From contig NZ_CP036532.1 in the NCBI RefSeq assembly GCF_004331955.1, positions 1,612,001-1,676,000 of the forward strand: a stretch of DNA of 64,000 nucleotides, in the 5' to 3' direction. Made by a program: the position numbers and the translations under genes. Under the pieces are notes generated by a model that saw only the letters and a program-made list of their open reading frames with translations, ran no database searches and had not been told where the DNA came from. The stretch comes from Roseitalea porphyridii (GTDB taxonomy: Bacteria; Pseudomonadota; Alphaproteobacteria; Rhizobiales; Rhizobiaceae). This document shows, in pieces, positions 1 through 64,000 of the stretch (positions are counted from its first letter, which is position 1; each line of letters starts with the position of its first letter).

Positions 1-719
1 TCCGGGCGCGCGGTGTGAAGATGGCCGAACGCGGGCGGCTGACCGGCGAAATCTCGGCCTACGAATATCCGCAGGCCGCCAAGGGCACGGTTCGGCTCGG
101 CAAGGAACTCGCCGCCGAAGACTTCCGCATCGAGGCGCCGGTGAACGAGGGCCGGGTCGACGTGCGTGTGATCGGCGTCATCGAGAACCAGGCGCCGACG
201 CGGGCCATGCAGGCGACGCTCGATGTCGAGGGCGGGATCGTCCGGATGGACCGTCCGAACGATGTCTGTCAGATCGCGCTGGTCGAGCGACACCGGGGCA
301 CCGGCGCGGTCACGAACGCTTTCGTCTCCGGCTTCGGTTATACCGGCGATTGCGCGATGGCCTCGACCGTCGCCCACGACAGCCATCACATGATCGTCGT
401 CGGCACCAACCACGAGGATATGGCGACGGCCGCCAACATGCTCGGCGAGGTCGGCGGCGGCGTCGTGATGGTCTCGAACGGCGAGGTGCTGGCGTTGGTC
501 GAACTGCCGATCGCCGGGCTGATGAGCGATGAACGAGCCGAAATCGTCGCGCAGAAGGCCGACCGGCTGGGCGAGGCCATGCGTCAGATGGGCTGCACGC
601 TCAACAACGCCTACATGCAGCACTCGCTGCTGGCGCTGGTGGTGATCCCCGAACTGCGCATTTCCGATGTCGGGCTGGTCGACGTGACGACGTTCGAGAC
701 GGTGGACGTGTTCGTGTGA
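1..719 (+). CDS. ade: Adenine deaminase, C-terminal part (5' end outside window)
   Basis: This is the last ~238 residues of an adenine deaminase, which converts adenine to hypoxanthine and ammonia in purine salvage. The reading frame is open from base 3 with no stop, so the true start lies upstream. The fragment matches the C-terminal half typical of the family: a conserved VAHDSHHMIVVGTN block, a glycine-rich GEVGGGVV turn, LPIAGLMS, and a closing block ending VIPELRISDVGLVDV. The metal-binding amidohydrolase motifs would be in the missing N-terminal part and cannot be checked. The gene ends at a TGA, and the parE gene converges on it 3 bp later. Confidence 0.88.
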   Translation, partial: RARGVKMAERGRLTGEISAYEYPQAAKGTVRLGKELAAEDFRIEAPVNEGRVDVRVIGVIENQAPTRAMQATLDVEGGIVRMDRPNDVCQIALVERHRGTGAVTNAFVSGFGYTGDCAMASTVAHDSHHMIVVGTNHEDMATAANMLGEVGGGVVMVSNGEVLALVELPIAGLMSDERAEIVAQKADRLGEAMRQMGCTLNNAYMQHSLLALVVIPELRISDVGLVDVTTFETVDVFV

Positions 720-722
720 TGT

Positions 723-1025
723 TCAGTCGAACGCCTCTTCCCAGTCCTGACCGCCATAGAAGAAGCGCAGAAACGTCACGGCGTCCTCGTCGAGCGTGAA
801 GGCGATGGTGATGCGGCGCTCGAAACCGACGATGCGCAGGCCCGGCAGCAGGTCGTCACGCGGCGCGCCACGCGCGGCGGCGAGGTCGAAGCCGAAGCAG
901 AAGCGGCGAATGCGACGGACATAGGAGATCGCGACGGCTCGGCCGGCCGCCGATGAAATATGATCATAGATCGCATCGAGATCCGCCTTCGCTTTGGCCG
1001 TGATGCGGACGCGCCGCCGCCTCAT
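723..1025 (-). CDS. parE: ParE/RelE-family toxin
   Basis: A 100-residue basic protein of the RelE/ParE toxin superfamily. It starts with a basic strand (RRRRVRITAKAKADL), then two helices with ISYVRRIRR, and ends in the strand-rich core typical of ParE (GLRIVGFERRITIAFTL, then VTFLRFFYGGQDWE). ParE toxins poison DNA gyrase, while RelE members cleave mRNA; the target here cannot be told from sequence. The start codon overlaps the upstream parD stop by 4 nt, the usual antitoxin-first arrangement. An alternative in-frame start is not needed, because the coupling fixes this one. Confidence 0.85.
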   Translation of the reverse strand: MRRRRVRITAKAKADLDAIYDHISSAAGRAVAISYVRRIRRFCFGFDLAAARGAPRDDLLPGLRIVGFERRITIAFTLDEDAVTFLRFFYGGQDWEEAFD

Positions 1026-1303
1026 CGATCCGAACTGGAGAGGCGTCGATGCCGATCCTCGATCGCATCGAATACTTCGTCGGCATCCAGAAGCTGCGAC
1101 GGGTCCGCCTTGACTGCCTCATAGGTCGGCACGACCTCCTCGCGCAGCCATTTCTCGATCGCCGCGTCACGCTCGCGCAGTGCGCGCAGGCCCTCGCGGA
1201 CCACCTCGCTGGCCGAGCCATATTCGCCGCTGTCGACCTTGCGGTCGATATAGTCGGCCGCCGCCTGCGGCAGGCTGACGGTTCGCTTCAGGGTCTTGCC
1301 CAT
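1022..1303 (-). CDS. parD: ParD-family antitoxin (CC2985-type ribbon-helix-helix)
   Basis: A 93-residue antitoxin. The N-terminal ~50 residues form a ribbon-helix-helix DNA-binding domain (KRTVSLPQAAADYIDRKVDS, then YGSASEVVREGLRALRERD), and the acidic C-terminal part would wrap the toxin. AGGA sits about 8 nt before the ATG. The gene precedes and overlaps parE, so the two are translationally coupled. A perfect inverted repeat begins 14 nt upstream of the start, fitting autorepression by the ParD or ParDE complex. The pair lies between ade and trkH and has base composition like its neighbours. Confidence 0.87.
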   Translation of the reverse strand: MGKTLKRTVSLPQAAADYIDRKVDSGEYGSASEVVREGLRALRERDAAIEKWLREEVVPTYEAVKADPSQLLDADEVFDAIEDRHRRLSSSDR

Positions 1304-1317
1304 GCGTCGGTCCTCGC

Positions 1318-1338
1318 TGGTATGAAGAAATCATACCA
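1318..1338. promoter_or_regulatory. Probable ParD operator (perfect 8-bp inverted repeat)
   Basis: TGGTATGA, 5 nt, TCATACCA: two perfect 8-bp arms directly upstream of parD. ParD-type RHH repressors bind such palindromes to autoregulate. The TATGA/TCATA content stands out in GC-rich surroundings. Confidence 0.7.
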
Positions 1339-1354
1339 ACCCGTCCAAGGAAGC

Positions 1355-2809
1355 TCAATCCCGCCAGAACGCCGGCGACAGCAGCACCAGCATGGTGAAC
1401 AGTTCGAGCCGGCCCAGCAGCATGCCGAACGACAGGATCCATTTGGCGCTGTCGTCGAGCGCGCCGAAATTGCCCGCCGGGCCGATCACCTCGCCAAGGC
1501 CGGGGCCGACATTGGACAGCGCCGTCAGCGCGCCCGAGAAGGCCGTGACGAGGTCGACGCCGGTCAGCGCGACGAGCACCGTGCCGATCCCCACCAGCAT
1601 GAAGAAGGTGCCGAAATACATCATCGTCACATATTGCTGCTGGTCGGGCACCGACACCGAGCCCGAGCGCACGGTGCGGATCGCATGCGGATAGATGAAG
1701 GTCTCCAGCGACCGCTTGATCACGCCGAACAGAATGATCCACCGCGTCGCCTTGATGCCGCCCGAGGTCGAGCCGGCGCAGCCGCCGAGCACGGTGGCGA
1801 CGAGGATCAGCGCCACGGTGAACGAGTTCCACTCCATGTAGTTGTCGACCGCATAGCCGGTGGTCGTGACGATCGAGACGACCGAGAACACGGCCTTGGT
1901 GAAGCCTTCGCGGAACTCGATGGTCTCGGACAGATCGAGCTGCATCGACAGCAGGATCGCCAGAAACAGCGTGTAGCCCAGGAACACCAGAACCTGGTTG
2001 TCGCGAAACGCGTCGAACCTGGCCCGCAGCGCCAGCAGGATCAGCGCGGTGAAGGGCAGGGCCGCGATGATCATGAAGACGATGGCGATCCAGTGCGTCC
2101 ACGGGCTGGCGAAGAAGCCGAAGGAGCGGTCGTGCGTGGAAAAGCCGCCCGAGGCGAGCGTCGTCATGGCGTGGTTGACCGCATCGAACGCGCTCATGCC
2201 CGACCACGCGTAGAGCGCCGCGCACAGCACGGTCAGCGCGGCGTAGATGCCGACGACCGAATAGGCGTAGGTCGAAAACCGCGCGAACGGCCGGTCGTAA
2301 CGGTCCGACGACTCGATCTTGAAGAAGCTCGCCCCGCCGATCTTCAGGAACGGCAGGATGAACAGGCCCAGCACGATCACGCCGAGCCCGCCGATCCATT
2401 GCAGCATGGAGCGCCACAAGAGGATGCCCGGCGGCATGGTGTCGAGCCCCGAAAGAACGGTCGAGCCGGTCGTCGTCGCCCCCGACACGCCCTCGAAGAC
2501 CGCGTCGGCCAGGCTCATCTCGATCGTGGCGAACATGAACGGCACCGACGCCGCCGCGCAGAAGGTCAGCCACAGCATGTTGACCACAAGGAAGGTGAAT
2601 CGGGTCGAGACCACCGGTGGCCCGGCCCTGGTTGCCACGGCGATCAGCGCCGACAGACCGCCGATCATCGCCGCCGACGAGGCGAACACCTTCCAGTCCT
2701 CGTTGCCGTAATAGAGGTCGACGAGCCCCGGGATCAGCATCATCGTCGCCAGATAGAAGGCGAAGATCGCGCTCACATGCATCGCGCTGCGCAGCATGTT
2801 GGCATTCAT
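1355..2809 (-). CDS. trkH: TrkH-family potassium uptake protein
   Basis: A 484-residue polytopic inner-membrane protein, the pore subunit of Trk K+ uptake, which normally works with the cytosolic NAD-binding TrkA. The four quasi-repeated selectivity-filter loops are all visible: SGATTTGST (~residue 130), TTLASGGFSTH (~235), TTTGYA (~315) and TALSNVGPG (~435). GGCAGSTSGGIKATR follows the third pore loop, as in TrkH. Length is normal for the family. It is divergent from ilvA with a 166-nt gap. No trkA is in the window, and no convincing Shine-Dalgarno sequence precedes the ATG. Confidence 0.95.
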   Translation of the reverse strand: MNANMLRSAMHVSAIFAFYLATMMLIPGLVDLYYGNEDWKVFASSAAMIGGLSALIAVATRAGPPVVSTRFTFLVVNMLWLTFCAAASVPFMFATIEMSLADAVFEGVSGATTTGSTVLSGLDTMPPGILLWRSMLQWIGGLGVIVLGLFILPFLKIGGASFFKIESSDRYDRPFARFSTYAYSVVGIYAALTVLCAALYAWSGMSAFDAVNHAMTTLASGGFSTHDRSFGFFASPWTHWIAIVFMIIAALPFTALILLALRARFDAFRDNQVLVFLGYTLFLAILLSMQLDLSETIEFREGFTKAVFSVVSIVTTTGYAVDNYMEWNSFTVALILVATVLGGCAGSTSGGIKATRWIILFGVIKRSLETFIYPHAIRTVRSGSVSVPDQQQYVTMMYFGTFFMLVGIGTVLVALTGVDLVTAFSGALTALSNVGPGLGEVIGPAGNFGALDDSAKWILSFGMLLGRLELFTMLVLLSPAFWRD

Positions 2810-2975
2810 GGAAGGGCCTGCCCCGCGTCCGGTATTCGCCTTCTGCCCGCACGGCCATTGGCAAAGCGGGTTGAGCGCGTATACACGGAGCGCCGCGCCG
2901 ATGCCAAAGGATTTCGGCGCTGCACAAGCGGCGGACCCGCACCGCGTCCGCCGCCCGAACCCGTGGGAGTATGAG

Positions 2976-4244
2976 ATGGACCTGCCGGCACCGGCCGAAT
3001 TCGAGCGCGACGTGCGCGCCGCGCGCGCGGCGATGGATGCGCTGTTCGAACCGACCCCGCTGCAGGAGAACGTCTTCCTGTCCGAGCGCTACGGCGCGCG
3101 CATCTTCCTCAAGCGCGAGGACCTGACGCCGGTCCGCTCCTACAAGATCCGCGGTGCCTTCAACTTCCTGCGCAAGCGCATCGGCGCCGGTGAGACCGAT
3201 CGCTTCGTGTGCGCGTCGGCCGGCAATCACGCGCAGGGCTTTGCCTATGCCTGCCGGCACTTCGGCGTGACCGGGACGGTCTTCATGCCGGTGACGACGC
3301 CCCAGCAGAAGATCGACAAGACCCGCGTCTTCGGCGGCGATGCGGTCGAGATCGAACTTGTCGGCGACATCTTCGACGCCTGCAACGCGGCCGCGCTCGA
3401 ATTCGCCGCGCGCGAGGGCGCGGTGATGGTGCCGCCGTTCGACGACCCGGACATCATCGAGGGACAGGCGACGGTTGCCCTCGAGATCGCCGAACAACTG
3501 CCTGAGGGCGTCACGATGGACCGGCTGCATGTGGCGGTCGGCGGCGGCGGGCTGACGAGCGGCATGACGCTTCTGTTCGAGGCGCTCGGTCTCGCCCCGA
3601 AGATGATGCTGATCGAACCCGCCGGCGCCCCCAGCCTGAAGCGCTCTCTGGAACGCGGCGAGCGCGTCCGGCTCGACCGGATCGACAGCTTCGTCGACGG
3701 CGCCGCCGTCGCCCAGATCGGCGCGCACACGCACGACGTTCTCAGGCGCTACCGGCCCGAAGACGTCACGCTCGTCAGCGAGGATCGGCTGTGCTCGACG
3801 ATCATCGAGATGCTCAATGTCGAAGGGATCGTGCTCGAACCGGCCGGCGCGCTGTCGATCGACGCGCTGCGCGACGTACCGGCGCGCGAACTCGCCGGCC
3901 GCACGGTCGTCTGCATCACCTCGGGCGGCAATTTCGACTTCGAACGCCTGCCCGACGTCAAGGAGCGGGCGCTGCGGCACGAGGGGCTGAAGAAGTACTT
4001 CATCCTGCGGCTGCCCCAGCGGCCCGGCGCGCTGCGCGACTTCCTCGAGATCCTGGGCCCCGAGGACGACATCACCCGCTTCGAGTATCTCAAGAAGTCG
4101 GCGCGCAACTTCGGTTCGATCCTGATCGGCATCGAAACCAGAAAGGCATCGAACTTCGTCGGGCTGATGGCGCGCATGACCGATGCCGGCTTCGTCTGGC
4201 AGGACATCACCGACAACGATCTCGTCGCCGGCGTTCTGGTCTGA
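2976..4244 (+). CDS. ilvA: Threonine ammonia-lyase (threonine dehydratase)
   Basis: PLP-dependent enzyme that deaminates L-threonine to 2-oxobutanoate, the first step of isoleucine synthesis. The 422-residue length is that of the short IlvA type with one ACT-like regulatory domain. Motifs: the PLP lysine in RSYKIRGA (~residue 52), SAGNHAQG, the phosphate-binding VGGGGLTSG (~residue 190), and a C-terminal ACT-like block starting LKKYFILRLPQRPGALRDF (~residue 335). The ATG at 2976 was chosen because GGGAG precedes it by 6 nt; an in-frame ATG at 2901 would add 25 unlikely residues. The stop directly abuts that of the convergent permease gene. Confidence 0.92.
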   Translation: MDLPAPAEFERDVRAARAAMDALFEPTPLQENVFLSERYGARIFLKREDLTPVRSYKIRGAFNFLRKRIGAGETDRFVCASAGNHAQGFAYACRHFGVTGTVFMPVTTPQQKIDKTRVFGGDAVEIELVGDIFDACNAAALEFAAREGAVMVPPFDDPDIIEGQATVALEIAEQLPEGVTMDRLHVAVGGGGLTSGMTLLFEALGLAPKMMLIEPAGAPSLKRSLERGERVRLDRIDSFVDGAAVAQIGAHTHDVLRRYRPEDVTLVSEDRLCSTIIEMLNVEGIVLEPAGALSIDALRDVPARELAGRTVVCITSGGNFDFERLPDVKERALRHEGLKKYFILRLPQRPGALRDFLEILGPEDDITRFEYLKKSARNFGSILIGIETRKASNFVGLMARMTDAGFVWQDITDNDLVAGVLV

Positions 4245-5414
4245 TCACTCGGCCGCGTCGCGATCGGGCAGGATGAAGTTGTCGCCCCCCTTGATCGGCT
4301 GGCCCTTCACCTCGTCCTTGAGGTCGCGGATGTGGCGCTTCGGCGGTATCCGCCCGTTGCGCGACAGCAGCACGGCGACCGGCCGGGTGCCGTCGAATTC
4401 GGACAGGATGATCACCATGATCGCCATGATCGGCACCGACAGGAGCGCGCCCGCGATCCCCCACAGCGACGCCCAGCTTGCCAGCGACACCAGGATGACG
4501 AACGGGCTGAGATTGAGCGACCGGCCCATCAGCGACGGTTCGAGGATGGAGCCCACGAACACCTGGCACGCGGTCAGCGCCAGGAACAGGCCCAGGATCG
4601 TCCCCCAGTCGCCGAACTGGACGATGGCGATGGCGACGGGGAACATCACGCCCAGGAACGAGCCCACATAGGGCACATAGTTCATCAGCGCGATCAGGAC
4701 GCCCCAGAACGCGGCGAAATCGAGCGCCATGAACGCCATGACGACATAGCACATCAGCCCAAGGATCAGGTTGATCAGCGTCTTTGTCGCCAGATAGTCG
4801 CCGATGCGCGTGTTGATCACCGAGACGATCTCGATCACCCGGCGCGCGTCGTCGGGATTGTCGGTCAGCCGTTTGGACTTGCGCTCGAAGGCCTGTCGTT
4901 CGGCGAGCGCGAAGCCGGTGTAGACGAAGATAATGACCATCGTGCCGACGAGCACGCCGACCGACGTGACGGTCGAACCGATCAACGACTGCAGCGAAAC
5001 GCCGCCGAGAATGTCGCGCCTGAGGGTCTCCCAGGTCGGTTCGGTCTCGAACCCGAACTCTTCGCCGAAGCCGCGCCAGACCCCCTGGATGATGCCGAGC
5101 AGCCGCTCCTGATAGGCCGGCGCCAGCGCCAGAAGCTGGTTGATGTTGGAGATGATCAGCCAGACGAAAGCGCCGACGATGCCGATGATCACCAGGATCG
5201 AGATCGCAAAGCGCACGGGCGAGGGGATCAGCGGTCCGATCGCCGGAATGCGCCGCATGTACTGCGCAAGGGCCGTGACGATGTAGGCCAGGATGATGCT
5301 GGCGATCACCGGAATGATGATGTTCTGGCCGATATAGAGGATCCAGCCGATCATCAGCGCGAGCGCGAGACCGAACACGAAATTGCGGAACCGGTCGTGA
5401 CGTTGCGAGATCAT
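4245..5414 (-). CDS. AI-2E family transporter (PerM-like permease)
   Basis: A 389-residue membrane protein of the AI-2E exporter/PerM family (COG0628, Pfam AI-2E_transport). The N-terminal segment has two closely spaced membrane helices (FVFGLALALMIGWILYIGQN and the following IIPVIASIILAYIV), then a soluble stretch, then the family's C-terminal helical block with NYVPYVGSFLGV and FVGSILEPSLMGRSLNLSP. Members have been linked to quorum-signal export or Na+/H+ exchange, but substrates are mostly unproven. A hydrophilic ~40-residue tail follows the last helix. Its stop codon is adjacent to that of ilvA, so the two genes converge. Confidence 0.88.
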   Translation of the reverse strand: MISQRHDRFRNFVFGLALALMIGWILYIGQNIIIPVIASIILAYIVTALAQYMRRIPAIGPLIPSPVRFAISILVIIGIVGAFVWLIISNINQLLALAPAYQERLLGIIQGVWRGFGEEFGFETEPTWETLRRDILGGVSLQSLIGSTVTSVGVLVGTMVIIFVYTGFALAERQAFERKSKRLTDNPDDARRVIEIVSVINTRIGDYLATKTLINLILGLMCYVVMAFMALDFAAFWGVLIALMNYVPYVGSFLGVMFPVAIAIVQFGDWGTILGLFLALTACQVFVGSILEPSLMGRSLNLSPFVILVSLASWASLWGIAGALLSVPIMAIMVIILSEFDGTRPVAVLLSRNGRIPPKRHIRDLKDEVKGQPIKGGDNFILPDRDAAE

Positions 5415-5584
5415 GGGCGCTCCGGAGATCGGCGCATTGTTTCAGATCGGTGGCCGATTGTGCAAGCGCACAATCACGGGCGACACCGCAAAAGCGCCCC
5501 CGGCGAACCGTTCGCCGCTCCGCTGCGCTTGCCAAGCGGCCGCACGCTCCATAAGGGCGGTTCTTTCCAGACGGAGGAAAGCCG

Positions 5585-6793
5585 ATGGCCGGGCTGGCGG
5601 CACTGTGTCTCGCCTATGTCTTTTCGCAGTTCTACCGCTCGTTTCTTGCGGTCCTGACACCGGCATTGGCGAGCGATCTTGACATGACCAAGGCGCAGCT
5701 CTCGCTCGCCTCGGGCCTGTGGTTCGCCGCCTTCGCATTGATGCAGTTCGTCGTGGGGGTCGCGCTCGACCGCGTCGGACCGCGCCGCACCTCGACGCTG
5801 TTCATGTTCGTTGCGGCCGCTGGCGCGTTCCTGTTCGCCGCCGCCTGGTCGCCGGTGGCGATCATCGTGGCGATGGCGCTGATCGGCGCCGGCTGCGCGC
5901 CCGTGCTGATGGCGTCCTACTTCATCATCGCACGCAATTTCGTCGCGGCCCGCTTCGCGCTTCTGGCCTCGGTCTTCATCGGCATCGGCAATCTGGGCAA
6001 CATCGTCGGGGCCACGCCGATGGCCGCCGCCGCCGAGACTTTCGGCTGGCGCCCCACGGTCGCCGCGCTCGGCGTGGTGACGGCGCTCGTCGCGCTGGCG
6101 ATCTTTGCAGCCGTGCGCGACCCCGGGCGCATCGACGATCCGGACGGCCCGCCCGGCTTCAGCGGGTTCATCGCGCTGATGCGCATTCGCGCCCTGTGGT
6201 TCATCATTCCGCTGACGCTGGTCTATTACGCCACCGCCGGCGGCATACGCGGCCTGTGGACCGGGCCTTTCCTCGCCGAGACCTATGGCGCCGACGCGCT
6301 GGTGATCGGCCAGGTCACGCTGGCCATGGCGCTGGCCATGGCGGTTGGCAGCTTCGTCTACGGTCCGCTCGACAACTGGCTGAACACGCGCAAATGGATC
6401 ATCGTTTCCGGCGTCGCGGTGGCGATCGTGGCGTGCACGTTCCTGGCGTTGTTCCCGCAAAGCGGCATCGCGGCCGTCACCGTGGCGCTCGTCGCCATTG
6501 GGGCGGCCTGCGTCGGCTACGGCGTCCTGACCGCGCATTCCAAGAGCTTCATGCCGCCGGCGCTGATCGGCCGGGGCGTGACGTTGATGAACTTCTTTTC
6601 GATCGGTGGCGTGGCGCTGATGCAGATGCTGACCGGTGCCCTTGTGACCACGACCGCCGATCCGGCCGATCCCGTGCGGGCCTACCACTATCTGTTCGGC
6701 TTCTATGCGCTGATGCTGGCCGCCGCGCTCGCCATCTACCTTTTCTCGCGTGATGCAAGGCCGCGCGGGCCGGACCGGCCCGAAGGCCTATAG
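5585..6793 (+). CDS. MFS transporter
   Basis: A 402-residue major facilitator with about 12 hydrophobic segments. The start is well supported by GGAGG about 9 nt before ATG 5585. Residues 55-75 carry an MFS motif-A-like loop (GVALDRVGPRRTS), and the second half repeats the pattern around YGPLDNWLNTRKW. No specific substrate signature was recognised; it resembles the nitrate/nitrite and sugar-phosphate-like bacterial MFS groups only in general form. The last 6 nt overlap the end of the convergent hydrolase gene. Confidence 0.85.
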   Translation: MAGLAALCLAYVFSQFYRSFLAVLTPALASDLDMTKAQLSLASGLWFAAFALMQFVVGVALDRVGPRRTSTLFMFVAAAGAFLFAAAWSPVAIIVAMALIGAGCAPVLMASYFIIARNFVAARFALLASVFIGIGNLGNIVGATPMAAAAETFGWRPTVAALGVVTALVALAIFAAVRDPGRIDDPDGPPGFSGFIALMRIRALWFIIPLTLVYYATAGGIRGLWTGPFLAETYGADALVIGQVTLAMALAMAVGSFVYGPLDNWLNTRKWIIVSGVAVAIVACTFLALFPQSGIAAVTVALVAIGAACVGYGVLTAHSKSFMPPALIGRGVTLMNFFSIGGVALMQMLTGALVTTTADPADPVRAYHYLFGFYALMLAAALAIYLFSRDARPRGPDRPEGL

Positions 6794-7801
6794 CCCTTCA
6801 ACCCAGTCAGCGATCGTGTCGGCCATCATCCGGTTGTTGGACGGCGACAGCGCGTCGCCGGCGATGACATGGTCGTTCGGGTCGTCCGACTGTTCCACGG
6901 CGACGATCTGCGTCGGACCGCCCCAGCGCTCGGCGATCTGGCGCGTGACCGTGTGATCGACGATCTGGTCGGCATCGGAGAAGACGAACAGGGCCGGCAT
7001 GGTGGCGTTCTCGTGGAAGAGCCCCCTTGCATGCGCGACGGCCGCGCCCATCGGCAGGATCGAGACGGACGGATAGCGCTCGGTCCAGAAACGCGCATGC
7101 GCCTCGTTCTCGGGTTCGAAGCTGCGCTCGGCGCCCAGGATCAGCGGCACGATCCGCTCCGCGAAGGGCATGGTGAGGATCTCGCTGCCGCCGGCCTTGA
7201 CCTTGAAGTTCGGCGAAACGAACACGATCCCGTCGATCCGGTCCCTGAGATCGGGATGGAGCGCGGCGATCGCGGCGAGCGTGCCGCCGGTCGAAGTGCC
7301 GATCAGCACGACCGTCTCGCCCAGCCTTTCGCCGATGGCGATCGCTTCGGCGACATCGTCCATCCAGTCCTGCACCACCGGCTCTGCCATCGCATCATTC
7401 GAACGGCCGTGGCCGGCAAGCCGGGTGTAGAACAGGTTCGCGCCCAGTGCCTCGGCCGCCATGTCGGGCGCAGGCCGTATTTCGCCGGCCGAAGCGGAAA
7501 AGCCGTGCACGTAGACCAGCGCCACGGGCGTCTTTGCCTTCGAGGCGGGGAACGCCCAGACGATCTGCTTTTCGGCGCCCTCGACGATGTCGTCGAACCG
7601 CGCCTCGCTCTCGGCCAGATAGGCGTCGAGATCCTCGCCGATCGTCGCCGCGTCGAACCGCAACGCGGTGTCGACCGGTTCGCGCGGTCCGAACAGCCAC
7701 AGCGCGGCGATGACGACGATGAGGGCGACGAGCGCATAGAGCACGATGCGTATCCGGGATCTGCGTCTTGGTTGCGGAGCGGGCGCGGTCTGGTCGGCCA
7801 T
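6788..7801 (-). CDS. Membrane-anchored alpha/beta hydrolase
   Basis: A 337-residue alpha/beta-hydrolase with an N-terminal anchor: RRRSRIRIVLYALVALIVV is a basic-then-hydrophobic segment at ~12-32. The catalytic features are VYVHGFSAS (oxyanion region), the nucleophile elbow GTSTGG (serine ~165), an acidic residue in FSDADQIVD, and the histidine in DPNDHVIAG. It resembles monoacylglycerol-lipase or carboxylesterase-type hydrolases; the substrate is unknown. The ATG at 7801 was chosen because the 43 extra residues of the longer frame look non-coding. It probably acts at the periplasmic face of the inner membrane. Confidence 0.85.
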   Translation of the reverse strand: MADQTAPAPQPRRRSRIRIVLYALVALIVVIAALWLFGPREPVDTALRFDAATIGEDLDAYLAESEARFDDIVEGAEKQIVWAFPASKAKTPVALVYVHGFSASAGEIRPAPDMAAEALGANLFYTRLAGHGRSNDAMAEPVVQDWMDDVAEAIAIGERLGETVVLIGTSTGGTLAAIAALHPDLRDRIDGIVFVSPNFKVKAGGSEILTMPFAERIVPLILGAERSFEPENEAHARFWTERYPSVSILPMGAAVAHARGLFHENATMPALFVFSDADQIVDHTVTRQIAERWGGPTQIVAVEQSDDPNDHVIAGDALSPSNNRMMADTIADWVEGL

Positions 7802-7941
7802 GGCGGTGCGAATCCGGTTTGCCACTGATGGGTGCCGATTGGTAGCCGCAGGCCAGCGGCTTGGCAAACGGTCGGCCCGGCCCGTTGGCGACATTGACAG
7901 GGCCGGTCCGACCGCCGATCTTGCCCGCAAAGGAGACGATG

Positions 7942-8256
7942 ATGGCGGGATTTCTCAGGCGTCTGTTCGGCGGAAGCGACGACGGTGGCGACGACCCGTC
8001 CGCGCGCGCGCCCGACGAGGTCTATGAGGGCGTCGAGATCCGAGCCGCGCCGGTCAAGGAGGCCGACGGCCAGTGGCGTCTGGCGGGCACACTGACAAGG
8101 ACCGTCGACGGCGCCACCATCACGCGCCGTTTCCTGCGTGCCGATCTGCTTGCCTCAAGGGACATGGCCGTGTCGTCATCGCTCGCCAAGGCGCGGCTGA
8201 TCATCGACGAAAACGGCGACCGCCTGTGGACCGGCGACACCGACCGGCCCACCTGA
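7942..8256 (+). CDS. HlyU family protein
   Basis: A 104-residue protein matching the HlyU family (PF10115), common in Rhizobiales: it opens MAGFLRRLFGG, has a strand-rich core (YEGVEIRAAPVKEADG, then WRLAGTLTR), and ends with SSLAKARLIIDENGDRLW. Vibrio HlyU is a transcriptional activator of haemolysin, but that protein belongs to the ArsR fold; the role of this family in alphaproteobacteria is unclear. AAGGAG lies 6 nt before ATG 7942; ATG 7939 is also in frame. It lies 68 nt upstream of aroA in the same direction and may be co-transcribed with it. Confidence 0.82.
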   Translation: MAGFLRRLFGGSDDGGDDPSARAPDEVYEGVEIRAAPVKEADGQWRLAGTLTRTVDGATITRRFLRADLLASRDMAVSSSLAKARLIIDENGDRLWTGDTDRPT

Positions 8257-8324
8257 CGCCCGCTTGACGCGCCGCGCGCCGGACCGCAAAAGGGCGGTCT
8301 TTCCCGCCGTTTGCCGAGCGCTTC

Positions 8325-9596
8325 ATGTCCGACTTCCTTGCCGCCGAACGCCTGACGGTCCGTCCCGTCCGTGCATCGTTGCGCGGCCGGGCCGTGCCGC
8401 CCGGCTCCAAATCGATCACCAACCGCGTGCTCCTGCTGGCCGCGCTCGCCAACGGGACGAGCCGCATCACCGGCGCGCTCAGGAGCGACGATACCCGCCA
8501 TATGGCGACGGCCCTGCGCGCAATGGGCGTATCGGTCGAGGAAACCGACGCAACCAGCTTCGAAATCTCCGGAAACGGCCAACTGCAAGCGCCTTCCGAT
8601 CCGCTCTTTCTGGGCAATGCCGGCACCGCCACGCGGTTTCTGACGGCGATCGCCGCCTCGGTCGACGGGACGGTGGTGGTCGATGGCGACGAACACATGC
8701 GCAAGCGGCCGATCGCCCCGCTGGTCGAGGCGCTGCGTGCATGGGGTGTCGCAATCGAGGCCCCGAGCGGATGCCCGCCGGTCACGATCAGGGGGACCGG
8801 CCGGCTGCCGGCCGGCCGGGTGACGATCGATGGCGGTCTGTCCAGCCAGTATGTCTCGGCGCTGCTGATGGCCGCGCCGCTGGCCGAGGGGCCGGTCGAC
8901 ATCGTCCTCACCGGCGATCAGATCGGCGCGCGCGGCTATGTCGACCTGACGATCGCCGCCATGGAAGCCTTCGGCGCCGGCGCCGAGGACGTTTCCGCCG
9001 GCCACTGGCGCGTTTCGCCGACCGGGTACATGCCCGCCAACCATCATGTCGAGCCCGATGCGTCGGCGGCGACTTACCTTTGGGCGGCTCAGCGCCTGAC
9101 GGGCGGCGCCATCGACATCGGCACCGCGCCGGACGCGTTCACCCAACCCGACGCGAAAGCCCATGACCTGATCGCGCTTTTCCCGCGCATGCCGGCGGTG
9201 ATCGACGGCGCGCAGATGCAGGACGCCGTGCCGACGCTTGCCGTTCTCGCCGCCTACAACGAGACACCGGTTCGCTTCGTCGGCATCGGGAATTTGCGCG
9301 TGAAGGAATGCGACCGCATCGCAGCGCTCAGCCAGGGGCTGAACGTAATCCGACCCGGCCTTGCCGCAGAGGAGGGCGACGAACTGGTCGTCCACGCCGA
9401 TCCGACGCTCAGGGGCGCGACGGTGTCGGCGGAGATCGACACGTTCGCCGACCATCGCATCGCCATGAGCTTCGCGCTCACCGGGCTCGTCACCGATGGC
9501 ATCACGATCCTCGATCCGGGCTGCGTCGCCAAGACGTTCCCGGCCTACTGGGACGTGCTCGCGGGGCTGGGCGTCGAACTGCGACCGGCCGGCTGA
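8325..9596 (+). CDS. aroA: 3-phosphoshikimate 1-carboxyvinyltransferase (EPSP synthase)
   Basis: The 423-residue enzyme joins shikimate-3-phosphate and phosphoenolpyruvate in the shikimate pathway. Signatures: PPGSKSITNRVLLLAALA near the N-terminus, LFLGNAGTATRFLTA (~residue 105, signature 1), RVKECDRIAA (signature 2, ~325) and DHRIAMSFAL (~375). The NAGTA form is that of class I, Escherichia-like enzymes rather than the NAATG form of CP4-type class II. Neither cmk nor rpsA follows, although aroA-cmk-rpsA is the common alphaproteobacterial order. It may therefore be the sole aroA in a rearranged site or a second copy. Confidence 0.93.
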   Translation: MSDFLAAERLTVRPVRASLRGRAVPPGSKSITNRVLLLAALANGTSRITGALRSDDTRHMATALRAMGVSVEETDATSFEISGNGQLQAPSDPLFLGNAGTATRFLTAIAASVDGTVVVDGDEHMRKRPIAPLVEALRAWGVAIEAPSGCPPVTIRGTGRLPAGRVTIDGGLSSQYVSALLMAAPLAEGPVDIVLTGDQIGARGYVDLTIAAMEAFGAGAEDVSAGHWRVSPTGYMPANHHVEPDASAATYLWAAQRLTGGAIDIGTAPDAFTQPDAKAHDLIALFPRMPAVIDGAQMQDAVPTLAVLAAYNETPVRFVGIGNLRVKECDRIAALSQGLNVIRPGLAAEEGDELVVHADPTLRGATVSAEIDTFADHRIAMSFALTGLVTDGITILDPGCVAKTFPAYWDVLAGLGVELRPAG

Positions 9597-9696
9597 CGAC
9601 CCATTCGACACCCGCTTCTCGTGTGCCTCAGTGCACATTCCGATCGGCAGCGATCTGACATCTACGGCGCATAGTGAGCCAATGATGGAGACCCAC

Positions 9697-9969
9697 ATGA
9701 GAAATACCCTTTCACTGGCGATGGCCGCGGCCATCGCCATTCCCCTCGGCATCGGAGCAATCGCGGTCGCGCCGTGTACGGCCACCGCGGGCATCTTCTG
9801 TGATGTGTGCAAGGCCCAGGGATGCAAGTGCGACGGCGAGAAGTGCTATGACTGCGACGATGCGCTGACCACCGACCCCGGAAACGAGAACGGCAGCCGG
9901 ACGCCGAGGTTCGGACTGAAGAGCAGCCTGTCGGCGCCGGCGGCTCAGCCGGGCCAGTTTACCCGATAA
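9697..9969 (+). CDS. Small secreted cysteine-rich protein
   Basis: Not recognised as a known family. The 90-residue product has a signal peptide: MRNTLSLAMAAAIAIPLGIG, then a small-residue stretch ending CTATA, with likely cleavage before GIF. The mature part opens with six cysteines spaced CX2CX4CXCX4CX2C, a symmetric pattern, in FCDVCKAQGCKCDGEKCYDC. The remaining ~45 residues are hydrophilic and look disordered. GGAG lies 6 nt before ATG 9697; ATGs at 9682 and 9685 are in frame but less well placed. The cysteines could bind metal or form three disulfides. Its neighbours aroA and lrp give no functional clue. Confidence 0.7.
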   Translation: MRNTLSLAMAAAIAIPLGIGAIAVAPCTATAGIFCDVCKAQGCKCDGEKCYDCDDALTTDPGNENGSRTPRFGLKSSLSAPAAQPGQFTR

Positions 9970-9992
9970 GCCGGCGATCGGTCATGAAGGTG

Positions 9993-10017
9993 TGAGGCGG
10001 GCTATCGCTCCGCCTCA
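9993..10017. terminator. Possible shared hairpin between convergent genes
   Basis: TGAGGCGG, 9-nt loop, CCGCCTCA: an 8-bp perfect stem between the cysteine-rich gene and the convergent lrp gene, overlapping the lrp stop codon. There is no T tract on either side, so termination is only a guess. Confidence 0.35.
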
Positions 10018-10488
10018 TGCCAGCCCCGGATCGATCCCCACATTGGGCCGGTCGATCACTTCCCTAAGCGCAAAGGACGAGTTTATCTTTACGACGTGCG
10101 GCAGGTTCGACAGCCAGTCGCGGTGGATGCGCTCGTAATCGGCCAGGTCCCTGGCCGCCACGCGCAGGATATAGTCGTACTCGCCGCTCATCAGATAGCA
10201 GACCAGAACGTTCGGACAGCGCCTGACCGCCTCCTCGAAGGCGCGCAGCGTCGTCTGGAACTGGCCTGACAGCGAGATGTGAACGATCACCGTCATCTGG
10301 TGGCCGAGCGCGCTGTTCGAAACACGCGCGTGGTAGCCCCGGATCGTGCCCGCCTTCTCCAGCGCGTCGAGCCGGCGCGAGCAGGCCGAGGGCGACAGGC
10401 CGACCTTCTCGGCGAGCGTCGCGTTGGGCATGCGCCCGTTCTTCTGAAGCTCGGTCAGAATCGCACGATCGATCGCATCAAGAGCCAT
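10015..10488 (-). CDS. Lrp/AsnC family transcriptional regulator
   Basis: A 157-residue Lrp-type regulator. The N-terminal winged helix-turn-helix (DRAILTELQKNGRMPNATLA, then VGLSPSACSRRLDALEKAG) is followed by a RAM/ACT-like ligand domain with SGEYDYILRVAARDL. Such proteins sense amino acids and often control adjacent, divergent metabolic genes. Here the divergent gene is alanine dehydrogenase, so alanine is a likely effector and ald the main target; this is inference from context. The ATG at 10488 fits the family's usual N-terminus, whereas the longer open frame runs across the regulatory region. Confidence 0.9.
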   Translation of the reverse strand: MALDAIDRAILTELQKNGRMPNATLAEKVGLSPSACSRRLDALEKAGTIRGYHARVSNSALGHQMTVIVHISLSGQFQTTLRAFEEAVRRCPNVLVCYLMSGEYDYILRVAARDLADYERIHRDWLSNLPHVVKINSSFALREVIDRPNVGIDPGLA

Positions 10489-10500
10489 GGTCGCAAAAAT

Positions 10501-10549
10501 TCCCGGTGATTGCGCTGAATTCCCGCAGACTATTGCACAATTGCCGGGA
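10501..10549. promoter_or_regulatory. Dyad in the lrp-ald intergenic region, probable Lrp operator
   Basis: TCCCGGTGATTGCGC (10501-10515) and GCACAATTGCCGGGA (10535-10549) form an inverted repeat matching at 12 of 15 positions. The arm centres are 34 bp apart, about three helical turns, which suits an Lrp dimer of dimers. Confidence 0.55.
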
Positions 10550-10624
10550 CGTCCACCGGCCTTTGCACGGACATTGCGCGCCGCTTCTGCGATCCTTGAC
10601 GCACATGAGTTTTGGGAGGCTCGA

Positions 10625-11743
10625 ATGCTCGTCGGCTGTCCGAAGGAAATCAAGAACCACGAATACCGCGTCGGCCTGACGCCGGGTTCGGTGCGCGAAT
10701 ATGTGGCCCACGGCCATCAGGTGATCGTCGAGACCGGCGCGGGCATGGGCATCGACGCGGGCGATGACGCCTATCGCGCCGCCGGCGCGCGCATCGCCGA
10801 GAACGCTTCGGAAGTGTTCGAAAAAGCCGACATGATCGTCAAGGTCAAGGAACCGCAGCCGTCCGAGTGGACGCAGTTGCGCGAAGGCCAGATCCTGTAC
10901 ACCTACCTGCACCTGGCGCCAGATCCGGACCAGACCCGCGGCCTCGTCGAGAGCGGCTGCACGGCGATCGCCTACGAGACCGTCACCGACGATCACGGCG
11001 GCCTGCCGCTGCTGGCCCCGATGTCGGAGGTGGCCGGCCGCCTGTCGATGCAGGCCTCGGCGACCGCGCTGCAGAAGGCCAATGGCGGGCGCGGCGTGCT
11101 GCTGGGCGGCGTGCCGGGCGTCAAGCCGGGCAAGGTGACGGTGATCGGCGGCGGCGTGGTCGGCATCAATGCCGCGCGCATGGCGATCGGCCTTGGCGCG
11201 CATGTGACGATCATCGACCGCTCGCTGCCGCGCCTGCGCGAACTCGACAACATCTTCCAGGGCCGGGTCGAGACCCGCTATTCGACGGTCGAGGCGCTCG
11301 AGGAGACCGTGTTCGACGCCGACGTGGTGATCGGCGCGGTGCTGATCCCCGGCGCGGCCGCCCCCAAGCTCGTCACGCGCGAGATGCTCGGCGGCATGAA
11401 GAAGGGGGCGGTGCTGTGCGATGTCGCCATCGACCAGGGCGGCTGCTTCGAGACCTCGAAACCGACGACCCATGCCGAACCGACCTACGAGGTCGACGGC
11501 ATCGTCCATTACTGCGTCGCCAACATGCCCGGTGCCGTGCCGGTCACCTCGGCGCACGCGCTCAACAATGCCACGCTGCGCCAGGGCCTGGCGCTTGCGA
11601 ACCGCGGGCTTGAGGCGCTGACCGACGACCCGCATCTGCGCAACGGGCTGAACGTCCATCGCGGCCGGATCACCAACGGCCCGGTGGCCGAGGCGCTCGG
11701 CTACGAACTGGCCGAGCCGCAGGTGGCGCTCAAGGTCGCCTGA
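10625..11743 (+). CDS. ald: Alanine dehydrogenase
   Basis: The 372-residue NAD-dependent enzyme interconverts L-alanine and pyruvate plus ammonia. The N-terminal block [20 protein letters not shown] is diagnostic for the AlaDH/PNT family, and the Rossmann fold carries [15 protein letters not shown] at ~residues 172-186. The C-terminal [20 protein letters not shown] block is also typical. GGAGG sits 5 nt before the ATG. The divergent Lrp gene and the dyad between them suggest alanine-responsive induction. Confidence 0.96.
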
Positions 11744-11827
11744 TCGGCGAACGGTTTGCGTCCGGCGTCCTCCCCGCCGGGCACAGAGGGTCCGGTGGCG
11801 TCCTCGCGCCCCGGACCCAAATCATTT

Positions 11828-12400
11828 CTAGTATCCGATCACCAGATCGGTGACCCGGCGCAGCGTCACACGGCGGTTGCGCCACTCGGCGCGCTGGGTC
11901 GGGACCAGCAGGTCTTCCTCGCCATAGCCGATCGTCTCCATGGCGCGCCACGGAACCCCGTGCCTGGCAAGCCCGGCGGCGACCGATTCGGCACGGGCCT
12001 GCGAAAGGCGCAGGTTGGCCGCGTTCGAGCCGACCGCGTCCGTATGACCCTCGATCAGGAACAGTTCGCGGCCGCGCCGGCGCAGGATGCGCTTCATGGC
12101 GATCGCGATCTCCTCGAGCTTCCAGGATTCGCTGCGCGGTATGTGCGCCGAACCGAAGGCGAAGTTGATCGACTGGATGTCGACGGACGGTGCGATGCGG
12201 CGCAGGTCGCGCCGGCGTTTGAGTTCGCCGATCGACACGCGTGCGTCCGGCATGATCACCCTGGACGGATCGGCGCCGAGCCTGTCGAGCAGTTCGGCCG
12301 CCGAAGGCGTCGACTGGGCGGTGGCGGGCAGGGCGGTCAGCGACAGTGCGCCGCCGGCAAGGGCGGCGAGAGCCGCCCGGCGATGGAGGCAATTGGTCAT
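11828..12400 (-). CDS. OmpA-family periplasmic/cell-wall protein
   Basis: A 190-residue exported protein with an OmpA_C domain. The signal peptide (RRAALAALAGGALSLTALPA then TAQS) has a twin arginine, so Tat export is possible. The OmpA domain at ~75-185 shows INFAFGSAHI, the peptidoglycan-contact segment FLIEGHTDAVGS, NLRLSQARAESVAAGLARHG and RRVTLRRV. Such domains bind diaminopimelate in peptidoglycan. No beta-barrel precedes the domain. It lies 75 nt downstream of the GNAT gene on the same strand and may be the tail of that operon. Confidence 0.82.
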   Translation of the reverse strand: MTNCLHRRAALAALAGGALSLTALPATAQSTPSAAELLDRLGADPSRVIMPDARVSIGELKRRRDLRRIAPSVDIQSINFAFGSAHIPRSESWKLEEIAIAMKRILRRRGRELFLIEGHTDAVGSNAANLRLSQARAESVAAGLARHGVPWRAMETIGYGEEDLLVPTQRAEWRNRRVTLRRVTDLVIGY

Positions 12401-12475
12401 GGTCGTTCCCTTCGGGTTCAATATCCTCGGGAACGTGATGCCAGCGCGCGGCTGAATTGCCGCTGAACGCCCCGT

Positions 12476-13087
12476 TCAGGGACCGCCGGTGATGCCGAAG
12501 CGGGTCGAAAGGCCGGTCCGCTCGTTCTCGGTGAGCGGATGCACGCGGCCCTGCGACTGCCGGTAGGGCCGGAAGCCCATCTTCTGGTAGAGCGGCAGCG
12601 CCGCCGGGTGGTCGAGCGTGCAGGTGTTGACCGTGACTTCCTCCGGCTCGGCCGACCATGCCGCCTCGATCGCCCGGCCCAGGAACCAGCGGCCGAGCCC
12701 CATGCCGTGCACGTGCGGCATCATCCCGAAATAGGCCAGATCGGTATGGCTTTCGCTCTTGCGGTTGAGCTCGAAGAAGCCAGCCGGCGCGCCGTCGACA
12801 TAGAGCACGGTGATCTCGCACGGCTCGGCGTGGACGGCACGCCGAAGCGCGGCATCGTCCATGCGCAGCCGCGCTTCCCAGTTCCAATGGATGCCGACCT
12901 GGAAATAGAGGTACCGGTAGAAGTGCAGCGGGGGCTCCGGCACCGCCAGCAGCGCCGCGTGCACGTTTGCCGGCTTGGCCGGATAGGTCGCCGGCGGCCG
13001 CTCCATGCGCAGGTAGGTGATCGTCGTGTCGAGCGGCTCGGCACCGTTCGCCGCCTGTCCCGCGCGGTTCGGCCTCAGCCAGCTCAT
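12476..13087 (-). CDS. GNAT family N-acetyltransferase
   Basis: A 203-residue acetyltransferase. The acetyl-CoA-binding motif A is visible in MMPHVHGMGLGRWFLGRAIE (~residues 120-139), followed by VTVNTCTLDHPAALPLYQKMGF, the usual C-terminal GNAT strand-helix. The acceptor substrate is unknown. The ATG at 13087 lies 4 nt after the sulfurtransferase stop, so the two are probably translated from one message. Its position at the end of a cysteine/sulfur operon could suggest acetylation of a small thiol or amine, but nothing in the sequence shows this. Confidence 0.83.
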   Translation of the reverse strand: MSWLRPNRAGQAANGAEPLDTTITYLRMERPPATYPAKPANVHAALLAVPEPPLHFYRYLYFQVGIHWNWEARLRMDDAALRRAVHAEPCEITVLYVDGAPAGFFELNRKSESHTDLAYFGMMPHVHGMGLGRWFLGRAIEAAWSAEPEEVTVNTCTLDHPAALPLYQKMGFRPYRQSQGRVHPLTENERTGLSTRFGITGGP

Positions 13088-13091
13088 CGTC

Positions 13092-13949
13092 CTACCCGTC
13101 CGCCGGCCCCGTTTCGACGGGCGTGTCGGCGCGCCCGCCCCATTGAGACCATGATCCGTCATAGAGCCTGTGGTCGGCCGCGCCGAGCGAAGCGAGCGCC
13201 AGATTGATCACCGCCGCGGTGACGCCCGACCCGCAGGTCGTCACCACCGGCCGGTCGGGATCGATGCCCGCTTTGGCGAGCGCGGCCCGCAGCCCTTCGA
13301 GATCCTTCAGATAGCCGTTCTCCGACAGCGTGGCGTAGTGCACGTTGCGCGCGCCCGGCATGTGGCCCGAGCGCATGCCCGCGCGCGGTTCGGGCTGGGA
13401 GCCGGTGAACCGTCCGGGCCCGCGCGCATCGGCGATCTGCGCCGATCCCCCGGCAACGATGTCGCCCATCGCGTCGAGATCGACCACGCGGCCGGCGTCG
13501 AACTTCGGAACGAAGGCGGTGCCCGCGATCTTCGTGGGCGCGTCGGTGACGGGCCGGCCGTCGGCCTTCCAGTTGTCGAAGCCGCCGTCGAGCACGAAGA
13601 CGTTGGATGCGCCCATGACGCGGAACATCCACCACACGCGCGGCGCGGTGAACATGCCCGGGCCGTCATAGACGATGATCGTGTCGTCCCGGGTGATCCC
13701 CATCGCGCTGACGTGGCGCTCGAATTCGGTCGGCGAGGGCAGCGTGTGCGGCAGGTCGCTTTCGGGATCGACCACCGCATCCTGGTCGAAGAAGACCGCG
13801 CCGGGAATGTGCGCGGCGTCATATTCCGCGCGCGCATCGCGCTTCTGGTCGGGCAGGTACCAGGACGCATCGACGATCGACAGGCCCGGATCGTGCAGAT
13901 GCTGTTCCAGCCAATCGGGCGAGACGACGAACGGGCTCTTGTCGGCCAT
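13092..13949 (-). CDS. sseA: 3-mercaptopyruvate sulfurtransferase (two-domain rhodanese)
   Basis: A 285-residue sulfurtransferase with two rhodanese domains: an inactive N-terminal one (SIVDASWYLPDQKRDARAEY, AAHIPGAVFFD) and an active C-terminal one. The active loop CGSGVTA (~residue 239) is the mercaptopyruvate sulfurtransferase form, unlike the CRKGVTA loop of thiosulfate sulfurtransferases. It moves sulfur from 3-mercaptopyruvate, a cysteine transamination product, to thiol acceptors. It lies between alaX (8 nt upstream) and the GNAT gene (4 nt downstream) in an operon led by cysteine synthase, which fits a cysteine-turnover role. Confidence 0.93.
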   Translation of the reverse strand: MADKSPFVVSPDWLEQHLHDPGLSIVDASWYLPDQKRDARAEYDAAHIPGAVFFDQDAVVDPESDLPHTLPSPTEFERHVSAMGITRDDTIIVYDGPGMFTAPRVWWMFRVMGASNVFVLDGGFDNWKADGRPVTDAPTKIAGTAFVPKFDAGRVVDLDAMGDIVAGGSAQIADARGPGRFTGSQPEPRAGMRSGHMPGARNVHYATLSENGYLKDLEGLRAALAKAGIDPDRPVVTTCGSGVTAAVINLALASLGAADHRLYDGSWSQWGGRADTPVETGPADG

Positions 13950-13957
13950 GGCGATCC

Positions 13958-14692
13958 CTATTGCGGCGGTGCGCCGAACCTTATCCGGAAGCGGCGGTTC
14001 TCGCGACCCTTCTTCTCGATCTTGCCGATATGGATCGCTCCGACCTCGCCCGTCGAGCGGACATGCGTGCCGCCGCAGGGCTGGCTGTCGATCGCCGCAT
14101 CGGCGCCGATGCAGACCAGCCGGATGCGACCGGCGCCCGAAGGCGGGCGCACATTCTTCGATTTGACCAGGCCCGGATTGGCGTCAAGTTCGCTCTCGTC
14201 GATCCACTGCGCGTAGACGGGGTGATCGGCGCCAACCATCTCCATCAGCGCGGCCGCCACCTCGGCCTTGTCGACCGTCTCGGCCATGTCGAAATCGACG
14301 CGGCTTTCGGTCTCGCCGACCGACGCGCCGGTGATCGGGAAAGGGCAGGCGACCGTCAGCAGATGGCAGGCCGTATGCATGCGCATCAGCGCGTGCCGCC
14401 TGTCCCAGTCGATCGCGAGCCGCACGGTTTCGCCCGCCTCGGGCAGGGCCGACCCTTCGGCCGGCACGTGCACGATCTCGTCCTTGGTCTCGCCGGTCAC
14501 GGTGGTTGCGATCGTGATGGTGCTGCCGTCGGCCCGGGTCAGCGTTCCGCTGTCGCCCGGCTGACCGCCCGAGGTGGCATAGAAGATGGTCCGGTCCAGC
14601 ACGATCCCGCCGCGTTCGTTGACGCCGGCGATGGTGGCCTCGGCCTCGGCCAGATAGGCATCGTCTCGGAACAGCGCCTCGGTGCGGCTCAC
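13958..14692 (-). CDS. Alanyl-tRNA editing protein (AlaX type)
   Basis: A 244-residue free-standing editing domain related to the C-terminal part of AlaRS, expected to hydrolyse mischarged Ser-tRNA(Ala) or Gly-tRNA(Ala). The zinc ligands are intact: HTACH (H106, H110) and CGGTH (C206, H210). The upstream TSGGQPGDSGTL block is the conserved AlaX N-terminal motif. The start is a GTG overlapping the TGA of the NIPSNAP gene (GTGA), which points to translational coupling; the longer open frame is not supported. Its neighbours synthesise and use cysteine, so it may also guard against misacylation under changed amino-acid pools. Confidence 0.9.
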   Translation of the reverse strand: MSRTEALFRDDAYLAEAEATIAGVNERGGIVLDRTIFYATSGGQPGDSGTLTRADGSTITIATTVTGETKDEIVHVPAEGSALPEAGETVRLAIDWDRRHALMRMHTACHLLTVACPFPITGASVGETESRVDFDMAETVDKAEVAAALMEMVGADHPVYAQWIDESELDANPGLVKSKNVRPPSGAGRIRLVCIGADAAIDSQPCGGTHVRSTGEVGAIHIGKIEKKGRENRRFRIRFGAPPQ

Positions 14693-15006
14693 GGTTCGAT
14701 CCCTTCGGTGACCGGGCGCAGGAAGCTGCGCTCGTAACGGCGGATGCAGCCGGTGCGCCGGGCGAAATCGAAGGCGGCCCGGCAGTCGGCGTCGTCGAAC
14801 GATCGGGTCCGGTAGTCTTCGTAGCTGGCAAGGCTGTCGAAGGTGAAGCTGGCATAGGCGATGTCGCTTTCGCCCTCGGCCGGCAGCAGATAGCCATGGT
14901 GCTTGCCGCCGAACCGCTCGACGAGCGTGATCCACAGCCGCCCGTAATGCTCGAAATCGTCGATCCTGTCCGGATCGATCTCGTAGCGCAGAAAGCAGGT
15001 GATCAT
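14689..15006 (-). CDS. NIPSNAP family protein
   Basis: A 105-residue ferredoxin-like dimeric alpha/beta barrel protein of the NIPSNAP family: it opens MITCFLRYEIDPDRIDDFEH and carries FGGKHHGYLLPAEG and IAYASFTFDSLASYEDYR. The biochemical role is unknown for bacterial members. Its start overlaps the cysteine synthase stop by 4 nt (ATGA), and its own stop overlaps the alaX GTG start, so it is embedded in the sulfur operon. Confidence 0.82.
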   Translation of the reverse strand: MITCFLRYEIDPDRIDDFEHYGRLWITLVERFGGKHHGYLLPAEGESDIAYASFTFDSLASYEDYRTRSFDDADCRAAFDFARRTGCIRRYERSFLRPVTEGIEP

Positions 15007-16037
15007 CCGGCGTCCTCGAACGGCACGTCGATGTCGGCCGTGCGCTCCATCCATTCGGGCACCGGCAGCCCCTTTTCGCGCAGGAACGCGGGATTGTAGA
15101 TCTTGGACAGGTAGCGGTGGCCGTAGTCGCACAGGATCGTCACGATCGTATGGCCCGGCCCGAGTTCGCGCGCCATCGCCTTGGCGCCGGCGATGTTGAT
15201 GCCGGTCGATCCGCCCATCACCATGCCTTCCTCGTGCACCAGCTTGAAGATGATGTCGAGCGCCTCCTCGTCGCCGATCCGCCAGGCGAAATCGGGTGAA
15301 AAGCCCTCCAGATTGGCCGTCACCCGGCCCTGGCCGATGCCTTCGGTAAGCGAGGATCCCTCGGACTTGAACTCACCGGTCGTATAGAAGCTGTAGAGGG
15401 CGGCCCCGTGCGGGTCGGCGATGCCGATCTTGACGTCCTTGTTGCGCGCGCGCAGACCCTCGGCGACGCCGGCCAGCGTGCCGCCCGAGCCGACCGCGCA
15501 CACGAACCCGTCCACCTTGCCGTCCGTGTCGCGCCAGATTTCCGGCGCGGTCGCGTCGATGTGCGCCTGCCGATTGACGGTGTTGTCGAACTGGTTGGCC
15601 CAGATCGCCCCGTTCGGCTCGGATTTGGCCATCTGTTCGGCCAGCCGGCCCGAAAGCCGCACATAATTGTTGGGGTTGCGATAGGGAACGGCCGGCACCT
15701 CGACCAGTTCGGCCCCGCCCAGGCGCAGCGCGTCCTTCTTTTCCTGCGTCTGTGTTTCCGGGATGACGATCACCGTCCGGTAGCCGAGCGCCTTGGCGAC
15801 CATGGTCAACCCGATGCCGGTGTTGCCGGCCGTTCCCTCGACGATCACGCCGCCGGGCTTGAGCAGTCCCTTCTGCTCGGCGTCCCGGATGATCCAGAGC
15901 GCGGCGCGGTCCTTGACCGACTGGCCGGGATTGAGGAATTCGGCCTTTCCCAGGATCGTGCAGCCGGTCTCCTCGGAGGCGCGCTTGAGCTTGATCAGGG
16001 GCGTGTTGCCGATGAGATCGATGATCGAGGCATGCAT
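15003..16037 (-). CDS. cysK: Cysteine synthase (O-acetylserine sulfhydrylase family)
   Basis: A 344-residue PLP enzyme of the OASS family, making cysteine from O-acetylserine and sulfide. Motifs: IGNTPLIKL near the N-terminus, the PLP lysine in LNPGQSVKDRAA (~residue 42), EGTAGNTGIG, and AVGSGGTLAG for phosphate binding. It is about 30 residues longer than Escherichia CysK and has EGIGQGRVTANLEGF, features seen in a second rhizobial cysteine-synthase clade. It heads a five-gene operon with 4-nt overlaps or very short gaps down to the GNAT gene. A CBS-like activity cannot be excluded. Confidence 0.9.
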   Translation of the reverse strand: MHASIIDLIGNTPLIKLKRASEETGCTILGKAEFLNPGQSVKDRAALWIIRDAEQKGLLKPGGVIVEGTAGNTGIGLTMVAKALGYRTVIVIPETQTQEKKDALRLGGAELVEVPAVPYRNPNNYVRLSGRLAEQMAKSEPNGAIWANQFDNTVNRQAHIDATAPEIWRDTDGKVDGFVCAVGSGGTLAGVAEGLRARNKDVKIGIADPHGAALYSFYTTGEFKSEGSSLTEGIGQGRVTANLEGFSPDFAWRIGDEEALDIIFKLVHEEGMVMGGSTGINIAGAKAMARELGPGHTIVTILCDYGHRYLSKIYNPAFLREKGLPVPEWMERTADIDVPFEDAG

Positions 16038-16174
16038 GGAACTGGGGACTCCCGTCTTTGGGCGGAAGGCTAAAGGCGGCCCATCGGCGGGGCAAGGCAA
16101 TTATGCTGCGCAAACAAGGTGGTTGACGAATTGTTTGCCATGACCAAATGACTATCGAAAACCGCATTCGCCGG

Positions 16175-16203
16175 TGATCCGGTCCGTGTCTCGTCGCGTA
16201 GAC
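16175..16203 (+). promoter_or_regulatory. Candidate sigma-E (RpoE/ChrR-type) promoter of chrR-like gene
   Basis: TGATCC (16175-16180), exactly 18 nt, then TAGA at 16199-16202. The -35 hexamer and spacing equal those I recall for Rhodobacter sphaeroides sigma-E promoters (TGATCC, N18, TAAGA-like). The same element precedes the photolyase operon. The ChrR-like start codon follows 45 nt later. Confidence 0.65.
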
Positions 16204-16247
16204 GTTTCAGAAATGTGACACTGGGCGGCAGGGACCGCCATTTGGGG

Positions 16248-16895
16248 ATGACCATGTATCAGGGACAGTTCGGCACACTCGATGCGCTGGTAAGCGGATA
16301 TGTTGCGGGCAGCCTGCCAAGGCCGCTGCATGTTCTGATGGACGCGCATCTGGAGCTTTCGCCGGCCAATCGTCCCATCGTCGCCGGGCTCGAGGGCGTG
16401 GCGGGGGATGCGCTCGAACAGCTCGACCCGATGGAACTGGGCGATCGCGACGGCGCGCTGTCGGCGATCTTCGCCAGCACGACATCGGCCGAAACCGACC
16501 CGGTCAAGCGGTGCGGGACGATGCCGCGTGCGCTCGCCGACTTCGTCGGCCACTCGGTCGACGACATTCCGTGGAAGACCAAGATGCCCGGTTTCCGCGA
16601 GTATGACATGGAAGATGTCGACGGCTGCCATGTCTCGATGTTCTGGATCAAGCCGGGGCGCACGGTTCCCTCGCACACCCATGAAGGCATGGAACTGTCG
16701 CTGATCATCGACGGGGCCTTCCGCGACGAGCGCGGCCGTTTCGGGCGCGGCGACATCTCGATCGCCGACCCCTCGGTCGACCACCGTCCGGTGGCGGAAA
16801 GGGACGTGCCCTGCATCGGATTTGCGGTGACCGACGCGCCCTTGCGCCTGACCGGCTCGCTGCGCCAGCGCCTGAGCGACATTCTGGCGATCTGA
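16248..16895 (+). CDS. ChrR-like cupin anti-sigma factor with degenerate zinc-binding N-terminus
   Basis: A 215-residue homologue of ChrR, the zinc anti-sigma factor that holds RpoE until singlet oxygen appears. The C-terminal cupin domain (~95-200) keeps its metal ligands: HTH at H143/H145, E149, and the later histidine in VDHRP. The N-terminal anti-sigma domain is altered: where ChrR has H-x3-C-x2-C, this protein has HLELSPAN, with both cysteines replaced by Ser38 and Asn41, and no early histidine is seen. No ECF sigma gene is adjacent. It may have lost sigma binding and act as a cupin sensor or enzyme. ATG 16254 is an alternative start. Confidence 0.82.
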   Translation: MTMYQGQFGTLDALVSGYVAGSLPRPLHVLMDAHLELSPANRPIVAGLEGVAGDALEQLDPMELGDRDGALSAIFASTTSAETDPVKRCGTMPRALADFVGHSVDDIPWKTKMPGFREYDMEDVDGCHVSMFWIKPGRTVPSHTHEGMELSLIIDGAFRDERGRFGRGDISIADPSVDHRPVAERDVPCIGFAVTDAPLRLTGSLRQRLSDILAI

Positions 16896-16937
16896 CCGCT
16901 TCCGCCTCCCGATTTCACAGCACGCAACCAACTCCGG

Positions 16938-16969
16938 CCCCGGTGCGTACCGCAACCGGGGTCTTTCTT
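16938..16969 (+). terminator. Rho-independent terminator after chrR-like gene
   Basis: CCCCGGTGCG, TAC loop, CGCAACCGGGG (one bulged A), then TCTTTCTT. It would separate the chrR-like transcript from the downstream SDR gene. Confidence 0.7.
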
Positions 16970-17021
16970 GTCGGCCGGACCGGCCCATATCCAACCGCAA
17001 GCCAGAAGAAGGGGTGCATCG

Positions 17022-17858
17022 ATGGACCTTTACAGGATCAAGGCCGGCGACGGGGTCGTCTGGATCACCGGCGCCAGCGCCGGCATCGGGCGCGCGGTCG
17101 CACTGAAGTTCGCCGAGAAGGGCTATGACGTCGTCGCCAGCGCGCGCAGCAAGGACAAGCTTGCCGCGCTCGCCGAGGAAAGCGGTCCGATGCTCGGCTC
17201 GATCGAGCCGTTCGCATGCGACGTGACCGACCGCGAGGGCATGAAGAAGGCGGTCGCCGAGATCGAGGCGGCGCACGGGCCCATCTGCCTTGCCATCTTC
17301 AACGCCGGCAATTACTGGCCGACGCGCGGCGAGGCGCTCGATATCGAGGCCTTCGACAAGACCTTCGGCATCAACTTCTTCGGCGTCCTGAACGGGCTGG
17401 TGCCCGCCGTCGAGCGCATGAAGGCGCACGGTAAAGGCCAGATCGTCATGGTCGGCTCGGTTTCGGGCTATTCGGGCCTGCCGGCGGCGGCGGCCTATGG
17501 CGCGTCGAAGGCGGCGATCAACAATTTCGGCGAGTCGCTCAAGTTCGACTTCGACAAGCTCAACATTCGCGTCCAGGTGGTCAATCCCGGCTTCATCGAC
17601 ACGCCGCTGACCGAAAAGAACCGGTTCGAGATGCCCGCGCTCATGCCCGTCGACAAGGCCGCGGCCGCGATGGTCGCCGGCATCGAGAATGGCGGTTTCG
17701 AGATCACCTTCCCGCGCCGCTTCACCTGGCTGCTGAAGATCATGCGGATGATGCCGCACCCGGTCTATTTCTTCGTGATGAAACGGGCGATGCGCTGGGA
17801 CAAGCAGGAACTGAAGTTCGGCGATACGACACCGGCCTCCGTGGTCAGGGAAAGCTAG
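17022..17858 (+). CDS. SDR family oxidoreductase
   Basis: A 278-residue short-chain dehydrogenase. It has the cofactor motif TGASAGIG (~residue 15), FNAGNYWP in place of NNAG, the catalytic serine in GSVSGYSG, and the YGASK active-site pair. The final ~60 residues carry a hydrophobic, basic tail (RRFTWLLKIMRMMPHPVYFF) that could sit at the membrane, as in lipid-modifying SDRs. AGAAGGGG precedes the ATG. Homologues of this type occur beside ChrR, FAD oxidoreductase, DUF1365 and CFA synthase genes, so a role in stress-linked fatty-acid modification is plausible but unproven. Its stop lies 3 bp from that of the convergent MFS gene. Confidence 0.86.
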   Translation: MDLYRIKAGDGVVWITGASAGIGRAVALKFAEKGYDVVASARSKDKLAALAEESGPMLGSIEPFACDVTDREGMKKAVAEIEAAHGPICLAIFNAGNYWPTRGEALDIEAFDKTFGINFFGVLNGLVPAVERMKAHGKGQIVMVGSVSGYSGLPAAAAYGASKAAINNFGESLKFDFDKLNIRVQVVNPGFIDTPLTEKNRFEMPALMPVDKAAAAMVAGIENGGFEITFPRRFTWLLKIMRMMPHPVYFFVMKRAMRWDKQELKFGDTTPASVVRES

Positions 17859-17861
17859 CTT

Positions 17862-19250
17862 TCAGCCCCGCGCAGGCGCCTCGATCGTGCGGCGCAGCGC
17901 GCCCTGTTCGGAGGCGTCGAGCGGGAAGTTCCACATCAGCGCGATGGCGCCCAGCTTCAGTCCGACGGGCACCAGCGAATAGATCACGGCCAGCGCGGTC
18001 AGTGCCGTCGCGCTCTGGTCAGGCCCGCCGCCGGTCTCAAAGCCGAACCAGCCGAGCACCGGAAACGCCAGACCGACCGCCAGCGCCAGCGAGAGCTTGG
18101 TCGCAAGGCTCCATGCCGCGAAATAGACCCCCGAGCGCTGCTCACCTGAGGCCGCCGTGTCGACATCGATCACGTCCGCCTGGATCGCCGGCGGAATGGC
18201 GAGATCGAAACCGACAAGCAGGCCGGTCGCCGCGCAGATGACGGCGAAGGCCGCGATGTCGCCCTCCGACAGCAGCGGCACCGGCGCGAAGATGATGCAG
18301 GCGGCGATCATGCCGAGCGACCAGGCGCGGTGCTTGCCGATCCGTTTGGAGGCGAACGCGGCGAGAGGCACGCCGGCGACACCGCACGCGAAGTAGAGGA
18401 ACAGAAGCGGCCCCTGCAGGTCGGTCGCGCCCAGATAGTCTCCGACGAAGAAGAGGAACAGCGTGGCCGGGATGCCGTTGGCGAGCCCGTTGACGAAGAA
18501 GGCCACGATCAACCGCAGGAACGGGCCGTTTTCGCGCAGGTGCCGCAGGCCTTCGCGCCAGCCGACCGGGGCCTTGGTGTGTTCGGCGGGCTCGGGCACG
18601 GCGACCACGGCCACCGCGCCGAAGACGGGCAGGGTCGCGGCGATGATCAGGCCGAGCAGCGCCAGCCCGTGAAAGCCCGCCGCGTCGTCGAAGCCCAGCG
18701 AGAAGGGCAGGGCGATGGCGATCAGCGTGCCGGTCAGCGTCAACCCCTCGCGCCAGCCGGTGATCGTCGACCGCGCGCCATAGTCGCCGGCCATCTCGGC
18801 GCCCCAGGCATAGAACGGGATGATCGCCGCCGTATAGCCGAGCGACAGGGCCATGCCCCATCCTGCCAGATAGAGAGGGCCCGCCCCTTCCGGCGGCCAG
18901 AACAGCATGAAGGCGGCCAGGGCGCAGATCGGCAGGGCGAGGGCGAACAGCCGGCGCCTGCGGCCGAACTTGCCGCGCCAGCGGTCGGCGACGATGCCGA
19001 TGAACGGATCGTTGAAGGCGTCGAACAGGCGAACAGCCAGCAAAGCCGCGCCCGTGGCGCCGAGCGACAGGCCGACCGGGCCCGAATAGAAGGCCGGCAG
19101 CAGGATGTAGAGCGGCAGCGTCAGGGCCGCCAGCGGCAGCGCCGGCAGCGCATAGGCGATGATGCGCGACAGGCGGGGCAGGTCGGAACTGGCCGTCGGA
19201 AGCGGCGCGCGCATCAGGATGCTTTCGGCTTGAGGGACATGCGCCTTCAA
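17862..19250 (-). CDS. MFS transporter of the GPH/MelB type
   Basis: A 462-residue transporter with about 12 membrane helices. The segment LLAVRLFDAFNDPFIGIVAD matches the GPH (glycoside-pentoside-hexuronide:cation symporter) motif, including the Asp residues that bind cation and sugar in MelB. The real substrate is unknown; GPH-like proteins in this gene context may move lipids rather than sugars. It is the last gene of the photolyase/CFA operon, 43 nt after the CFA-like gene. ATG 19214 is an alternative start. Confidence 0.82.
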   Translation of the reverse strand: MKAHVPQAESILMRAPLPTASSDLPRLSRIIAYALPALPLAALTLPLYILLPAFYSGPVGLSLGATGAALLAVRLFDAFNDPFIGIVADRWRGKFGRRRRLFALALPICALAAFMLFWPPEGAGPLYLAGWGMALSLGYTAAIIPFYAWGAEMAGDYGARSTITGWREGLTLTGTLIAIALPFSLGFDDAAGFHGLALLGLIIAATLPVFGAVAVVAVPEPAEHTKAPVGWREGLRHLRENGPFLRLIVAFFVNGLANGIPATLFLFFVGDYLGATDLQGPLLFLYFACGVAGVPLAAFASKRIGKHRAWSLGMIAACIIFAPVPLLSEGDIAAFAVICAATGLLVGFDLAIPPAIQADVIDVDTAASGEQRSGVYFAAWSLATKLSLALAVGLAFPVLGWFGFETGGGPDQSATALTALAVIYSLVPVGLKLGAIALMWNFPLDASEQGALRRTIEAPARG

Positions 19251-19293
19251 TACGCGGGCGCACGGCGAACGGTTCAGCCGACGGGACGCCCGT

Positions 19294-20574
19294 TCAGCCG
19301 TTGCGGGCGAAGGTCAGCTGCCGGACGTCGATGAACTCGGCGCGGAAGCCCGCCTCGCAATAGTATAGGTAGAACTCCCAGAGCCGCTTGAAGCGCTCGT
19401 CGAATCCCATCGCGTTGATCTGCGGCCAGGCCTGCCAGAACCGGTCGCGCCATTCCGACAGCGTGCGGGCGTAGTCCTGCGGGAAGATGCGTTCGCCGAT
19501 CAGCTGGAGCGCGTGGCGGGTGCCAAGATCGTGCAGTGCCGACGGCGGCGGCAGCATGCCGCCGGGGAACACGTAGCGCTGGATGAAGTCGGGCTGCTTG
19601 CGATAGATCGGGAAGGCCTTCTCGTCGATCGTGATGATCTGGAGGCCCGCCTTGCCGCCCGGCTTGAGGACGTCGCGGACCTTGGCGAAGTAGGTTTCCC
19701 AGTATTCTTCCCCGACCGCCTCGAACATCTCGATCGACACGACCTTGTCGTAGCGCTCGGTCTCGTCGCGATAGTCCTGGAACTTGATCGTGACCTTGTC
19801 GTTCAGGCCGGCGAGCCGGATGCGCTCGCGCGCGAAGTCGAACTGCTCGCGGCTGATCGTCAGTCCGGTCACGCGGCAGCCGATCTCGCGGGCGGCGAAC
19901 TCGGCAAAACCGCCCCAGCCGCACCCGATCTCCAGAACATGGTCGTCCCGGGTGATGCCCGCCGCCTCGGCGAGCGCGCGATACTTGGCCGCCTGGGCGC
20001 TTTCGAGGCTGTTGGCGCCGGTCTCGTAGAGCGCCGACGAATAGGTCATCGAGGGGTCGAGCCAGAGCGCGTAGAAATCATTGCCGAGGTCGTAGTGGGC
20101 GGCGATGTTCTTCTGGGCGCGCGTCTTGGTGTTGCGATTGAACCAGTGCCGGATGCGCGAGACGAACTTGACCGTCGCGCCCGCCCTTGCCAGCCGTTCC
20201 GACAGTTCCTCGTTGACGACGAACAGTTCGAGGAACGTCGTCACGTCCGGGCTCTCCCAGTCGCCGTCCATGTAGCTCTCGGCAACCCCGATCGTGCCGC
20301 CGGAGATCGCCTTCCGGGCCAGATTCCAGTTGTGCAGGATCAGGACGCCGTCCGGGCCCGGCGCGTGACCGTCGATGCGGACCGTGCGGCGGTCGGGCAG
20401 CCGGATCGTCAGCGATCCCTGCGGCAGGTGCAGCGCCGCGCGCAGCGCCAGCTTTGCCTTGAACGGAAGACCGCGCAGATAGCGGCCGATATTGTTCTTT
20501 GTCAGCGGTTCTGCGGCGGCGATCACCTCGCGCACCACGTCGCCCGAACCACGCATCATATTCGTTGAGGCCAT
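19294..20574 (-). CDS. Cyclopropane-fatty-acyl-phospholipid synthase family methyltransferase
   Basis: A 426-residue SAM-dependent enzyme of the CFA synthase family, which methylates or cyclopropanates double bonds of membrane phospholipid acyl chains. Motifs: HYDLGNDFYALWLDPSMTYS (~residue 145), the SAM loop LEIGCGWGGFAEFA (~195), and KVVSIEMFEAVGEEYWE (~255). An upstream in-frame ATG (20622) would add 16 residues. The gene sits directly after DUF1365 and an FAD oxidoreductase. In Rhodobacter such CFA-like enzymes belong to the sigma-E regulon, and one acts in furan fatty-acid synthesis, so a true cyclopropane product is not certain. Confidence 0.9.
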   Translation of the reverse strand: MASTNMMRGSGDVVREVIAAAEPLTKNNIGRYLRGLPFKAKLALRAALHLPQGSLTIRLPDRRTVRIDGHAPGPDGVLILHNWNLARKAISGGTIGVAESYMDGDWESPDVTTFLELFVVNEELSERLARAGATVKFVSRIRHWFNRNTKTRAQKNIAAHYDLGNDFYALWLDPSMTYSSALYETGANSLESAQAAKYRALAEAAGITRDDHVLEIGCGWGGFAEFAAREIGCRVTGLTISREQFDFARERIRLAGLNDKVTIKFQDYRDETERYDKVVSIEMFEAVGEEYWETYFAKVRDVLKPGGKAGLQIITIDEKAFPIYRKQPDFIQRYVFPGGMLPPPSALHDLGTRHALQLIGERIFPQDYARTLSEWRDRFWQAWPQINAMGFDERFKRLWEFYLYYCEAGFRAEFIDVRQLTFARNG

Positions 20575-20636
20575 CTTACCCGTCCGCCTGCCTGTTCCGG
20601 TCCCGGGGCGCGCGGCAGCCATACGCGCCTTGCCGT

Positions 20637-21500
20637 TTATTCGGCGGGGCCGGGCGCAGCGTCGTCATAGGAGACCGGTTGCGGCGGCTTGCCCCGCGAG
20701 ATGAATTTTGCGCCCTTGATCCATAATTTCAAGGCTTCCCAATGGATTCCGGCGACAACCTTAAGCGTCATGAAGGGCAGGCGCCCCACCTGACCGGCGA
20801 GTGAGGCGCTCGTCAGGGGCCGCGCCGTGCCCGAGAAGGTGGCCGACAGAACCGGGTCGGCGCCTTCGGTTTCGAGGATGCGCAGGCGCACCGTCTCGCC
20901 CGGCGGCACGATGCGGAAATGATATCGCATGCCCATCTCGATGAACGGGGAGACGTAGAAGATCTTGGTGCGCTCCTGGCGCAGTCCTGCGGGGCCGAGC
21001 TCGCCTCGTTCGACCTTGCACACATAGGTGTGCCGCTCGCCGAACGTGTTGCGAACCTCGTAGATGACCGTCGTCAGCGCCTCGGCACGATCATAGCAGA
21101 AATAGACCGACAGCGGGTTGAAGACGAAGCCCATCAGGCGCGGATAGGCCAGCAGCAGGATGCGTTCCGGCCGCCCAGCGCCCGCTTCCTCGGCCAGCCT
21201 CGCCGCATGGTCGCGCAGGCGCGCATGCCCGCCATCCGCCGGCAGATGATCGCCCTCGTGAAACGAGACCAGATTGCGCCGGTTGACGGAGAACAGCGCC
21301 GAGGCGCGGTCGGCTTCCTCCAGCCGGTCGAGGTCGAACAGGCCGGTGAACACCCGGTACGTGAACCGGTGTCCGAACGGTTTGAGGCGCGCATGCATGA
21401 CCTTGCCCGGATAGAGCAGGGCGGCCGCGTCCGGCGGCGCGAACAGCGCAACGCCGTCCGTCGCAGGACCATGGCCGGAAACTGTCACATGCGCGGTCAT
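20637..21500 (-). CDS. DUF1365 domain-containing protein
   Basis: A 287-residue protein covering the whole DUF1365 family. Conserved blocks: YPGKVMHARLKPFGHRFTYR near the N-terminus, LSVYFCYDR (~160), EVRNTFGERHTYV and the membrane-proximal end SLAGQVGRLPFMTLKVVAGI with WEALKLWIKGAKF. No enzyme activity is established for the family. It sits between the FAD oxidoreductase (9 nt away) and the CFA-like gene, an order kept in many proteobacteria, and so probably acts on the same lipid substrate. Confidence 0.9.
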   Translation of the reverse strand: MTAHVTVSGHGPATDGVALFAPPDAAALLYPGKVMHARLKPFGHRFTYRVFTGLFDLDRLEEADRASALFSVNRRNLVSFHEGDHLPADGGHARLRDHAARLAEEAGAGRPERILLLAYPRLMGFVFNPLSVYFCYDRAEALTTVIYEVRNTFGERHTYVCKVERGELGPAGLRQERTKIFYVSPFIEMGMRYHFRIVPPGETVRLRILETEGADPVLSATFSGTARPLTSASLAGQVGRLPFMTLKVVAGIHWEALKLWIKGAKFISRGKPPQPVSYDDAAPGPAE

Positions 21501-21509
21501 CTCGGCAGC

Positions 21510-22868
21510 CTACTCCGCCGCCACCGGCAGCGGCAAATCGACCGGCCGTGCGGCCGGCTCTTCGGACCGCCACGGAATGTGCCCGCCCAGGGCCTCCGCC
21601 GCCGCAAGACCCGAGCGCAGCCCGTCCTCATGGAAGCCGAAGCCGGTCCAGGCCCCGGCGAACCAGGTGTCGCGGCGCCCCTGGATCAGCGGCAGGCGCG
21701 CCTGCGCGGCGAGCGCGCCGGCGTCATATTGCGGGTGGTCGAACGTCCACTCGCCGAAGACGGTCCCCGGCGCGGGCTCGCGGGTCGGATTGAGCGTGAC
21801 GAAAAGCGGATAGCGCTGGTCGATGTTCTGCAGCCGGTTCATCCAGTAGGTCAGACAGATCTCGCTGTCATCGCCCGTGCCGCTGCTGCGCAGATAGTTC
21901 CACGCCGCCCACGCCGCGCGCCGGCAGGGCATGAAGCTGGGGTCGCGATGCAGCACGACCCGGTTGGGCTTGTAGGGAATGGCGGACAGGATGTCCGCTT
22001 CGTTGGCATCGGCATCGCCCAGCATGGCGAGCGCCTGGTCCGAGTGGCCGGCGATGACGACGGCGTCGAAATGCTCGCGTCCGTGCGCGGTCTCCACCAC
22101 CGCGCCGCCCGTTGCGGGCCGCTCGATGCGCGTCACCGGCGCGCCGCAACGGATGTCGCCGATCGGCGCGAGCAGCTTCGCAAGGTAGTTGCGCGAGCCG
22201 CCCGAGACCGTGCGCCAAAGCGGCGGGCGGGTTTCCATCAGCCGGTGGTTCTCGAAGAACTGGATGAAGGAGCGGGCGGGAAAGTCGAGCATCTTGACGC
22301 GCGGGGTCGACCAGATCGCCGCGGCCATCGGGATCAGATAGTCGTCGCGGAAGCGCTTCGAGAAGCGGCGTTCGGCCAGATAGTCGCCGATCGACAGCCG
22401 GTCCAGCATGCCGCTGTCGCGGTCGCGCCGCGCCTGTCGGTTGAACCGCAGGATCTCGCGCAGCATCCACAGAAAGCCCGGCGAGACGAGGTTCCGCTTC
22501 TGCGCGAACACGGTCAGGTAGTTCTGGCCGCACCATTCGCGCACGCCGCCGTCGAGCGACATCGAAAAGCTCATGTTGGTCGTCTCGCACGCAATGTCGA
22601 GATGATCGAACAGGGCGCACAGTTCGGGATAGTTGCGTTCGTTGAAGACGATGAAGCCCACATCGACCGGAATGTGCCTGCCGTCATAATCGACATCGAC
22701 CGTGCGCGTATGCCCGCCGGGCCGGTCGTCGGCCTCGTAGAGCGCGACCTGATGTCGGCGGGACAGCGACCAGGCCGCCGATGCGCCCGAAATTCCGCTG
22801 CCGATCACGGCCACACGCTTGCTCTGGCCGGACACGGCGAACTGCCCCGGCCCCGGTTTGATGTTCAC
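21510..22868 (-). CDS. FAD-dependent oxidoreductase (amine-oxidase-like fold)
   Basis: A 452-residue flavoprotein. The N-terminal dinucleotide motif VIGSGISGASAAWSLSRRH is followed by YEADDRPGGHTRTV, the ribose-binding loop typical of amine-oxidase/desaturase-like enzymes. The C-terminal FAD contact is WFAGAWTGFGFHEDGLRSGL. Homologues beside CFA synthase and DUF1365 are thought to oxidise fatty-acyl chains. The start is GTG, overlapping the photolyase TGA (GTGA), so translation is coupled. The protein is likely soluble or peripherally membrane-bound; no signal peptide was seen. Confidence 0.9.
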   Translation of the reverse strand: MNIKPGPGQFAVSGQSKRVAVIGSGISGASAAWSLSRRHQVALYEADDRPGGHTRTVDVDYDGRHIPVDVGFIVFNERNYPELCALFDHLDIACETTNMSFSMSLDGGVREWCGQNYLTVFAQKRNLVSPGFLWMLREILRFNRQARRDRDSGMLDRLSIGDYLAERRFSKRFRDDYLIPMAAAIWSTPRVKMLDFPARSFIQFFENHRLMETRPPLWRTVSGGSRNYLAKLLAPIGDIRCGAPVTRIERPATGGAVVETAHGREHFDAVVIAGHSDQALAMLGDADANEADILSAIPYKPNRVVLHRDPSFMPCRRAAWAAWNYLRSSGTGDDSEICLTYWMNRLQNIDQRYPLFVTLNPTREPAPGTVFGEWTFDHPQYDAGALAAQARLPLIQGRRDTWFAGAWTGFGFHEDGLRSGLAAAEALGGHIPWRSEEPAARPVDLPLPVAAE

Positions 22869-24340
22869 GCGGCTTGCCCCCTCATCTCGTTGTAGGCGTC
22901 GAGCGCACGTTCGCGCGCCCGCTTGTGTTCGACCATAGGTTCCGGATAGGTGCTGCCAAGGCTAACCTTCGCTTTTTCCAGCACTTTTCGCGGCGCTTCC
23001 CACGGCTTGTGGATGTACTTGTCCGGCAGATCGGAAAGTTCCGGCACGAACCGGCGCACATATGCGCCGTCCGGATCGAACTTCTCGCCCTGCAGGATCG
23101 GATTGAAGATGCGGAAATAGGGCGCCGCATCGGCGCCCGATCCGGCGACCCATTGCCAGCTTGCCGCGTTCGAGGCCGGATCGCCGTCGACGAGCGTGTC
23201 CCAGAACCAGTCCTCGCCCCGGCGCCAGTCGATCATCAGATGCTTGATCAGGAACGATGCCGTGATCATCCGCACCCGGTTGTGCATCCACCCCGTCTGC
23301 CAGAGTTGGCGCATGCCCGCATCGACGATCGGATAGCCGGTTCGGCCCTTATGCCATGCCTCGAGCGCGTCCTCCGACCCCTCCCAGGGAAAGGCGTCGA
23401 ACGTGTCGTTGAAATTGGCCGTGCGCAGGTCCGGAAAGTTGACGAGGAGGTGATAGGAGAACTCGCGCCAGGCGAGTTCCTTGTGGAATTTCTCCAGTTG
23501 CTTCTTCGCCACGCCCTCGGCCGCCGCGGCCGCGTACCAGATGTCCGATGGCGTGATTTCGCCGAACGCCAGATGTGGCGACAGGCGCGAGGTGCCGTCG
23601 ACCCCGGGCAGGTCGCGCTTCCTGCCGTAGTCGGCCAGCGCGTCGGCGCAGAACGCCTTCAGCCGTTCATGCGCGCCCTTTTCGCCCGGCGTCCAGGTCG
23701 CCGCGATGCCACCCGACCAGTCCGGCCCGGTCGGCAGCAGGTCCCAGTCAGCCAGGTCGTCGCTTTCGATCGTGCCGTCGTAAGCGGTCGCCGTTCCAGG
23801 CGCCGGATCAGGCCTGCGCGGCTCGCCTTCGCCGATAAAGGCCCGCCAGAAGGGAGAATAGACCTTGTAATAGCCGCCCGAGCCGGTCTTCAGCTTCGTC
23901 GGCTCGTGCATCAGCGCGCCGGCAAAGCTCTTCACTGTCAGGCCGCGATCGGCGAGCGATGCCTTGATCTCGCTGTCGAGTGCGATCGCCTCGGGCCCGT
24001 AGCGGCGGTTCCACACCACGCTCTGCGCGCCGGTTCGGTTGATGATGTCGTCGAGCACGGCGCGCGGGTCGCCCCGGCGCAGGATCAGCGTCAGGCCGAT
24101 ACCGCCGAGCGCCGACCCGAGCGCGGTCAGCGAATGATGCAGCCACCAGCGCTGCGCGCCGCCGGGCGGCCGGCCGCTCGCGCCGGTCTCGTCCAGCACG
24201 AACAGGGCGATCACCGGCCTGCCCGACGCGGCGGCCGCCGACAACGCGCCATTGTCACGCAGACGCAGGTCGGCGCGAAACCAGACGATGACGGGCGCGT
24301 CGGGCAGGTCCGTCGGTCGCGTGCGGTCTTGGTCAGGCAT
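22865..24340 (-). CDS. phrB: Deoxyribodipyrimidine photolyase
   Basis: A 491-residue class I CPD photolyase/cryptochrome-family protein that repairs UV pyrimidine dimers with blue light. The N-terminal antenna domain opens VIVWFRADLRLRDNGAL; the FAD domain shows AWREFSYHLL, WHKGRTGYPIVDAGMRQLWQ, WMHNRVRMITASFLIKHLM and NAASWQWVAGSG, the photolyase signature. It heads an operon with four likely lipid-modification or transport genes. An upstream TGATCC-N18-TAG element resembles a sigma-E promoter, matching the known photo-oxidative-stress control of phrA in Rhodobacter. ATG 24340 was used; the codon before it is TTG. Confidence 0.94.
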   Translation of the reverse strand: MPDQDRTRPTDLPDAPVIVWFRADLRLRDNGALSAAAASGRPVIALFVLDETGASGRPPGGAQRWWLHHSLTALGSALGGIGLTLILRRGDPRAVLDDIINRTGAQSVVWNRRYGPEAIALDSEIKASLADRGLTVKSFAGALMHEPTKLKTGSGGYYKVYSPFWRAFIGEGEPRRPDPAPGTATAYDGTIESDDLADWDLLPTGPDWSGGIAATWTPGEKGAHERLKAFCADALADYGRKRDLPGVDGTSRLSPHLAFGEITPSDIWYAAAAAEGVAKKQLEKFHKELAWREFSYHLLVNFPDLRTANFNDTFDAFPWEGSEDALEAWHKGRTGYPIVDAGMRQLWQTGWMHNRVRMITASFLIKHLMIDWRRGEDWFWDTLVDGDPASNAASWQWVAGSGADAAPYFRIFNPILQGEKFDPDGAYVRRFVPELSDLPDKYIHKPWEAPRKVLEKAKVSLGSTYPEPMVEHKRARERALDAYNEMRGQAA

Positions 24341-24395
24341 CAAGCGGAAGGAAATCCGGATCGGAATGTGGAATCGTCGGGCGGGTCATCGAACG

Positions 24396-24424
24396 TGCTA
24401 CGCCCGCCGCGGGCGTGTGGATCA
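24396..24424 (-). promoter_or_regulatory. Candidate sigma-E promoter of the photolyase operon
   Basis: On the minus strand: TGATCC (24424-24419), 18 nt, then TAGCA (24400-24396). It has the same hexamer and spacing as the element before the chrR-like gene, and lies about 56 nt upstream of the phrB ATG. The N18 spacer also contains a GC-rich dyad (CGCCCGC/GCGGGCG). Confidence 0.65.
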
Positions 24425-24434
24425 GCGCCGATGA

Positions 24435-25469
<1,035 letters not shown>

Positions 25470-25516
25470 GCCGCCGTGCCCGTGCGGCGATCAGCGTGGC
25501 GAATGCGTTGGAAGGA

Positions 25517-25591
25517 TGGCTCCCCAGGCAGGATTCGAACCTGCGACCGATCGATTAACAGTCGAGCGCTCTACCGCTGAGCTACTGGGGA
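25517..25591 (-). tRNA. tRNA-Asn (GTT)
   Basis: Complete cloverleaf on the minus strand: acceptor TCCCCAG/CTGGGGA, anticodon loop CTGTTAA (anticodon GTT), T arm GGTTCGAATCC, discriminator G, and an encoded CCA. Confidence 0.97.
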
Positions 25592-25756
25592 AAACTCGAT
25601 TGCCGGCGGCCTATAACAGGCCCGGCACCGATTTGAAAAGGGCAAAGATGCCCGAGCGCGGGCCGCGCGCCGTTTTTGTCGTGTGCGCTCTTGAAGTCGT
25701 GTCCGCGACCGCTCACGTCAAGGCCGGTGCCCGCGGCGGGCAAGCACGAGACCCCG

Positions 25757-26116
25757 ATGGACAATCGCAGCGACACGACCGGCCGGGTCGACCCGGTCGA
25801 AGAGCCCGCATCCGGCCCGTCAAAATCCGGCGAAACGCCGTCCCGCGCGGGTGTCGATGCGGTCTCGCCGGGTCGCCCGGTCTATCGGTTCTTCGGCCGC
25901 GAAATCCCCAAGCCGGCCTCGCGCCCGGTGCGGATCGCGCTCGGTATCGTCCTGACGGTGCTCGGCATTTTCGGCTTCCTGCCGATTCTCGGCTTCTGGA
26001 TGATCCCGCTCGGCCTGCTCGTGCTGTCGCACGAACTGCACCCCTTGCGCCGGCTGCGCCGGCGTCTCGCGGTCCGGCGGGCGCGCAAGGCCGGCAACGG
26101 CCGCAACCGGCGCTGA
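25757..26116 (+). CDS. Small predicted membrane protein
   Basis: Function not recognised. A 119-residue protein with a hydrophilic, disordered N-terminal half, then VYRFFGREIPKPASRPVRIA and a hydrophobic hairpin of two short helices (ALGIVLTVLGIFGFLPIL, then FWMIPLGLLVLSHEL), and a strongly basic tail (RRLRRRLAVRRARK). This layout resembles small PGPGW-like transmembrane proteins of alphaproteobacteria. It sits between tRNA-Asn and tRNA-Cys with no operon partner. The start at 25757 fits the basic/acidic N-terminus; no strong Shine-Dalgarno sequence is visible. Confidence 0.65.
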   Translation: MDNRSDTTGRVDPVEEPASGPSKSGETPSRAGVDAVSPGRPVYRFFGREIPKPASRPVRIALGIVLTVLGIFGFLPILGFWMIPLGLLVLSHELHPLRRLRRRLAVRRARKAGNGRNRR

Positions 26117-26210
26117 CGGGCCCCGTGCGCTTTCCTGCGGCTTTGCCGCAAAGCCTGCTTGTCGCCACAAAAACGCTCTGTTAACAGGGCGCGCGATAGG
26201 CACGTGAGCC

Positions 26211-26284
26211 GGCCTCGTGGCGGAGTGGTTACGCAGAGGACTGCAAATCCTTTTACCCCGGTTCGATTCCGGGCGAGGCCTCCA
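26211..26284 (+). tRNA. tRNA-Cys (GCA)
   Basis: Acceptor GGCCTCG/CGAGGCC, anticodon loop CTGCAAA (anticodon GCA), T arm GGTTCGATTCC, discriminator T, and an encoded CCA. Confidence 0.97.
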
Positions 26285-26370
26285 GCTCACAATGCGCCTT
26301 CGGGCACCGGGCAGACCGCCCGGAGGCCCGGCGTGTGCCGGTCTTTCGTGCCAACGGGGCGGATCTCGAC

Positions 26371-27042
26371 ATGGGCCAGGATTTCACCGAATTGCGGCGC
26401 GCGATGGTCGACAGCCAGGTGCGCACCAGTGACGTGACCGACCTCGCCATCATCGAATCCATGCTGACCGTGCCGCGCGAGGCGTTCGTGCCGTCCGCCA
26501 TGCGCCCGTTCGCCTACATCGACGACGACATCCTGCTCAACGACGGCGCCGACGAGCCGCGCTTCCTGATGGAGCCGGCGCCGTTCGCGCGCCTGGTGCA
26601 GCTTGCCGACGTGCAGCCCTCGGACCTCGTCCTCGATGTCGGCTGCGGCATGGGCTACTCCTCGGCGATCCTGTCGCGGCTGGGCGGCGCGGTGATCGCG
26701 CTCGAGAGCGATGACGGTCTCGCCGGCCGCGCCAACGACATTCTCGTGCGGCAGGGCTTTGACAGCGTCGCCGTCGTCAACGGCCCGCTCGACAGGGGGT
26801 TGCCCGGCGAGGGACCCTACGACGTGATCTTCATGGGCGGCGCCGTCGACGAGGTGCCGCAGACCATGCTCGACCAGCTCAAGCCCGGCGGCCGGCTGGT
26901 CGTCGTCGAGGGGCATGGGCTGACCGGCTTCGCGGTGCTGCACTTGCGCGACGACGAGGGCGTGCTGTCCCGGCGCCGCGCCTTCAATCTCTCCGTCAAG
27001 CCATTGCCGGGCTTCGAAAAAGCGCCCGAGTTCGTCTTCTGA
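26371..27042 (+). CDS. pcm: Protein-L-isoaspartate O-methyltransferase family protein
   Basis: A 223-residue SAM methyltransferase related to PCMT, which repairs isoaspartyl residues in aged proteins. SAM motif I is LVLDVGCGMGYSSAILSRLG (~residues 87-106), and the N-terminal block includes MLTVPREAFVP, as in PCMT. The catalytic pocket is less conserved than in Escherichia Pcm, so activity is uncertain. In Rhizobiales this gene commonly precedes tolC, as here. ATG 26371 (MGQDFTELRRAMVDSQVRT) matches the family N-terminus. Confidence 0.85.
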   Translation: MGQDFTELRRAMVDSQVRTSDVTDLAIIESMLTVPREAFVPSAMRPFAYIDDDILLNDGADEPRFLMEPAPFARLVQLADVQPSDLVLDVGCGMGYSSAILSRLGGAVIALESDDGLAGRANDILVRQGFDSVAVVNGPLDRGLPGEGPYDVIFMGGAVDEVPQTMLDQLKPGGRLVVVEGHGLTGFAVLHLRDDEGVLSRRRAFNLSVKPLPGFEKAPEFVF

Positions 27043-27208
27043 CGCGACGGCGCGTGCTGCGTTGCCCTTTGGCAACAAAGGCGGCAAAAGCCGGCCGGTC
27101 CCGCTGTGGCACCTTGCTGCCCGGAGCCGCCTGTCCTTTATTGCCCGCAGCGTGACGCTCGATCAGCGTCGGCCGGGCCGCACGGTTTCGAACAGCCAGG
27201 GGAAAGAG

Positions 27209-28579
27209 ATGCGTTGCGTATTGATGGTGGGTGTTGCGGTCCTGGCCTCGGCCGCAATGCTCGGCTCGCCTGCGGCGGCGGCCGAGACGATCCACGGCGC
27301 GCTCGCGCGTGCCTATGAATACAATTCCGAGCTCAATTCCGCCCGCGCCGGCGTGCGTGTGGCCGACGAGCGCGTGCCGCTCGCCAAGTCCGGCTGGCGG
27401 CCGCGCGTGACCGGCACTTCCGGCATCGTCAACTCGTCCAACTCGACCGGCGGCGCCGGCACGGGGCTGGGGCGCACCTCGCTGAGCTTCGGCGTCGAGA
27501 TCAACCAGTCCATCTTCGACGGTTTCCAGACCCGCAACAACGTCCAGGCGGCCGAGGCCGGCGTGCGCGCCGAGCGCCAGAACCTGCGCAACACCGAACA
27601 GAACGTGCTGTTCGACACCGCCCAGGCCTACATGGATGTGCTGCAGAACCGGCAGATCGCCAATCTGCGCGCCCGCAACCTTGAGTTTCTCCGCGAGCAG
27701 CTGCGCGCCGCGCGGGCCCGCTTCGAGGTCGGCGAGGGCACCCGCACCGACGTCGCCCAGGCCGAGGCGAGCCTTGCCGGCGCCTCCGCCCAGCTTACCG
27801 CTGCGCGCGCCGCGGTCGCCTCCTCGGAGGCGGTCTTCCGCCAACTCACCGGCATGGCGCCCGGCGCCCTGCAGCAGGCAAGACCGCTGCAGAAGCTGCT
27901 GCCCCACACGATCGATTCGGCCTATGCGATCGCATTTGCCGAGCACCCGGCGATCGCGGTGCGCAACGCGCTGGTCGATTCGAGCCTGTTCAGCGTCAAG
28001 GCGGCCGAGGGAGCGTTCCTGCCGCAGGTCGGTCTGAACGCGTCGGTCTCCCAGTCCTCGACCTACACGAGCCGGGGCAACACGTCGGGCACCTCGGCTT
28101 CGATCGGCGCCCAGGTCACCGTGCCGATCTATCAGGGCGGTCAGGCGAGCGCGACGGTGCGCCAGCGCAAGGAGGAACTGGGCCAGGCGCGCGTCGACAC
28201 GGCCGTCGCCCGCGATCAGGTGCGCGCGGCGGTGACGTCGGCCTGGACGCAGCTCGAGGCATCGCGCGCCGCGGTCCGCGCCAACGAGGAATCGGTGCGC
28301 GCCTCGCAGCTGGCGCTGAACGGCGTCATTGAGGAACGCAATGTCGGCCAGCGCACCACGCTCGATGTCCTGAACGCGCAGGCGACCGTGCTCAACGCGC
28401 AGATCGCGCTTGTCGAGGCGCAGCGGAACCTGGTGGTTTCCTCCTATGCGGTGGTTTCCGCCGTCGGCCGGCTCAGCGCCTCGCGCCTGGGCCTGGGCGT
28501 CGAACCCTACGAACCCGAAGAGCATTACGAGGCCGTCAAGGATATGTGGTACGGCCTGCGCACGCCGGACGGACGCTGA
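27209..28579 (+). CDS. tolC: TolC family outer-membrane efflux channel
   Basis: A 456-residue outer-membrane protein exporting proteins or drugs together with RND or ABC partners. A signal peptide (MRCVLMVGVAVLASAAMLGS, then PAAAA) is followed by two OEP repeats, each with long coiled-coil helices (e.g. ARARFEVGEGTRTDVAQAEA and GVIEERNVGQRTTLDVLNAQ, the two equivalent helices). AGGGGAAAG precedes ATG 27209. It lies in the conserved order pcm-tolC-popZ-like-valS. No RND or ABC partner is in the window. Confidence 0.93.
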   Translation: MRCVLMVGVAVLASAAMLGSPAAAAETIHGALARAYEYNSELNSARAGVRVADERVPLAKSGWRPRVTGTSGIVNSSNSTGGAGTGLGRTSLSFGVEINQSIFDGFQTRNNVQAAEAGVRAERQNLRNTEQNVLFDTAQAYMDVLQNRQIANLRARNLEFLREQLRAARARFEVGEGTRTDVAQAEASLAGASAQLTAARAAVASSEAVFRQLTGMAPGALQQARPLQKLLPHTIDSAYAIAFAEHPAIAVRNALVDSSLFSVKAAEGAFLPQVGLNASVSQSSTYTSRGNTSGTSASIGAQVTVPIYQGGQASATVRQRKEELGQARVDTAVARDQVRAAVTSAWTQLEASRAAVRANEESVRASQLALNGVIEERNVGQRTTLDVLNAQATVLNAQIALVEAQRNLVVSSYAVVSAVGRLSASRLGLGVEPYEPEEHYEAVKDMWYGLRTPDGR

Positions 28580-28691
28580 ACGCCCAATCCTGTGAACCCA
28601 CGCCGAAACCGGCCGGCCGGGATTCTCATTCCGCCCGTGCTTGGTTAGGGTGGGGCACCGATTCGCAACCGAACCGCAGTACGGACAGACA

Positions 28692-29540
28692 ATGGGCCAG
28701 CCCAACCCTTCCAACGATCAGCCCTCGATGGACGAGATCCTGTCCTCGATACGCCGCATCATCGAACGCAGTGACGTCGAGGCGGCGCGCGGGTCGACGC
28801 CTGCGGCGAGCCCGCAGGCCTCCGCGCCCGAAGCTCGGGACGATGCCGAGGGCACACCAAGCGGCTTTGAGGGCGACCACGACGGGCCTTCGGCCCATGA
28901 TGACCGGCCGCCGATGAGCCGTTCGGAACTGGAGACCTTCGCCGAGGCGCTCGACGCGCGCGTTGCGGCCGGAAGCCGCGAGCGCGAGACGGTCTTCGAT
29001 GCCAACGGCATCCTGACGGCCCGCGCACCGGACCGCGCCCTCGCAGGCCGCTACGAGGGCCGGCTTTCCGAGGACGACAGCCGCGCCTTCGCCGAGGTGG
29101 CGAGCGTTCTGTCGGCCACCGCAGGCGATCTGCGCAGCGCCGCCGCCGCGCCGCTGCCGTCTGAACCGGAGCCGGAGCCCGACGCTGCGGAGACCGAGGC
29201 CGAGGACACGATCGCCCAATTGTCGCCGCTGGACCTGCCCGCGGCCGAGCCGCCGGCGCACGACGAGCCCTCCGCCGACGACCGGAGGCCCGCACCCGGC
29301 CCGGACATGTTGCCCGAACCGCTCGTCTCGCACGATGTCAGCCGGTCGGTGGGCATGTCGTTCGAGGCGCTTTCGGACACGCTGCGTCAGCAGGCCGGCC
29401 GCGATCTCGCCGAGGTCACCGAGGAGATGCTGCGCCCGATGCTGGCCGACTGGCTCGACAACAATCTGCCCTCGATGGTCGAGCGTCTCGTCCGCGCCGA
29501 GATCGAGCGCATCGCCCGCGGCGAACCGCGCCGGGACTGA
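28692..29540 (+). CDS. PopZ/DUF2497 family polar-organizing protein
   Basis: A 282-residue acidic protein with the architecture of PopZ (DUF2497): a conserved N-terminal helix (PSMDEILSSIRRIIER), a long proline/alanine/acid-rich low-complexity middle (~35-210), and a conserved C-terminal helical oligomerisation region ending MLRPMLADWLDNNLPSMVER then LVRAEIERIARGE. PopZ condensates tether the chromosome origin at the cell pole in Caulobacter and Agrobacterium. It lies directly between tolC and valS, the usual rhizobial location. The middle is longer than in Caulobacter PopZ. Confidence 0.87.
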   Translation: MGQPNPSNDQPSMDEILSSIRRIIERSDVEAARGSTPAASPQASAPEARDDAEGTPSGFEGDHDGPSAHDDRPPMSRSELETFAEALDARVAAGSRERETVFDANGILTARAPDRALAGRYEGRLSEDDSRAFAEVASVLSATAGDLRSAAAAPLPSEPEPEPDAAETEAEDTIAQLSPLDLPAAEPPAHDEPSADDRRPAPGPDMLPEPLVSHDVSRSVGMSFEALSDTLRQQAGRDLAEVTEEMLRPMLADWLDNNLPSMVERLVRAEIERIARGEPRRD

Positions 29541-29641
29541 CCCGGGCCCGAAGGCCGCGCCGGCCGCTTTGTTGACTTCATCGGGTGCATCCGGTTTACA
29601 GCGGAACGGCCAATTCCGCCGTCCCGGAACGGATCATTTTC

Positions 29642-32503
29642 ATGCTGGACAAGACCTTTGACGCGGCCCGCGTCGAGCCGCGCATTGCCGAAACGTGGGA
29701 CGCCGCCAACGCCTTTGCGGCGGGCGCCGGTGCGCGCGAGGGTGCCAAGCCCTATTGCATCGTCATCCCGCCGCCCAACGTCACCGGCTCGCTGCACATG
29801 GGCCATGCGCTCAACAACACGCTTCAGGACGTGCTGATCCGGCACCAGAGGATGCTCGGCAACAATGTGCTGTGGCAGCCGGGCATGGACCATGCCGGCA
29901 TCGCCACGCAAATGGTGGTCGAGCGACAGCTCGCCGAGAGCGGCGAGAACATGACCCGCCGCCAAATGGGACGCGACAAGTTCATCGAGCGCGTCTGGCA
30001 GTGGAAGGACGAGTCCGGCGGCCAGATCTTCAACCAGCTCAAGCGGCTGGGCGCTTCGTGCGACTGGTCGCGCGAGCGCTTCACCATGGACGACGGCCTG
30101 TCCGAGGCGGTGCTGGAAGTCTTCGTCCGGCTCTACAAGGAAGGGCTGATCTATCGCGGCAAGCGGCTGGTCAACTGGGACCCCAAGTTCGAGACCGCGA
30201 TTTCCGACCTCGAGGTCGAGAACATCGAGGTCGACGGCCATATGTGGCACTTCAAATATCCGCTCGCGGACGGTGCGACGTACGAATATGTCGAACGGGA
30301 CGCGGACGGCACGGTCACGCTGCGCGAGACGCGTGATTACATCTCGATCGCCACGACCCGGCCCGAGACGATGCTCGGTGATGGTGCCGTTGCGGTGCAT
30401 CCGTCCGACGAGCGCTATGCGCCGATCGTCGGCAAGCTGTGCGAGATTCCGGTCGGCCCGAAGGAACATCGTCGCCTGATCCCGATCATCACCGACGACT
30501 ATCCCGATCCCGACTTCGGTTCCGGTGCGGTGAAGATCACCGGCGCGCACGATTTCAACGACTATGAAGTGGCAAAGCGCGGCTCCATCCCGATGTACCG
30601 GCTGATGGACACCAAGGCGGCCATGCGCGACGACGGCGCGCCCTATGCCGAGGCGGCGACGATCGCGCAGGCGGTCGCGCGCGGCGAGCGCACGCTCAAC
30701 GAGGCCGAAGCCGACGCGCTCAACCTGGTCCCCGACGATCTGCGCGGGCTCGACCGGTTCGAGGCGCGCAAGCGCGTCGTCGAGCAGATCACCGGCGAGG
30801 GGCTGGCCGTGATGACGACCGACGATCAGGGCAATGCGATCCCCCTGGTCGAGGCCAAGCGCATCATGCAGCCCTTCGGCGACCGCTCCCACGTGGTCAT
30901 CGAGCCGATGCTGACCGACCAGTGGTTCGTCGACGCAAAGACCCTGGCCGAACCGGCGATCGCCTCGGTGCGCGAGGGACGCACGCAATTCGTCCCCCGC
31001 AACTGGGAGAAGACCTATTTCGAGTGGATGGAGAACATCCAGCCCTGGTGCGTGTCGCGCCAGCTCTGGTGGGGCCACCGGATACCGGCGTGGTACGGGC
31101 CGGATGGCACGGTCTTCGTCGCCAAGACCCCCGATGAGGCCGAGGCCGAAGCGCGCGCCCATTATGGCGACGATGTCGACCTGACGCGCGACGAGGACGT
31201 CCTCGACACCTGGTTCTCGTCCGCCCTGTGGCCGTTCTCGACGCTCGGCTGGCCCGACAAGACCGAGGCGCTCGACACCTGGTATCCGACCTCGGTGCTG
31301 GTCACCGGCTTCGACATCATCTTCTTCTGGGTCGCCCGGATGATGATGATGGGCCTGCACTTCATGAAGGACGATCAGGGCAGGGGCGTCGAGCCCTTCC
31401 ACACCGTCTACGTGCATGCGCTGGTACGCGACAAGCACGGCGCCAAGATGTCGAAATCCAAGGGCAACGTCATCGATCCGCTCGAACTGATCGACGATTA
31501 CGGCGCCGACGCCCTGCGCTTCACGCTTGCCATCATGGCTGCCCAGGGGCGCGACGTGAAGCTCGATCCGGCGCGCATCGCCGGCTACCGCAACTTCGGC
31601 ACGAAACTGTGGAACGCGACGCGTTTCGCGCAGATGAACGGCGTCGCCCACGATGCCGGCTTCCGGCCCGAAGACACGAAGCTCACCATCAACCGCTGGA
31701 TCCTGACAGAATTTGGCCGCACCGTCACCGAGGTAACCGAAGCGATCGCGGCCTACCGGTTCAACGAGGCCGCCGGCGCGCTCTACAGGTTCGTCTGGAA
31801 CACATTCTGCGACTGGTATCTGGAACTGCTCAAGCCGGTCTTTGGCGGCGAGGACGAGAGCGCCAAGGCCGAGGCGCGCGCCTGCGCCGCCTTCGCGCTC
31901 GACGAGATCTACAAGCTGCTGCACCCGTTCATGCCGTTCATCACCGAGGAACTGTGGGCGCTGACGGGCAAGCGCGAGGGGCTGATCTGCCATGCGGTCT
32001 GGCCCGAACCGGTCCTTGCCGACGAGGCCGCCGCCGACGAGATCAACTGGCTGGTCGAGCTCGTTTCCGGCGTGCGCTCGGTGCGTGCCGAGATGAACGT
32101 GCCGCCCTCGGCGACCGGACCGCTCGTCGTCGTCGGCGCCGACGAGACGACGACGGCATGGCTGCTGCGCCACGATCCGGCGATCAAGCAGCTTGCCCGC
32201 GCCGACGATGTGGTGGTGGCGGGCGAAGCGCCCAGGGGCGCCGCACAGATCGTGGTGCGCGAGGCGACGGTCTGCCTGCCGCTTGGCGGGCTGATCGACA
32301 TCGCCGCCGAGAAGGCGCGGCTGGAAAAGGCGATCGCGAAGGCGCGCGAGGAGATCGTCCGGCTCGAAAAGAAGCTGGCGAACGACAAGTTCGTCGCCAA
32401 CGCCAAGCCCGAAGTGGTGCAGGCCGAGCGCGACAAGCTGGCCGAAGCCGTGCCGGCGCTCGAGAAGCTTCAGGCGGCGCACGCGCGAATCGTTGAAATG
32501 TGA
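29642..32503 (+). CDS. valS: Valyl-tRNA synthetase
   Basis: The 953-residue class I aminoacyl-tRNA synthetase charges tRNA-Val. It has the HIGH-type motif in PPPNVTGSLHMGHAL (~residue 43), a CP1 editing domain (ISIATTRPETMLGDGAVAVH), the KMSKS motif KMSKSKGN (~603), and a C-terminal coiled coil (EKARLEKAIAKAREEIVRLE then KKL) typical of ValRS. Length is normal. ATG 29642 fits the family start (LDKTFDAARVEPRIAETW). Confidence 0.98.
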   Translation: MLDKTFDAARVEPRIAETWDAANAFAAGAGAREGAKPYCIVIPPPNVTGSLHMGHALNNTLQDVLIRHQRMLGNNVLWQPGMDHAGIATQMVVERQLAESGENMTRRQMGRDKFIERVWQWKDESGGQIFNQLKRLGASCDWSRERFTMDDGLSEAVLEVFVRLYKEGLIYRGKRLVNWDPKFETAISDLEVENIEVDGHMWHFKYPLADGATYEYVERDADGTVTLRETRDYISIATTRPETMLGDGAVAVHPSDERYAPIVGKLCEIPVGPKEHRRLIPIITDDYPDPDFGSGAVKITGAHDFNDYEVAKRGSIPMYRLMDTKAAMRDDGAPYAEAATIAQAVARGERTLNEAEADALNLVPDDLRGLDRFEARKRVVEQITGEGLAVMTTDDQGNAIPLVEAKRIMQPFGDRSHVVIEPMLTDQWFVDAKTLAEPAIASVREGRTQFVPRNWEKTYFEWMENIQPWCVSRQLWWGHRIPAWYGPDGTVFVAKTPDEAEAEARAHYGDDVDLTRDEDVLDTWFSSALWPFSTLGWPDKTEALDTWYPTSVLVTGFDIIFFWVARMMMMGLHFMKDDQGRGVEPFHTVYVHALVRDKHGAKMSKSKGNVIDPLELIDDYGADALRFTLAIMAAQGRDVKLDPARIAGYRNFGTKLWNATRFAQMNGVAHDAGFRPEDTKLTINRWILTEFGRTVTEVTEAIAAYRFNEAAGALYRFVWNTFCDWYLELLKPVFGGEDESAKAEARACAAFALDEIYKLLHPFMPFITEELWALTGKREGLICHAVWPEPVLADEAAADEINWLVELVSGVRSVRAEMNVPPSATGPLVVVGADETTTAWLLRHDPAIKQLARADDVVVAGEAPRGAAQIVVREATVCLPLGGLIDIAAEKARLEKAIAKAREEIVRLEKKLANDKFVANAKPEVVQAERDKLAEAVPALEKLQAAHARIVEM

Positions 32504-32548
32504 AGCTTTTCCCCTGCCGTTGACGTTTGCGTTAACCCCGCGTCAGCA

Positions 32549-32590
32549 AAAAGGGCGAAGTTGTGACGGTTTTGCAACAGTCGCCCTTTT
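32549..32590 (+). terminator. Probable hairpin terminator downstream of valS
   Basis: AAAAGGGCGA (32549-32558) pairs with TCGCCCTTTT (32581-32590), with an inner GTTG/CAAC stem. The T run is part of the stem, so it may work in either direction. A second short stem (TGACG/CGTCA, 32521-32545) lies just upstream. Confidence 0.5.
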
Positions 32591-32810
32591 CGGCCGGTTT
32601 CGGTCGCGTGCGGCGCGGTTTGACTTGAAAATCCTCGGTTTTTCGACCGCTCGGGCGAGCATCGCAGAGCCCGCCGCGCCACCGCCGCGCGATTGGGTTT
32701 TGGCGATGCTTGCGCGTAGCTTGTCGCTCCCCGGCCGGCCCGCAATTGTGCTTGATCTGCGCGCGCCGTTTCGGCGAAAACGGGCTAAGCACACAAGGTG
32801 GAGGGGACCC

Positions 32811-34082
32811 ATGACGGGTACATTCAAGGCTCTTATCGCAGGCGTTGCCGGCGCGACCGTTCTGGTCGGCGCGGCCCAGGCCGGCGGCTTCTCGCGCGGC
32901 ACGGCCGATACCGACATCCTCTTTGAAGAGGGCAATTTCAGCATGCGTGCGGGCGCGACGATCGTCTCGCCGCAGCGTGGCTATGCGACGATCGGCGGCG
33001 TGGCGGCGACCGATCCAGACTATACGAACACATACATCGTGCCCAACGCCGCCGTTAAGCTGAACATTACGGACTATGCCCGTTGCGCCGGCACGTACGC
33101 CCAACCCTATGGCGCCAGCTCGACCTACGGCCCGCAGGCGATCGCTGCCGGCCTGGTCGACGGCACAGGTCTCGTCCGCCGCCAGTTTTCCACCGACGAA
33201 TTCGGGCTGACTTGCGCGGCCATGATCAACAATGTCGGCTCGTTCGGCGACATGGGCTCCGGTCGCCTGTCGCTGATCGGCGGCGTGTTCCTTGAAAACT
33301 TCAGCTATGCCGAAACGGTCCAGTTCCAGGGCGCCATCATCACCGGCGGCCTTCTGGCGGCCGGACAGCCAGCCCCGGTGGCTGGCGCCGTCGGCGGTAC
33401 GCTGAACGGCACCCAGGGCACGCTCTCGTTCAATGGCGGTTACAATCCGGGCTACCGCATCGGCATTGCCTATGAGGTTCCCGAGATTGCCGCGCGCGTC
33501 CAGCTTCTCTATCGCAGCCAGGTCACTCACACGCCGACCGGCACTTTCGTGACCGCGGCCGACGCGCTGGCCGGTGGAGCCGGCACCACACGCGCAGCCG
33601 GCACGTTGCCGCAGTCGGTGGAGCTGCGCGCCCAGACCGGCGTCGCGCCGGGCACGCTGGTGTTCGGCTCGGTCAAGTGGACCGACTGGAGCGTGCTGCA
33701 GACGCTGAATTACACGGTCACGGGCGGTCCGCTGCCCGGCGTGCGCAACCTCGAATTCTTCTGGAAGGACGGCTGGACCGTCTCCGGTGGTGTCGGACGG
33801 CAGGTGACCGACTGGCTCGCCGCGTCGGCAACGGTCACCTGGGATCAGGGCGTGTCGACCACCGAGGATGTGTTCACCGACACCTGGACGTTTGCCGCGG
33901 GCATCGAGATGTCCAACGAGCGCGCATCGCTGCAGCTCGGCGGCGCGATCAGCTACCTGACGGCCGGTTCGGTTGCCGCCGAAGCGGCGGTCGGTGCGGG
34001 CGGTCCGGGCGACACCTTCGCCTACACCGTCGGCAGCGACTGGTCCTACGCGCTCGGCGGCCGCTTCTCGGTCGACTGGTAA
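32811..34082 (+). CDS. FadL/OmpP1-type outer-membrane porin
   Basis: A 423-residue outer-membrane protein resembling the OmpP1/FadL/TodX hydrophobic-compound transporters. Signal peptide: LIAGVAGATVLVGAAQA, with cleavage before GGFSRG. The rest is strand-rich with alternating aromatic residues and ends in SYALGGRFSVDW, with the C-terminal aromatic residue that barrel proteins need for BamA targeting. VKWTDWSVLQTLNY and GWTVSGGVGRQVTDWLAASA match the FadL C-terminal half. The canonical N-terminal plug motif NPA is not obvious. GGAGGGG precedes the ATG, and a strong terminator follows, so it forms its own unit. Confidence 0.8.
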   Translation: MTGTFKALIAGVAGATVLVGAAQAGGFSRGTADTDILFEEGNFSMRAGATIVSPQRGYATIGGVAATDPDYTNTYIVPNAAVKLNITDYARCAGTYAQPYGASSTYGPQAIAAGLVDGTGLVRRQFSTDEFGLTCAAMINNVGSFGDMGSGRLSLIGGVFLENFSYAETVQFQGAIITGGLLAAGQPAPVAGAVGGTLNGTQGTLSFNGGYNPGYRIGIAYEVPEIAARVQLLYRSQVTHTPTGTFVTAADALAGGAGTTRAAGTLPQSVELRAQTGVAPGTLVFGSVKWTDWSVLQTLNYTVTGGPLPGVRNLEFFWKDGWTVSGGVGRQVTDWLAASATVTWDQGVSTTEDVFTDTWTFAAGIEMSNERASLQLGGAISYLTAGSVAAEAAVGAGGPGDTFAYTVGSDWSYALGGRFSVDW

Positions 34083-34114
34083 GCAGAACCCCGGAAATCG
34101 GGTCCGGAGACAGA

Positions 34115-34140
34115 CCCCGCGCCCTGGCGCGGGGTTTTTT
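34115..34140 (+). terminator. Rho-independent terminator of the FadL-like gene
   Basis: CCCCGCGCC, 2-nt CT, GGCGCGGGG, followed by TTTTTT: a 9-bp perfect GC stem with a U tract 33 nt after the stop codon. Confidence 0.9.
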
Positions 34141-34228
34141 GTTGGCCGGCCGCTCCGGCTTGCGGCGTGCGCGTTTACTGCGGGTGTTTCCGTGCCACCT
34201 CTTCCTGAGCCGCCCTCTTTCACCTCAT

Positions 34229-34279
34229 CCTGAGCCTGTCGAAGGACGAGGTGGAACCGCACCCTTCGACAGGCTCAGG
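34229..34279. repeat. Inverted repeat family A, copy 1
   Basis: CCTGAGCCTGTCGAAGG (34229-34245) and its exact reverse complement (34263-34279) flank a short spacer reading ACGAGGTGGAACCGCA. The same unit recurs at 34805-34874. Confidence 0.85.
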
Positions 34280-34325
34280 GTGACGTCGGCAGGCTCACGA
34301 TGAGGGCTTGCGGGGCGCGGGTGCC

Positions 34326-34353
34326 TCCCTCTCCCCGCATGCGGGGAGAGGGA
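34326..34353. repeat. Perfect 28-bp palindrome, family B
   Basis: TCCCTCTCCCCGCA and its exact complement meet with no spacer; all 14 pairs match. A shorter relative lies at 34496-34516. Confidence 0.85.
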
Positions 34354-34495
34354 TACGAGACCGCGCGATGCGCCGCGAGCGCTGGTCGCAGTCGGGTGAG
34401 GGGGCTTCCACGCCGGGCCCGGCCGCATCGTGCCGATACGCCTCCCGCGCCGTCCCCCTCACCGGTCGCGTCGTCGCAATGCGCCGCCGCGCCCA

Positions 34496-34516
34496 CCTCT
34501 CCCCGGCGGGGAGAGG
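34496..34516. repeat. Short palindrome, family B
   Basis: CCTCTCCCCG, one central G, CGGGGAGAGG: a truncated relative of the 34326 palindrome, in the same arrangement flanking a GC-rich interior. Confidence 0.8.
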
Positions 34517-34590
34517 AACCAGCGGGGCCGGCATTGGCGCCCGTCATCTTCCGCTGGCTGAGCGCCGACAAAGGCGCATAAACCACCACC

Positions 34591-34734
34591 GTCATCCTTG
34601 GGTCTGACCCAAGGATCCATTCTGTTCTGGTGGTGAAGACTGCTGGCATCGACGAACGCGACCCGTTCCTCGTCAGCGACCGTGCGCCGCCGCCATCACG
34701 GAATGGATCCTCGGCTCAAGGCCGAGGATGGCGG
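34591..34734. repeat. Composite double-hairpin element C, copy 1
   Basis: A GTCATCC-headed hairpin (10-bp stem ATCCTTGGGT/ACCCAAGGAT) ending GGATCCATTC, a ~75-bp middle, and an opposing hairpin CGGAATGGATCCTCGGC...GCCGAGGAT. The middle is nearly the same as in copy 2: both contain GGTGAAGACTGC and CATCGACGAACGCG. Confidence 0.85.
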
Positions 34735-34804
34735 GCGGAGGAGATGGCATCTTTTTGTGCCCCCGAGCCGTTCCGTTGCACTTCATCCTGAGAGCCCCCA
34801 CCCA

Positions 34805-34874
34805 CCTCACCCTGAGCCTGTCGAAGGACGAGGTGGAACCGCAAGCCCGCCCCTTCGACAGGCTCAGGGTGAGG
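34805..34874. repeat. Inverted repeat family A, copy 2
   Basis: Perfect 23-bp arms (34805-34827 and 34852-34874) built on CCTGAGCCTGTCGAAGG, with a longer loop than copy 1 but the same ACGAGGTGGAACCGCA start. Confidence 0.88.
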
Positions 34875-34939
34875 GCTTGCGGGGTGAGGGGCTTGTCGCC
34901 GTGTCCGGCAGCTTGGCGCCGATAACCCACCCCGTGCCG

Positions 34940-35081
34940 TCATTCCGGGGCTCGACCCCGGAATCCATTCCGTTCTGGCGGTGAAGACTGCCTGCATCGA
35001 CGAACGCGGCCCGTTCTTCACCGGTGGGCGGATGTCGCTGCCATCACGGAATGGATCCTCGGCTCAAGGCCGAGGATGACG
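34940..35081. repeat. Composite double-hairpin element C, copy 2
   Basis: Starts GTCATTCCGGGG with stem ATTCCGGGG/CCCCGGAAT and ends with the same ATCCTCGGC/GCCGAGGAT hairpin as copy 1. The ~75-bp middle is closely related to copy 1. Confidence 0.85.
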
Positions 35082-35115
35082 GGGGTGAGGTTGGCGATGC
35101 GCCCAGAACAGCGTC

Positions 35116-35260
35116 GTCATTCAGGGGCTTGGCCCCGGAATCCATTCCTGAGGCCTTGGCCGGCGTGATGCTGGTGAAATCACAGTCGCCAGGCCGGGCC
35201 ATCACGCTCCGTCCGTCCACATCACGGAATGGATCCCTGTGACAAGCACAGGGATGACGG
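35116..35260. repeat. Composite double-hairpin element C, copy 3 (divergent middle)
   Basis: Same head (GTCATTCAGGGGCTTGGCCCCGGAATCCATTC, written here as one interrupted stem) and an opposing GGAATGG hairpin with stem ATCCCTGTG/CACAGGGAT ending ATGACGG, but the interior is unrelated to copies 1 and 2. Confidence 0.78.
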
Positions 35261-35414
35261 AGGAGGAGATGCTTTGGCGCCTAAACGGCGGCATCGGCGA
35301 CGATCCTCTGCGGTTTGGGGATCGGCAGACCGTCCTCGGCGAGTCATTCAATATGGAAGCGGACGGTACGGCGATCTCGGTTTGCGCATCATCCTAGCGT
35401 AGAGGCAGATTATG

Positions 35415-36008
35415 CTAACTTGGGAAATAGCTCCAGCCCAATAAGTGAGCTGAGAAGTTATAGATCAAGATAATTCCAGCGGAAAATCCGGAAAGAAGAG
35501 AGACGGGAAAAAAGATAAGCCAAACGCTAATCAAGCCAATCGAGGCGGTTCTTACATTTCTTTGATATGCAAGTGTCATCATTTTTGTTTGATCTATGTA
35601 TTCGTGTATTCGGGAAAAATCTGTTGGTATGTCCCGATTGGCGAGCTTCTTAACGTGCTGCGCCGCCGCATACTGGAGATATACGATCTGGAATATTTCA
35701 TACGTAATAAAAGTTAGTATCGAAATCGCAATTAATAGACCCGTTGCAATCTGAGCATTTTCCGGTAAGTAAGATCTTGAAAATGCCCAAACAGCAAAGA
35801 AGCCCGCATATCCGACTGAGGTTAGGAGTGTGTAATAGTTCCTTGCATTTTCAAAAATCTTTGCAGACGTCGCGTCAATGCTGTCTTGGCAGTGCTGCAA
35901 CTCTGATTGCCAATCATGTATAGGCATACCGCGAAGCAGGCTCTGACCACCCAATATCGGCTGTGGAATTGAGCCTTGCTCCCCAGTGTATTTCGGCCCT
36001 CCACCCAT
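35415..36008 (-). CDS. AT-rich predicted membrane protein of unknown function
   Basis: Not recognised. A 197-residue protein with an N-terminal cytosolic part, about four membrane helices in two pairs (YYTLLTSVGYAGFFAVWAF, IATGLLIAISILTFITYEIF, ASIGLISVWLIFFPVSLLSG, AGIILIYNFSAHLLG), and a helical linker that includes IHEYIDQTKMMTLAYQRN. Base composition differs sharply from its neighbours: two 60-bp lines counted here had 24 and 25 G+C. The ATG overlaps the nrdJ TGA by one base (TGATG), so it could be read by translational reinitiation. The composition and adjacent repeats suggest acquisition by transfer. Confidence 0.7.
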   Translation of the reverse strand: MGGGPKYTGEQGSIPQPILGGQSLLRGMPIHDWQSELQHCQDSIDATSAKIFENARNYYTLLTSVGYAGFFAVWAFSRSYLPENAQIATGLLIAISILTFITYEIFQIVYLQYAAAQHVKKLANRDIPTDFSRIHEYIDQTKMMTLAYQRNVRTASIGLISVWLIFFPVSLLSGFSAGIILIYNFSAHLLGWSYFPS

Positions 36009-39000
36009 CAACTACACCCGCTCGTCGCGCCGCACGTGTCACACTTCAGGCACGTCCCGTTCCTCACCATGGTGAAGTTCGAGCATTCGCCGCACATGTC
36101 GCCGGTGTAGCCCTGCATCATCGCCTGCATGCGCCGTTCGGCCTCGATCTGCTTGGCGTCGTCCGCGTCGGCCGATGTGTGCGTGGCCGAAGGCGACAGG
36201 CCGGTGGCGGCGGCCGCTGCCGCCTGGGCCTCCGCCTGCGCGTCCGCTTCGGCTTCGGTGGCGCTGTCGGCCCGGTTGTCGGCCTGGAAGGCCGCGTTCC
36301 GGTCGGCATAGTCGCGGTGGAAGGCCGAGGCTTCTTCCTGCAACTGAAGGACGGGCGCGGTGGCCGCACGGGCCGAACCGCCCGCGCCCGGCGAGATCGC
36401 CGTCACGTTCGTGTTGGCCGCGCCCGCCGGCGTGCCAGAGGCGGGGCCGGACGAGGAGACGACCGACAGCTTGTGCCCGCGCGTCCAGCCCGTCGAGACC
36501 GGCTGGGTCTTGCCCTCCTCGATGCCGCGGCCAAGCGGGGTCGAGGAGAATTCGGACTGGTCGACATGGGCCAGATCGTGCCGCCCCAGATAGGAGATCG
36601 CCAGCTCGCGGAACACATAGTCGAGGATCGAAGTGGCGTTCTTGATCGCGTCGTTGCCCTGCACCATGCCGGCCGGCTCGAACTTGGTGAAGACGAACGC
36701 GTCGACATATTCCTCAAGCGGCACGCCCCATTGCAGGCCGAGCGAAACGGAAATGGCGAAATTGTTGATCAGCGCGCGCAGGGTCGAGCCTTCCTTGTTC
36801 ATGTCCAGGAAGATTTCGCCCAGCCGGCCATCGTCATATTCGCCGGTGCGCAGGAACACGGTATGCCCGCCGATCTTGGCCTTCTGGGTGTAGCCCTTGC
36901 GGCGCGTGGGCAGCTTTTCCTGGGCGCGCTCGCGGATCACCTTCTCTATGACGCGCTCGACGATCTTCTCGGAGACCTGGGCGGCGCGCGCGGCGGCCGG
37001 GGCCTCGACCAGCGCGTCGAGCGTCTCGTCGTCCTCGTCCTCTTCATCCTCGATGATCGAGGCGTTGAGCGGCTGGCTGAGCTTGGAGCCGTCGCGATAG
37101 AGCGCGTTCGCTTTCAGGGCCAGCTTCCAGGACAGCATGTAGGCGTTCTTGCAGTCCTCGACGGTCGCCGCATTGGGCATGTTGATCGTCTTGGAGATGG
37201 CGCCCGAGATGAAGGGCTGGGCGGCGGCCATCATGCGGATGTGGCTTTCGACCGAAAGGTAGCGCTTGCCGATCTTGCCGCACGGGTTGGCGCAGTCGAA
37301 GACGGGCAGGTGCTCGTCCTTGATGAAGGGCGCGCCTTCCAGCGTCATCGCGCCGCAAATGTGGATGTTGGCGGCCTCGATGTCCTTCTTCGAAAAGCCC
37401 AGATGGGCCAGAAGATCGAAGGAGAAATCGGCCATCTGCTCGTCGGTGACGCCGAGCGCATCGCGCAGGAAGTCCTCGCCGAGCGTGAACTTGTTGAAGG
37501 CGAACTTGATGTCGAAGGCGCTCTTCAGCGCGGCGTTGACCGTCTCGATCTTTTCGTCGTCGAAGCCCTTTGCCCGCAGGCTTGTCGGGTTGATCGCCGG
37601 GGCCTGGTTCAGATTGCCGTGGCCGACCGCATAGGCCTCGATCTCGGCGATCTGGCTTTCCGAATAGCCGAGCGTGCGCAGCGCGGCGGGCACCGAGCGG
37701 TTGATGATCTTGAAATAGCCGCCGCCGGCGAGCTTCTTGAACTTGACCAGCGCGAAGTCCGGCTCGATGCCGGTCGTGTCGCAGTCCATGACAAGGCCGA
37801 TCGTGCCGGTGGGCGCGATGACGGTCGCCTGCGCGTTGCGGTAGCCGTGCTGCTCGCCCAGTTCCAGCGCCCGGTCCCAGGCGGCGCGGGCGTGCTTGAT
37901 CAGGTCGGCGTCGGGGCACTCGTCCGCCTTCAGCGCGACCGGATTGACCGCCAGATCCTCATAACCCTGGGTTTCGCCATGGGCGGCGCGGCGATGGTTG
38001 CGCATCACGCGCAGCATGTTTTTGGCGTTCGGCTTGTAGCCGGGGAAGGGGCCCAGCTCGCCCGCCATCTCCGCCGAGGTGGCGTAGGAAACGCCGGTCA
38101 TGATCGCGGTCAGCGCGCCGGCGATGGCCCGGCCCTCGTCGGAATCGTAGGGAATGCCCGAGGACATCAGCAGCCCGCCAATGTTGGCGTAGCCAAGGCC
38201 CAGCGTGCGGTACTTGTAGGACAGTTCGGCGATCTGTCTCGACGGGAACTGCGCCATCATCACCGAGATTTCGAGCACCACCGTCCACAGCCGCACCGCG
38301 TGCTCGTAGGCTGCGATGTCGATCTTGTGGCCGTTGGCCGGATCGGCGAACTGCATCAGGTTGAGCGACGCCAGGTTGCAGGCCGTGTCGTCCAGGAACA
38401 TGTATTCCGAGCACGGGTTCGAGCCGCGGATGCGGCCGCCGGCGGGGCAGGTGTGCCAGTCGTTCATGGTCGTGTTGAAGTGCAGGCCCGGATCGGCCGA
38501 GGCCCAGGCGGCATAGCCGATCTTCTCCCACAGATCGCGGGCCGGCACGGTCTTCGCCACCTTGCCGTCGATGCGGTTGATCAGGTTCCATTCGCCGTCG
38601 TTCTCGACGGTGCGGAGGAACTCGTCCGACAGCGAGACGGAGTTGTTGGAGTTCTGGCCCGAAACGGTCAGATAGGCCTCCGAATCCCAGTCCGTGTCGT
38701 AGGTCCGGAACTCGAGCTCGGAATAGCCCTGCCGCGCGAACTGGATGACGCGCTGGATGTAGTTCTCCGGCACCATCGCCTTCTTGGCGGCCTTGACCTC
38801 GCGCTTGAGGGCCGGGTTCTTGTTCGGGTCGAAGCAGTCCTCGCCATGGCCCTCGCAATTGACGCAGGCGCGCATGATCGCGTTCATGTGCCTGGCGACG
38901 GTCTTGGAGCCGGTGACGAGCGCGGCCACCTTCTGCTCCTCGCGCACCTTCCAGTCGATGTACTGCTCGATGTCGGGATGGTCGATGTCGACGACGACCA

Positions 39001-39838
39001 TCTTGGCGGCGCGGCGTGTGGTGCCGCCCGACTTGATGGCGCCGGCCGCGCGGTCGCCGATCTTCAGAAAGCTCATCAGGCCCGACGACTTGCCGCCGCC
39101 CGACAGCCGTTCGCCCTCGCCGCGAAGCTGCGAGAAGTTGGTGCCGGTACCCGAGCCGTACTTGAACAGGCGCGCCTCGCGCACCCAAAGGTCCATGATG
39201 CCGCCCTCATTGACCAGATCGTCGCCGACCGACTGGATGAAGCAGGCATGCGGCTGGGGATGCTCGTAGGCCGACTTCGATTTCGTCAGCTTGCCAGTGA
39301 ACGGGTCGACATAGAAATGGCCCTGGCCGGGGCCGTCGATGCCGTAGGCCCAGTAGAGGCCCGTGTTGAACCATTGCGGCGAATTGGGCGCCACGCGCTG
39401 GGTGGCGAGCATGAAGGCCAGTTCGTCCATGAAGGCGCGGGCGTCGTCCTCGCTGTCGAAATAGCCGCCCTTCCAGCCCCAGTAGGTCCAGGTGCCGGCG
39501 AGCCGCGTGAAGACCTGGCGCGCGTCGGTTTCAGGGCCGTAACGCTCGTCCTCGGGCAATTCGGCCAGAGCGTCCTCGTCGGCGACCGAGCGCCACAGGA
39601 AGGGCGGGACGGAGTTTTCCTCGACACGCTTGAGCCGGGCGGGCACGCCGGCCTTGCGGAAATATTTCTGGGCGAGGATGTCGGCCGCGACCTGGCTGAA
39701 CTGCTCGGGCACGTCGATGTTCTCGAGCCGGAAGACGATCGAACCGTCCGGGTTCCTGATCTCGCTGGTCGCCTGGCGGAACGCGATGTCCGCATAAGGG
39801 GATTGGCCGTCCTTGGTGTAGTGGCGCTCGATATGCAT
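36008..39838 (-). CDS. nrdJ: Coenzyme-B12-dependent ribonucleotide reductase (class II)
   Basis: The 1276-residue class II enzyme reduces ribonucleotides using adenosylcobalamin, needing neither oxygen nor a second subunit. The catalytic core shows [20 protein letters not shown] (NxCxE radical-site motif, ~residue 475) and [20 protein letters not shown]. Near the C-terminus is a TSCPD-type domain ([20 protein letters not shown]), then a disordered Ala-rich linker, then a redox/zinc tail with CGEC, CLKCDTC and a final C. ATG 39838 has AAGGGA upstream; the longer frame would run through an NrdR-like box. The gene is followed directly by an AT-rich membrane-protein gene. Confidence 0.96.
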
Positions 39839-39852
39839 GTCGTCCCTTTCGC

Positions 39853-39868
39853 CCTCTATATATAGTGT
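39853..39868. promoter_or_regulatory. NrdR-like box upstream of nrdJ
   Basis: Read on the nrdJ strand this is ACACTATATATAGAGG, agreeing at 14 of 16 positions with the NrdR consensus acaCwAtATaTwGtgt. NrdR represses ribonucleotide reductase genes. A second box about 30 bp away, usual for NrdR, is not clear; weaker look-alikes lie near 40050 and 40328. Confidence 0.65.
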
Positions 39869-39869
39869 C

Positions 39870-39878
39870 TTATCCACA
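39870..39878. promoter_or_regulatory. Perfect DnaA box upstream of nrdJ
   Basis: TTATCCACA, the strong DnaA-binding sequence, starts one base after the NrdR-like box. DnaA boxes also regulate nrdAB in Escherichia coli. Confidence 0.6.
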
Positions 39879-40418
39879 GGCCGTCACCCGACCCGCACCC
39901 TCATGCAACCCGCGCGCGCCGGCCGCTTGCCCGACGCACGCACCGAGCCTGTTCCGCCATGGCGTGACCATGGCCGGCAAAGCTTCGGTCTGACTTGTGA
40001 ACCTGTTCGACGCCCCGTCCGGGAGTAGTGTCGACCCTGGCGGCCGCCTACCTTATCTAGTGGTTAGCAAGGCTGTAAACCTCTAAATATTGAGTTAACA
40101 GCCTGGTCTGATCCCCTCTCGATGATCCCCCGTACCGCACGCAAGACGCAGGAACCCGTGCCCGGATGTGACGGATTGACCGTCAATGCCGCGCTGAAAC
40201 GCCAACATGAACGCTGAAGTGGACCGGCGATCCGAGCCGCCGGACGTGCGCTCAACGTCGCACAACCGTCATAAAAAGCGACTCGGCGGAGCCGGTCAAG
40301 AGCTTGGTTGGCGCAAACGCAAATCCACTATATCTGGTAGGGCCTCTGGCGGGGATAGCGGGGATAGGGCTTAAATTTCGGTAAAGGCCCTTGCGGGAAC
40401 GAAAGAAGCCAAGCAGCC
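39879..40418. other. Non-coding stretch between nrdJ and a divergent hypothetical gene
   Basis: About 540 bp with no supportable gene. It holds an interrupted palindrome at 40071-40103, a GGCGGGGATAGCGGGGATAGGG direct repeat near 40347-40370, and no recognisable cobalamin riboswitch. Confidence 0.6.
40071..40103. promoter_or_regulatory. Interrupted palindrome with AT-rich core
   Basis: GGCTGTAAAC, 13 bp (CTCTAAATATTGA), GTTAACAGCC: arms match at 9 of 10 positions. It lies between divergent genes, about 230 bp from nrdJ and 315 bp from the hypothetical gene. The binding factor is unknown. Confidence 0.45.
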
Positions 40419-40997
40419 ATGGCGCACATCCCGCAAATCCGGGCCCGCAGGCGCATCGTCGCGGCCGCGATCGCCGTGCCGACCGCGATGTTCGTGCTGC
40501 CGATGCCCGATCCGGACGACGCGATCGGGGCGAATCGCCTTTTTTCGGCGTCAACCATGGCTTCCGACGTTTCATCGGGAAAACGGGCCGGTCTGCCCGT
40601 CCTGCCGGTCGCCGACGCCCGTACCATCACCGTCGATTCGGACTTCGAGGATCGCTTCGGCTTCCTCGTCCCGCAGCCTTTCTCCCTCGATCTGCCCGAT
40701 CCCGGCGACGGCGAGATCAAATTGGCCTATCCGGACACCGCTGGCGGGGTCTATCTCCGCATCAGCATCTCGACGCTGGAAGGCGTCGGCATCTATACCC
40801 TGTCCGGCACCCACGCCGTGGTGCTGAACGGCACCTATCGGGATCCGCGGGCCGGCGACATCGCCGTGCGCATCTACGGCATCATGCACAAGCGTGGCGT
40901 GAACGGTCTGATCTTCTATGAACGCCGTTATGTCGAGCGGGCGCCGGCGTCCGCCCGCTTCAGCGAACAGATCGTCCGCAGCGTGGTGTTCCAATAG
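40419..40997 (+). CDS. Hypothetical exported protein
   Basis: Not recognised. A 192-residue protein whose N-terminus is basic then hydrophobic (RARRRIVAAAIAVPTAMFVL), consistent with a signal peptide or a membrane anchor. The middle 55-65 residues are low-complexity and the C-terminal ~120 residues are strand-rich (VYLRISISTLEGVGIYTLSG, then DIAVRIYGIMHKRG and LIFYERRYVERAP), perhaps a small beta-sandwich. It stands alone, transcribed away from nrdJ, and converges on the Nudix gene 30 nt downstream. Confidence 0.65.
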   Translation: MAHIPQIRARRRIVAAAIAVPTAMFVLPMPDPDDAIGANRLFSASTMASDVSSGKRAGLPVLPVADARTITVDSDFEDRFGFLVPQPFSLDLPDPGDGEIKLAYPDTAGGVYLRISISTLEGVGIYTLSGTHAVVLNGTYRDPRAGDIAVRIYGIMHKRGVNGLIFYERRYVERAPASARFSEQIVRSVVFQ

Positions 40998-41027
40998 GGT
41001 CGGGGTCGGCGAGGTTTCGCCGGCGGC

Positions 41028-41522
41028 TCAGGCGGCCAGCTTCTTCCAGTCCGTGTCGAAAGCTTGAAGCAGCGCCCGCAGTCCGGGCTCGTCGACCCGT
41101 TCGGCCGCCTCGGCGGCGGGCAGCCATTGCCGTTCGCGTTCGCCGCGCTCGGGCCAGTCCGCCTGCTGGCGCACCATGGCGAGCGCGTGCACGGTGACGC
41201 GGCACGGTTGGATGTGGCCATCATCGACCTTGACGTAATCGTAGCTGCCAAGCGGGCTTTCGCTGACCGTGCCTTCGATCCCGGCCTCTTCCCAGGCTTC
41301 GCGGGCCGCGGCCTGGGCGACGTCCTCGCCGCCGTCGAGCCAGCCCTTGGGCAGGACCCAGCGGCCGGTGCCCCGGCTGGTGATCAGCAGTACCTCGACC
41401 TTGCCCTTGCCGGCGCGGCGCCAGACCAGCGCCCCCGCCTGCATGCCGACCGACGCGTCTTCCTGTCCGAATGCGCGCTTGAGTTGCCGGATGATGCGGG
41501 TAAGCGTGTTGTCGTCGGCCAT
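41028..41522 (-). CDS. Nudix hydrolase
   Basis: A 164-residue Nudix protein hydrolysing a nucleoside-diphosphate-X bond. The Nudix box GGEDVAQAAAREAWEEAGIE (~residues 63-82) matches GX5EX7REUXEEXGU. GTGRWVLPKGWLDGG just before it is typical of the diphosphoinositol-polyphosphate/MutT-like Rhizobiales group. The substrate (Ap4A, ADP-ribose or inositol phosphate) cannot be assigned from sequence. Confidence 0.9.
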   Translation of the reverse strand: MADDNTLTRIIRQLKRAFGQEDASVGMQAGALVWRRAGKGKVEVLLITSRGTGRWVLPKGWLDGGEDVAQAAAREAWEEAGIEGTVSESPLGSYDYVKVDDGHIQPCRVTVHALAMVRQQADWPERGERERQWLPAAEAAERVDEPGLRALLQAFDTDWKKLAA

Positions 41523-41642
41523 GGGCGCTCCGTTGTGTTCTTATTGCGCGCGGAGAGTTACGTGCGGATCGTGGCAGATTCGCAACATGAAGGACATGTG
41601 CCTTGCTGGGCCGTCATTCAAGCTGTGGATTGCGGGAAAGGC

Positions 41643-42890
41643 TCACGAAGGGCGCGGAGCGGCACGGATCGTCAAACCGACGGACAGAGCGAACACGAGC
41701 GCGCCGCCGATGAACCAGAGCCCCGGCACGTCGACCAGCGGGTCGGGCGCGGAGACGTGGGCCAGCACCAGCGAGGCGAGCAGCGGACCGAAGATGATCG
41801 CCAGCGCGTTGATCGCCTGCAGCGTGCCCTGAAGCTGGCCCTGCCGGTCGCCATCGACGCTTTTCGAGCAGATCGCGGTCAGCGCCGGCGAGCCCAGCCC
41901 GTTGCCGATGACGTATAGCGCGATCAGCGGGTAGACCATCCAGCCGGTCTCGGCGAGCCCGTAGAGCGCCAGCGACAGGCACGAGACGGCGAAGCCGGCG
42001 ATCACCGTCGGCCAGTCGCCGATCGCACGGACGATCGGCCCGACCAGAAAGCCCTGCACGATCACATACATGACGCCGACGAAGGCCAGCGACCAGGCCG
42101 CCTCGCGCAGGCCCCAGCCGAAGCGGAACTCGGTGTAGAGCACCCATGTACCCTCGAGCCCGCGCTGGGCCGTCGCGGTCAGCAGAAGCGCGACCAGAAG
42201 CGGGGTGAGCGCCGGGAACGAGGCGATCTTTCCGAGCGAGGAAAGCGGGTTGGCCTCGCGCCAGTCCGGCGTGCGGCGACGGTTCACCTCGTCGAGCGAT
42301 TCGGGCAGGAAGGCGAAGGCAAAACCCAGATTGACCGCGCCGAGCACGGCGGCGGCGATGAAGGGCAGGCGGATGTCGATCTCGCCGAGCAGGCCGCCCA
42401 GCAGCGGGCCGAGGATGAAGCCGGCGCCGAACGCCGCGCCGATCAGCCCGAAGATGCGGGCCCGCTCGGCCGGTTCGGAAATGTCGGTGACATAGGCGTT
42501 CGCCGTGGTCACCGTGGCGCCGAAAATGCCGCCGACGAGACGCGCGAAGGCGAGCCAGACGAGCGTCGGCGCGAGCGCGGCGAAGATGTAGTCGACCGTC
42601 AGGCCGGCGAGCGAGACCAGCATGACCGGTCGGCGGCCATACTTGTCGGAGACGATGCCGATCAGTGGCGAGAAGAGGAACTGCGCGACCGCGTAGATCG
42701 TGCCGATCACCGCATAGGCCGCGGCCGCGTCGCTGACCGAGCCCGAGCCCATCGTCTGGACAAGCTTGGGCAGGATCGGCCAGGCGAGCCCGACGCCGAT
42801 CATGTTCATGACGACAGTGCCTAGGATCACCGCCAGCGCGCGCCGCCGTGCCGCCTCGGTCAGGGCCGGCCGGGGCGCGGGCGCGTCCAT
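41643..42890 (-). CDS. Tetracycline-resistance-type MFS transporter
   Basis: A 415-residue drug-efflux-type MFS protein. The motif A loop GIVSDKYGRRPVMLVSLAG (~78-96) and the TM5 motif GFILGPLLGGLLG match the DHA1/TetA group. It opens with a short cytosolic part, then LAVILGTVVMNMIGVGLAWP as helix 1. TetA-like proteins are common chromosomal genes in Rhizobiales and do not by themselves mean tetracycline resistance; no tetR is next to it. It ends about 120 nt upstream of the Nudix start on the same strand. Confidence 0.85.
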   Translation of the reverse strand: MDAPAPRPALTEAARRRALAVILGTVVMNMIGVGLAWPILPKLVQTMGSGSVSDAAAAYAVIGTIYAVAQFLFSPLIGIVSDKYGRRPVMLVSLAGLTVDYIFAALAPTLVWLAFARLVGGIFGATVTTANAYVTDISEPAERARIFGLIGAAFGAGFILGPLLGGLLGEIDIRLPFIAAAVLGAVNLGFAFAFLPESLDEVNRRRTPDWREANPLSSLGKIASFPALTPLLVALLLTATAQRGLEGTWVLYTEFRFGWGLREAAWSLAFVGVMYVIVQGFLVGPIVRAIGDWPTVIAGFAVSCLSLALYGLAETGWMVYPLIALYVIGNGLGSPALTAICSKSVDGDRQGQLQGTLQAINALAIIFGPLLASLVLAHVSAPDPLVDVPGLWFIGGALVFALSVGLTIRAAPRPS

Positions 42891-42897
42891 CGTTCGG

Positions 42898-43395
42898 TCA
42901 GCCCTTGCCGGCGCCGGCGATCGGCTCCTGATAGGTGAAGCCCATGTCCCAGGGGAAGAATATCCAGGTGTCCTGGCTGACCTCGGTGATGAAGGTGTCG
43001 ACCTGCGGCATGCCCTTGGGCTTGGCGTAGACGGTGGCGAAATGGGCCTTCGGCATCATCGCGCGCACCAGTTCGGCGGTCTTTCCGGTGTCGGTCAGAT
43101 CGTCGATGATCAGCACGCCCTCGCCATCGTTTTCGAGCAGGGCCGGGCTGATGTCCTTGAGGACCTTGATGTCCCCTTGCATGTCGTAGTCGTGATAGGA
43201 GGCGATGCACACGGTCTCGATGACGCGGATTTCCAGTTCGCGGCTGACGATCGCCGCCGGCACCAGCCCGCCGCGCGTGATCGTGACGATCCCGCGCCAT
43301 TCCTTGGAGACCGAAGCGACGCGCCAGGCCAGCGCCCTCGCATCGCGATGGAACTGGTCCCAGGAGACCGGAAAGGACTTGTCGGGCAGGGCCAT
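42898..43395 (-). CDS. gpt: Xanthine phosphoribosyltransferase
   Basis: A 165-residue type I phosphoribosyltransferase of the Gpt family, salvaging xanthine/guanine to nucleotides. The PRPP-binding loop [20 protein letters not shown] (~100) and an N-terminal [16 protein letters not shown] are diagnostic. Start at 43395 ([13 protein letters not shown]) fits Rhizobiales homologues. It lies directly upstream of the Tet-type MFS gene on the same strand, with a 7-nt gap, so co-transcription is likely. Confidence 0.92.
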
Positions 43396-43464
43396 GGATC
43401 GCTCCGTCGATGCAGGTTGGCGTGCGATAGCGGCGCAGGCCGGCGATGGCAAGACAGGGCCTCG

Positions 43465-43593
43465 GTGAATGGTGAAGTGGTGAGGTCGTGAAATGGTGCA
43501 ATGGCGAATGGTGCGAGCCCGCGCGCCTTCCTCAGCGATATCTTAGGATCAGATCAGGGCAAGGCCATCCACCATTTACTGTTCACCATTCAC
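43465..43593. repeat. GTGAATGGTGAA repeat cluster
   Basis: GTGAATGGTGAA at 43465-43476 is repeated exactly, inverted, at 43582-43593, ending at the cinA-like stop. Between them are degenerate AATGGTG units (43478-43513). This is the whole gpt-cinA intergenic region. Confidence 0.7.
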
Positions 43594-44342
43594 TACTCAC
43601 CGTGCTTGACCTCCAGTTCCTCCAGCATCGCCCGGACCGCGTCCGCCGCCGCCTCGAGCGCGTCCGCATCGGCCGAGCGCACCACGATCTCGGCCCAGTG
43701 CCGGCCGTCCTCGTAGCGTGGATAGGAGCCGATGACGGTCTTTGGGTGATCGTTCTGGATCGCGCCAAGCGGTGCGCCGATCACGCCTTCGCCGAACCGG
43801 CAGAAAATCGCCTGCGAAGCCAGCTTGCGCCCGGCGCGCAGGGTCGGCAGCACCTGGTCCAGCATCGCCTGGAAGATCGCCGGTACGCCGGCCATTACAT
43901 GCACGTTTCCGACGATGAAGCCCGGTGCGGCCGAGATCGGGTTGTCGATCAGGATCGCGCCTTCGGGCACGCGGGCCATCCGCTGGCGCGCCTCGGTGAA
44001 CGGCTGTCCGCTCTTCTCATAATGCGAAGTCAGGATCTCCATGGCCCGCGCATCCTTGTCGACGGGCAGGCCGAGCGCCACGCCGATCGCATCGGCGGTG
44101 ATGTCGTCATGGGTCGGGCCGATGCCGCCGGAGGTGAACAGGTAGGTGTTGCGGGCGCGCAGCGCATTGACGGCTTCGACGATCGCCGGCTGGTCGTCGG
44201 CGACCACGCGCACCTCGCGCAGATCGATCCCCGCTTCGGTGAGCATGCGCGCCAGATGATGCGCATTGCCCTCACGGGTCCGGCCGGACAGGATCTCGTC
44301 GCCGATGACCACCATGGCGGCGGTGATGATGTCTTCGCTCAT
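43593..44342 (-). CDS. CinA-like molybdopterin-binding-domain protein
   Basis: A 249-residue protein of the MoaB/MogA-like fold found at the N-terminus of CinA (COG1058): VIGDEILSGRTREGNAHHLA, then FTSGGIGPTHDDITADAIGV and FIVGNVHVMAGVPAIFQAML. It lacks the C-terminal nicotinamide-nucleotide amidase domain of full CinA; stand-alone versions are common in alphaproteobacteria. Some homologues hydrolyse ADP-ribose or NMN-type substrates; the activity here is unproven. Confidence 0.85.
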   Translation of the reverse strand: MSEDIITAAMVVIGDEILSGRTREGNAHHLARMLTEAGIDLREVRVVADDQPAIVEAVNALRARNTYLFTSGGIGPTHDDITADAIGVALGLPVDKDARAMEILTSHYEKSGQPFTEARQRMARVPEGAILIDNPISAAPGFIVGNVHVMAGVPAIFQAMLDQVLPTLRAGRKLASQAIFCRFGEGVIGAPLGAIQNDHPKTVIGSYPRYEDGRHWAEIVVRSADADALEAAADAVRAMLEELEVKHGE

Positions 44343-44496
44343 GCGCGCTGTCCGAAACCTCTGCCTGCTCCATACCGCGCCGCGTCAAGGGCATCAATCG
44401 AGACGGCCGGGTGAACACTGTGTCGTGCAATCGCACGCTTACGCCTGCTGCCGCATCCATTAAGTGCGCAGTCGGAATTCAACACGGAGAACACCG

Positions 44497-45096
44497 ATGA
44501 CCAAGGTGCTGGTGCTTTACTATTCGAGCTGGGGCCACATGGAAGCCATGGCGCAGTCGGCCGCCGAGGGCGCGCGTGCCGCCGGTGCGGACGTGACGAT
44601 CAAGCGGGTGCCCGAACTGGTGCCCGAGGATGTCGCCAAGGCGTCCGGCTACAAGCTGGATCAGGAAGCCGCGATCGCCGATCCGCTCGAACTGGCCGAC
44701 TACGACGCGATCATCGTCGGCGTTTCGACGCGCTACGGCATGATGGCTGCGCAGCTGAAGAACTTCTTCGACCAGACCGGTCCGCTCTGGGCCGAAGGCA
44801 AGCTGATCAACAAGGTCGCCTCGGTCATGTCCTCGACCGCGACCCAGCACGGCGGCGCCGAACTGGCGATCCTGACGACCCAGGCCGCCCTGCAGCACCA
44901 CGGCATGATCATCGTGCCGCTGTCCTATGCCTATCAGGGCCAGACCGGCAACGATGTCGTGCGCGGCGGCTCGCCCTACGGCATGACCACCACCTCCAAC
45001 TCCGACGGCTCGCGCATGCCCTCCGACCAGGAACTGGAAGGCGCCAGGTTCCAGGGCCAGCGGGTCGCGGAGATCGCCGCCAAGCTCGCCGGCTGA
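44497..45096 (+). CDS. wrbA: NAD(P)H:quinone oxidoreductase, WrbA type
   Basis: A 199-residue flavodoxin-fold quinone reductase performing two-electron quinone reduction, protective against oxidative cycling. FMN phosphate-binding loop [12 protein letters not shown] near the N-terminus, then [19 protein letters not shown] and the WrbA-specific stretch [22 protein letters not shown] precedes the ATG, and a clear terminator follows. It stands as a single transcription unit divergent from the cinA-like gene. Confidence 0.95.
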
Positions 45097-45118
45097 TCCG
45101 GCCGCGTTCACCAAGTCG

Positions 45119-45151
45119 ACGGCCCGCCCGCGTGGCGGGCCGTGTGTTTTT
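45119..45151 (+). terminator. Rho-independent terminator of wrbA
   Basis: ACGGCCCGCC, CGCGT loop, GGCGGGCCGT: a 10-bp perfect stem, then GTGTTTTT. Confidence 0.85.
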
Positions 45152-45231
45152 CCGCCAGCCGATGGACTTTGAAGCACGGCTGGTGCATGGCACGGCGACC
45201 ATTCGCTTTGCCCTTCCCGAAGACCGCCGCC

Positions 45232-46026
45232 ATGTCGTCCCATCAGGACCGCCTCGACTTCGCCCTCGACCTTGCCCGTCAGGCCGGCCAGTTCGCGCTC
45301 GGCCACTTCCGGGCGATCGACACGCTCGCCATCGAGAGCAAGGGTCATCAGGATCTTGTCTCCAATGCCGACCGCGACACCGAAACGCTGGTGCGCGATG
45401 CCATCGCGGCCCGCTTTCCCGATGACGGCATTGTCGGTGAGGAGCACGGCCGCGTTCATGGCACGTCCGGTTTCGACTGGGTGATCGACCCGATCGACGG
45501 CACCGCCAACTTCGTGCGCGGCATCCCGCAATGGTGCGTCGCGCTCGCCTGCGCGCAGGATGGCGAGCCGGTCGTCGGCGTCATCTACGAGCCGGCCTCG
45601 GGCGAGATGTTTTCGGCCCTGCGCGGCGGCGGCGCCTTCGTCAACGGCAAGCCGATGCGCGCCAGCACGGCCGCTTCGCTCACCGAAGGCTCGGTCATGG
45701 TCGGTGTGTCCGGCCGCACCGATCCGAAGGTCGCCGTCGCTCTCGTCGAGGCGATCGTCAGCCAGGGCGGCATGTTCTTCCGCAACGCCTCGGGCGCGCT
45801 GGGGCTCGCCTATGCTGCGTCCGGCCGCCTGCTCGGCTATGTCGAGGAGCACATGAACTCCTGGGACTGTCTCGCCGGCCTGCTGATGGTCGAAGAGGCG
45901 GGCGGGGCAACCCTGCCGATCGATCCGGGCACCGCGCTCGACCATGGCACCCGCGTCGTTGCCGGCGGCGCGGCCATCTATCCGGCCCTTTCGGCGATCG
46001 CAGAGCACGCGTTCCCGCCACGCTGA
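45232..46026 (+). CDS. Inositol-monophosphatase family protein
   Basis: A 264-residue Mg2+-dependent sugar-phosphatase-family member. The metal-binding motifs are DGIVGEEHG (~residue 66) and WVIDPIDGTANFVRGIP (~84), and the C-terminal motif is EEHMNSWDCLAGLLMVEEAG. The substrate may be inositol phosphate, histidinol phosphate or PAP; the WVIDPIDGT form suits several. ATG 45232 (MSSHQDRLDFALDLARQAG) was chosen over the upstream open frame, which overlaps the wrbA terminator region. Confidence 0.88.
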   Translation: MSSHQDRLDFALDLARQAGQFALGHFRAIDTLAIESKGHQDLVSNADRDTETLVRDAIAARFPDDGIVGEEHGRVHGTSGFDWVIDPIDGTANFVRGIPQWCVALACAQDGEPVVGVIYEPASGEMFSALRGGGAFVNGKPMRASTAASLTEGSVMVGVSGRTDPKVAVALVEAIVSQGGMFFRNASGALGLAYAASGRLLGYVEEHMNSWDCLAGLLMVEEAGGATLPIDPGTALDHGTRVVAGGAAIYPALSAIAEHAFPPR

Positions 46027-46074
46027 CCGGCCGGCGTGGACACTGGCGCACGGCTTTCCTACACAGAAGCCGGA

Positions 46075-46161
46075 GCGGGCGTGATGGAACCGGTAGACAT
46101 ACCGGACTTAAAATCCGGAGGCCTTTGCGCCGTGCGGGTTCGAGTCCCGCCGCCCGCACCA
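46075..46161 (+). tRNA. tRNA-Leu (TAA)
   Basis: Acceptor GCGGGCG/CGCCCGC, anticodon loop CTTAAAA (anticodon TAA), a long variable arm (GGCCTTTGCGCC), T arm GGTTCGAGTCC, discriminator A, and an encoded CCA. Confidence 0.95.
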
Positions 46162-46242
46162 CTGCCATGAGACCGACTGCAGGCCGCAACGCAAACGGGC
46201 CGCGCGATGGCGGCCCGTCTGGAACGCTCCGTCGTGCACCGG

Positions 46243-46896
46243 TCAGCTCAGCGGCACGAGCTCGATTTCCACCCGGCGGTTCTGCGCCCGGCCGGCCTCG
46301 GTTGAATTGTCGGCGATCGGCCGGCTCTCGCCGAAGCCGCTGACGAGGAACCGCTGCGGGTTGACGCCGCGGCCTCCCAGATAGTTGGCGACCGACTGGG
46401 CGCGACGCTGCGAGAGCGCCTGGTTGTAGCTGTCATCGCCGGTCGAATCGGTGTGGCCGTAGACGTTGATCAGCGTCTGGTTGTAGCGCTGCAGCACCAG
46501 CGCGACCGAATCGAGGGTCGGGAAAAAGGCCGGCACCACCTGGTCCTGGTCGGTCGCAAACGTGATGTTGGACGGCATGTTGAGGATGATGTTGTTGCCC
46601 ACGCGCGTCACCGAAACGCCGGTGCCCTGAAGCTGTGCCCGCAGTTCGGCCTGCTGCCGGTCCATGTAGTTGCCGACCGCGCCGCCCGCGATGGCGCCGA
46701 TGCCCGCGCCGATCAGTGCGTTGCGGCGGTCGTCGCCGCCGGCGAGCAGACCAAGGCCCGCGCCCGCCGCCGCGCCGAGCGCCGCGCCACCTGCGGTGTT
46801 GGACACGCGCTGCTGGCCGGTGAACGGATCGGTGGTGGTGCACGCGGCGGTGAAGACGAGCACGCTCGCGAGCGCCGTCAATGTTTTGGCTTTCAT
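46243..46896 (-). CDS. OmpA-family lipoprotein with glycine-zipper domain
   Basis: A 217-residue lipoprotein: signal peptide MKAKTLTALASVLVFTAAC with a lipobox (TAAC), then a glycine-zipper segment (GGAALGAAAGAGLGLLAGG, then ALIGAGIGAIAGGAVGNYM), then an OmpA_C domain (INVYGHTDSTGDDSYNQALS, and FGESRPIADNSTEAGRAQNR). It would anchor peptidoglycan to the outer membrane and belongs to the YiaD-like group of OmpA lipoproteins. It is a single gene convergent with the tRNA-Leu unit. Confidence 0.9.
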   Translation of the reverse strand: MKAKTLTALASVLVFTAACTTTDPFTGQQRVSNTAGGAALGAAAGAGLGLLAGGDDRRNALIGAGIGAIAGGAVGNYMDRQQAELRAQLQGTGVSVTRVGNNIILNMPSNITFATDQDQVVPAFFPTLDSVALVLQRYNQTLINVYGHTDSTGDDSYNQALSQRRAQSVANYLGGRGVNPQRFLVSGFGESRPIADNSTEAGRAQNRRVEIELVPLS

Positions 46897-47032
46897 TCTG
46901 TTTCCCGTCCCTTGTCGATCATGGGGCTCCCTTCGCATCGCGCCTTGAGGCGAAAAAACGGCCAAAATGCGTTGCGTGAGACTACTGCAAGAAGGCGGCA
47001 ATGCCATAGGCCCGTGCCGTTAACGAATTCTG

Positions 47033-47866
47033 TCAGCGTGTCGCATCAAGATGTCTGCGCGCCAGATAGAGCGCCAGCACCGCCGCATTGGACACGTTCA
47101 GCGAGCGGATCGCGCCGGGCATGTCGAGCCGGGCCAGATCGGCGACCGTCGCGCGTGTCTTCTCGCGCAGCCCCTTGCCTTCGGCGCCGAGCACGATGGC
47201 GATGCGATCGCCGTCGAACGCCTGCTCGATCGGGTGCGGCCCTTCCGAATCGAGCCCGATCGTCTGGAAGCCACGATTGTTCAGTTCACCGAGGGCGTTG
47301 GCGAGATTGCGCACATGGATCAGCGGAAGGTGTTCGAGCGCGCCCGAGGCAGCCTTGGCGAGCACGCCCGATTCGGCCGGACTGTGGCGCGCCGTCGTGA
47401 TCAGCGCGTCCGCGGCCATGGCGACCGCCGAGCGCATCAGCGCGCCGACATTGTGCGGATCGGTGACCTGGTCGAGCACGACGACCAGCCGCGCCGCGCC
47501 GAGATCCTCGAGCGTCAGCGGGCTCAGCGCGTCCGCTTCGACCAGAACACCCTGATGGACCGCGTCGGCGCCGGTCAGCGCGTCGATCGCCGGCGGGCGC
47601 ACGATCTCGACCGGAAAAGGCAGGGCGGACGGGTCCGCGATCCCAAGGCGCGACAGCGCGTTCTCGGTCGCCAGCAGCCGGTGGATGGTCCGGCCCGGAT
47701 TGTCGAGCGCGGCGCGCACCGTATGAAGGCCGTAAAGGTGGACGCGGCCCTCGGGTGGTGCCGCCGGATCGATCGTCTCGCCCCGCGCGCGCTTCCGGTC
47801 GCGATGGTCGCGCCTGAGGCGCGCATAATGGGCGTCCTTGCGCCCTGGCTTGTCGTGCTGGCTCAT
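47033..47866 (-). CDS. rlmB: TrmH/RlmB-family RNA 2'-O-methyltransferase
   Basis: A 277-residue SPOUT methyltransferase, probably 23S rRNA Gm2251 methyltransferase (RlmB). It begins with a basic, disordered extension (PGRKDAHYARLRRDHRDRKR), then a substrate-binding domain (LYGLHTVRAALDNPGR), then the SPOUT knot: VVVLDQVTDPHNVGALMRSA, IVLGAEGKGLR, and DMPGAIRSLNVSNAAVLAL. Other TrmH members methylate tRNA; the substrate-binding half favours RlmB. It is divergent from the tRNA-Tyr/Gly pair. Confidence 0.9.
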   Translation of the reverse strand: MSQHDKPGRKDAHYARLRRDHRDRKRARGETIDPAAPPEGRVHLYGLHTVRAALDNPGRTIHRLLATENALSRLGIADPSALPFPVEIVRPPAIDALTGADAVHQGVLVEADALSPLTLEDLGAARLVVVLDQVTDPHNVGALMRSAVAMAADALITTARHSPAESGVLAKAASGALEHLPLIHVRNLANALGELNNRGFQTIGLDSEGPHPIEQAFDGDRIAIVLGAEGKGLREKTRATVADLARLDMPGAIRSLNVSNAAVLALYLARRHLDATR

Positions 47867-48035
47867 GCCGGCTCTATAGCGGTGCCGAAGCGCCATTGCG
47901 ACCGCAACGGTTGGCACGGCGGCTTTTCGCACCAATATCAAGTCTGGCGGCTCGGCGCGTGTTGACAGCGCTTTTGGCCCGCCTCATAAGACGCGCCGAT
48001 GCGGCCGGGCCGTATCGACCGGCACCCGCCGTCAT

Positions 48036-48120
48036 GGAGGAGTGTCCGAGTGGTTAAAGGAGACGGACTGTAAATCCGTTGGCTAAGCCTACGCTGGTTC
48101 GAATCCAGCCTCCTCCACCA
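48036..48120 (+). tRNA. tRNA-Tyr (GTA)
   Basis: Acceptor GGAGGAG/CTCCTCC, anticodon loop CTGTAAA (anticodon GTA), long variable arm (TGGCTAAGCCTACG), T arm GGTTCGAATCC, and an encoded CCA. Confidence 0.97.
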
Positions 48121-48156
48121 TCGGCGGGCCGGACGGGCAGGGCACAACCCTGCCAC

Positions 48157-48230
48157 GCGGGCATGGTGAAATGGTATCACACGAGCCTTCCAAGCTCTTG
48201 GTGCGGGTTCGATTCCCGCTGCCCGCTCCA
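48157..48230 (+). tRNA. tRNA-Gly (TCC)
   Basis: Acceptor GCGGGCA/TGCCCGC, anticodon loop CTTCCAA (anticodon TCC), T arm GGTTCGATTCC, discriminator T, and an encoded CCA; 36 nt after tRNA-Tyr, probably on the same transcript. Confidence 0.97.
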
Positions 48231-48260
48231 GCCTTCCGGCATCGTCTCTGACAGAACGCT

Positions 48261-48701
48261 TCAGTCGCCCAGCTTGCCGATCCGCGCCAGCGCGCGCTTG
48301 AGCACCGCCTGTTCCTCTGCGGAGAACGGCGCCATCAGGCGTGCGTCATAGTCGCGGGCCCGCGCGCTCAGATCGGCATAGGCGCGGCTGCCCGCGGGTG
48401 TCAGCGCCAGCATCTCCCGACGCCGGTCCGTCTCGACGCGCTCGCGCGTCAGGAACCGCTTCTTCTCGAGCGCGGCCACCGCGCGGCTGATCTTGGTCTT
48501 GTGCATCTTGGCGCGCGCGCCGATCTCGTTGGCGGTCATCGCGCCATAGCGGCCCAGATGGAACAGCACCCGCCATTCGGTGCGCAGCATGCCGTAGCGG
48601 CCCTTATAGTGATGCTGGAAATCGAGGCTCGCCTCCTCGGCCGCCTGGTTGAGCAGATAGGGCAGGAAGGCACGCAGATCGAAGTCGGGCTGGTCGGTCA
48701 T
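48261..48701 (-). CDS. MarR family transcriptional regulator
   Basis: A 146-residue winged-helix regulator: dimerisation helix PYLLNQAAEEASLDFQHHYK, HTH NEIGARAKMHKTKISRAVAA, wing KKRFLTRERVETDRRREMLA, and a C-terminal helix. MarR proteins typically repress divergent catabolic or efflux genes and release on binding an aromatic ligand. The divergent neighbour is hmgA, so it is the likely homogentisate-pathway repressor (HmgR-like in role). ATG 48701 was used; 48713 is an alternative start, and neither has a clear Shine-Dalgarno sequence. Confidence 0.9.
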   Translation of the reverse strand: MTDQPDFDLRAFLPYLLNQAAEEASLDFQHHYKGRYGMLRTEWRVLFHLGRYGAMTANEIGARAKMHKTKISRAVAALEKKRFLTRERVETDRRREMLALTPAGSRAYADLSARARDYDARLMAPFSAEEQAVLKRALARIGKLGD

Positions 48702-48722
48702 GAAACCGACCATGATGGTTGT

Positions 48723-48740
48723 TAGTTACAAATTCAACTA
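48723..48740. promoter_or_regulatory. Probable MarR operator between marR and hmgA
   Basis: TAGTTACAAATTCAACTA: TAGTT...AACTA half-sites of an 18-bp imperfect palindrome, AT-rich in a GC-rich region and centred between the divergent genes. Confidence 0.6.
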
Positions 48741-48776
48741 TTACCACCGGCCAAATTCGATGACAGGGAGGCGACC

Positions 48777-50144
48777 ATGAACCGCCAGACATCGACCCGG
48801 ACCATGCAGTCCGGCGCAACGCCCGTCGGCACGCACGAGGGCTACATGCCCGGTTTCGGCAACGATTTCGAGACCGAGGCGCTGCCCGGCGCGCTGCCGC
48901 AGGGCCAGAACTCGCCGCAGAAATGCAATTACGGCCTTTACGCCGAACAGCTTTCGGGCACCGCCTTCACCGCGCCGCGCGGGCAGAACGAGCGCACCTG
49001 GTGCTACCGCATCCGGCCCTCGGTCAAGCACACGACGCGCTTTGAAAAGATCGACCTGCCTTACTGGCGCTCGGCCCCGCATGTCGTCGATGACGTGATC
49101 TCGCTCGGCCAGTATCGCTGGGACCCGGTGCCGCTGCCGGACGATGGCGAGGCGCTGACCTGGCTGACCGGCATGCGCACGATGACGACGGCCGGCGACG
49201 TCAACACCCAGGTCGGCATGGCCAGCCACATCTATCTGATCAACATGTCGATGGAGGACGAGTATTTCTACTCGGCCGATTCGGAGCTGCTCGTCGTGCC
49301 GCAGGAGGGCCGGCTGCGCTTTTGCACCGAGCTTGGCGTGATCGACCTCGAGCCCAAGGAGATCGCCATCCTGCCGCGCGGGCTGGTCTACCGGGTCGAA
49401 CTGATCGAGGGACCGGCGCGGGGGTTCGTCTGCGAGAACTACGGCCAGAAGTTCGATCTGCCGAGCCGCGGGCCGATCGGCGCCAACTGCCTGGCCAATC
49501 CGCGCGATTTCAAGTGCCCTGTCGCCGCCTTCGAGGACCGCGAGGTGCCGTCCACGCTGGTGGTCAAGTGGTGTGGCCAGTTCCATCGCACCGAGATCGG
49601 CCATTCGCCGCTCGATGTCGTCGCCTGGCACGGCAACTATGCCGCCTACAAATATGATCTCAGGACCTATTCGCCGGTCGGCGCGATCCTGTTCGACCAT
49701 CCCGATCCGTCGATCTTCACCGTCCTGACCGCGCCGTCGGGCCAGCCGGGAACGGCGAACATCGACTTCGTCCTGTTCCGCGAGCGCTGGATGGTGGCCG
49801 AGCACACGTTCCGGCCGCCCTGGTACCACAAGAACATCATGAGCGAACTGATGGGCAACATCTACGGCATCTACGATGCCAAGCCGCAGGGCTTCGTGCC
49901 GGGCGGGGTGAGCCTGCACAACATGATGCTGCCGCACGGCCCCGACCGTGACGCGTTCGAGGGCGCCTCAAACGCGGAGCTGAAGGCCGAAAAGCTCGAC
50001 AACACGATGAGCTTCATGTTCGAGACGCGCTTTCCGCAGCATCTGACCGCCTTCGCCGCCAACGAGATGCCGCTGCAGGACGACTATATCGACTGCTGGT
50101 CGGACATCGAGAAGAAGTTCGACGGCACGCCGGGCGAGAAGTAG
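48777..50144 (+). CDS. hmgA: Homogentisate 1,2-dioxygenase
   Basis: The 455-residue Fe(II) enzyme opens the homogentisate ring to maleylacetoacetate, the committed step of tyrosine/phenylalanine degradation. The iron ligands are in [18 protein letters not shown] (H351, E357) and NMMLPHGPD (H387). [20 protein letters not shown] near the start is diagnostic. GGGAGG precedes the ATG. It leads an eight-gene operon that runs to maiA at 56717, divergent from the MarR gene. Confidence 0.97.
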
Positions 50145-50156
50145 GCTAAACTCGCG

Positions 50157-50435
50157 ATGATCGATGTCGTCAAGGTATTGTGGGTGCAACCGGCCGGTGC
50201 TCGTCGGCTCCGCGTGCGCTTCTCGAATGGCCGCGAGGGCATATGCGATCTGTCGGAGATGATCGGCCGGGACACGCCGATGCTCGCGCCGCTGGCCGAT
50301 CCCGGCTTCTTTGCTCGCGCCTTCGTGCAGATGGGTACGATCGCCTGGCCGAACGGTTTCGACATCGACGCCATCGCACTGCACGACGAGATGCTGGACG
50401 CAGGCCGGCTTGAACCGGCGCTCGGCGGGACTTGA
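50157..50435 (+). CDS. DUF2442 domain-containing protein
   Basis: A 92-residue protein made almost entirely of a DUF2442 domain: VLWVQPAGARRLRVRFSNGR, CDLSEMIGRDTPMLAPLADP and GTIAWPNGFDIDAIALHDEM. The function of the family is unknown; it often lies beside DUF4160 proteins in toxin-antitoxin-like pairs. Here no partner is present and it sits 12 nt after hmgA, inside the catabolic operon. Confidence 0.85.
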   Translation: MIDVVKVLWVQPAGARRLRVRFSNGREGICDLSEMIGRDTPMLAPLADPGFFARAFVQMGTIAWPNGFDIDAIALHDEMLDAGRLEPALGGT

Positions 50436-50459
50436 GCTTTCAGGAAGAGTTGGGACACC

Positions 50460-51476
50460 ATGAAACTTGCCACCATCAAGGACGGCACGCGGGACGGACG
50501 CCTCGTCGTCGTCTCGGACGATCTGACGCAATGCTCGGACGTGGGCCATATCGCGCGCACGTTGCAGGCCGCACTCGACGATTGGGAGACGGTCGCGCCG
50601 CGGCTCGAACGGGTCGCCGAGGGCATTGCCGGCGGCTGGCAGCCGGTGCAGCGCTTTCACGAGCATGAATGCGAAAGCCCGCTGCCGCGCGCCTACCAGT
50701 GGGCGGACGGCTCGGCCTACGTCAATCACGTCGAACTCGTGCGCAAGGCGCGCGGCGCCGAAATGCCCGAGAGCTTCTGGCACGATCCGCTGATGTATCA
50801 GGGCGGCTCGGACGCCTTTCTCGGCCCGCGCGCGCCGATCCGCTTTCCGAAGAACGCCACCGAATGGGGCATCGACATGGAAGGCGAGGTGGCCGTGATC
50901 ACCGGTGACGTGCCGATGGGCGCATCGCGCGAGGAAGCGCTCGGCGCGATCCGCCTTGTCATGCTGGTCAACGATGTCAGCCTGCGCGGGCTGATCCCCG
51001 GCGAACTGGCCAAGGGCTTCGGCTTCTTCCAGTCCAAGCCGTCAAGCGCGTTCTCGCCGTGCGCGGTCACGCCGGACCAACTCGGTGACGCGTGGAAGGA
51101 CGGCAGGCTGCACCTGCCGCTCGACGTCGATCTGAACGGCAAGCCCTTCGGCCGGGCCGAGGCGGGCGAAGACATGGTGTTCGATTTCGGCACGCTGATC
51201 GCCCATGCCGCAAGGACGCGCGCGCTCACCGCCGGCACCATCATCGGCTCGGGCACGGTCTCCAACAAGGATCCTGACGGCTCGCCCGGCCGGCCCGTAT
51301 CCGACGGCGGCAGGGGCTATTCCTGCATCGCCGAGATCCGCATGATCGAGACGATCAACGAGGGTTCGCCCAAGACGCCCTTCATGGGCGATGGCGACAC
51401 GGTGCGCATCGCCATGAAGGACGCATCGGGCCATTCGATCTTCGGCGCGATCGACCAGACCGTGGAGCTTGGCTGA
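50460..51476 (+). CDS. fahA: Fumarylacetoacetate hydrolase family protein
   Basis: A 338-residue FAH-fold hydrolase that cleaves fumarylacetoacetate to fumarate and acetoacetate, the last step of homogentisate degradation. Metal-binding carboxylates lie in GIDMEGEVAVITG (~residue 140) and the later VNDVSLRG (~164); the C-terminal block is GSGTVSNKDPDGS. The N-terminal part (TIKDGTRDGRLVVVSDDLTQ, and YQWADGSAYVNHVELVRKAR) is the bacterial two-domain type. It may instead act on a related acylpyruvate, but its position beside hmgA and maiA favours FAH. Confidence 0.9.
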   Translation: MKLATIKDGTRDGRLVVVSDDLTQCSDVGHIARTLQAALDDWETVAPRLERVAEGIAGGWQPVQRFHEHECESPLPRAYQWADGSAYVNHVELVRKARGAEMPESFWHDPLMYQGGSDAFLGPRAPIRFPKNATEWGIDMEGEVAVITGDVPMGASREEALGAIRLVMLVNDVSLRGLIPGELAKGFGFFQSKPSSAFSPCAVTPDQLGDAWKDGRLHLPLDVDLNGKPFGRAEAGEDMVFDFGTLIAHAARTRALTAGTIIGSGTVSNKDPDGSPGRPVSDGGRGYSCIAEIRMIETINEGSPKTPFMGDGDTVRIAMKDASGHSIFGAIDQTVELG

Positions 51477-51478
51477 TC

Positions 51479-52732
51479 ATGGCCGGCGCGGGCGATACGC
51501 TGGTCAAGCAGGGCGAGGGTGCCGATGCGGCGGCCGCCTTCTCGCTGACCGCGCCGCCGGCCGGCTTCGTCGACGATCCGTTCCCCGTCTATCGCGCGCT
51601 GCGCGAGAACGCGCCGGTCAAGCCGATCGGCGACAATGCGTGGCTGCTCAGCCACCATGCGGACCTCGAACGCACCTACAAGGACACGACGCTCTTTTCG
51701 TCCGACAAGAAGGTCGAGTTCGCGCCCAAGTTCGGCGACGGCTATCTGTTCGAACACCACACCACCAGCCTGGTGTTCAATGATCCGCCGCTGCACACGC
51801 GCGTGCGGCGCATCCTTGCCGGCGCGCTCAATCCGCGCGCGGTCTCGGCGCTCGAGCCCGATGTGATCGCGCTGGTCGACCGTCTGCTCGACGCGATGGA
51901 ACAAAAGGGCGGCACGGTGGACCTGATCGAGGACTTCGCCGCCGCGATCCCGATCGAGGTGATCGGCAATCTGCTCGAGGTGCCGCATGACGAGCGCGGC
52001 CCGTTGCGCGACTGGTCGCTGGCGATCCTCGGCGCGCTCGAGCCGGCGCTGACCGAGGCGCAGTTCCGGCGCGGCGAGGAGGCCGTGCGCGATTTCCTCG
52101 CCTATCTGGAAACGCTGGTCGCGCGCCGTCGCGCCCGTCCCGGCGATCCGGACAGGGACATGCTGACGCGGCTGATCGCCGGCGAGCGCAACGGCGGCAA
52201 GCTCAGCGAAGCCGAACTGCTGCACAATTGCGTCTTCATCCTCAATGCCGGCCACGAGACGACGACCAACCTGATCGGCAACGCGCTCGAACTGCTCGAC
52301 CGGTTCGAGGACGAGCGCGCCCGGCTGATCGCCGACCCCGCGCTGATCGCCCCCGCCATCGAGGAGGTGCTGCGCTATGAGAGCCCCAATCAGCTCGGCA
52401 ACCGGCGCACCACCGCGCCCGTCGAGATCGGCGGCGTCGCCATGCCCGAGGGCAGCGGATTGACGCTGTGCATCGGCGCGGCGAATCGCGACCCGGCCGC
52501 CTTCGATGATCCCGAGCGGTTCGACATCGCGCGCAAGCCCAACCGGCATCTGGCGTTCGCCTCCGGCCCGCACCAGTGCACCGGCATGAACGTGGCGCGG
52601 CTGGAAGGCCGCATCGCCATCGCCCGTTTCCTCGCCCGGTTTCCGCACTACCGGCTTCACGGCGCTGCCACGCGCTCGCAACGCATCCGTTTTCGCGGCT
52701 TCACCGCCATTCCCGCACGACTTGAAGGGTAG
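51479..52732 (+). CDS. Cytochrome P450
   Basis: A 417-residue soluble bacterial P450 monooxygenase. I-helix LNAGHETTTN (~259), ExxR in EEVLRYES (~299), and the haem-thiolate loop FASGPHQCTGMNVARLEGRI with the ligand Cys367. The ATG is 2 nt after the fahA stop, so it is operon-borne. Ferredoxin and reductase partners are not in the window. In fungi, P450s hydroxylate phenylacetate to homogentisate precursors; a similar role here is possible but the substrate is unknown. Confidence 0.93.
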   Translation: MAGAGDTLVKQGEGADAAAAFSLTAPPAGFVDDPFPVYRALRENAPVKPIGDNAWLLSHHADLERTYKDTTLFSSDKKVEFAPKFGDGYLFEHHTTSLVFNDPPLHTRVRRILAGALNPRAVSALEPDVIALVDRLLDAMEQKGGTVDLIEDFAAAIPIEVIGNLLEVPHDERGPLRDWSLAILGALEPALTEAQFRRGEEAVRDFLAYLETLVARRRARPGDPDRDMLTRLIAGERNGGKLSEAELLHNCVFILNAGHETTTNLIGNALELLDRFEDERARLIADPALIAPAIEEVLRYESPNQLGNRRTTAPVEIGGVAMPEGSGLTLCIGAANRDPAAFDDPERFDIARKPNRHLAFASGPHQCTGMNVARLEGRIAIARFLARFPHYRLHGAATRSQRIRFRGFTAIPARLEG

Positions 52733-52735
52733 ACC

Positions 52736-53686
52736 ATGACCAAGCAATTCGCCTCCGCCGGCGACATGACCGAAAAGCAGATCTCGTTCTCCGAGATCGG
52801 CCGCGACCTGTGGGCCTTCACGGCCGAGGGCGACCCGAATTCAGGCGTCATCATCGGCGAGGACAGCGTCATGGTGATCGAGGCGCAGGCGACGCCGCAA
52901 CTCGCCCGCAAGGTGATCGAGCGGGTGCGCGCGGTCACCGACAAGCCGATCAGCCATCTGGTGCTGACGCATTATCACGCCGTGCGCGTGCTCGGCGCGT
53001 CGGCCTATCAGGCGCCGCAGGTCATCATGTCGGACACCGCCCGCGCCATGGTCGCCGAGCGCGGCGCCGAGGATTGGGCGAGCGAGTTCGAGCGTTTCCC
53101 GCGCCTGTTCGACGGCCATGACGAAATCCCCGGCCTGACATGGCCAACGACGACCTTTTCGGACCGGATGACGGTCTATCTGGGCAATCGCCGCGTCGAT
53201 CTGATGAAGCTCGGCCGCGCCCACACCGCCGGCGATGTCGTCGTCCACGTCCCCGACGAGAACGTCATGTTCACCGGCGACATCGTCGAATACCATTCGG
53301 CCTGCTATTGCGGCGACGGCCACTTCAACGACTGGCCGCAAACCCTTGAGAAGATTCGGAGCTTCGACCTCGCCGCCATCGCGCCGGGGCGGGGCGATGC
53401 CCTTGTCGGCGCCGAGATGGTCAATGCCGCGCTGACCAACACCGCCGACTTCGTGTGCTCCACCTACGATCCGGTCGCAAGGGTCGCCGCGCGCGGCGGT
53501 TCGCTCAAGCAAGCCTGGGACGCCTGCCGGGCGGTCTGCGATCCGAAGTTCGCCGACTACGCCATCTACGAGCACTGCCTGCCGTTCAACGTCGCGCGAG
53601 CCTATGACGAGGCGCAGGGCATCGACACGCCGCGCATCTGGACCGCCGCGCGCGACAAGGACATGTGGAACGCCCTTCAGGGCTGA
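52736..53686 (+). CDS. MBL-fold metallo-hydrolase with degenerate metal motif
   Basis: A 316-residue metallo-beta-lactamase-fold protein. The metal motif HxHxDH is replaced: VLTHYHAVRVLGASAY keeps His-x-His but has Val and Arg where Asp and His are expected. Further on, GRAHTAGDVVVHVP gives the third-site histidine and TGDIVEYHSA the bridging Asp. The fold is kept, but metal binding and activity may differ; a one-metal or non-hydrolytic role is possible. It lies 3 nt after the P450 gene. I recall the same HYHAVRV form in homologues near aromatic degradation genes, so it is probably a subfamily trait. Confidence 0.85.
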   Translation: MTKQFASAGDMTEKQISFSEIGRDLWAFTAEGDPNSGVIIGEDSVMVIEAQATPQLARKVIERVRAVTDKPISHLVLTHYHAVRVLGASAYQAPQVIMSDTARAMVAERGAEDWASEFERFPRLFDGHDEIPGLTWPTTTFSDRMTVYLGNRRVDLMKLGRAHTAGDVVVHVPDENVMFTGDIVEYHSACYCGDGHFNDWPQTLEKIRSFDLAAIAPGRGDALVGAEMVNAALTNTADFVCSTYDPVARVAARGGSLKQAWDACRAVCDPKFADYAIYEHCLPFNVARAYDEAQGIDTPRIWTAARDKDMWNALQG

Positions 53687-53709
53687 CGGGATCGGGGGAG
53701 GAGCCCGCC

Positions 53710-55323
53710 ATGAATAAGATCTTTGAAGTCCCGCTCTATCCCTATGCAAGGGTCGCCGATCAGGACGCGCAGACGCCGGTCAAGCACGCGGTGATCGTCA
53801 TCGGCGCCGGGCCGATCGGCCTTGCGGCGGCGATCGATCTCGCCCAGGCCGGTCACGAGGTCGTCGTGCTCGACGACAATGACAAGGTGAGCTGGGGCAG
53901 CCGCGCGGTCTGCTATGCCAAGCGGCCGCTCGAGATCCTCGACCGGCTCGGCTGCGGCGAGCCGATGGTGAAGAAGGGCGTGGTCTGGCAGCGCGGCCGC
54001 GTCTTCTACGACGATCGCGAGGTCTATGATTTCGACCTGTTGCCCGAGAAGGGCCACCGCCGTCCCGCCTTCATCAATCTCCAGCAATACTATTTCGAGC
54101 GCTACATGGTCGACCGCGTGCGCGAACTCGAGCAGGAGGGGGCGCCGATCGAACTGCGCGGCAGCAACAAGGTGCTGTCTGTCGACGCCGACGACGATGG
54201 CGTGACGGTTCAGGTCGAAACGCCCGAGGGCACATACGCCGCCCGCGCCGACTGGCTGATCGCCTGCGACGGCGCGGCCTCGCCGACCCGGGCCATGATG
54301 GGCCTCGATTTCGTCGGCCGCGTCTTCGAGGACAATTTCCTGATCGCCGATGTGGTCATGGAGGCCGGCTTTCCGACCGAGCGCTGGTTCTGGTTCGATC
54401 CGCCCTTCAACCGGGGCCAGTCGGCGCTTCTGCACAAGCAGCCCGACAATGTCTGGCGCATCGATTTGCAGCTTGGCTGGGACATCGACAAGGACGAGGA
54501 GAAAAAGCCCGAAAACGTCATCCCGCGCCTCAAGGCGATGCTCGGTGAGGATGCGCGCTTCGAGCTCGAATGGGTGTCGATCTACACTTTCCAGTGCCGG
54601 CGCATGGAGAAGTTCCGCCATGGCCGGGTGCTTTTTGCGGGCGATGCCGCCCACCAGGTCTCGCCGTTCGGCGCGCGCGGGGCCAATTCGGGCCTGCAGG
54701 ACACCGACAATCTGTGCTGGAAGCTGGCCCTGGTCATGGAGGGCAGGGCGCCCGAAAGCCTGCTCGACAGCTACGATGTCGAGCGCATCCACGGCGCCGA
54801 CGAGAACATCCTCAATTCGACCCGATCGACCGACTTCATCACGCCGAAGTCGGAGATGAGCCGCATCTTCCGCAATGCGGTGCTCGACCTGTCCGAGCAC
54901 TACGGGTTCGCAAGGCCGCTGGTCAATTCTGGCCGGCTGTCGGTGCCCTGCGTCTATGACGGCTCGCCGCTGAACACCGCGGACGGGCTCGACGCCGGCC
55001 CGGCGCGCACGCGGCCCGGCGCGCCATGTCCGGACGCGCCGCTTGGCGATGGTTTTTTGCTGGACCGGCTCGGCGGGGCGTTCACGCTGCTGACGATCGA
55101 CGCCGATGCGCCCGAGAGCGTCGAATCCGGGGGCGTTGCGGCCACGCGTCTCGCGCTTTCGGCGGCGGACGATCCGACCGGCGCGCTGGCCGAGCGATAT
55201 CTGGGCGAAGCGGAGGCGGCCGTCTATCTGATCCGGCCCGATCAGCATGTCGCCGCCCGCTGGCCGAGGTTCGACGCACCGGCCGTTGAGGCGGCGATCG
55301 ACCGCGCGACGGGGAGGGGATGA
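53710..55323 (+). CDS. FAD-dependent aromatic-ring monooxygenase
   Basis: A 537-residue flavoprotein of the group A hydroxylase family (MhpA, PheA/PobA relatives). FAD motifs: VIGAGPIGLAAAIDLAQAG (GAGPIG at 32-37), DG motif CDGAASPTRAMMG (~182), and GD motif VLFAGDAAHQVSPFGARGAN (~307). C-terminal ~120 residues are thioredoxin-like, as in MhpA. It would add a hydroxyl ortho or para to an existing phenol, which could make homogentisate from a hydroxyphenylacetate. GGGGAGGAG precedes the ATG. The stop overlaps the DUF2783 start (ATGA). Confidence 0.9.
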   Translation: MNKIFEVPLYPYARVADQDAQTPVKHAVIVIGAGPIGLAAAIDLAQAGHEVVVLDDNDKVSWGSRAVCYAKRPLEILDRLGCGEPMVKKGVVWQRGRVFYDDREVYDFDLLPEKGHRRPAFINLQQYYFERYMVDRVRELEQEGAPIELRGSNKVLSVDADDDGVTVQVETPEGTYAARADWLIACDGAASPTRAMMGLDFVGRVFEDNFLIADVVMEAGFPTERWFWFDPPFNRGQSALLHKQPDNVWRIDLQLGWDIDKDEEKKPENVIPRLKAMLGEDARFELEWVSIYTFQCRRMEKFRHGRVLFAGDAAHQVSPFGARGANSGLQDTDNLCWKLALVMEGRAPESLLDSYDVERIHGADENILNSTRSTDFITPKSEMSRIFRNAVLDLSEHYGFARPLVNSGRLSVPCVYDGSPLNTADGLDAGPARTRPGAPCPDAPLGDGFLLDRLGGAFTLLTIDADAPESVESGGVAATRLALSAADDPTGALAERYLGEAEAAVYLIRPDQHVAARWPRFDAPAVEAAIDRATGRG

Positions 55324-55535
55324 CAATGACCGGACTGAACACCGCGCCCGCCATCGACGCGCCCGACGACCTTTATGCCGAGCTTCTGGCCATGCACGAA
55401 GGGCTTTCCAAGGACGAGAGCGATGCGGTCAATGCGCGGCTGATCCTGATCCTGATGAACCATATCGCCGATCGCGACGTGCTCCGGCAGGCCATGGCGG
55501 CCGCCCGTTCGCCCGGCGCCGACAAGGAGGGCTGA
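55320..55535 (+). CDS. DUF2783 domain-containing protein
   Basis: A 71-residue protein with a DUF2783 region: PDDLYAELLAMHEGLSKDES and NARLILILMNHIADRDVLRQ, helical throughout. It overlaps the monooxygenase stop codon by 4 nt and lies 4 nt before the VOC gene. DUF2783 genes commonly follow this class of FAD monooxygenase, so a small subunit or chaperone role is likely but untested. ATG 55326 is an alternative start with GGAGGGG 6 nt upstream. Confidence 0.82.
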   Translation: MTMTGLNTAPAIDAPDDLYAELLAMHEGLSKDESDAVNARLILILMNHIADRDVLRQAMAAARSPGADKEG

Positions 55536-55539
55536 GCCC

Positions 55540-56085
55540 ATGTTGAAGATCGAGCAGATCCACCACGTCGCCTACCGCTGCAAGGACGCCAAGCAGACGG
55601 TCGAATGGTACCGCGACATGCTGAACATGGATTTCATCCTGGCCATCGCCGAGGATCGCGTGCCCTCGACGCATGAGCCCGACCCCTACATGCACCTGTT
55701 CCTCGACGCCGGAAACGGCAACGTCCTGGCCTTCTTCGAACTGCCGACCAAGCCGGAGATGGGCAGGGACCCCAACACCCCCGAATGGGTCCAGCACATT
55801 GCCTTCAAGGTCAAGGACCGCGACACGCTGCTCGAATACAAGGCGCATCTGGAGAGCAAGGGCGTGGAAGTGCTCGGCGTCACCGACCACTCGATCTTCC
55901 ATTCGATCTACTTCTTCGACCCCAGCGGTCACCGCATCGAACTGGCGTGCCCCGATCCGCAGGAGGAGGCGATGCTGGCGCGCCTCGATGCCGTCAAATG
56001 GGACATGCTGGAGGAGTGGAGCCGGACCAGGAAGGCGCCCCGGCATGCCGACTGGCTGCACGCCAAGGAATTTCAGGGCGCATGA
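55540..56085 (+). CDS. VOC superfamily protein (glyoxalase/extradiol-dioxygenase-like)
   Basis: A 181-residue vicinal-oxygen-chelate protein. Metal ligands seem complete: H8/H9 in IEQIHHVAYRC, H86 in WVQHIAFKVK, E134 in SGHRIELACP, plus E67 in FFEL. It may be a ring-cleaving dioxygenase, an isomerase or a glyoxalase. A C-terminal tail of ~40 residues (LEEWSRTRKAPRHADWLHAK) is outside the fold. The stop overlaps the maiA ATG by 4 nt. It is distinct from 4-hydroxyphenylpyruvate dioxygenase, which is larger. Confidence 0.86.
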   Translation: MLKIEQIHHVAYRCKDAKQTVEWYRDMLNMDFILAIAEDRVPSTHEPDPYMHLFLDAGNGNVLAFFELPTKPEMGRDPNTPEWVQHIAFKVKDRDTLLEYKAHLESKGVEVLGVTDHSIFHSIYFFDPSGHRIELACPDPQEEAMLARLDAVKWDMLEEWSRTRKAPRHADWLHAKEFQGA

Positions 56086-56717
56086 CCGAGGCGGTCCTTT
56101 ACGACTACTGGCGCTCGTCGGCGAGCTACCGGCTGCGCATCGCGCTCAACCTGGCGGGCGTCGCCTACCGGACCGAACAGGTGGATCTGCGCGCCGGCGA
56201 ACAGGTGGCCGATGCGCACATGGCCCGCAATCCGCAGGGGTTCGTGCCGGTGCTGGAACTCGACGGGCTGCGCCTGACCCAGTCCATGGCGATCATCGAA
56301 TATCTCGACGAGACGCGCGGCTGCGGTTTCCTGCCCGACGATGCGCCCGGCCGGACGCGGGTGCGCGCGCTCGCCTATGTGATCGCGATGGACATCCATC
56401 CGATCTGCAATCTTTCGGTCGCTAAGCACGTCGTCGATCTGACCGGCGGCGACAAGGCGGTGATGGGCGACTGGATGCGCCATTTCATCCGGCGCGGGCT
56501 CGTCGCGTTCGAGGCGCTGCTCGACGATCCGGGCACCGGCGCCTTCTGCCACGGTGACCGGCCGGGACTGGCCGACATCTGCCTGATGCCGCAACTCTAC
56601 AACGCTGAACGGTGGGGCGTGGAGTTGGCCGATCTCGTCCGCATCGGCGCGATCGCCGAACGCTGTCGCGGAGAGCAGGGCTTTGCGGCGGCGATTCCGG
56701 CGCCCCCGCCCGATTGA
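56082..56717 (+). CDS. maiA: Maleylacetoacetate isomerase (zeta-class GST)
   Basis: A 211-residue glutathione-transferase-fold isomerase converting maleylacetoacetate to fumarylacetoacetate with glutathione. The active-site motif SSASYRLRIALNLAG (~residues 12-26) and GSH-binding QSMAIIEYLDE are diagnostic. ATGA overlap with the VOC stop. It closes the operon, so hmgA, maiA and fahA make the full route from homogentisate to central metabolites. Confidence 0.94.
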   Translation: MTEAVLYDYWRSSASYRLRIALNLAGVAYRTEQVDLRAGEQVADAHMARNPQGFVPVLELDGLRLTQSMAIIEYLDETRGCGFLPDDAPGRTRVRALAYVIAMDIHPICNLSVAKHVVDLTGGDKAVMGDWMRHFIRRGLVAFEALLDDPGTGAFCHGDRPGLADICLMPQLYNAERWGVELADLVRIGAIAERCRGEQGFAAAIPAPPPD

Positions 56718-56889
56718 CGAGGACGGCCGGGGCAACGCGGAACGACGCCGTCGACCGGCAAGCGGCGATTGCCGGCTTGTCGGCATTCTTCACATGGTGG
56801 TATCGGGCGTTCCGGCATCGACGGTCAGGCCGATCGTCGCCGCCGCCTCGTCCGTGTCGCCCCGGCGATGAACGAAAGCTGGTCCCCGC

Positions 56890-57603
56890 ATGAGCGCCCG
56901 ACCGATCCTTGGCTACTATCATCAGGTCCGGCCGGAGCAATCCGACCCGGAACTGAACGGTCTCGGTGTGGCGCCGCAATCGGTGGTCGGTCATGCCCGG
57001 ATGCTGATGAAGGCCGGCTACCGGCTTCGGACCGTCTCCGAGACCGTCGCCGGCGGTGATGCGAATTGCGCTGCGCTGACATTCGATGACGGCTATGCCG
57101 ACAATCTCGAATACGCCCTGCCGGCTCTTGCCGAGATCGGCGCGGTGGGCACGATCTATGTCGTCGCCTCCGAGATCGGCAGGAACGGCCCGAGCTGGAT
57201 GGCCGACACGTCAGGCCGGAACCGACTGCTCACCGCCGCGGAACTGTCCGAACTGAGCGCAACCGGATGGGAGATCGGCTCCCACTGCAACACGCACCAG
57301 CGCCTGCCCACCCTGTCCGAAAAGGATCAGCGCGAGGAATTACGCGTTTCGAAGGAACGGCTCGAGGACCTGCTCGCCGGACCGGTCAGATCCCTGTCCT
57401 ATCCGTACGGGTCCTATTCGGAGATCACCGTGCGGCTGGCCGAGGAACTGGGCTACGACAACGCGGTGACCACGGCCAGGCGCGGCGGCAACGGGAGCCG
57501 ATACGCCATCGTCCGGCTCAGCCTTGGCGGCTACGGATTTCGTGCGGTCAAGCAGAACACCAAGCTGGGCCTTGCCATCGCGCGCCGCCGGTGGCTCGGT
57601 TGA
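56890..57603 (+). CDS. Polysaccharide deacetylase (NodB-like)
   Basis: A 237-residue carbohydrate esterase family 4 enzyme. It has the catalytic ALTFDDGYADN (metal Asp and base Asp, ~59-69) and the SHCNTHQRL histidines (~135-143), so the metal site looks intact. It lacks a signal peptide and is shorter than most chitin deacetylases, in line with sugar-nucleotide- or LPS-linked roles. It precedes an LpcC-like glycosyltransferase by 17 nt on the same strand, so it probably deacetylates a lipid- or LPS-linked sugar. Confidence 0.86.
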   Translation: MSARPILGYYHQVRPEQSDPELNGLGVAPQSVVGHARMLMKAGYRLRTVSETVAGGDANCAALTFDDGYADNLEYALPALAEIGAVGTIYVVASEIGRNGPSWMADTSGRNRLLTAAELSELSATGWEIGSHCNTHQRLPTLSEKDQREELRVSKERLEDLLAGPVRSLSYPYGSYSEITVRLAEELGYDNAVTTARRGGNGSRYAIVRLSLGGYGFRAVKQNTKLGLAIARRRWLG

Positions 57604-57620
57604 CCCGGAAGCCGCCTGTG

Positions 57621-58760
57621 ATGACACTTGGGGACCATGCCGGCACGCCGGCGCCCGATCCGGCCCGCACGGGCGATCCCGCCGTCATCATCACCTGTCT
57701 GAAGCGACGCCATTCGGGTGTCTCGACCACGATCAGCGCGCTTCTGCCGATCCAGGCCGGTCGACGGGCGATCGGCTATGTCGGCCCCGATCTCCCCGGC
57801 GTCGAGCAGGCCCGCGCGGTGGCACCCGACGCTTTCACAAGGCTCACGCTCGCCGAGGCGATCCGGCTTTCGCTTCGTCCGCTGGCCGACGGCCGGCCGC
57901 GGATCTGGCATGTCCGCCGCGACGTCGAGATGATGCTGGGCCTCGTTCTCCGCGACGTGTTGCGCCGCCCGATCCGTCTCGTCTTCACCTCGTCGGCGAT
58001 CCGGAAGCACTCGCCCGCCCTCAATTGGCTGATCGGCCGCATGGACCGGATCGTCGCGACTTCGCCGGCCGCCGCCCGGTTCTTTCCGGGCGCGGACATC
58101 ATCGGCCACGGCGTGGACGTCGAGCACTTTCGGCCCGCGCGGCAACAGGGCGACCTGGCCGGAGACGCCCCGCCGACCGGCCCGCGCATGATCGGGATCT
58201 TCGGCCGTGTGCGCGAGGAAAAGGGGATCCACATCTTCGTCCGCGCGCTGCTGCCGCTTCTGCCGCGCTACCCCGACGTGACGGCGGTTATCGGAGGCCT
58301 GTGCCAGAGCGATGACGCGCCCTATGCCGAAGGGCTCAAGCGCGAGATCCGCATGGCGGGCCTCGAAGACCGCTTCGTCTGGGTCGGCGAGATCCCGCCC
58401 GGCGAGATGCCCGAGTGGTACCGGCGCGTCGCGATCACCGTCTGCTGCCCGCTCTACGAGGGGTACGGCCTGACCGCGATCGAGGCGATGGCGAGCGGCT
58501 GCGCGGTGGTCGCGACCCGGACCGGCGCCTTCGCCTCGATGGTCGAGGAGGGCCGGACCGGATATATCATTCCGAAGGACGACCACCCCGCCCTTTCCGG
58601 GGCGCTCGAGAAGCTCCTCACCGATCCGGCCCTGTGCGCGCAGATGGGGCGTTTGGGGCGCGAACGCGCCTGCGCGCTCTTTTCGATCGAGACGGAAGCC
58701 GACGGTCTGGAACGGGTCTACGAAAGCGTTTGGCGCGAGCGGGACGCCGCGCGAACCTGA
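57621..58760 (+). CDS. lpcC: LpcC-like LPS core glycosyltransferase (GT4)
   Basis: A 379-residue GT-B transferase. The N-terminal block CLKRRHSGVSTTISALLPIQ, the RIWHVRRDVEMMLGLVLRDV stretch and HGVDVEHFRP match what I know of rhizobial LpcC, which adds mannose to the Kdo of the LPS core. The C-terminal nucleotide-sugar half has YEGYGLTAIEAMASGCAVVA with the donor-binding EX7E. GTG 57618 is an alternative start. It overlaps no gene and stands just after the deacetylase. Confidence 0.85.
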   Translation: MTLGDHAGTPAPDPARTGDPAVIITCLKRRHSGVSTTISALLPIQAGRRAIGYVGPDLPGVEQARAVAPDAFTRLTLAEAIRLSLRPLADGRPRIWHVRRDVEMMLGLVLRDVLRRPIRLVFTSSAIRKHSPALNWLIGRMDRIVATSPAAARFFPGADIIGHGVDVEHFRPARQQGDLAGDAPPTGPRMIGIFGRVREEKGIHIFVRALLPLLPRYPDVTAVIGGLCQSDDAPYAEGLKREIRMAGLEDRFVWVGEIPPGEMPEWYRRVAITVCCPLYEGYGLTAIEAMASGCAVVATRTGAFASMVEEGRTGYIIPKDDHPALSGALEKLLTDPALCAQMGRLGRERACALFSIETEADGLERVYESVWRERDAART

Positions 58761-58802
58761 CCGGCTTCTGAGGACCCTCCGCACTCCATATACGTCAAGC
58801 CG

Positions 58803-60335
58803 TCACCAGCCCGATGCGTAGACAGCGCGAAACGCCAGGAGCGTATAGGACGGCGGCCCTCCCGCACCGGGAACGGCCGGCACCTCGGCCGTTCCGAGGG
58901 GCTCGACGCGCCAGTTGGCATCGCTTTGCCACGGTTCGATGCAGGTCTCGGCCGGCCAGCCGCAGATGACCAGCACGCCCGAGCGCGTCAGTGTCTCGCC
59001 TTGCGCCCAAGGCTGCCGGGCGATGTCCGGCCCTTCGAGGAAATGCGGGCGGGAGGGCAGGTAGAAGCTCGCCGCCATCGCGTAGAAGCGGTGGCCCGCG
59101 ACGAAAGCGATGTCGTCGTTCACGCTCTCGGTCCAAAGCGTGCCCGATGCCTCGGCAAGCGCCCTGAGCGGCAGCGCGTTGTTGGCGTGCGCCCGTTCCA
59201 GAATCTGGCCGCGGATCAGGGGCGACAGGGCAAGCATGAGGACCATGAAACCGACCGACAGACCGATCGTCCATCCGCGCATGCGTTCGGCGACGGGCCG
59301 CGGCAGCAGCAGCGTGAGAAGGATCGGAACCACCGAGAAGATCGGAAGCGACCAGTTGCTGGTCAGCGGCACCTGAAGGGCCAAGGCCAGTGCCATTGTC
59401 AGCGGTACCGTGGCGAGTCCGGCCCAAAGAAGGACCTTGCCGCGCGTCGATCCGAATGCGGCGGCGATCGCCCTGCGGTCGAACCACGGGGCACCGTCGT
59501 CCGGCCGGCGCAGCAGGCCCAGAATGGCAAGCCCGGGCAGCGCGTAAAGCGGTTGGGCGATCAGGAACTCGATCTGCGAGCGCATGAGCGCGACGATCGA
59601 GGCATCGCCCTGTTTTCTAGTGGCGAACACGACGGACGAAAAGCCGTTGCCGAAGAGCCAGAGCAGATGCGGCCCGACCACAAGGAGGAAGACGATCGCG
59701 GCGACAACGGGGATCGGCGTCGCGACAATGGCGCGGGTTTGCCGGTTCGACAGCGCGTGCCCCAGCAGCGCCAGCAGCAGGACGGCCGCGAAATATTTCG
59801 ACAGGATCGCCGCGCCGGCAAAGGCCCCCAGCAGGGCGGCGTCGGCCATGCGCCGATGTTCGATCACGCGGAGATAGAACAGGATCGTGCCGGCCCAGAA
59901 CGGCAGCATCGCAGAATTGGCATTGTAGGTGAACGCCAAAAAGCCAAGCGGCGGCATCACCAGCGCTACCATCACGGCGGCCACCTGTTCCGGCGGCGTC
60001 AGGAAACGGCGCGCGATCAGCACCATCAGGCCAAGCCCCGCTCCGATGTTCAGAGCGGCAAGCAGCCGGTAGCTGAGGTCGGTGCGGGGAAAGACCTCGA
60101 ACCACCCGGCCGTCAGCCAGCCGAACAAGGGCGGATGGTTCGGATTTCCCCATTGCCAGCGTATGCCCCAGGCATGGTTCTCCAGCATGTCGATATAGGC
60201 ATCGAGGTTGAGCTGGGTCAGGTGCGGGTAGACCGTCCAGAAGACGGTCGCGCCGACGACCAGCGCCAGCGCGACAACCGAAATCCGGTGAAGCTCGGCT
60301 GGCCCTTCGCGCTGCTGATCCGCCATGATTGCCAT
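58803..60335 (-). CDS. GT39-type membrane glycosyltransferase (ArnT-like)
   Basis: A 510-residue integral membrane glycosyltransferase of the PMT_2/ArnT group, using polyprenyl-phosphate sugars at the periplasmic face. The first loop after helix 1 carries LNLDAYIDMLENHAWGIRWQ with the family's acidic residue, and GNPNHPPLFGWLTAGWF follows. About 12 membrane segments, then a soluble ~110-residue periplasmic tail. Its acceptor may be lipid A or an O-antigen. It is transcribed toward lpcC. Confidence 0.84.
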   Translation of the reverse strand: MAIMADQQREGPAELHRISVVALALVVGATVFWTVYPHLTQLNLDAYIDMLENHAWGIRWQWGNPNHPPLFGWLTAGWFEVFPRTDLSYRLLAALNIGAGLGLMVLIARRFLTPPEQVAAVMVALVMPPLGFLAFTYNANSAMLPFWAGTILFYLRVIEHRRMADAALLGAFAGAAILSKYFAAVLLLALLGHALSNRQTRAIVATPIPVVAAIVFLLVVGPHLLWLFGNGFSSVVFATRKQGDASIVALMRSQIEFLIAQPLYALPGLAILGLLRRPDDGAPWFDRRAIAAAFGSTRGKVLLWAGLATVPLTMALALALQVPLTSNWSLPIFSVVPILLTLLLPRPVAERMRGWTIGLSVGFMVLMLALSPLIRGQILERAHANNALPLRALAEASGTLWTESVNDDIAFVAGHRFYAMAASFYLPSRPHFLEGPDIARQPWAQGETLTRSGVLVICGWPAETCIEPWQSDANWRVEPLGTAEVPAVPGAGGPPSYTLLAFRAVYASGW

Positions 60336-60652
60336 GTTCGATGTGCCGAGAGGGTGGATGCCGGGCTCGTAAGAACCGTCCGGACCCGGGCGTTCCGCTT
60401 GTTAGTCGGGGGCCCGCCGCGTGTCCAGCGCAGCGCAAAAGGATGGCGAAGAGGGCAGAGGGAGAGGATGGTAGGGCACACGACAGCTCGCCCTGTCGTG
60501 GTTGGTCATTTTGGGGCGGGGCGAGCTTGGCTGTTTACCGCGGCAGAGCCAGCCGGTAAGGGGTGTCCGCTCGTTTCTCGATGTGACGTGGATGGCGCGG
60601 AAACAACGGTTAAGGCACCTCCACCGACTATCCTCCGACCAGGATCGCGATC
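60336..60652. other. Non-coding gap between divergent GT39 and GT25 genes
   Basis: 317 bp containing the divergent promoters. No repeats, RNA gene or clear operator was seen. Confidence 0.6.
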
Positions 60653-61402
60653 ATGATCGGCTATTACGTCATCAACCTTGCGCGGTCGGTGGAGCGCTAC
60701 CGGAGCTTCGCCGCTCTGGCCGCGGACGCCGGTTTGGAGGTGGAACGCGTCGACGCCGTCGATGGCAAGGTGGCGACGCAGGACGGATGGGACGGGCTTG
60801 ACCTCGACCGTTTCCGCCGGTTCAACGGTCGCGAGCCCTTGCCCGGCGAGTATGGCTGCTATTTCAGCCATATCAAGGCGATGCGGACGTTTCTTGACAG
60901 CGGCTATTCGTCGGCCGTCATCATGGAAGACGATGCCGAGCCCCATGCGGCGGTCGGCCCGTTTGCATCCGCCCTTGACGATCGCTTCAGCGACCGAACG
61001 CTCCTCGTGCGTCTGACATCGCACCGTCTGCAACTGTTCGAGGCGTTTGAACGTCCGCTCGAAGGTGGCCCCCGCGTGGGCCAGTGCTGGCTCGGGCCGA
61101 CCGGGAGCGGATCGGCCTATTGGCTGACACGATCTGCAGCCGCGACCCTCGTGGAACGCATGTTGCCCGTCTATTGCCCGTTCGACGTGATGCAGGAGCG
61201 GAGCTGGGAGACCGACGTGCGTTTCTGCCAGGTCAAGCCGAATCTGATGCCGGTCCCGAGGCCGCCCGACTCGACGATCGCCGCGTCCGGCCCGACCTAC
61301 GCCGTCAAATATCCGCCCTATCGCAGGCTGCCCACCTACTGGACGCGCACCGCCCAGTTCTTCCGGCGGCTGGCTGCCTGCGCCCGCACGCGCGGCATCT
61401 GA
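60653..61402 (+). CDS. GT25-family glycosyltransferase
   Basis: A 249-residue LPS-type glycosyltransferase family 25 protein. Diagnostic features: IGYYVINLARSVERYRSFAA at the N-terminus, PLPGEYGCYFSHIKAMRTFL (~60-79), the donor-binding acidic triad VIMEDDA (~90), and TGSGSAYWLTRSAAATLVER (~145). GT25 enzymes add galactose or other hexoses to LPS. It is a single gene convergent with the O-antigen ligase. Confidence 0.87.
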   Translation: MIGYYVINLARSVERYRSFAALAADAGLEVERVDAVDGKVATQDGWDGLDLDRFRRFNGREPLPGEYGCYFSHIKAMRTFLDSGYSSAVIMEDDAEPHAAVGPFASALDDRFSDRTLLVRLTSHRLQLFEAFERPLEGGPRVGQCWLGPTGSGSAYWLTRSAAATLVERMLPVYCPFDVMQERSWETDVRFCQVKPNLMPVPRPPDSTIAASGPTYAVKYPPYRRLPTYWTRTAQFFRRLAACARTRGI

Positions 61403-61428
61403 GACACACAATTGACCGTCAGTTCCGC

Positions 61429-62742
61429 TTACGGGTCTCTTGTGACTCGCTCGGCACGGCCGGCTGCCTGGCGCGCGTAGAAGCAGGCGAAGCCGATCGC
61501 AACGAACGCCCACATGAAGGATTCGCCGATCGCCAGGCGGATATGCGAGTTCGTCAGCGACGCGATGAAGAACAGGGCCAGCGCCACGGCGGCCGTCTGC
61601 GGCACTTCGCGCGGGACGAGTGCATCGCCCGAAGCCCGGAACATCTGCGCCAGCGCCCAAGCGAGAATGAAGCCGTAGAACGCAAGACCGAACAGGCCAT
61701 GGCGGACCGCGACCTCCAGCACGCTGTTGTGGAGCAGTCGGTATGGATACTCAAAGTATGTTCGGTTCTGCCAAGCATCCGCCCACTCCGGTCCCCAGCC
61801 AAACAGTGGCTTGGCGGCGATCAGGTCGAGACTGTCCAGCGTAAGCTGCAGCCGTACTCTCGCCGACGCGGGGATTGCCGGATCCTCGGCAGACGACCGC
61901 AGCAATTCCATCGGTGTCTCAGACCGCACGAGACCGATAAGCAGCGACAACCCTCTTTCTGCAGTTGGCCCGGCCACGGACACGATCCGTTCGTGGCTGA
62001 GATAGGCTGCCGCAGAAAGAGCCAGTGCGAAAAACACCGCCACGAAACCGTACACGCGGTCCCGACTTCTGCCGAGCATCCAGACGGTCGACAACAGGAC
62101 GGGGGGCAATACCAGAAACAGGGCAAGCCATACGCCCTTGGAGTTCAGGACGATGATGTAGAACAGACAGCCGGAGATGTTGAACACGGTCAAAAAAACC
62201 AGGAAGGACGTCGTCCAAGCCCACCTGTGCTTGGTCCGGATTATGTGGAGCGCAAAGCCAGCGTGAATGACAAGCAAGAGGGCACACATCAGGGATGCGT
62301 GGATCGAGTTATTTGCAAAAAGGACGTCGACGCCTTGCGCCCCGGCGAGCTCGACGGTCGGGAATGCGGCTCCTAGCTTGGCCGTTGTCAGGAAAACCAA
62401 GGCAGGGACCAGCCAGCCGAGATGGCGGCGGGCAAGGAAGACAGCGTATCCGCTCGTCGAATAGAGCCCTGCGAACAGATAGATCTCCTCGGCCGATCCC
62501 ACGACAAGCCGATCCTGAGCGATGGCGTAGATGCCATATCGCAAAGCGACATAGACCGCCCAGCCCATGCAGAGATATGCCGCAAGGCCCAGATGCAAGC
62601 GGTCGGGCCTCCGGATCTCGACGCCGAAGAAATGCACAGCCGCAAGGACGCAGGCGACCAGCCAGGCGAAGCGGTACGCATCCGTCTCCACCCACAGTGG
62701 CGAGAACGCTACAAGTGCGATGAGTGTGACTGCGGCCGTCAT
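61429..62742 (-). CDS. O-antigen ligase family membrane protein
   Basis: A 437-residue polytopic protein of the Wzy/WaaL (O-antigen_lig) family: about 11-12 helices with a large periplasmic loop at ~260-330. FGWGPEWADAWQNRTYFEYP then RLLHNSVLEVAVRHGLFG is the typical loop with the conserved histidine. It joins O-antigen to lipid A-core or polymerises a surface polysaccharide. An in-frame TTG at 62769 would add 9 residues. It converges with the GT25 gene. Confidence 0.83.
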   Translation of the reverse strand: MTAAVTLIALVAFSPLWVETDAYRFAWLVACVLAAVHFFGVEIRRPDRLHLGLAAYLCMGWAVYVALRYGIYAIAQDRLVVGSAEEIYLFAGLYSTSGYAVFLARRHLGWLVPALVFLTTAKLGAAFPTVELAGAQGVDVLFANNSIHASLMCALLLVIHAGFALHIIRTKHRWAWTTSFLVFLTVFNISGCLFYIIVLNSKGVWLALFLVLPPVLLSTVWMLGRSRDRVYGFVAVFFALALSAAAYLSHERIVSVAGPTAERGLSLLIGLVRSETPMELLRSSAEDPAIPASARVRLQLTLDSLDLIAAKPLFGWGPEWADAWQNRTYFEYPYRLLHNSVLEVAVRHGLFGLAFYGFILAWALAQMFRASGDALVPREVPQTAAVALALFFIASLTNSHIRLAIGESFMWAFVAIGFACFYARQAAGRAERVTRDP

Positions 62743-63067
62743 CGCTGCGGACCGCGAGAACCAGAACAACGAATACGCCCCGCCATGCTACGCTTGGGGG
62801 AACCCTGATAGCGCCTGCGCCTTCAACGCACCAGCATCGATCTAATGCCTTTCTCGCACATTTTCCGTCGTGCCGGAGATTGCGCACGACGGTCTCGGAC
62901 CGGTAGCGGGACGTCGCCATTCGTAAGACTCGCCACATTGTCCCAATTGCGCTAAGAGCGCTGCCGTTCAGGCGGGAACAGAACTGTCGATCCAAGGCTG
63001 GTTGGCGGCCGCGGCTCCATGAAGACATCGCCCTGAATCAGACAACAATGGCGGGAACTGGCGGTCA
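62743..63067. other. Non-coding gap upstream of the CapD-like gene
   Basis: 325 bp. The only structure seen is a perfect 9-bp hairpin: CCGTCGTGC (62865-62873), 10 nt, GCACGACGG (62884-62892), with no T tract after it. Confidence 0.55.
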
Positions 63068-64000
63068 TGCAGGCTTCGAAACTGGTTGACCCGGCAACAT
63101 GGCCGCGATCGGTCAAGAAGGCGATCGTCTTTGCGGTGGACGTAACGCTCGTCCCCTTGAGCCTTTTCATCGCCTATGCGCTTCGGCTCAACACGATCGA
63201 GCCGCACACCTATGGCCAGGTCTCGCTGCTCTATTTCGCGCTCGTCTCCGCCGCCGGTGTGCCGATCATCCGCCTGCTGCGGCTCAATCGGCTGAAGCTC
63301 CACGCATTCGACATGCACGCGATCGGCCGCATCGCGCTTTCTTCGGCCGCCCTCATCCTCGCCGCCGTCCTGATCAGCTACGTCGCTGACCTGTGGGCGC
63401 CGCGCTCCGTGCCCTTCATCTTCGGCGTCGTCTTCTTCACCATGGCCGTGTTCGCGCGCCTCGTGGGGCTGCTGCTGTTCGACCTCATGCACCGTCTGAC
63501 GGGCCGCTCTCGTACGCCGGTGGCGATCTATGGCGCCGGCGCCGCGGGCCTTCAGCTGGCGACCGCGCTGCGCCAGTCGCGCGAGATGCGGCCGGTCGCC
63601 TTCGTCGATGACAACCCGGCGCTGCACGGCATCATCGTCGGCGGCACGCGGGTCTTTTCGCCCGACAAGCTCGAGGAACTGGCCGCGTCCGGCCGTATCG
63701 AGCGGGTGCTGATCGCCATTCCCTCGCTCACCGCCGGCCAGCGCGAAACGCTCAAGCGCCGGCTCGACACCTTGCCCTGCCTCGTGCAGACCATTCCCTC
63801 CTATATCGATCTGATCGCCGGCCGGAACTGGGTCGATGATCTCAAGGCGATCTCGCCGGACCAGCTTCTCGACCGCGCCAATGTCGACCTCGACATCCCG
63901 GAGGTGGCCAAGGCCTATGCGGGGCGTTGCGTGATGGTCACCGGGGCGGGCGGATCGATCGGATCGGAGCTCTGCCGGCAGCTGGTCGATTGCGACCCGC
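63068..64000 (+). CDS. CapD/FlaA1-type nucleotide-sugar epimerase/dehydratase (3' end outside window)
   Basis: The first 311 codons of a polysaccharide-biosynthesis enzyme of the CapD/WbpM family. Four N-terminal membrane helices (AIVFAVDVTLVPLSLFIAYA, LLYFALVSAAGVPIIRLL, IALSSAALILAAVLISYVA, FIFGVVFFTMAVFARLVG), then a Rossmann-like domain (VAIYGAGAAGLQLATALRQS), and then the NAD-binding start of the SDR core (VTGAGGSIGSELCRQL, residues ~294-309). It makes UDP-QuiNAc- or UDP-4-keto-sugar-type precursors for O-antigen. The frame is open to the window edge. Confidence 0.9.

Follow-up and report, generated by a model that had tools for sequence, protein, structure and literature searches.

The closest described counterpart of the protein studied here is ChrR of R. 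sphaeroides, which acts on the ECF11 sigma factor RpoE (SigE). Its anti-sigma domain (ASD) binds zinc through H6, H31, C35 and C38, the ligands of its cupin domain are H141, H143, E147 and H177, the ASD zinc is required for inhibition and the response in vivo depends on the cupin (PMC6852236). Singlet oxygen reacts rapidly with the zinc site at the N-terminus, the role of which is described as debated (PMC6432622). Singlet-oxygen-dependent turnover of ChrR needs RSP1090 and RSP1091 (PMC3818230), known as UfaO and UfaD from furan fatty acid synthesis (PMC7380195). Singlet-oxygen sensing by ChrR being unsettled, a natural lineage with the cupin site but not the zinc site uncouples the two. Class I anti-sigma factors bind sigma4 through helix 1 and sigma2 through helix 4, and the zinc motif is missing in ~44% of these proteins (PMC7406223); the example of RseA shows that a stable anti-sigma fold does not depend on zinc (PMC6852236). 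Because zinc-free anti-sigma domains are common, loss of the zinc need not mean loss of sigma binding. Both zinc-free anti-sigma factors and ECF sigma factors without a linked anti-sigma gene are thus already known; for EcfQ (ECF33) of Bradyrhizobium japonicum, regulation solely by its own transcription has been proposed (PMC3420878).

In this study, we analysed a stretch of 64,000 nucleotides of the Roseitalea porphyridii genome (the window) that encodes a ChrR-like protein. A preliminary description had read this protein as a cupin sensor freed from sigma binding. On balance, we find it probable that it is a zinc-independent anti-sigma factor of the ChrR type whose target in trans is an unlinked ECF11 sigma factor, and that it is made, as a feedback component, under that same sigma. 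In the open literature searched we found no description of a zinc-less, unlinked ChrR strictly co-inherited with a sigma factor; an earlier mention is possible.

Reading frame, metal sites and fold of the ChrR-like protein

The open frame at 16248-16895 (+) is a real ORF encoding a ChrR-family protein. Residues 12-206 match TIGR02451 (ChrR family anti-sigma-E factor) with 138.2 bits against a curated cut-off of 124.5, and the protein aligns end to end with R. sphaeroides ChrR (PDB 2z2s_B, E=9e-39); with the ChrR equivalog NF051881 it scores 114.3 bits, below the cut-off of 300. Its nearest named relatives belong to Roseitalea sp. (79%) and Oricola (60%), and a plasmid collection held only canonical-level relatives of 31-33% identity. 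The 3.54-Mb single-contig genome encodes no second TIGR02451 protein at E 1e-3.

Translation probably starts at ATG 16254 and yields 213 aa (M-Y-Q-G), since relatives and a Shine-Dalgarno-like GGGG point there; the Roseitalea orthologue at locus L013 has no start available earlier than the equivalent of this ATG. Residue numbers are therefore 2 lower than in the preliminary description, according to which a start codon restoring a normal domain would speak against zinc loss. None was found. The in-frame GTG 16215 was rejected because it lies too near, 15 bases past, the -10-like CGTA (16197-16200) and is absent from L013. A pseudogene is ruled out by the open frame, purifying selection and clade-wide conservation.

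Alignment with 2z2s_B bears out the loss of the zinc site. ChrR H31, C35 and C38 correspond to H34, S38 and N41 in the preliminary numbering, giving H-S-N in place of H-C-C; a histidine matching ChrR H6 is absent, and the protein lacks the ZAS motif H-x24-H-x3-C-x2-C. The cupin ligands H143, H145 and E149 of that numbering are kept as had been described, together with H179, a further ligand that had been omitted (H141, H143, E147 and H177 in ours). We compared 72 divergent proteins, 42 from a first set in the same family and 30 from other families of the order. Cysteine stands at neither position in any of them (0/72), so its loss is more than chance, and the early histidine is lost as well. 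The middle ASD histidine is retained in 68/72, and the cupin ligands H, H, E, H together with C187 are present in 72/72. All 30 canonical ChrR proteins examined have the ASD histidine and the first cysteine, and 29 have the second. No substitute for the ASD zinc was identified in the ChrR-like protein.

An AlphaFold2 model built with 36 relatives (pLDDT 92) places helices 9-18, 23-35 and 37-56 in a bundle, followed by helix 4 and the cupin. The four-helix ASD, a three-helix bundle plus helix 4 as in class I anti-sigma domains, is hence predicted to be intact, although homology alone would yield this fold in a sigma-binding and a non-binding protein alike. The best PDB matches in Foldseek are the ChrR chains of the SigE-ChrR complex (2q1z/2z2s; TM 0.82-0.83 by target, rmsd ~4), so that the structural comparison with ChrR proposed in the preliminary description favours an anti-sigma fold. 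The ASD changes faster than the cupin, which is the best conserved part (dN/dS 0.06-0.34 and 0.02-0.17, respectively), and dN of the linker is several times higher. Helix-1 residues D10, L12, L13, Y16, G19 and L21 are common to the divergent clade and canonical ChrR.

Table 1. Features of the ChrR-like gene and its surroundings (window positions)
Feature	Position	Strand	Basis or source
cysK-like PLP enzyme, divergent neighbour in 42/42 loci	15003..16100	-	
ECF11-type promoter TGATCC-N16-CGTA in front of the ChrR-like gene	16175..16200	+	
ChrR-like protein gene, 213 aa, zinc-less ASD and cupin domain	16254..16895	+	
Three-helix anti-sigma bundle (residues 9-56) without H/HCC zinc ligands	16278..16421	+	AlphaFold2, residue counts
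Helix 4 (residues 65-74); contacts sigma region 2 in class I anti-sigma factors	16446..16475	+	AlphaFold2; role PMC7406223
Cupin domain (residues 105-200): H141, H143, E147, H177, invariant C187	16566..16853	+	AlphaFold2, residue counts
Short-chain dehydrogenase (SDR) downstream, possibly co-transcribed; 40/42 loci	16968..17858	+	
MFS/GPH transporter, same cluster, 25/42 loci	17862..19250	-	
Cyclopropane-fatty-acid-synthase (CFA) family methyltransferase; candidate UfaM counterpart	19294..20622	-	PMC7380195
DUF1365 protein; candidate UfaO (RSP1090) counterpart by family and position	20637..21500	-	PMC7380195
FAD amine-oxidase-like protein; candidate R. sphaeroides UfaD (RSP1091) counterpart by family and position	21510..22868	-	PMC7380195
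DNA photolyase	22865..24343	-	
Second exact ECF11-type promoter, ahead of photolyase-led operon	24399..24424	-	

The divergent clade, its locus and ECF11-type promoters

ChrR matches in 200 genomes of the same family form two sets, canonical at ~175-244 bits and divergent at ~117-156 bits, and the tree separates canonical from divergent ChrR with an SH-aLRT of 100. The zinc-less ChrR is an order-wide clade and not a single oddity. In genome G563 (88% complete) the gene matches as two adjoining pieces (C1:5121977-5122596), and as these lie in different frames it is probably frameshifted.

Next to the divergent ChrR gene, cysK and SDR genes are near-constant companions (Table 1), and the CFA, DUF1365, FAD and MFS genes lie nearby in only 25-26 of 42 loci examined. 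The divergent pairing with the cysK-like gene (15003-16254), conserved in all 42, is left without explanation here. The names UfaD, UfaO and UfaM are applied to window genes by family and position, not by direct sequence comparison. Together with the photolyase, these genes are likely targets of the sigma lineage termed ECF11b below and resemble the core ECF11 regulon. A 238-aa ORF without Pfam match (24333-25049, -) overlaps the photolyase promoter region; among the loci searched it has a relative only in L013 (50%).

The sigma-E regulon is marked by promoters of the TGATCC-N16-CGTA type, and one stands at 16175-16200. The ChrR-like gene is therefore probably made under a sigma-E-like factor, as the preliminary description had supposed. 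The exact element occurs 5 times in the whole 3.54-Mb genome, its reversed control 0 times; across the 42 divergent loci it was counted 48 times (spacer 15-17) versus 0 for the control. By automatic count it precedes the ChrR-like gene in ~38/42 loci, and L079, L082 and L084 have near-matches only. A slightly looser pattern places it ahead of 28/30 canonical rpoE genes. Upstream of the ECF11b gene, the full motif was found in 0/74 loci and imperfect matches in 3/74; judged from sequence, this gene appears not to be self-transcribed from an ECF11-type promoter. As the promoter stands before the ChrR-like gene and not before the sigma gene, the former is the regulated half of the pair.

A one-mismatch search across the window gave no excess over chance, and for this reason we relied on exact matches, on orthology and on the count in the whole genome alone. 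A one-mismatch element (19251-19276, -) lies directly before the MFS transporter start, and L046 has an exact element before its MFS gene. Another exact element (40109-40134, +) lies 285 bases before a 192-aa ORF (40419-40997) and may be due to chance. Exact elements also occur at L118 (C1:1840300, -) and L119 (C1:2166949, +), one of them preceding a 138-aa ORF with a signal-peptide-like start.

The unlinked sigma factor and its co-inheritance

The ChrR-like gene adjoins no ECF gene, in agreement with the preliminary description. The single ECF11-like sigma of the genome (C1:3401040-3401693) is encoded 1.77 Mb away; its best PDB match is R. sphaeroides SigE of the SigE-ChrR complex (E=2e-44), and the other ECFs of the genome reach at most 52 bits against it. 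Among its neighbours, all named by eye, are a gene resembling rlmN, one for a secreted protein and one of DUF1232-like or lipoprotein type, but none that we could recognise as an anti-sigma gene.

This sigma belongs to a separate lineage, ECF11b (at least 198 bits with the ECF11 protein query), found in 44/200 genomes of the same family. All 43 genomes with a divergent ChrR have it, and G053 (88% complete) alone carries ECF11b but not the partner. The two genes lie within 2 kb of each other in 0/43 genomes, the closest pair being 1.1 Mb apart; canonical chrR lies within 2 kb of its ECF11 gene (rpoE) in 49/49. Genomes G103 and G175 hold both pairs, each in its own linkage state. Order-wide, a divergent ChrR is present in 59 of 60 selected ECF11b-like genomes, a selection that includes G053, again the exception, and the split-gene G563. 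Their partners are on different contigs or at least ~1 Mb apart, as compared by hand from the listed coordinates. An anti-sigma partner may thus be missed by neighbour-only searches, since each zinc-less ChrR with a compared position is far from its sigma.

Both partners also switch together between close genomes: in f1 g59 (G058/G146), f1 g105 (G177/G105), f11 (G209/G256), f20 g128 (G401/G263), f27 (G424/G382), f34 (G232/G505), f35 (G506/G447), f42 (G566/G432) and f45 (G316/G243). Having been picked by hand, these nine within-genus or within-family contrasts are an indication and not a formal test. Fisher's p for the pairing is 4e-43, a value that ignores relatedness among genomes that are not independent samples. 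Tree distances of the ChrR-like protein and the sigma correlate modestly (partial r 0.56 with CysK as an imperfect species control; ASD alone 0.33, below the cupin at 0.57), and mirror-tree coevolution is not relied on as proof.

Identity of the sigma with EcfQ/ECF33 was considered and is not supported: in the comparison made, which covered three large f35 genomes, no other ECF exceeds 72 bits, versus 126-132 for the chrR-linked ECF11.

Proposed regulation, alternatives and known systems

In the mechanism that we propose, the helical domain of the ChrR-like protein would hold the ECF11 sigma in the resting cell. The cupin domain would respond to singlet oxygen or to lipid products of it, probably by setting off turnover of the ChrR-like protein, as R. 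sphaeroides does with ChrR. Once released, the sigma would transcribe the photolyase gene, the furan-fatty-acid-like genes and also the gene for its inhibitor, so that the circuit would limit itself by negative feedback. We infer direct binding and inhibition of ECF11b by the ChrR-like protein; signal and release would presumably run through the cupin.

The reading first suggested, in which the protein has given up sigma binding and its cupin serves the singlet-oxygen response as an effector, enzyme or repair factor induced by sigma-E, would fit the absence of zinc ligands that are essential in R. sphaeroides ChrR (PMC6852236), the superior conservation of the cupin, the ECF11 promoter in front and the locus shared with photolyase and furan-fatty-acid-like genes. 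We nevertheless regard this as rather unlikely, and the evidence does not support release from sigma binding. No second ChrR-family protein is encoded in the genome, and its lone ECF11 sigma, which has no neighbouring anti-sigma, would be left without a known one. The ASD helices, folded by prediction, are under purifying selection in every pair tested and keep their signature clade-wide. Inheritance with the sigma lineage is order-wide and could also stem from regulon membership, but in L079, L082 and L084, which lack an exact promoter, the ChrR-like gene still follows the sigma, and other members of the cluster, unlike the ChrR-like protein, are missing from many loci (CFA is found in 26/42, FAD in 25/42).

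A decoy or anti-anti-sigma, in which the zinc-less protein still touches the sigma or a different protein and promotes release instead of holding the sigma, agrees with its synthesis under the sigma and with its being the regulated half of a pair whose sigma gene has no ECF11 promoter (0/74 for the full motif). It is improbable, given that most of these genomes offer it no canonical ChrR as an opponent; within the family sample one is present in G103 and G175 only, and there it sits beside its own sigma. Slightly less probable still is an ECF11b regulated solely by its own transcription, as proposed for EcfQ, with co-inheritance that stems from a common clade history or from a conserved locus. 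There are ECFs that lack a linked anti-sigma gene, one of them ROS-induced, but strict pairing across many families, joint switching within genera and genomes with both pairs argue against it, and EcfQ-type sigmas are, as far as could be judged, not the closest relatives of the query.

Beyond zinc-independent inhibition in trans at this locus, the clade may represent an ancient, order-wide second system for singlet oxygen, with a zinc-free ChrR that controls an unlinked, non-self-transcribed ECF11 in trans and senses by the cupin only; this we hold as a tentative view, possible rather than probable. If sensing is by the cupin only, this lineage would have no need of the zinc finger, whose part as singlet-oxygen sensor is debated.

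Like EcfQ, ECF11b is a ROS-related ECF without a linked anti-sigma gene, but it falls into a different ECF group and has a co-inherited, unlinked candidate partner, whereas EcfQ has no known one. With the zinc-free class I anti-sigma factors RseA of E. coli and RskA of M. tuberculosis the ChrR-like protein shares a helical anti-sigma domain without zinc. RseA and RskA are membrane anchored and have no cupin; the ChrR-like protein, in contrast, appears soluble and ChrR-derived. With the ZAS-containing RpoE(SigE)-ChrR system of R. sphaeroides it has in common the TIGR02451 family, the ASD and cupin architecture, the H, H, E, H cupin ligands, the promoter type and the furan-fatty-acid-like and photolyase neighbours. 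It differs from that system in that the ASD zinc ligands are gone, its gene is unlinked to the sigma, the sigma gene is without an ECF11 promoter and both partners belong to a separate clade.
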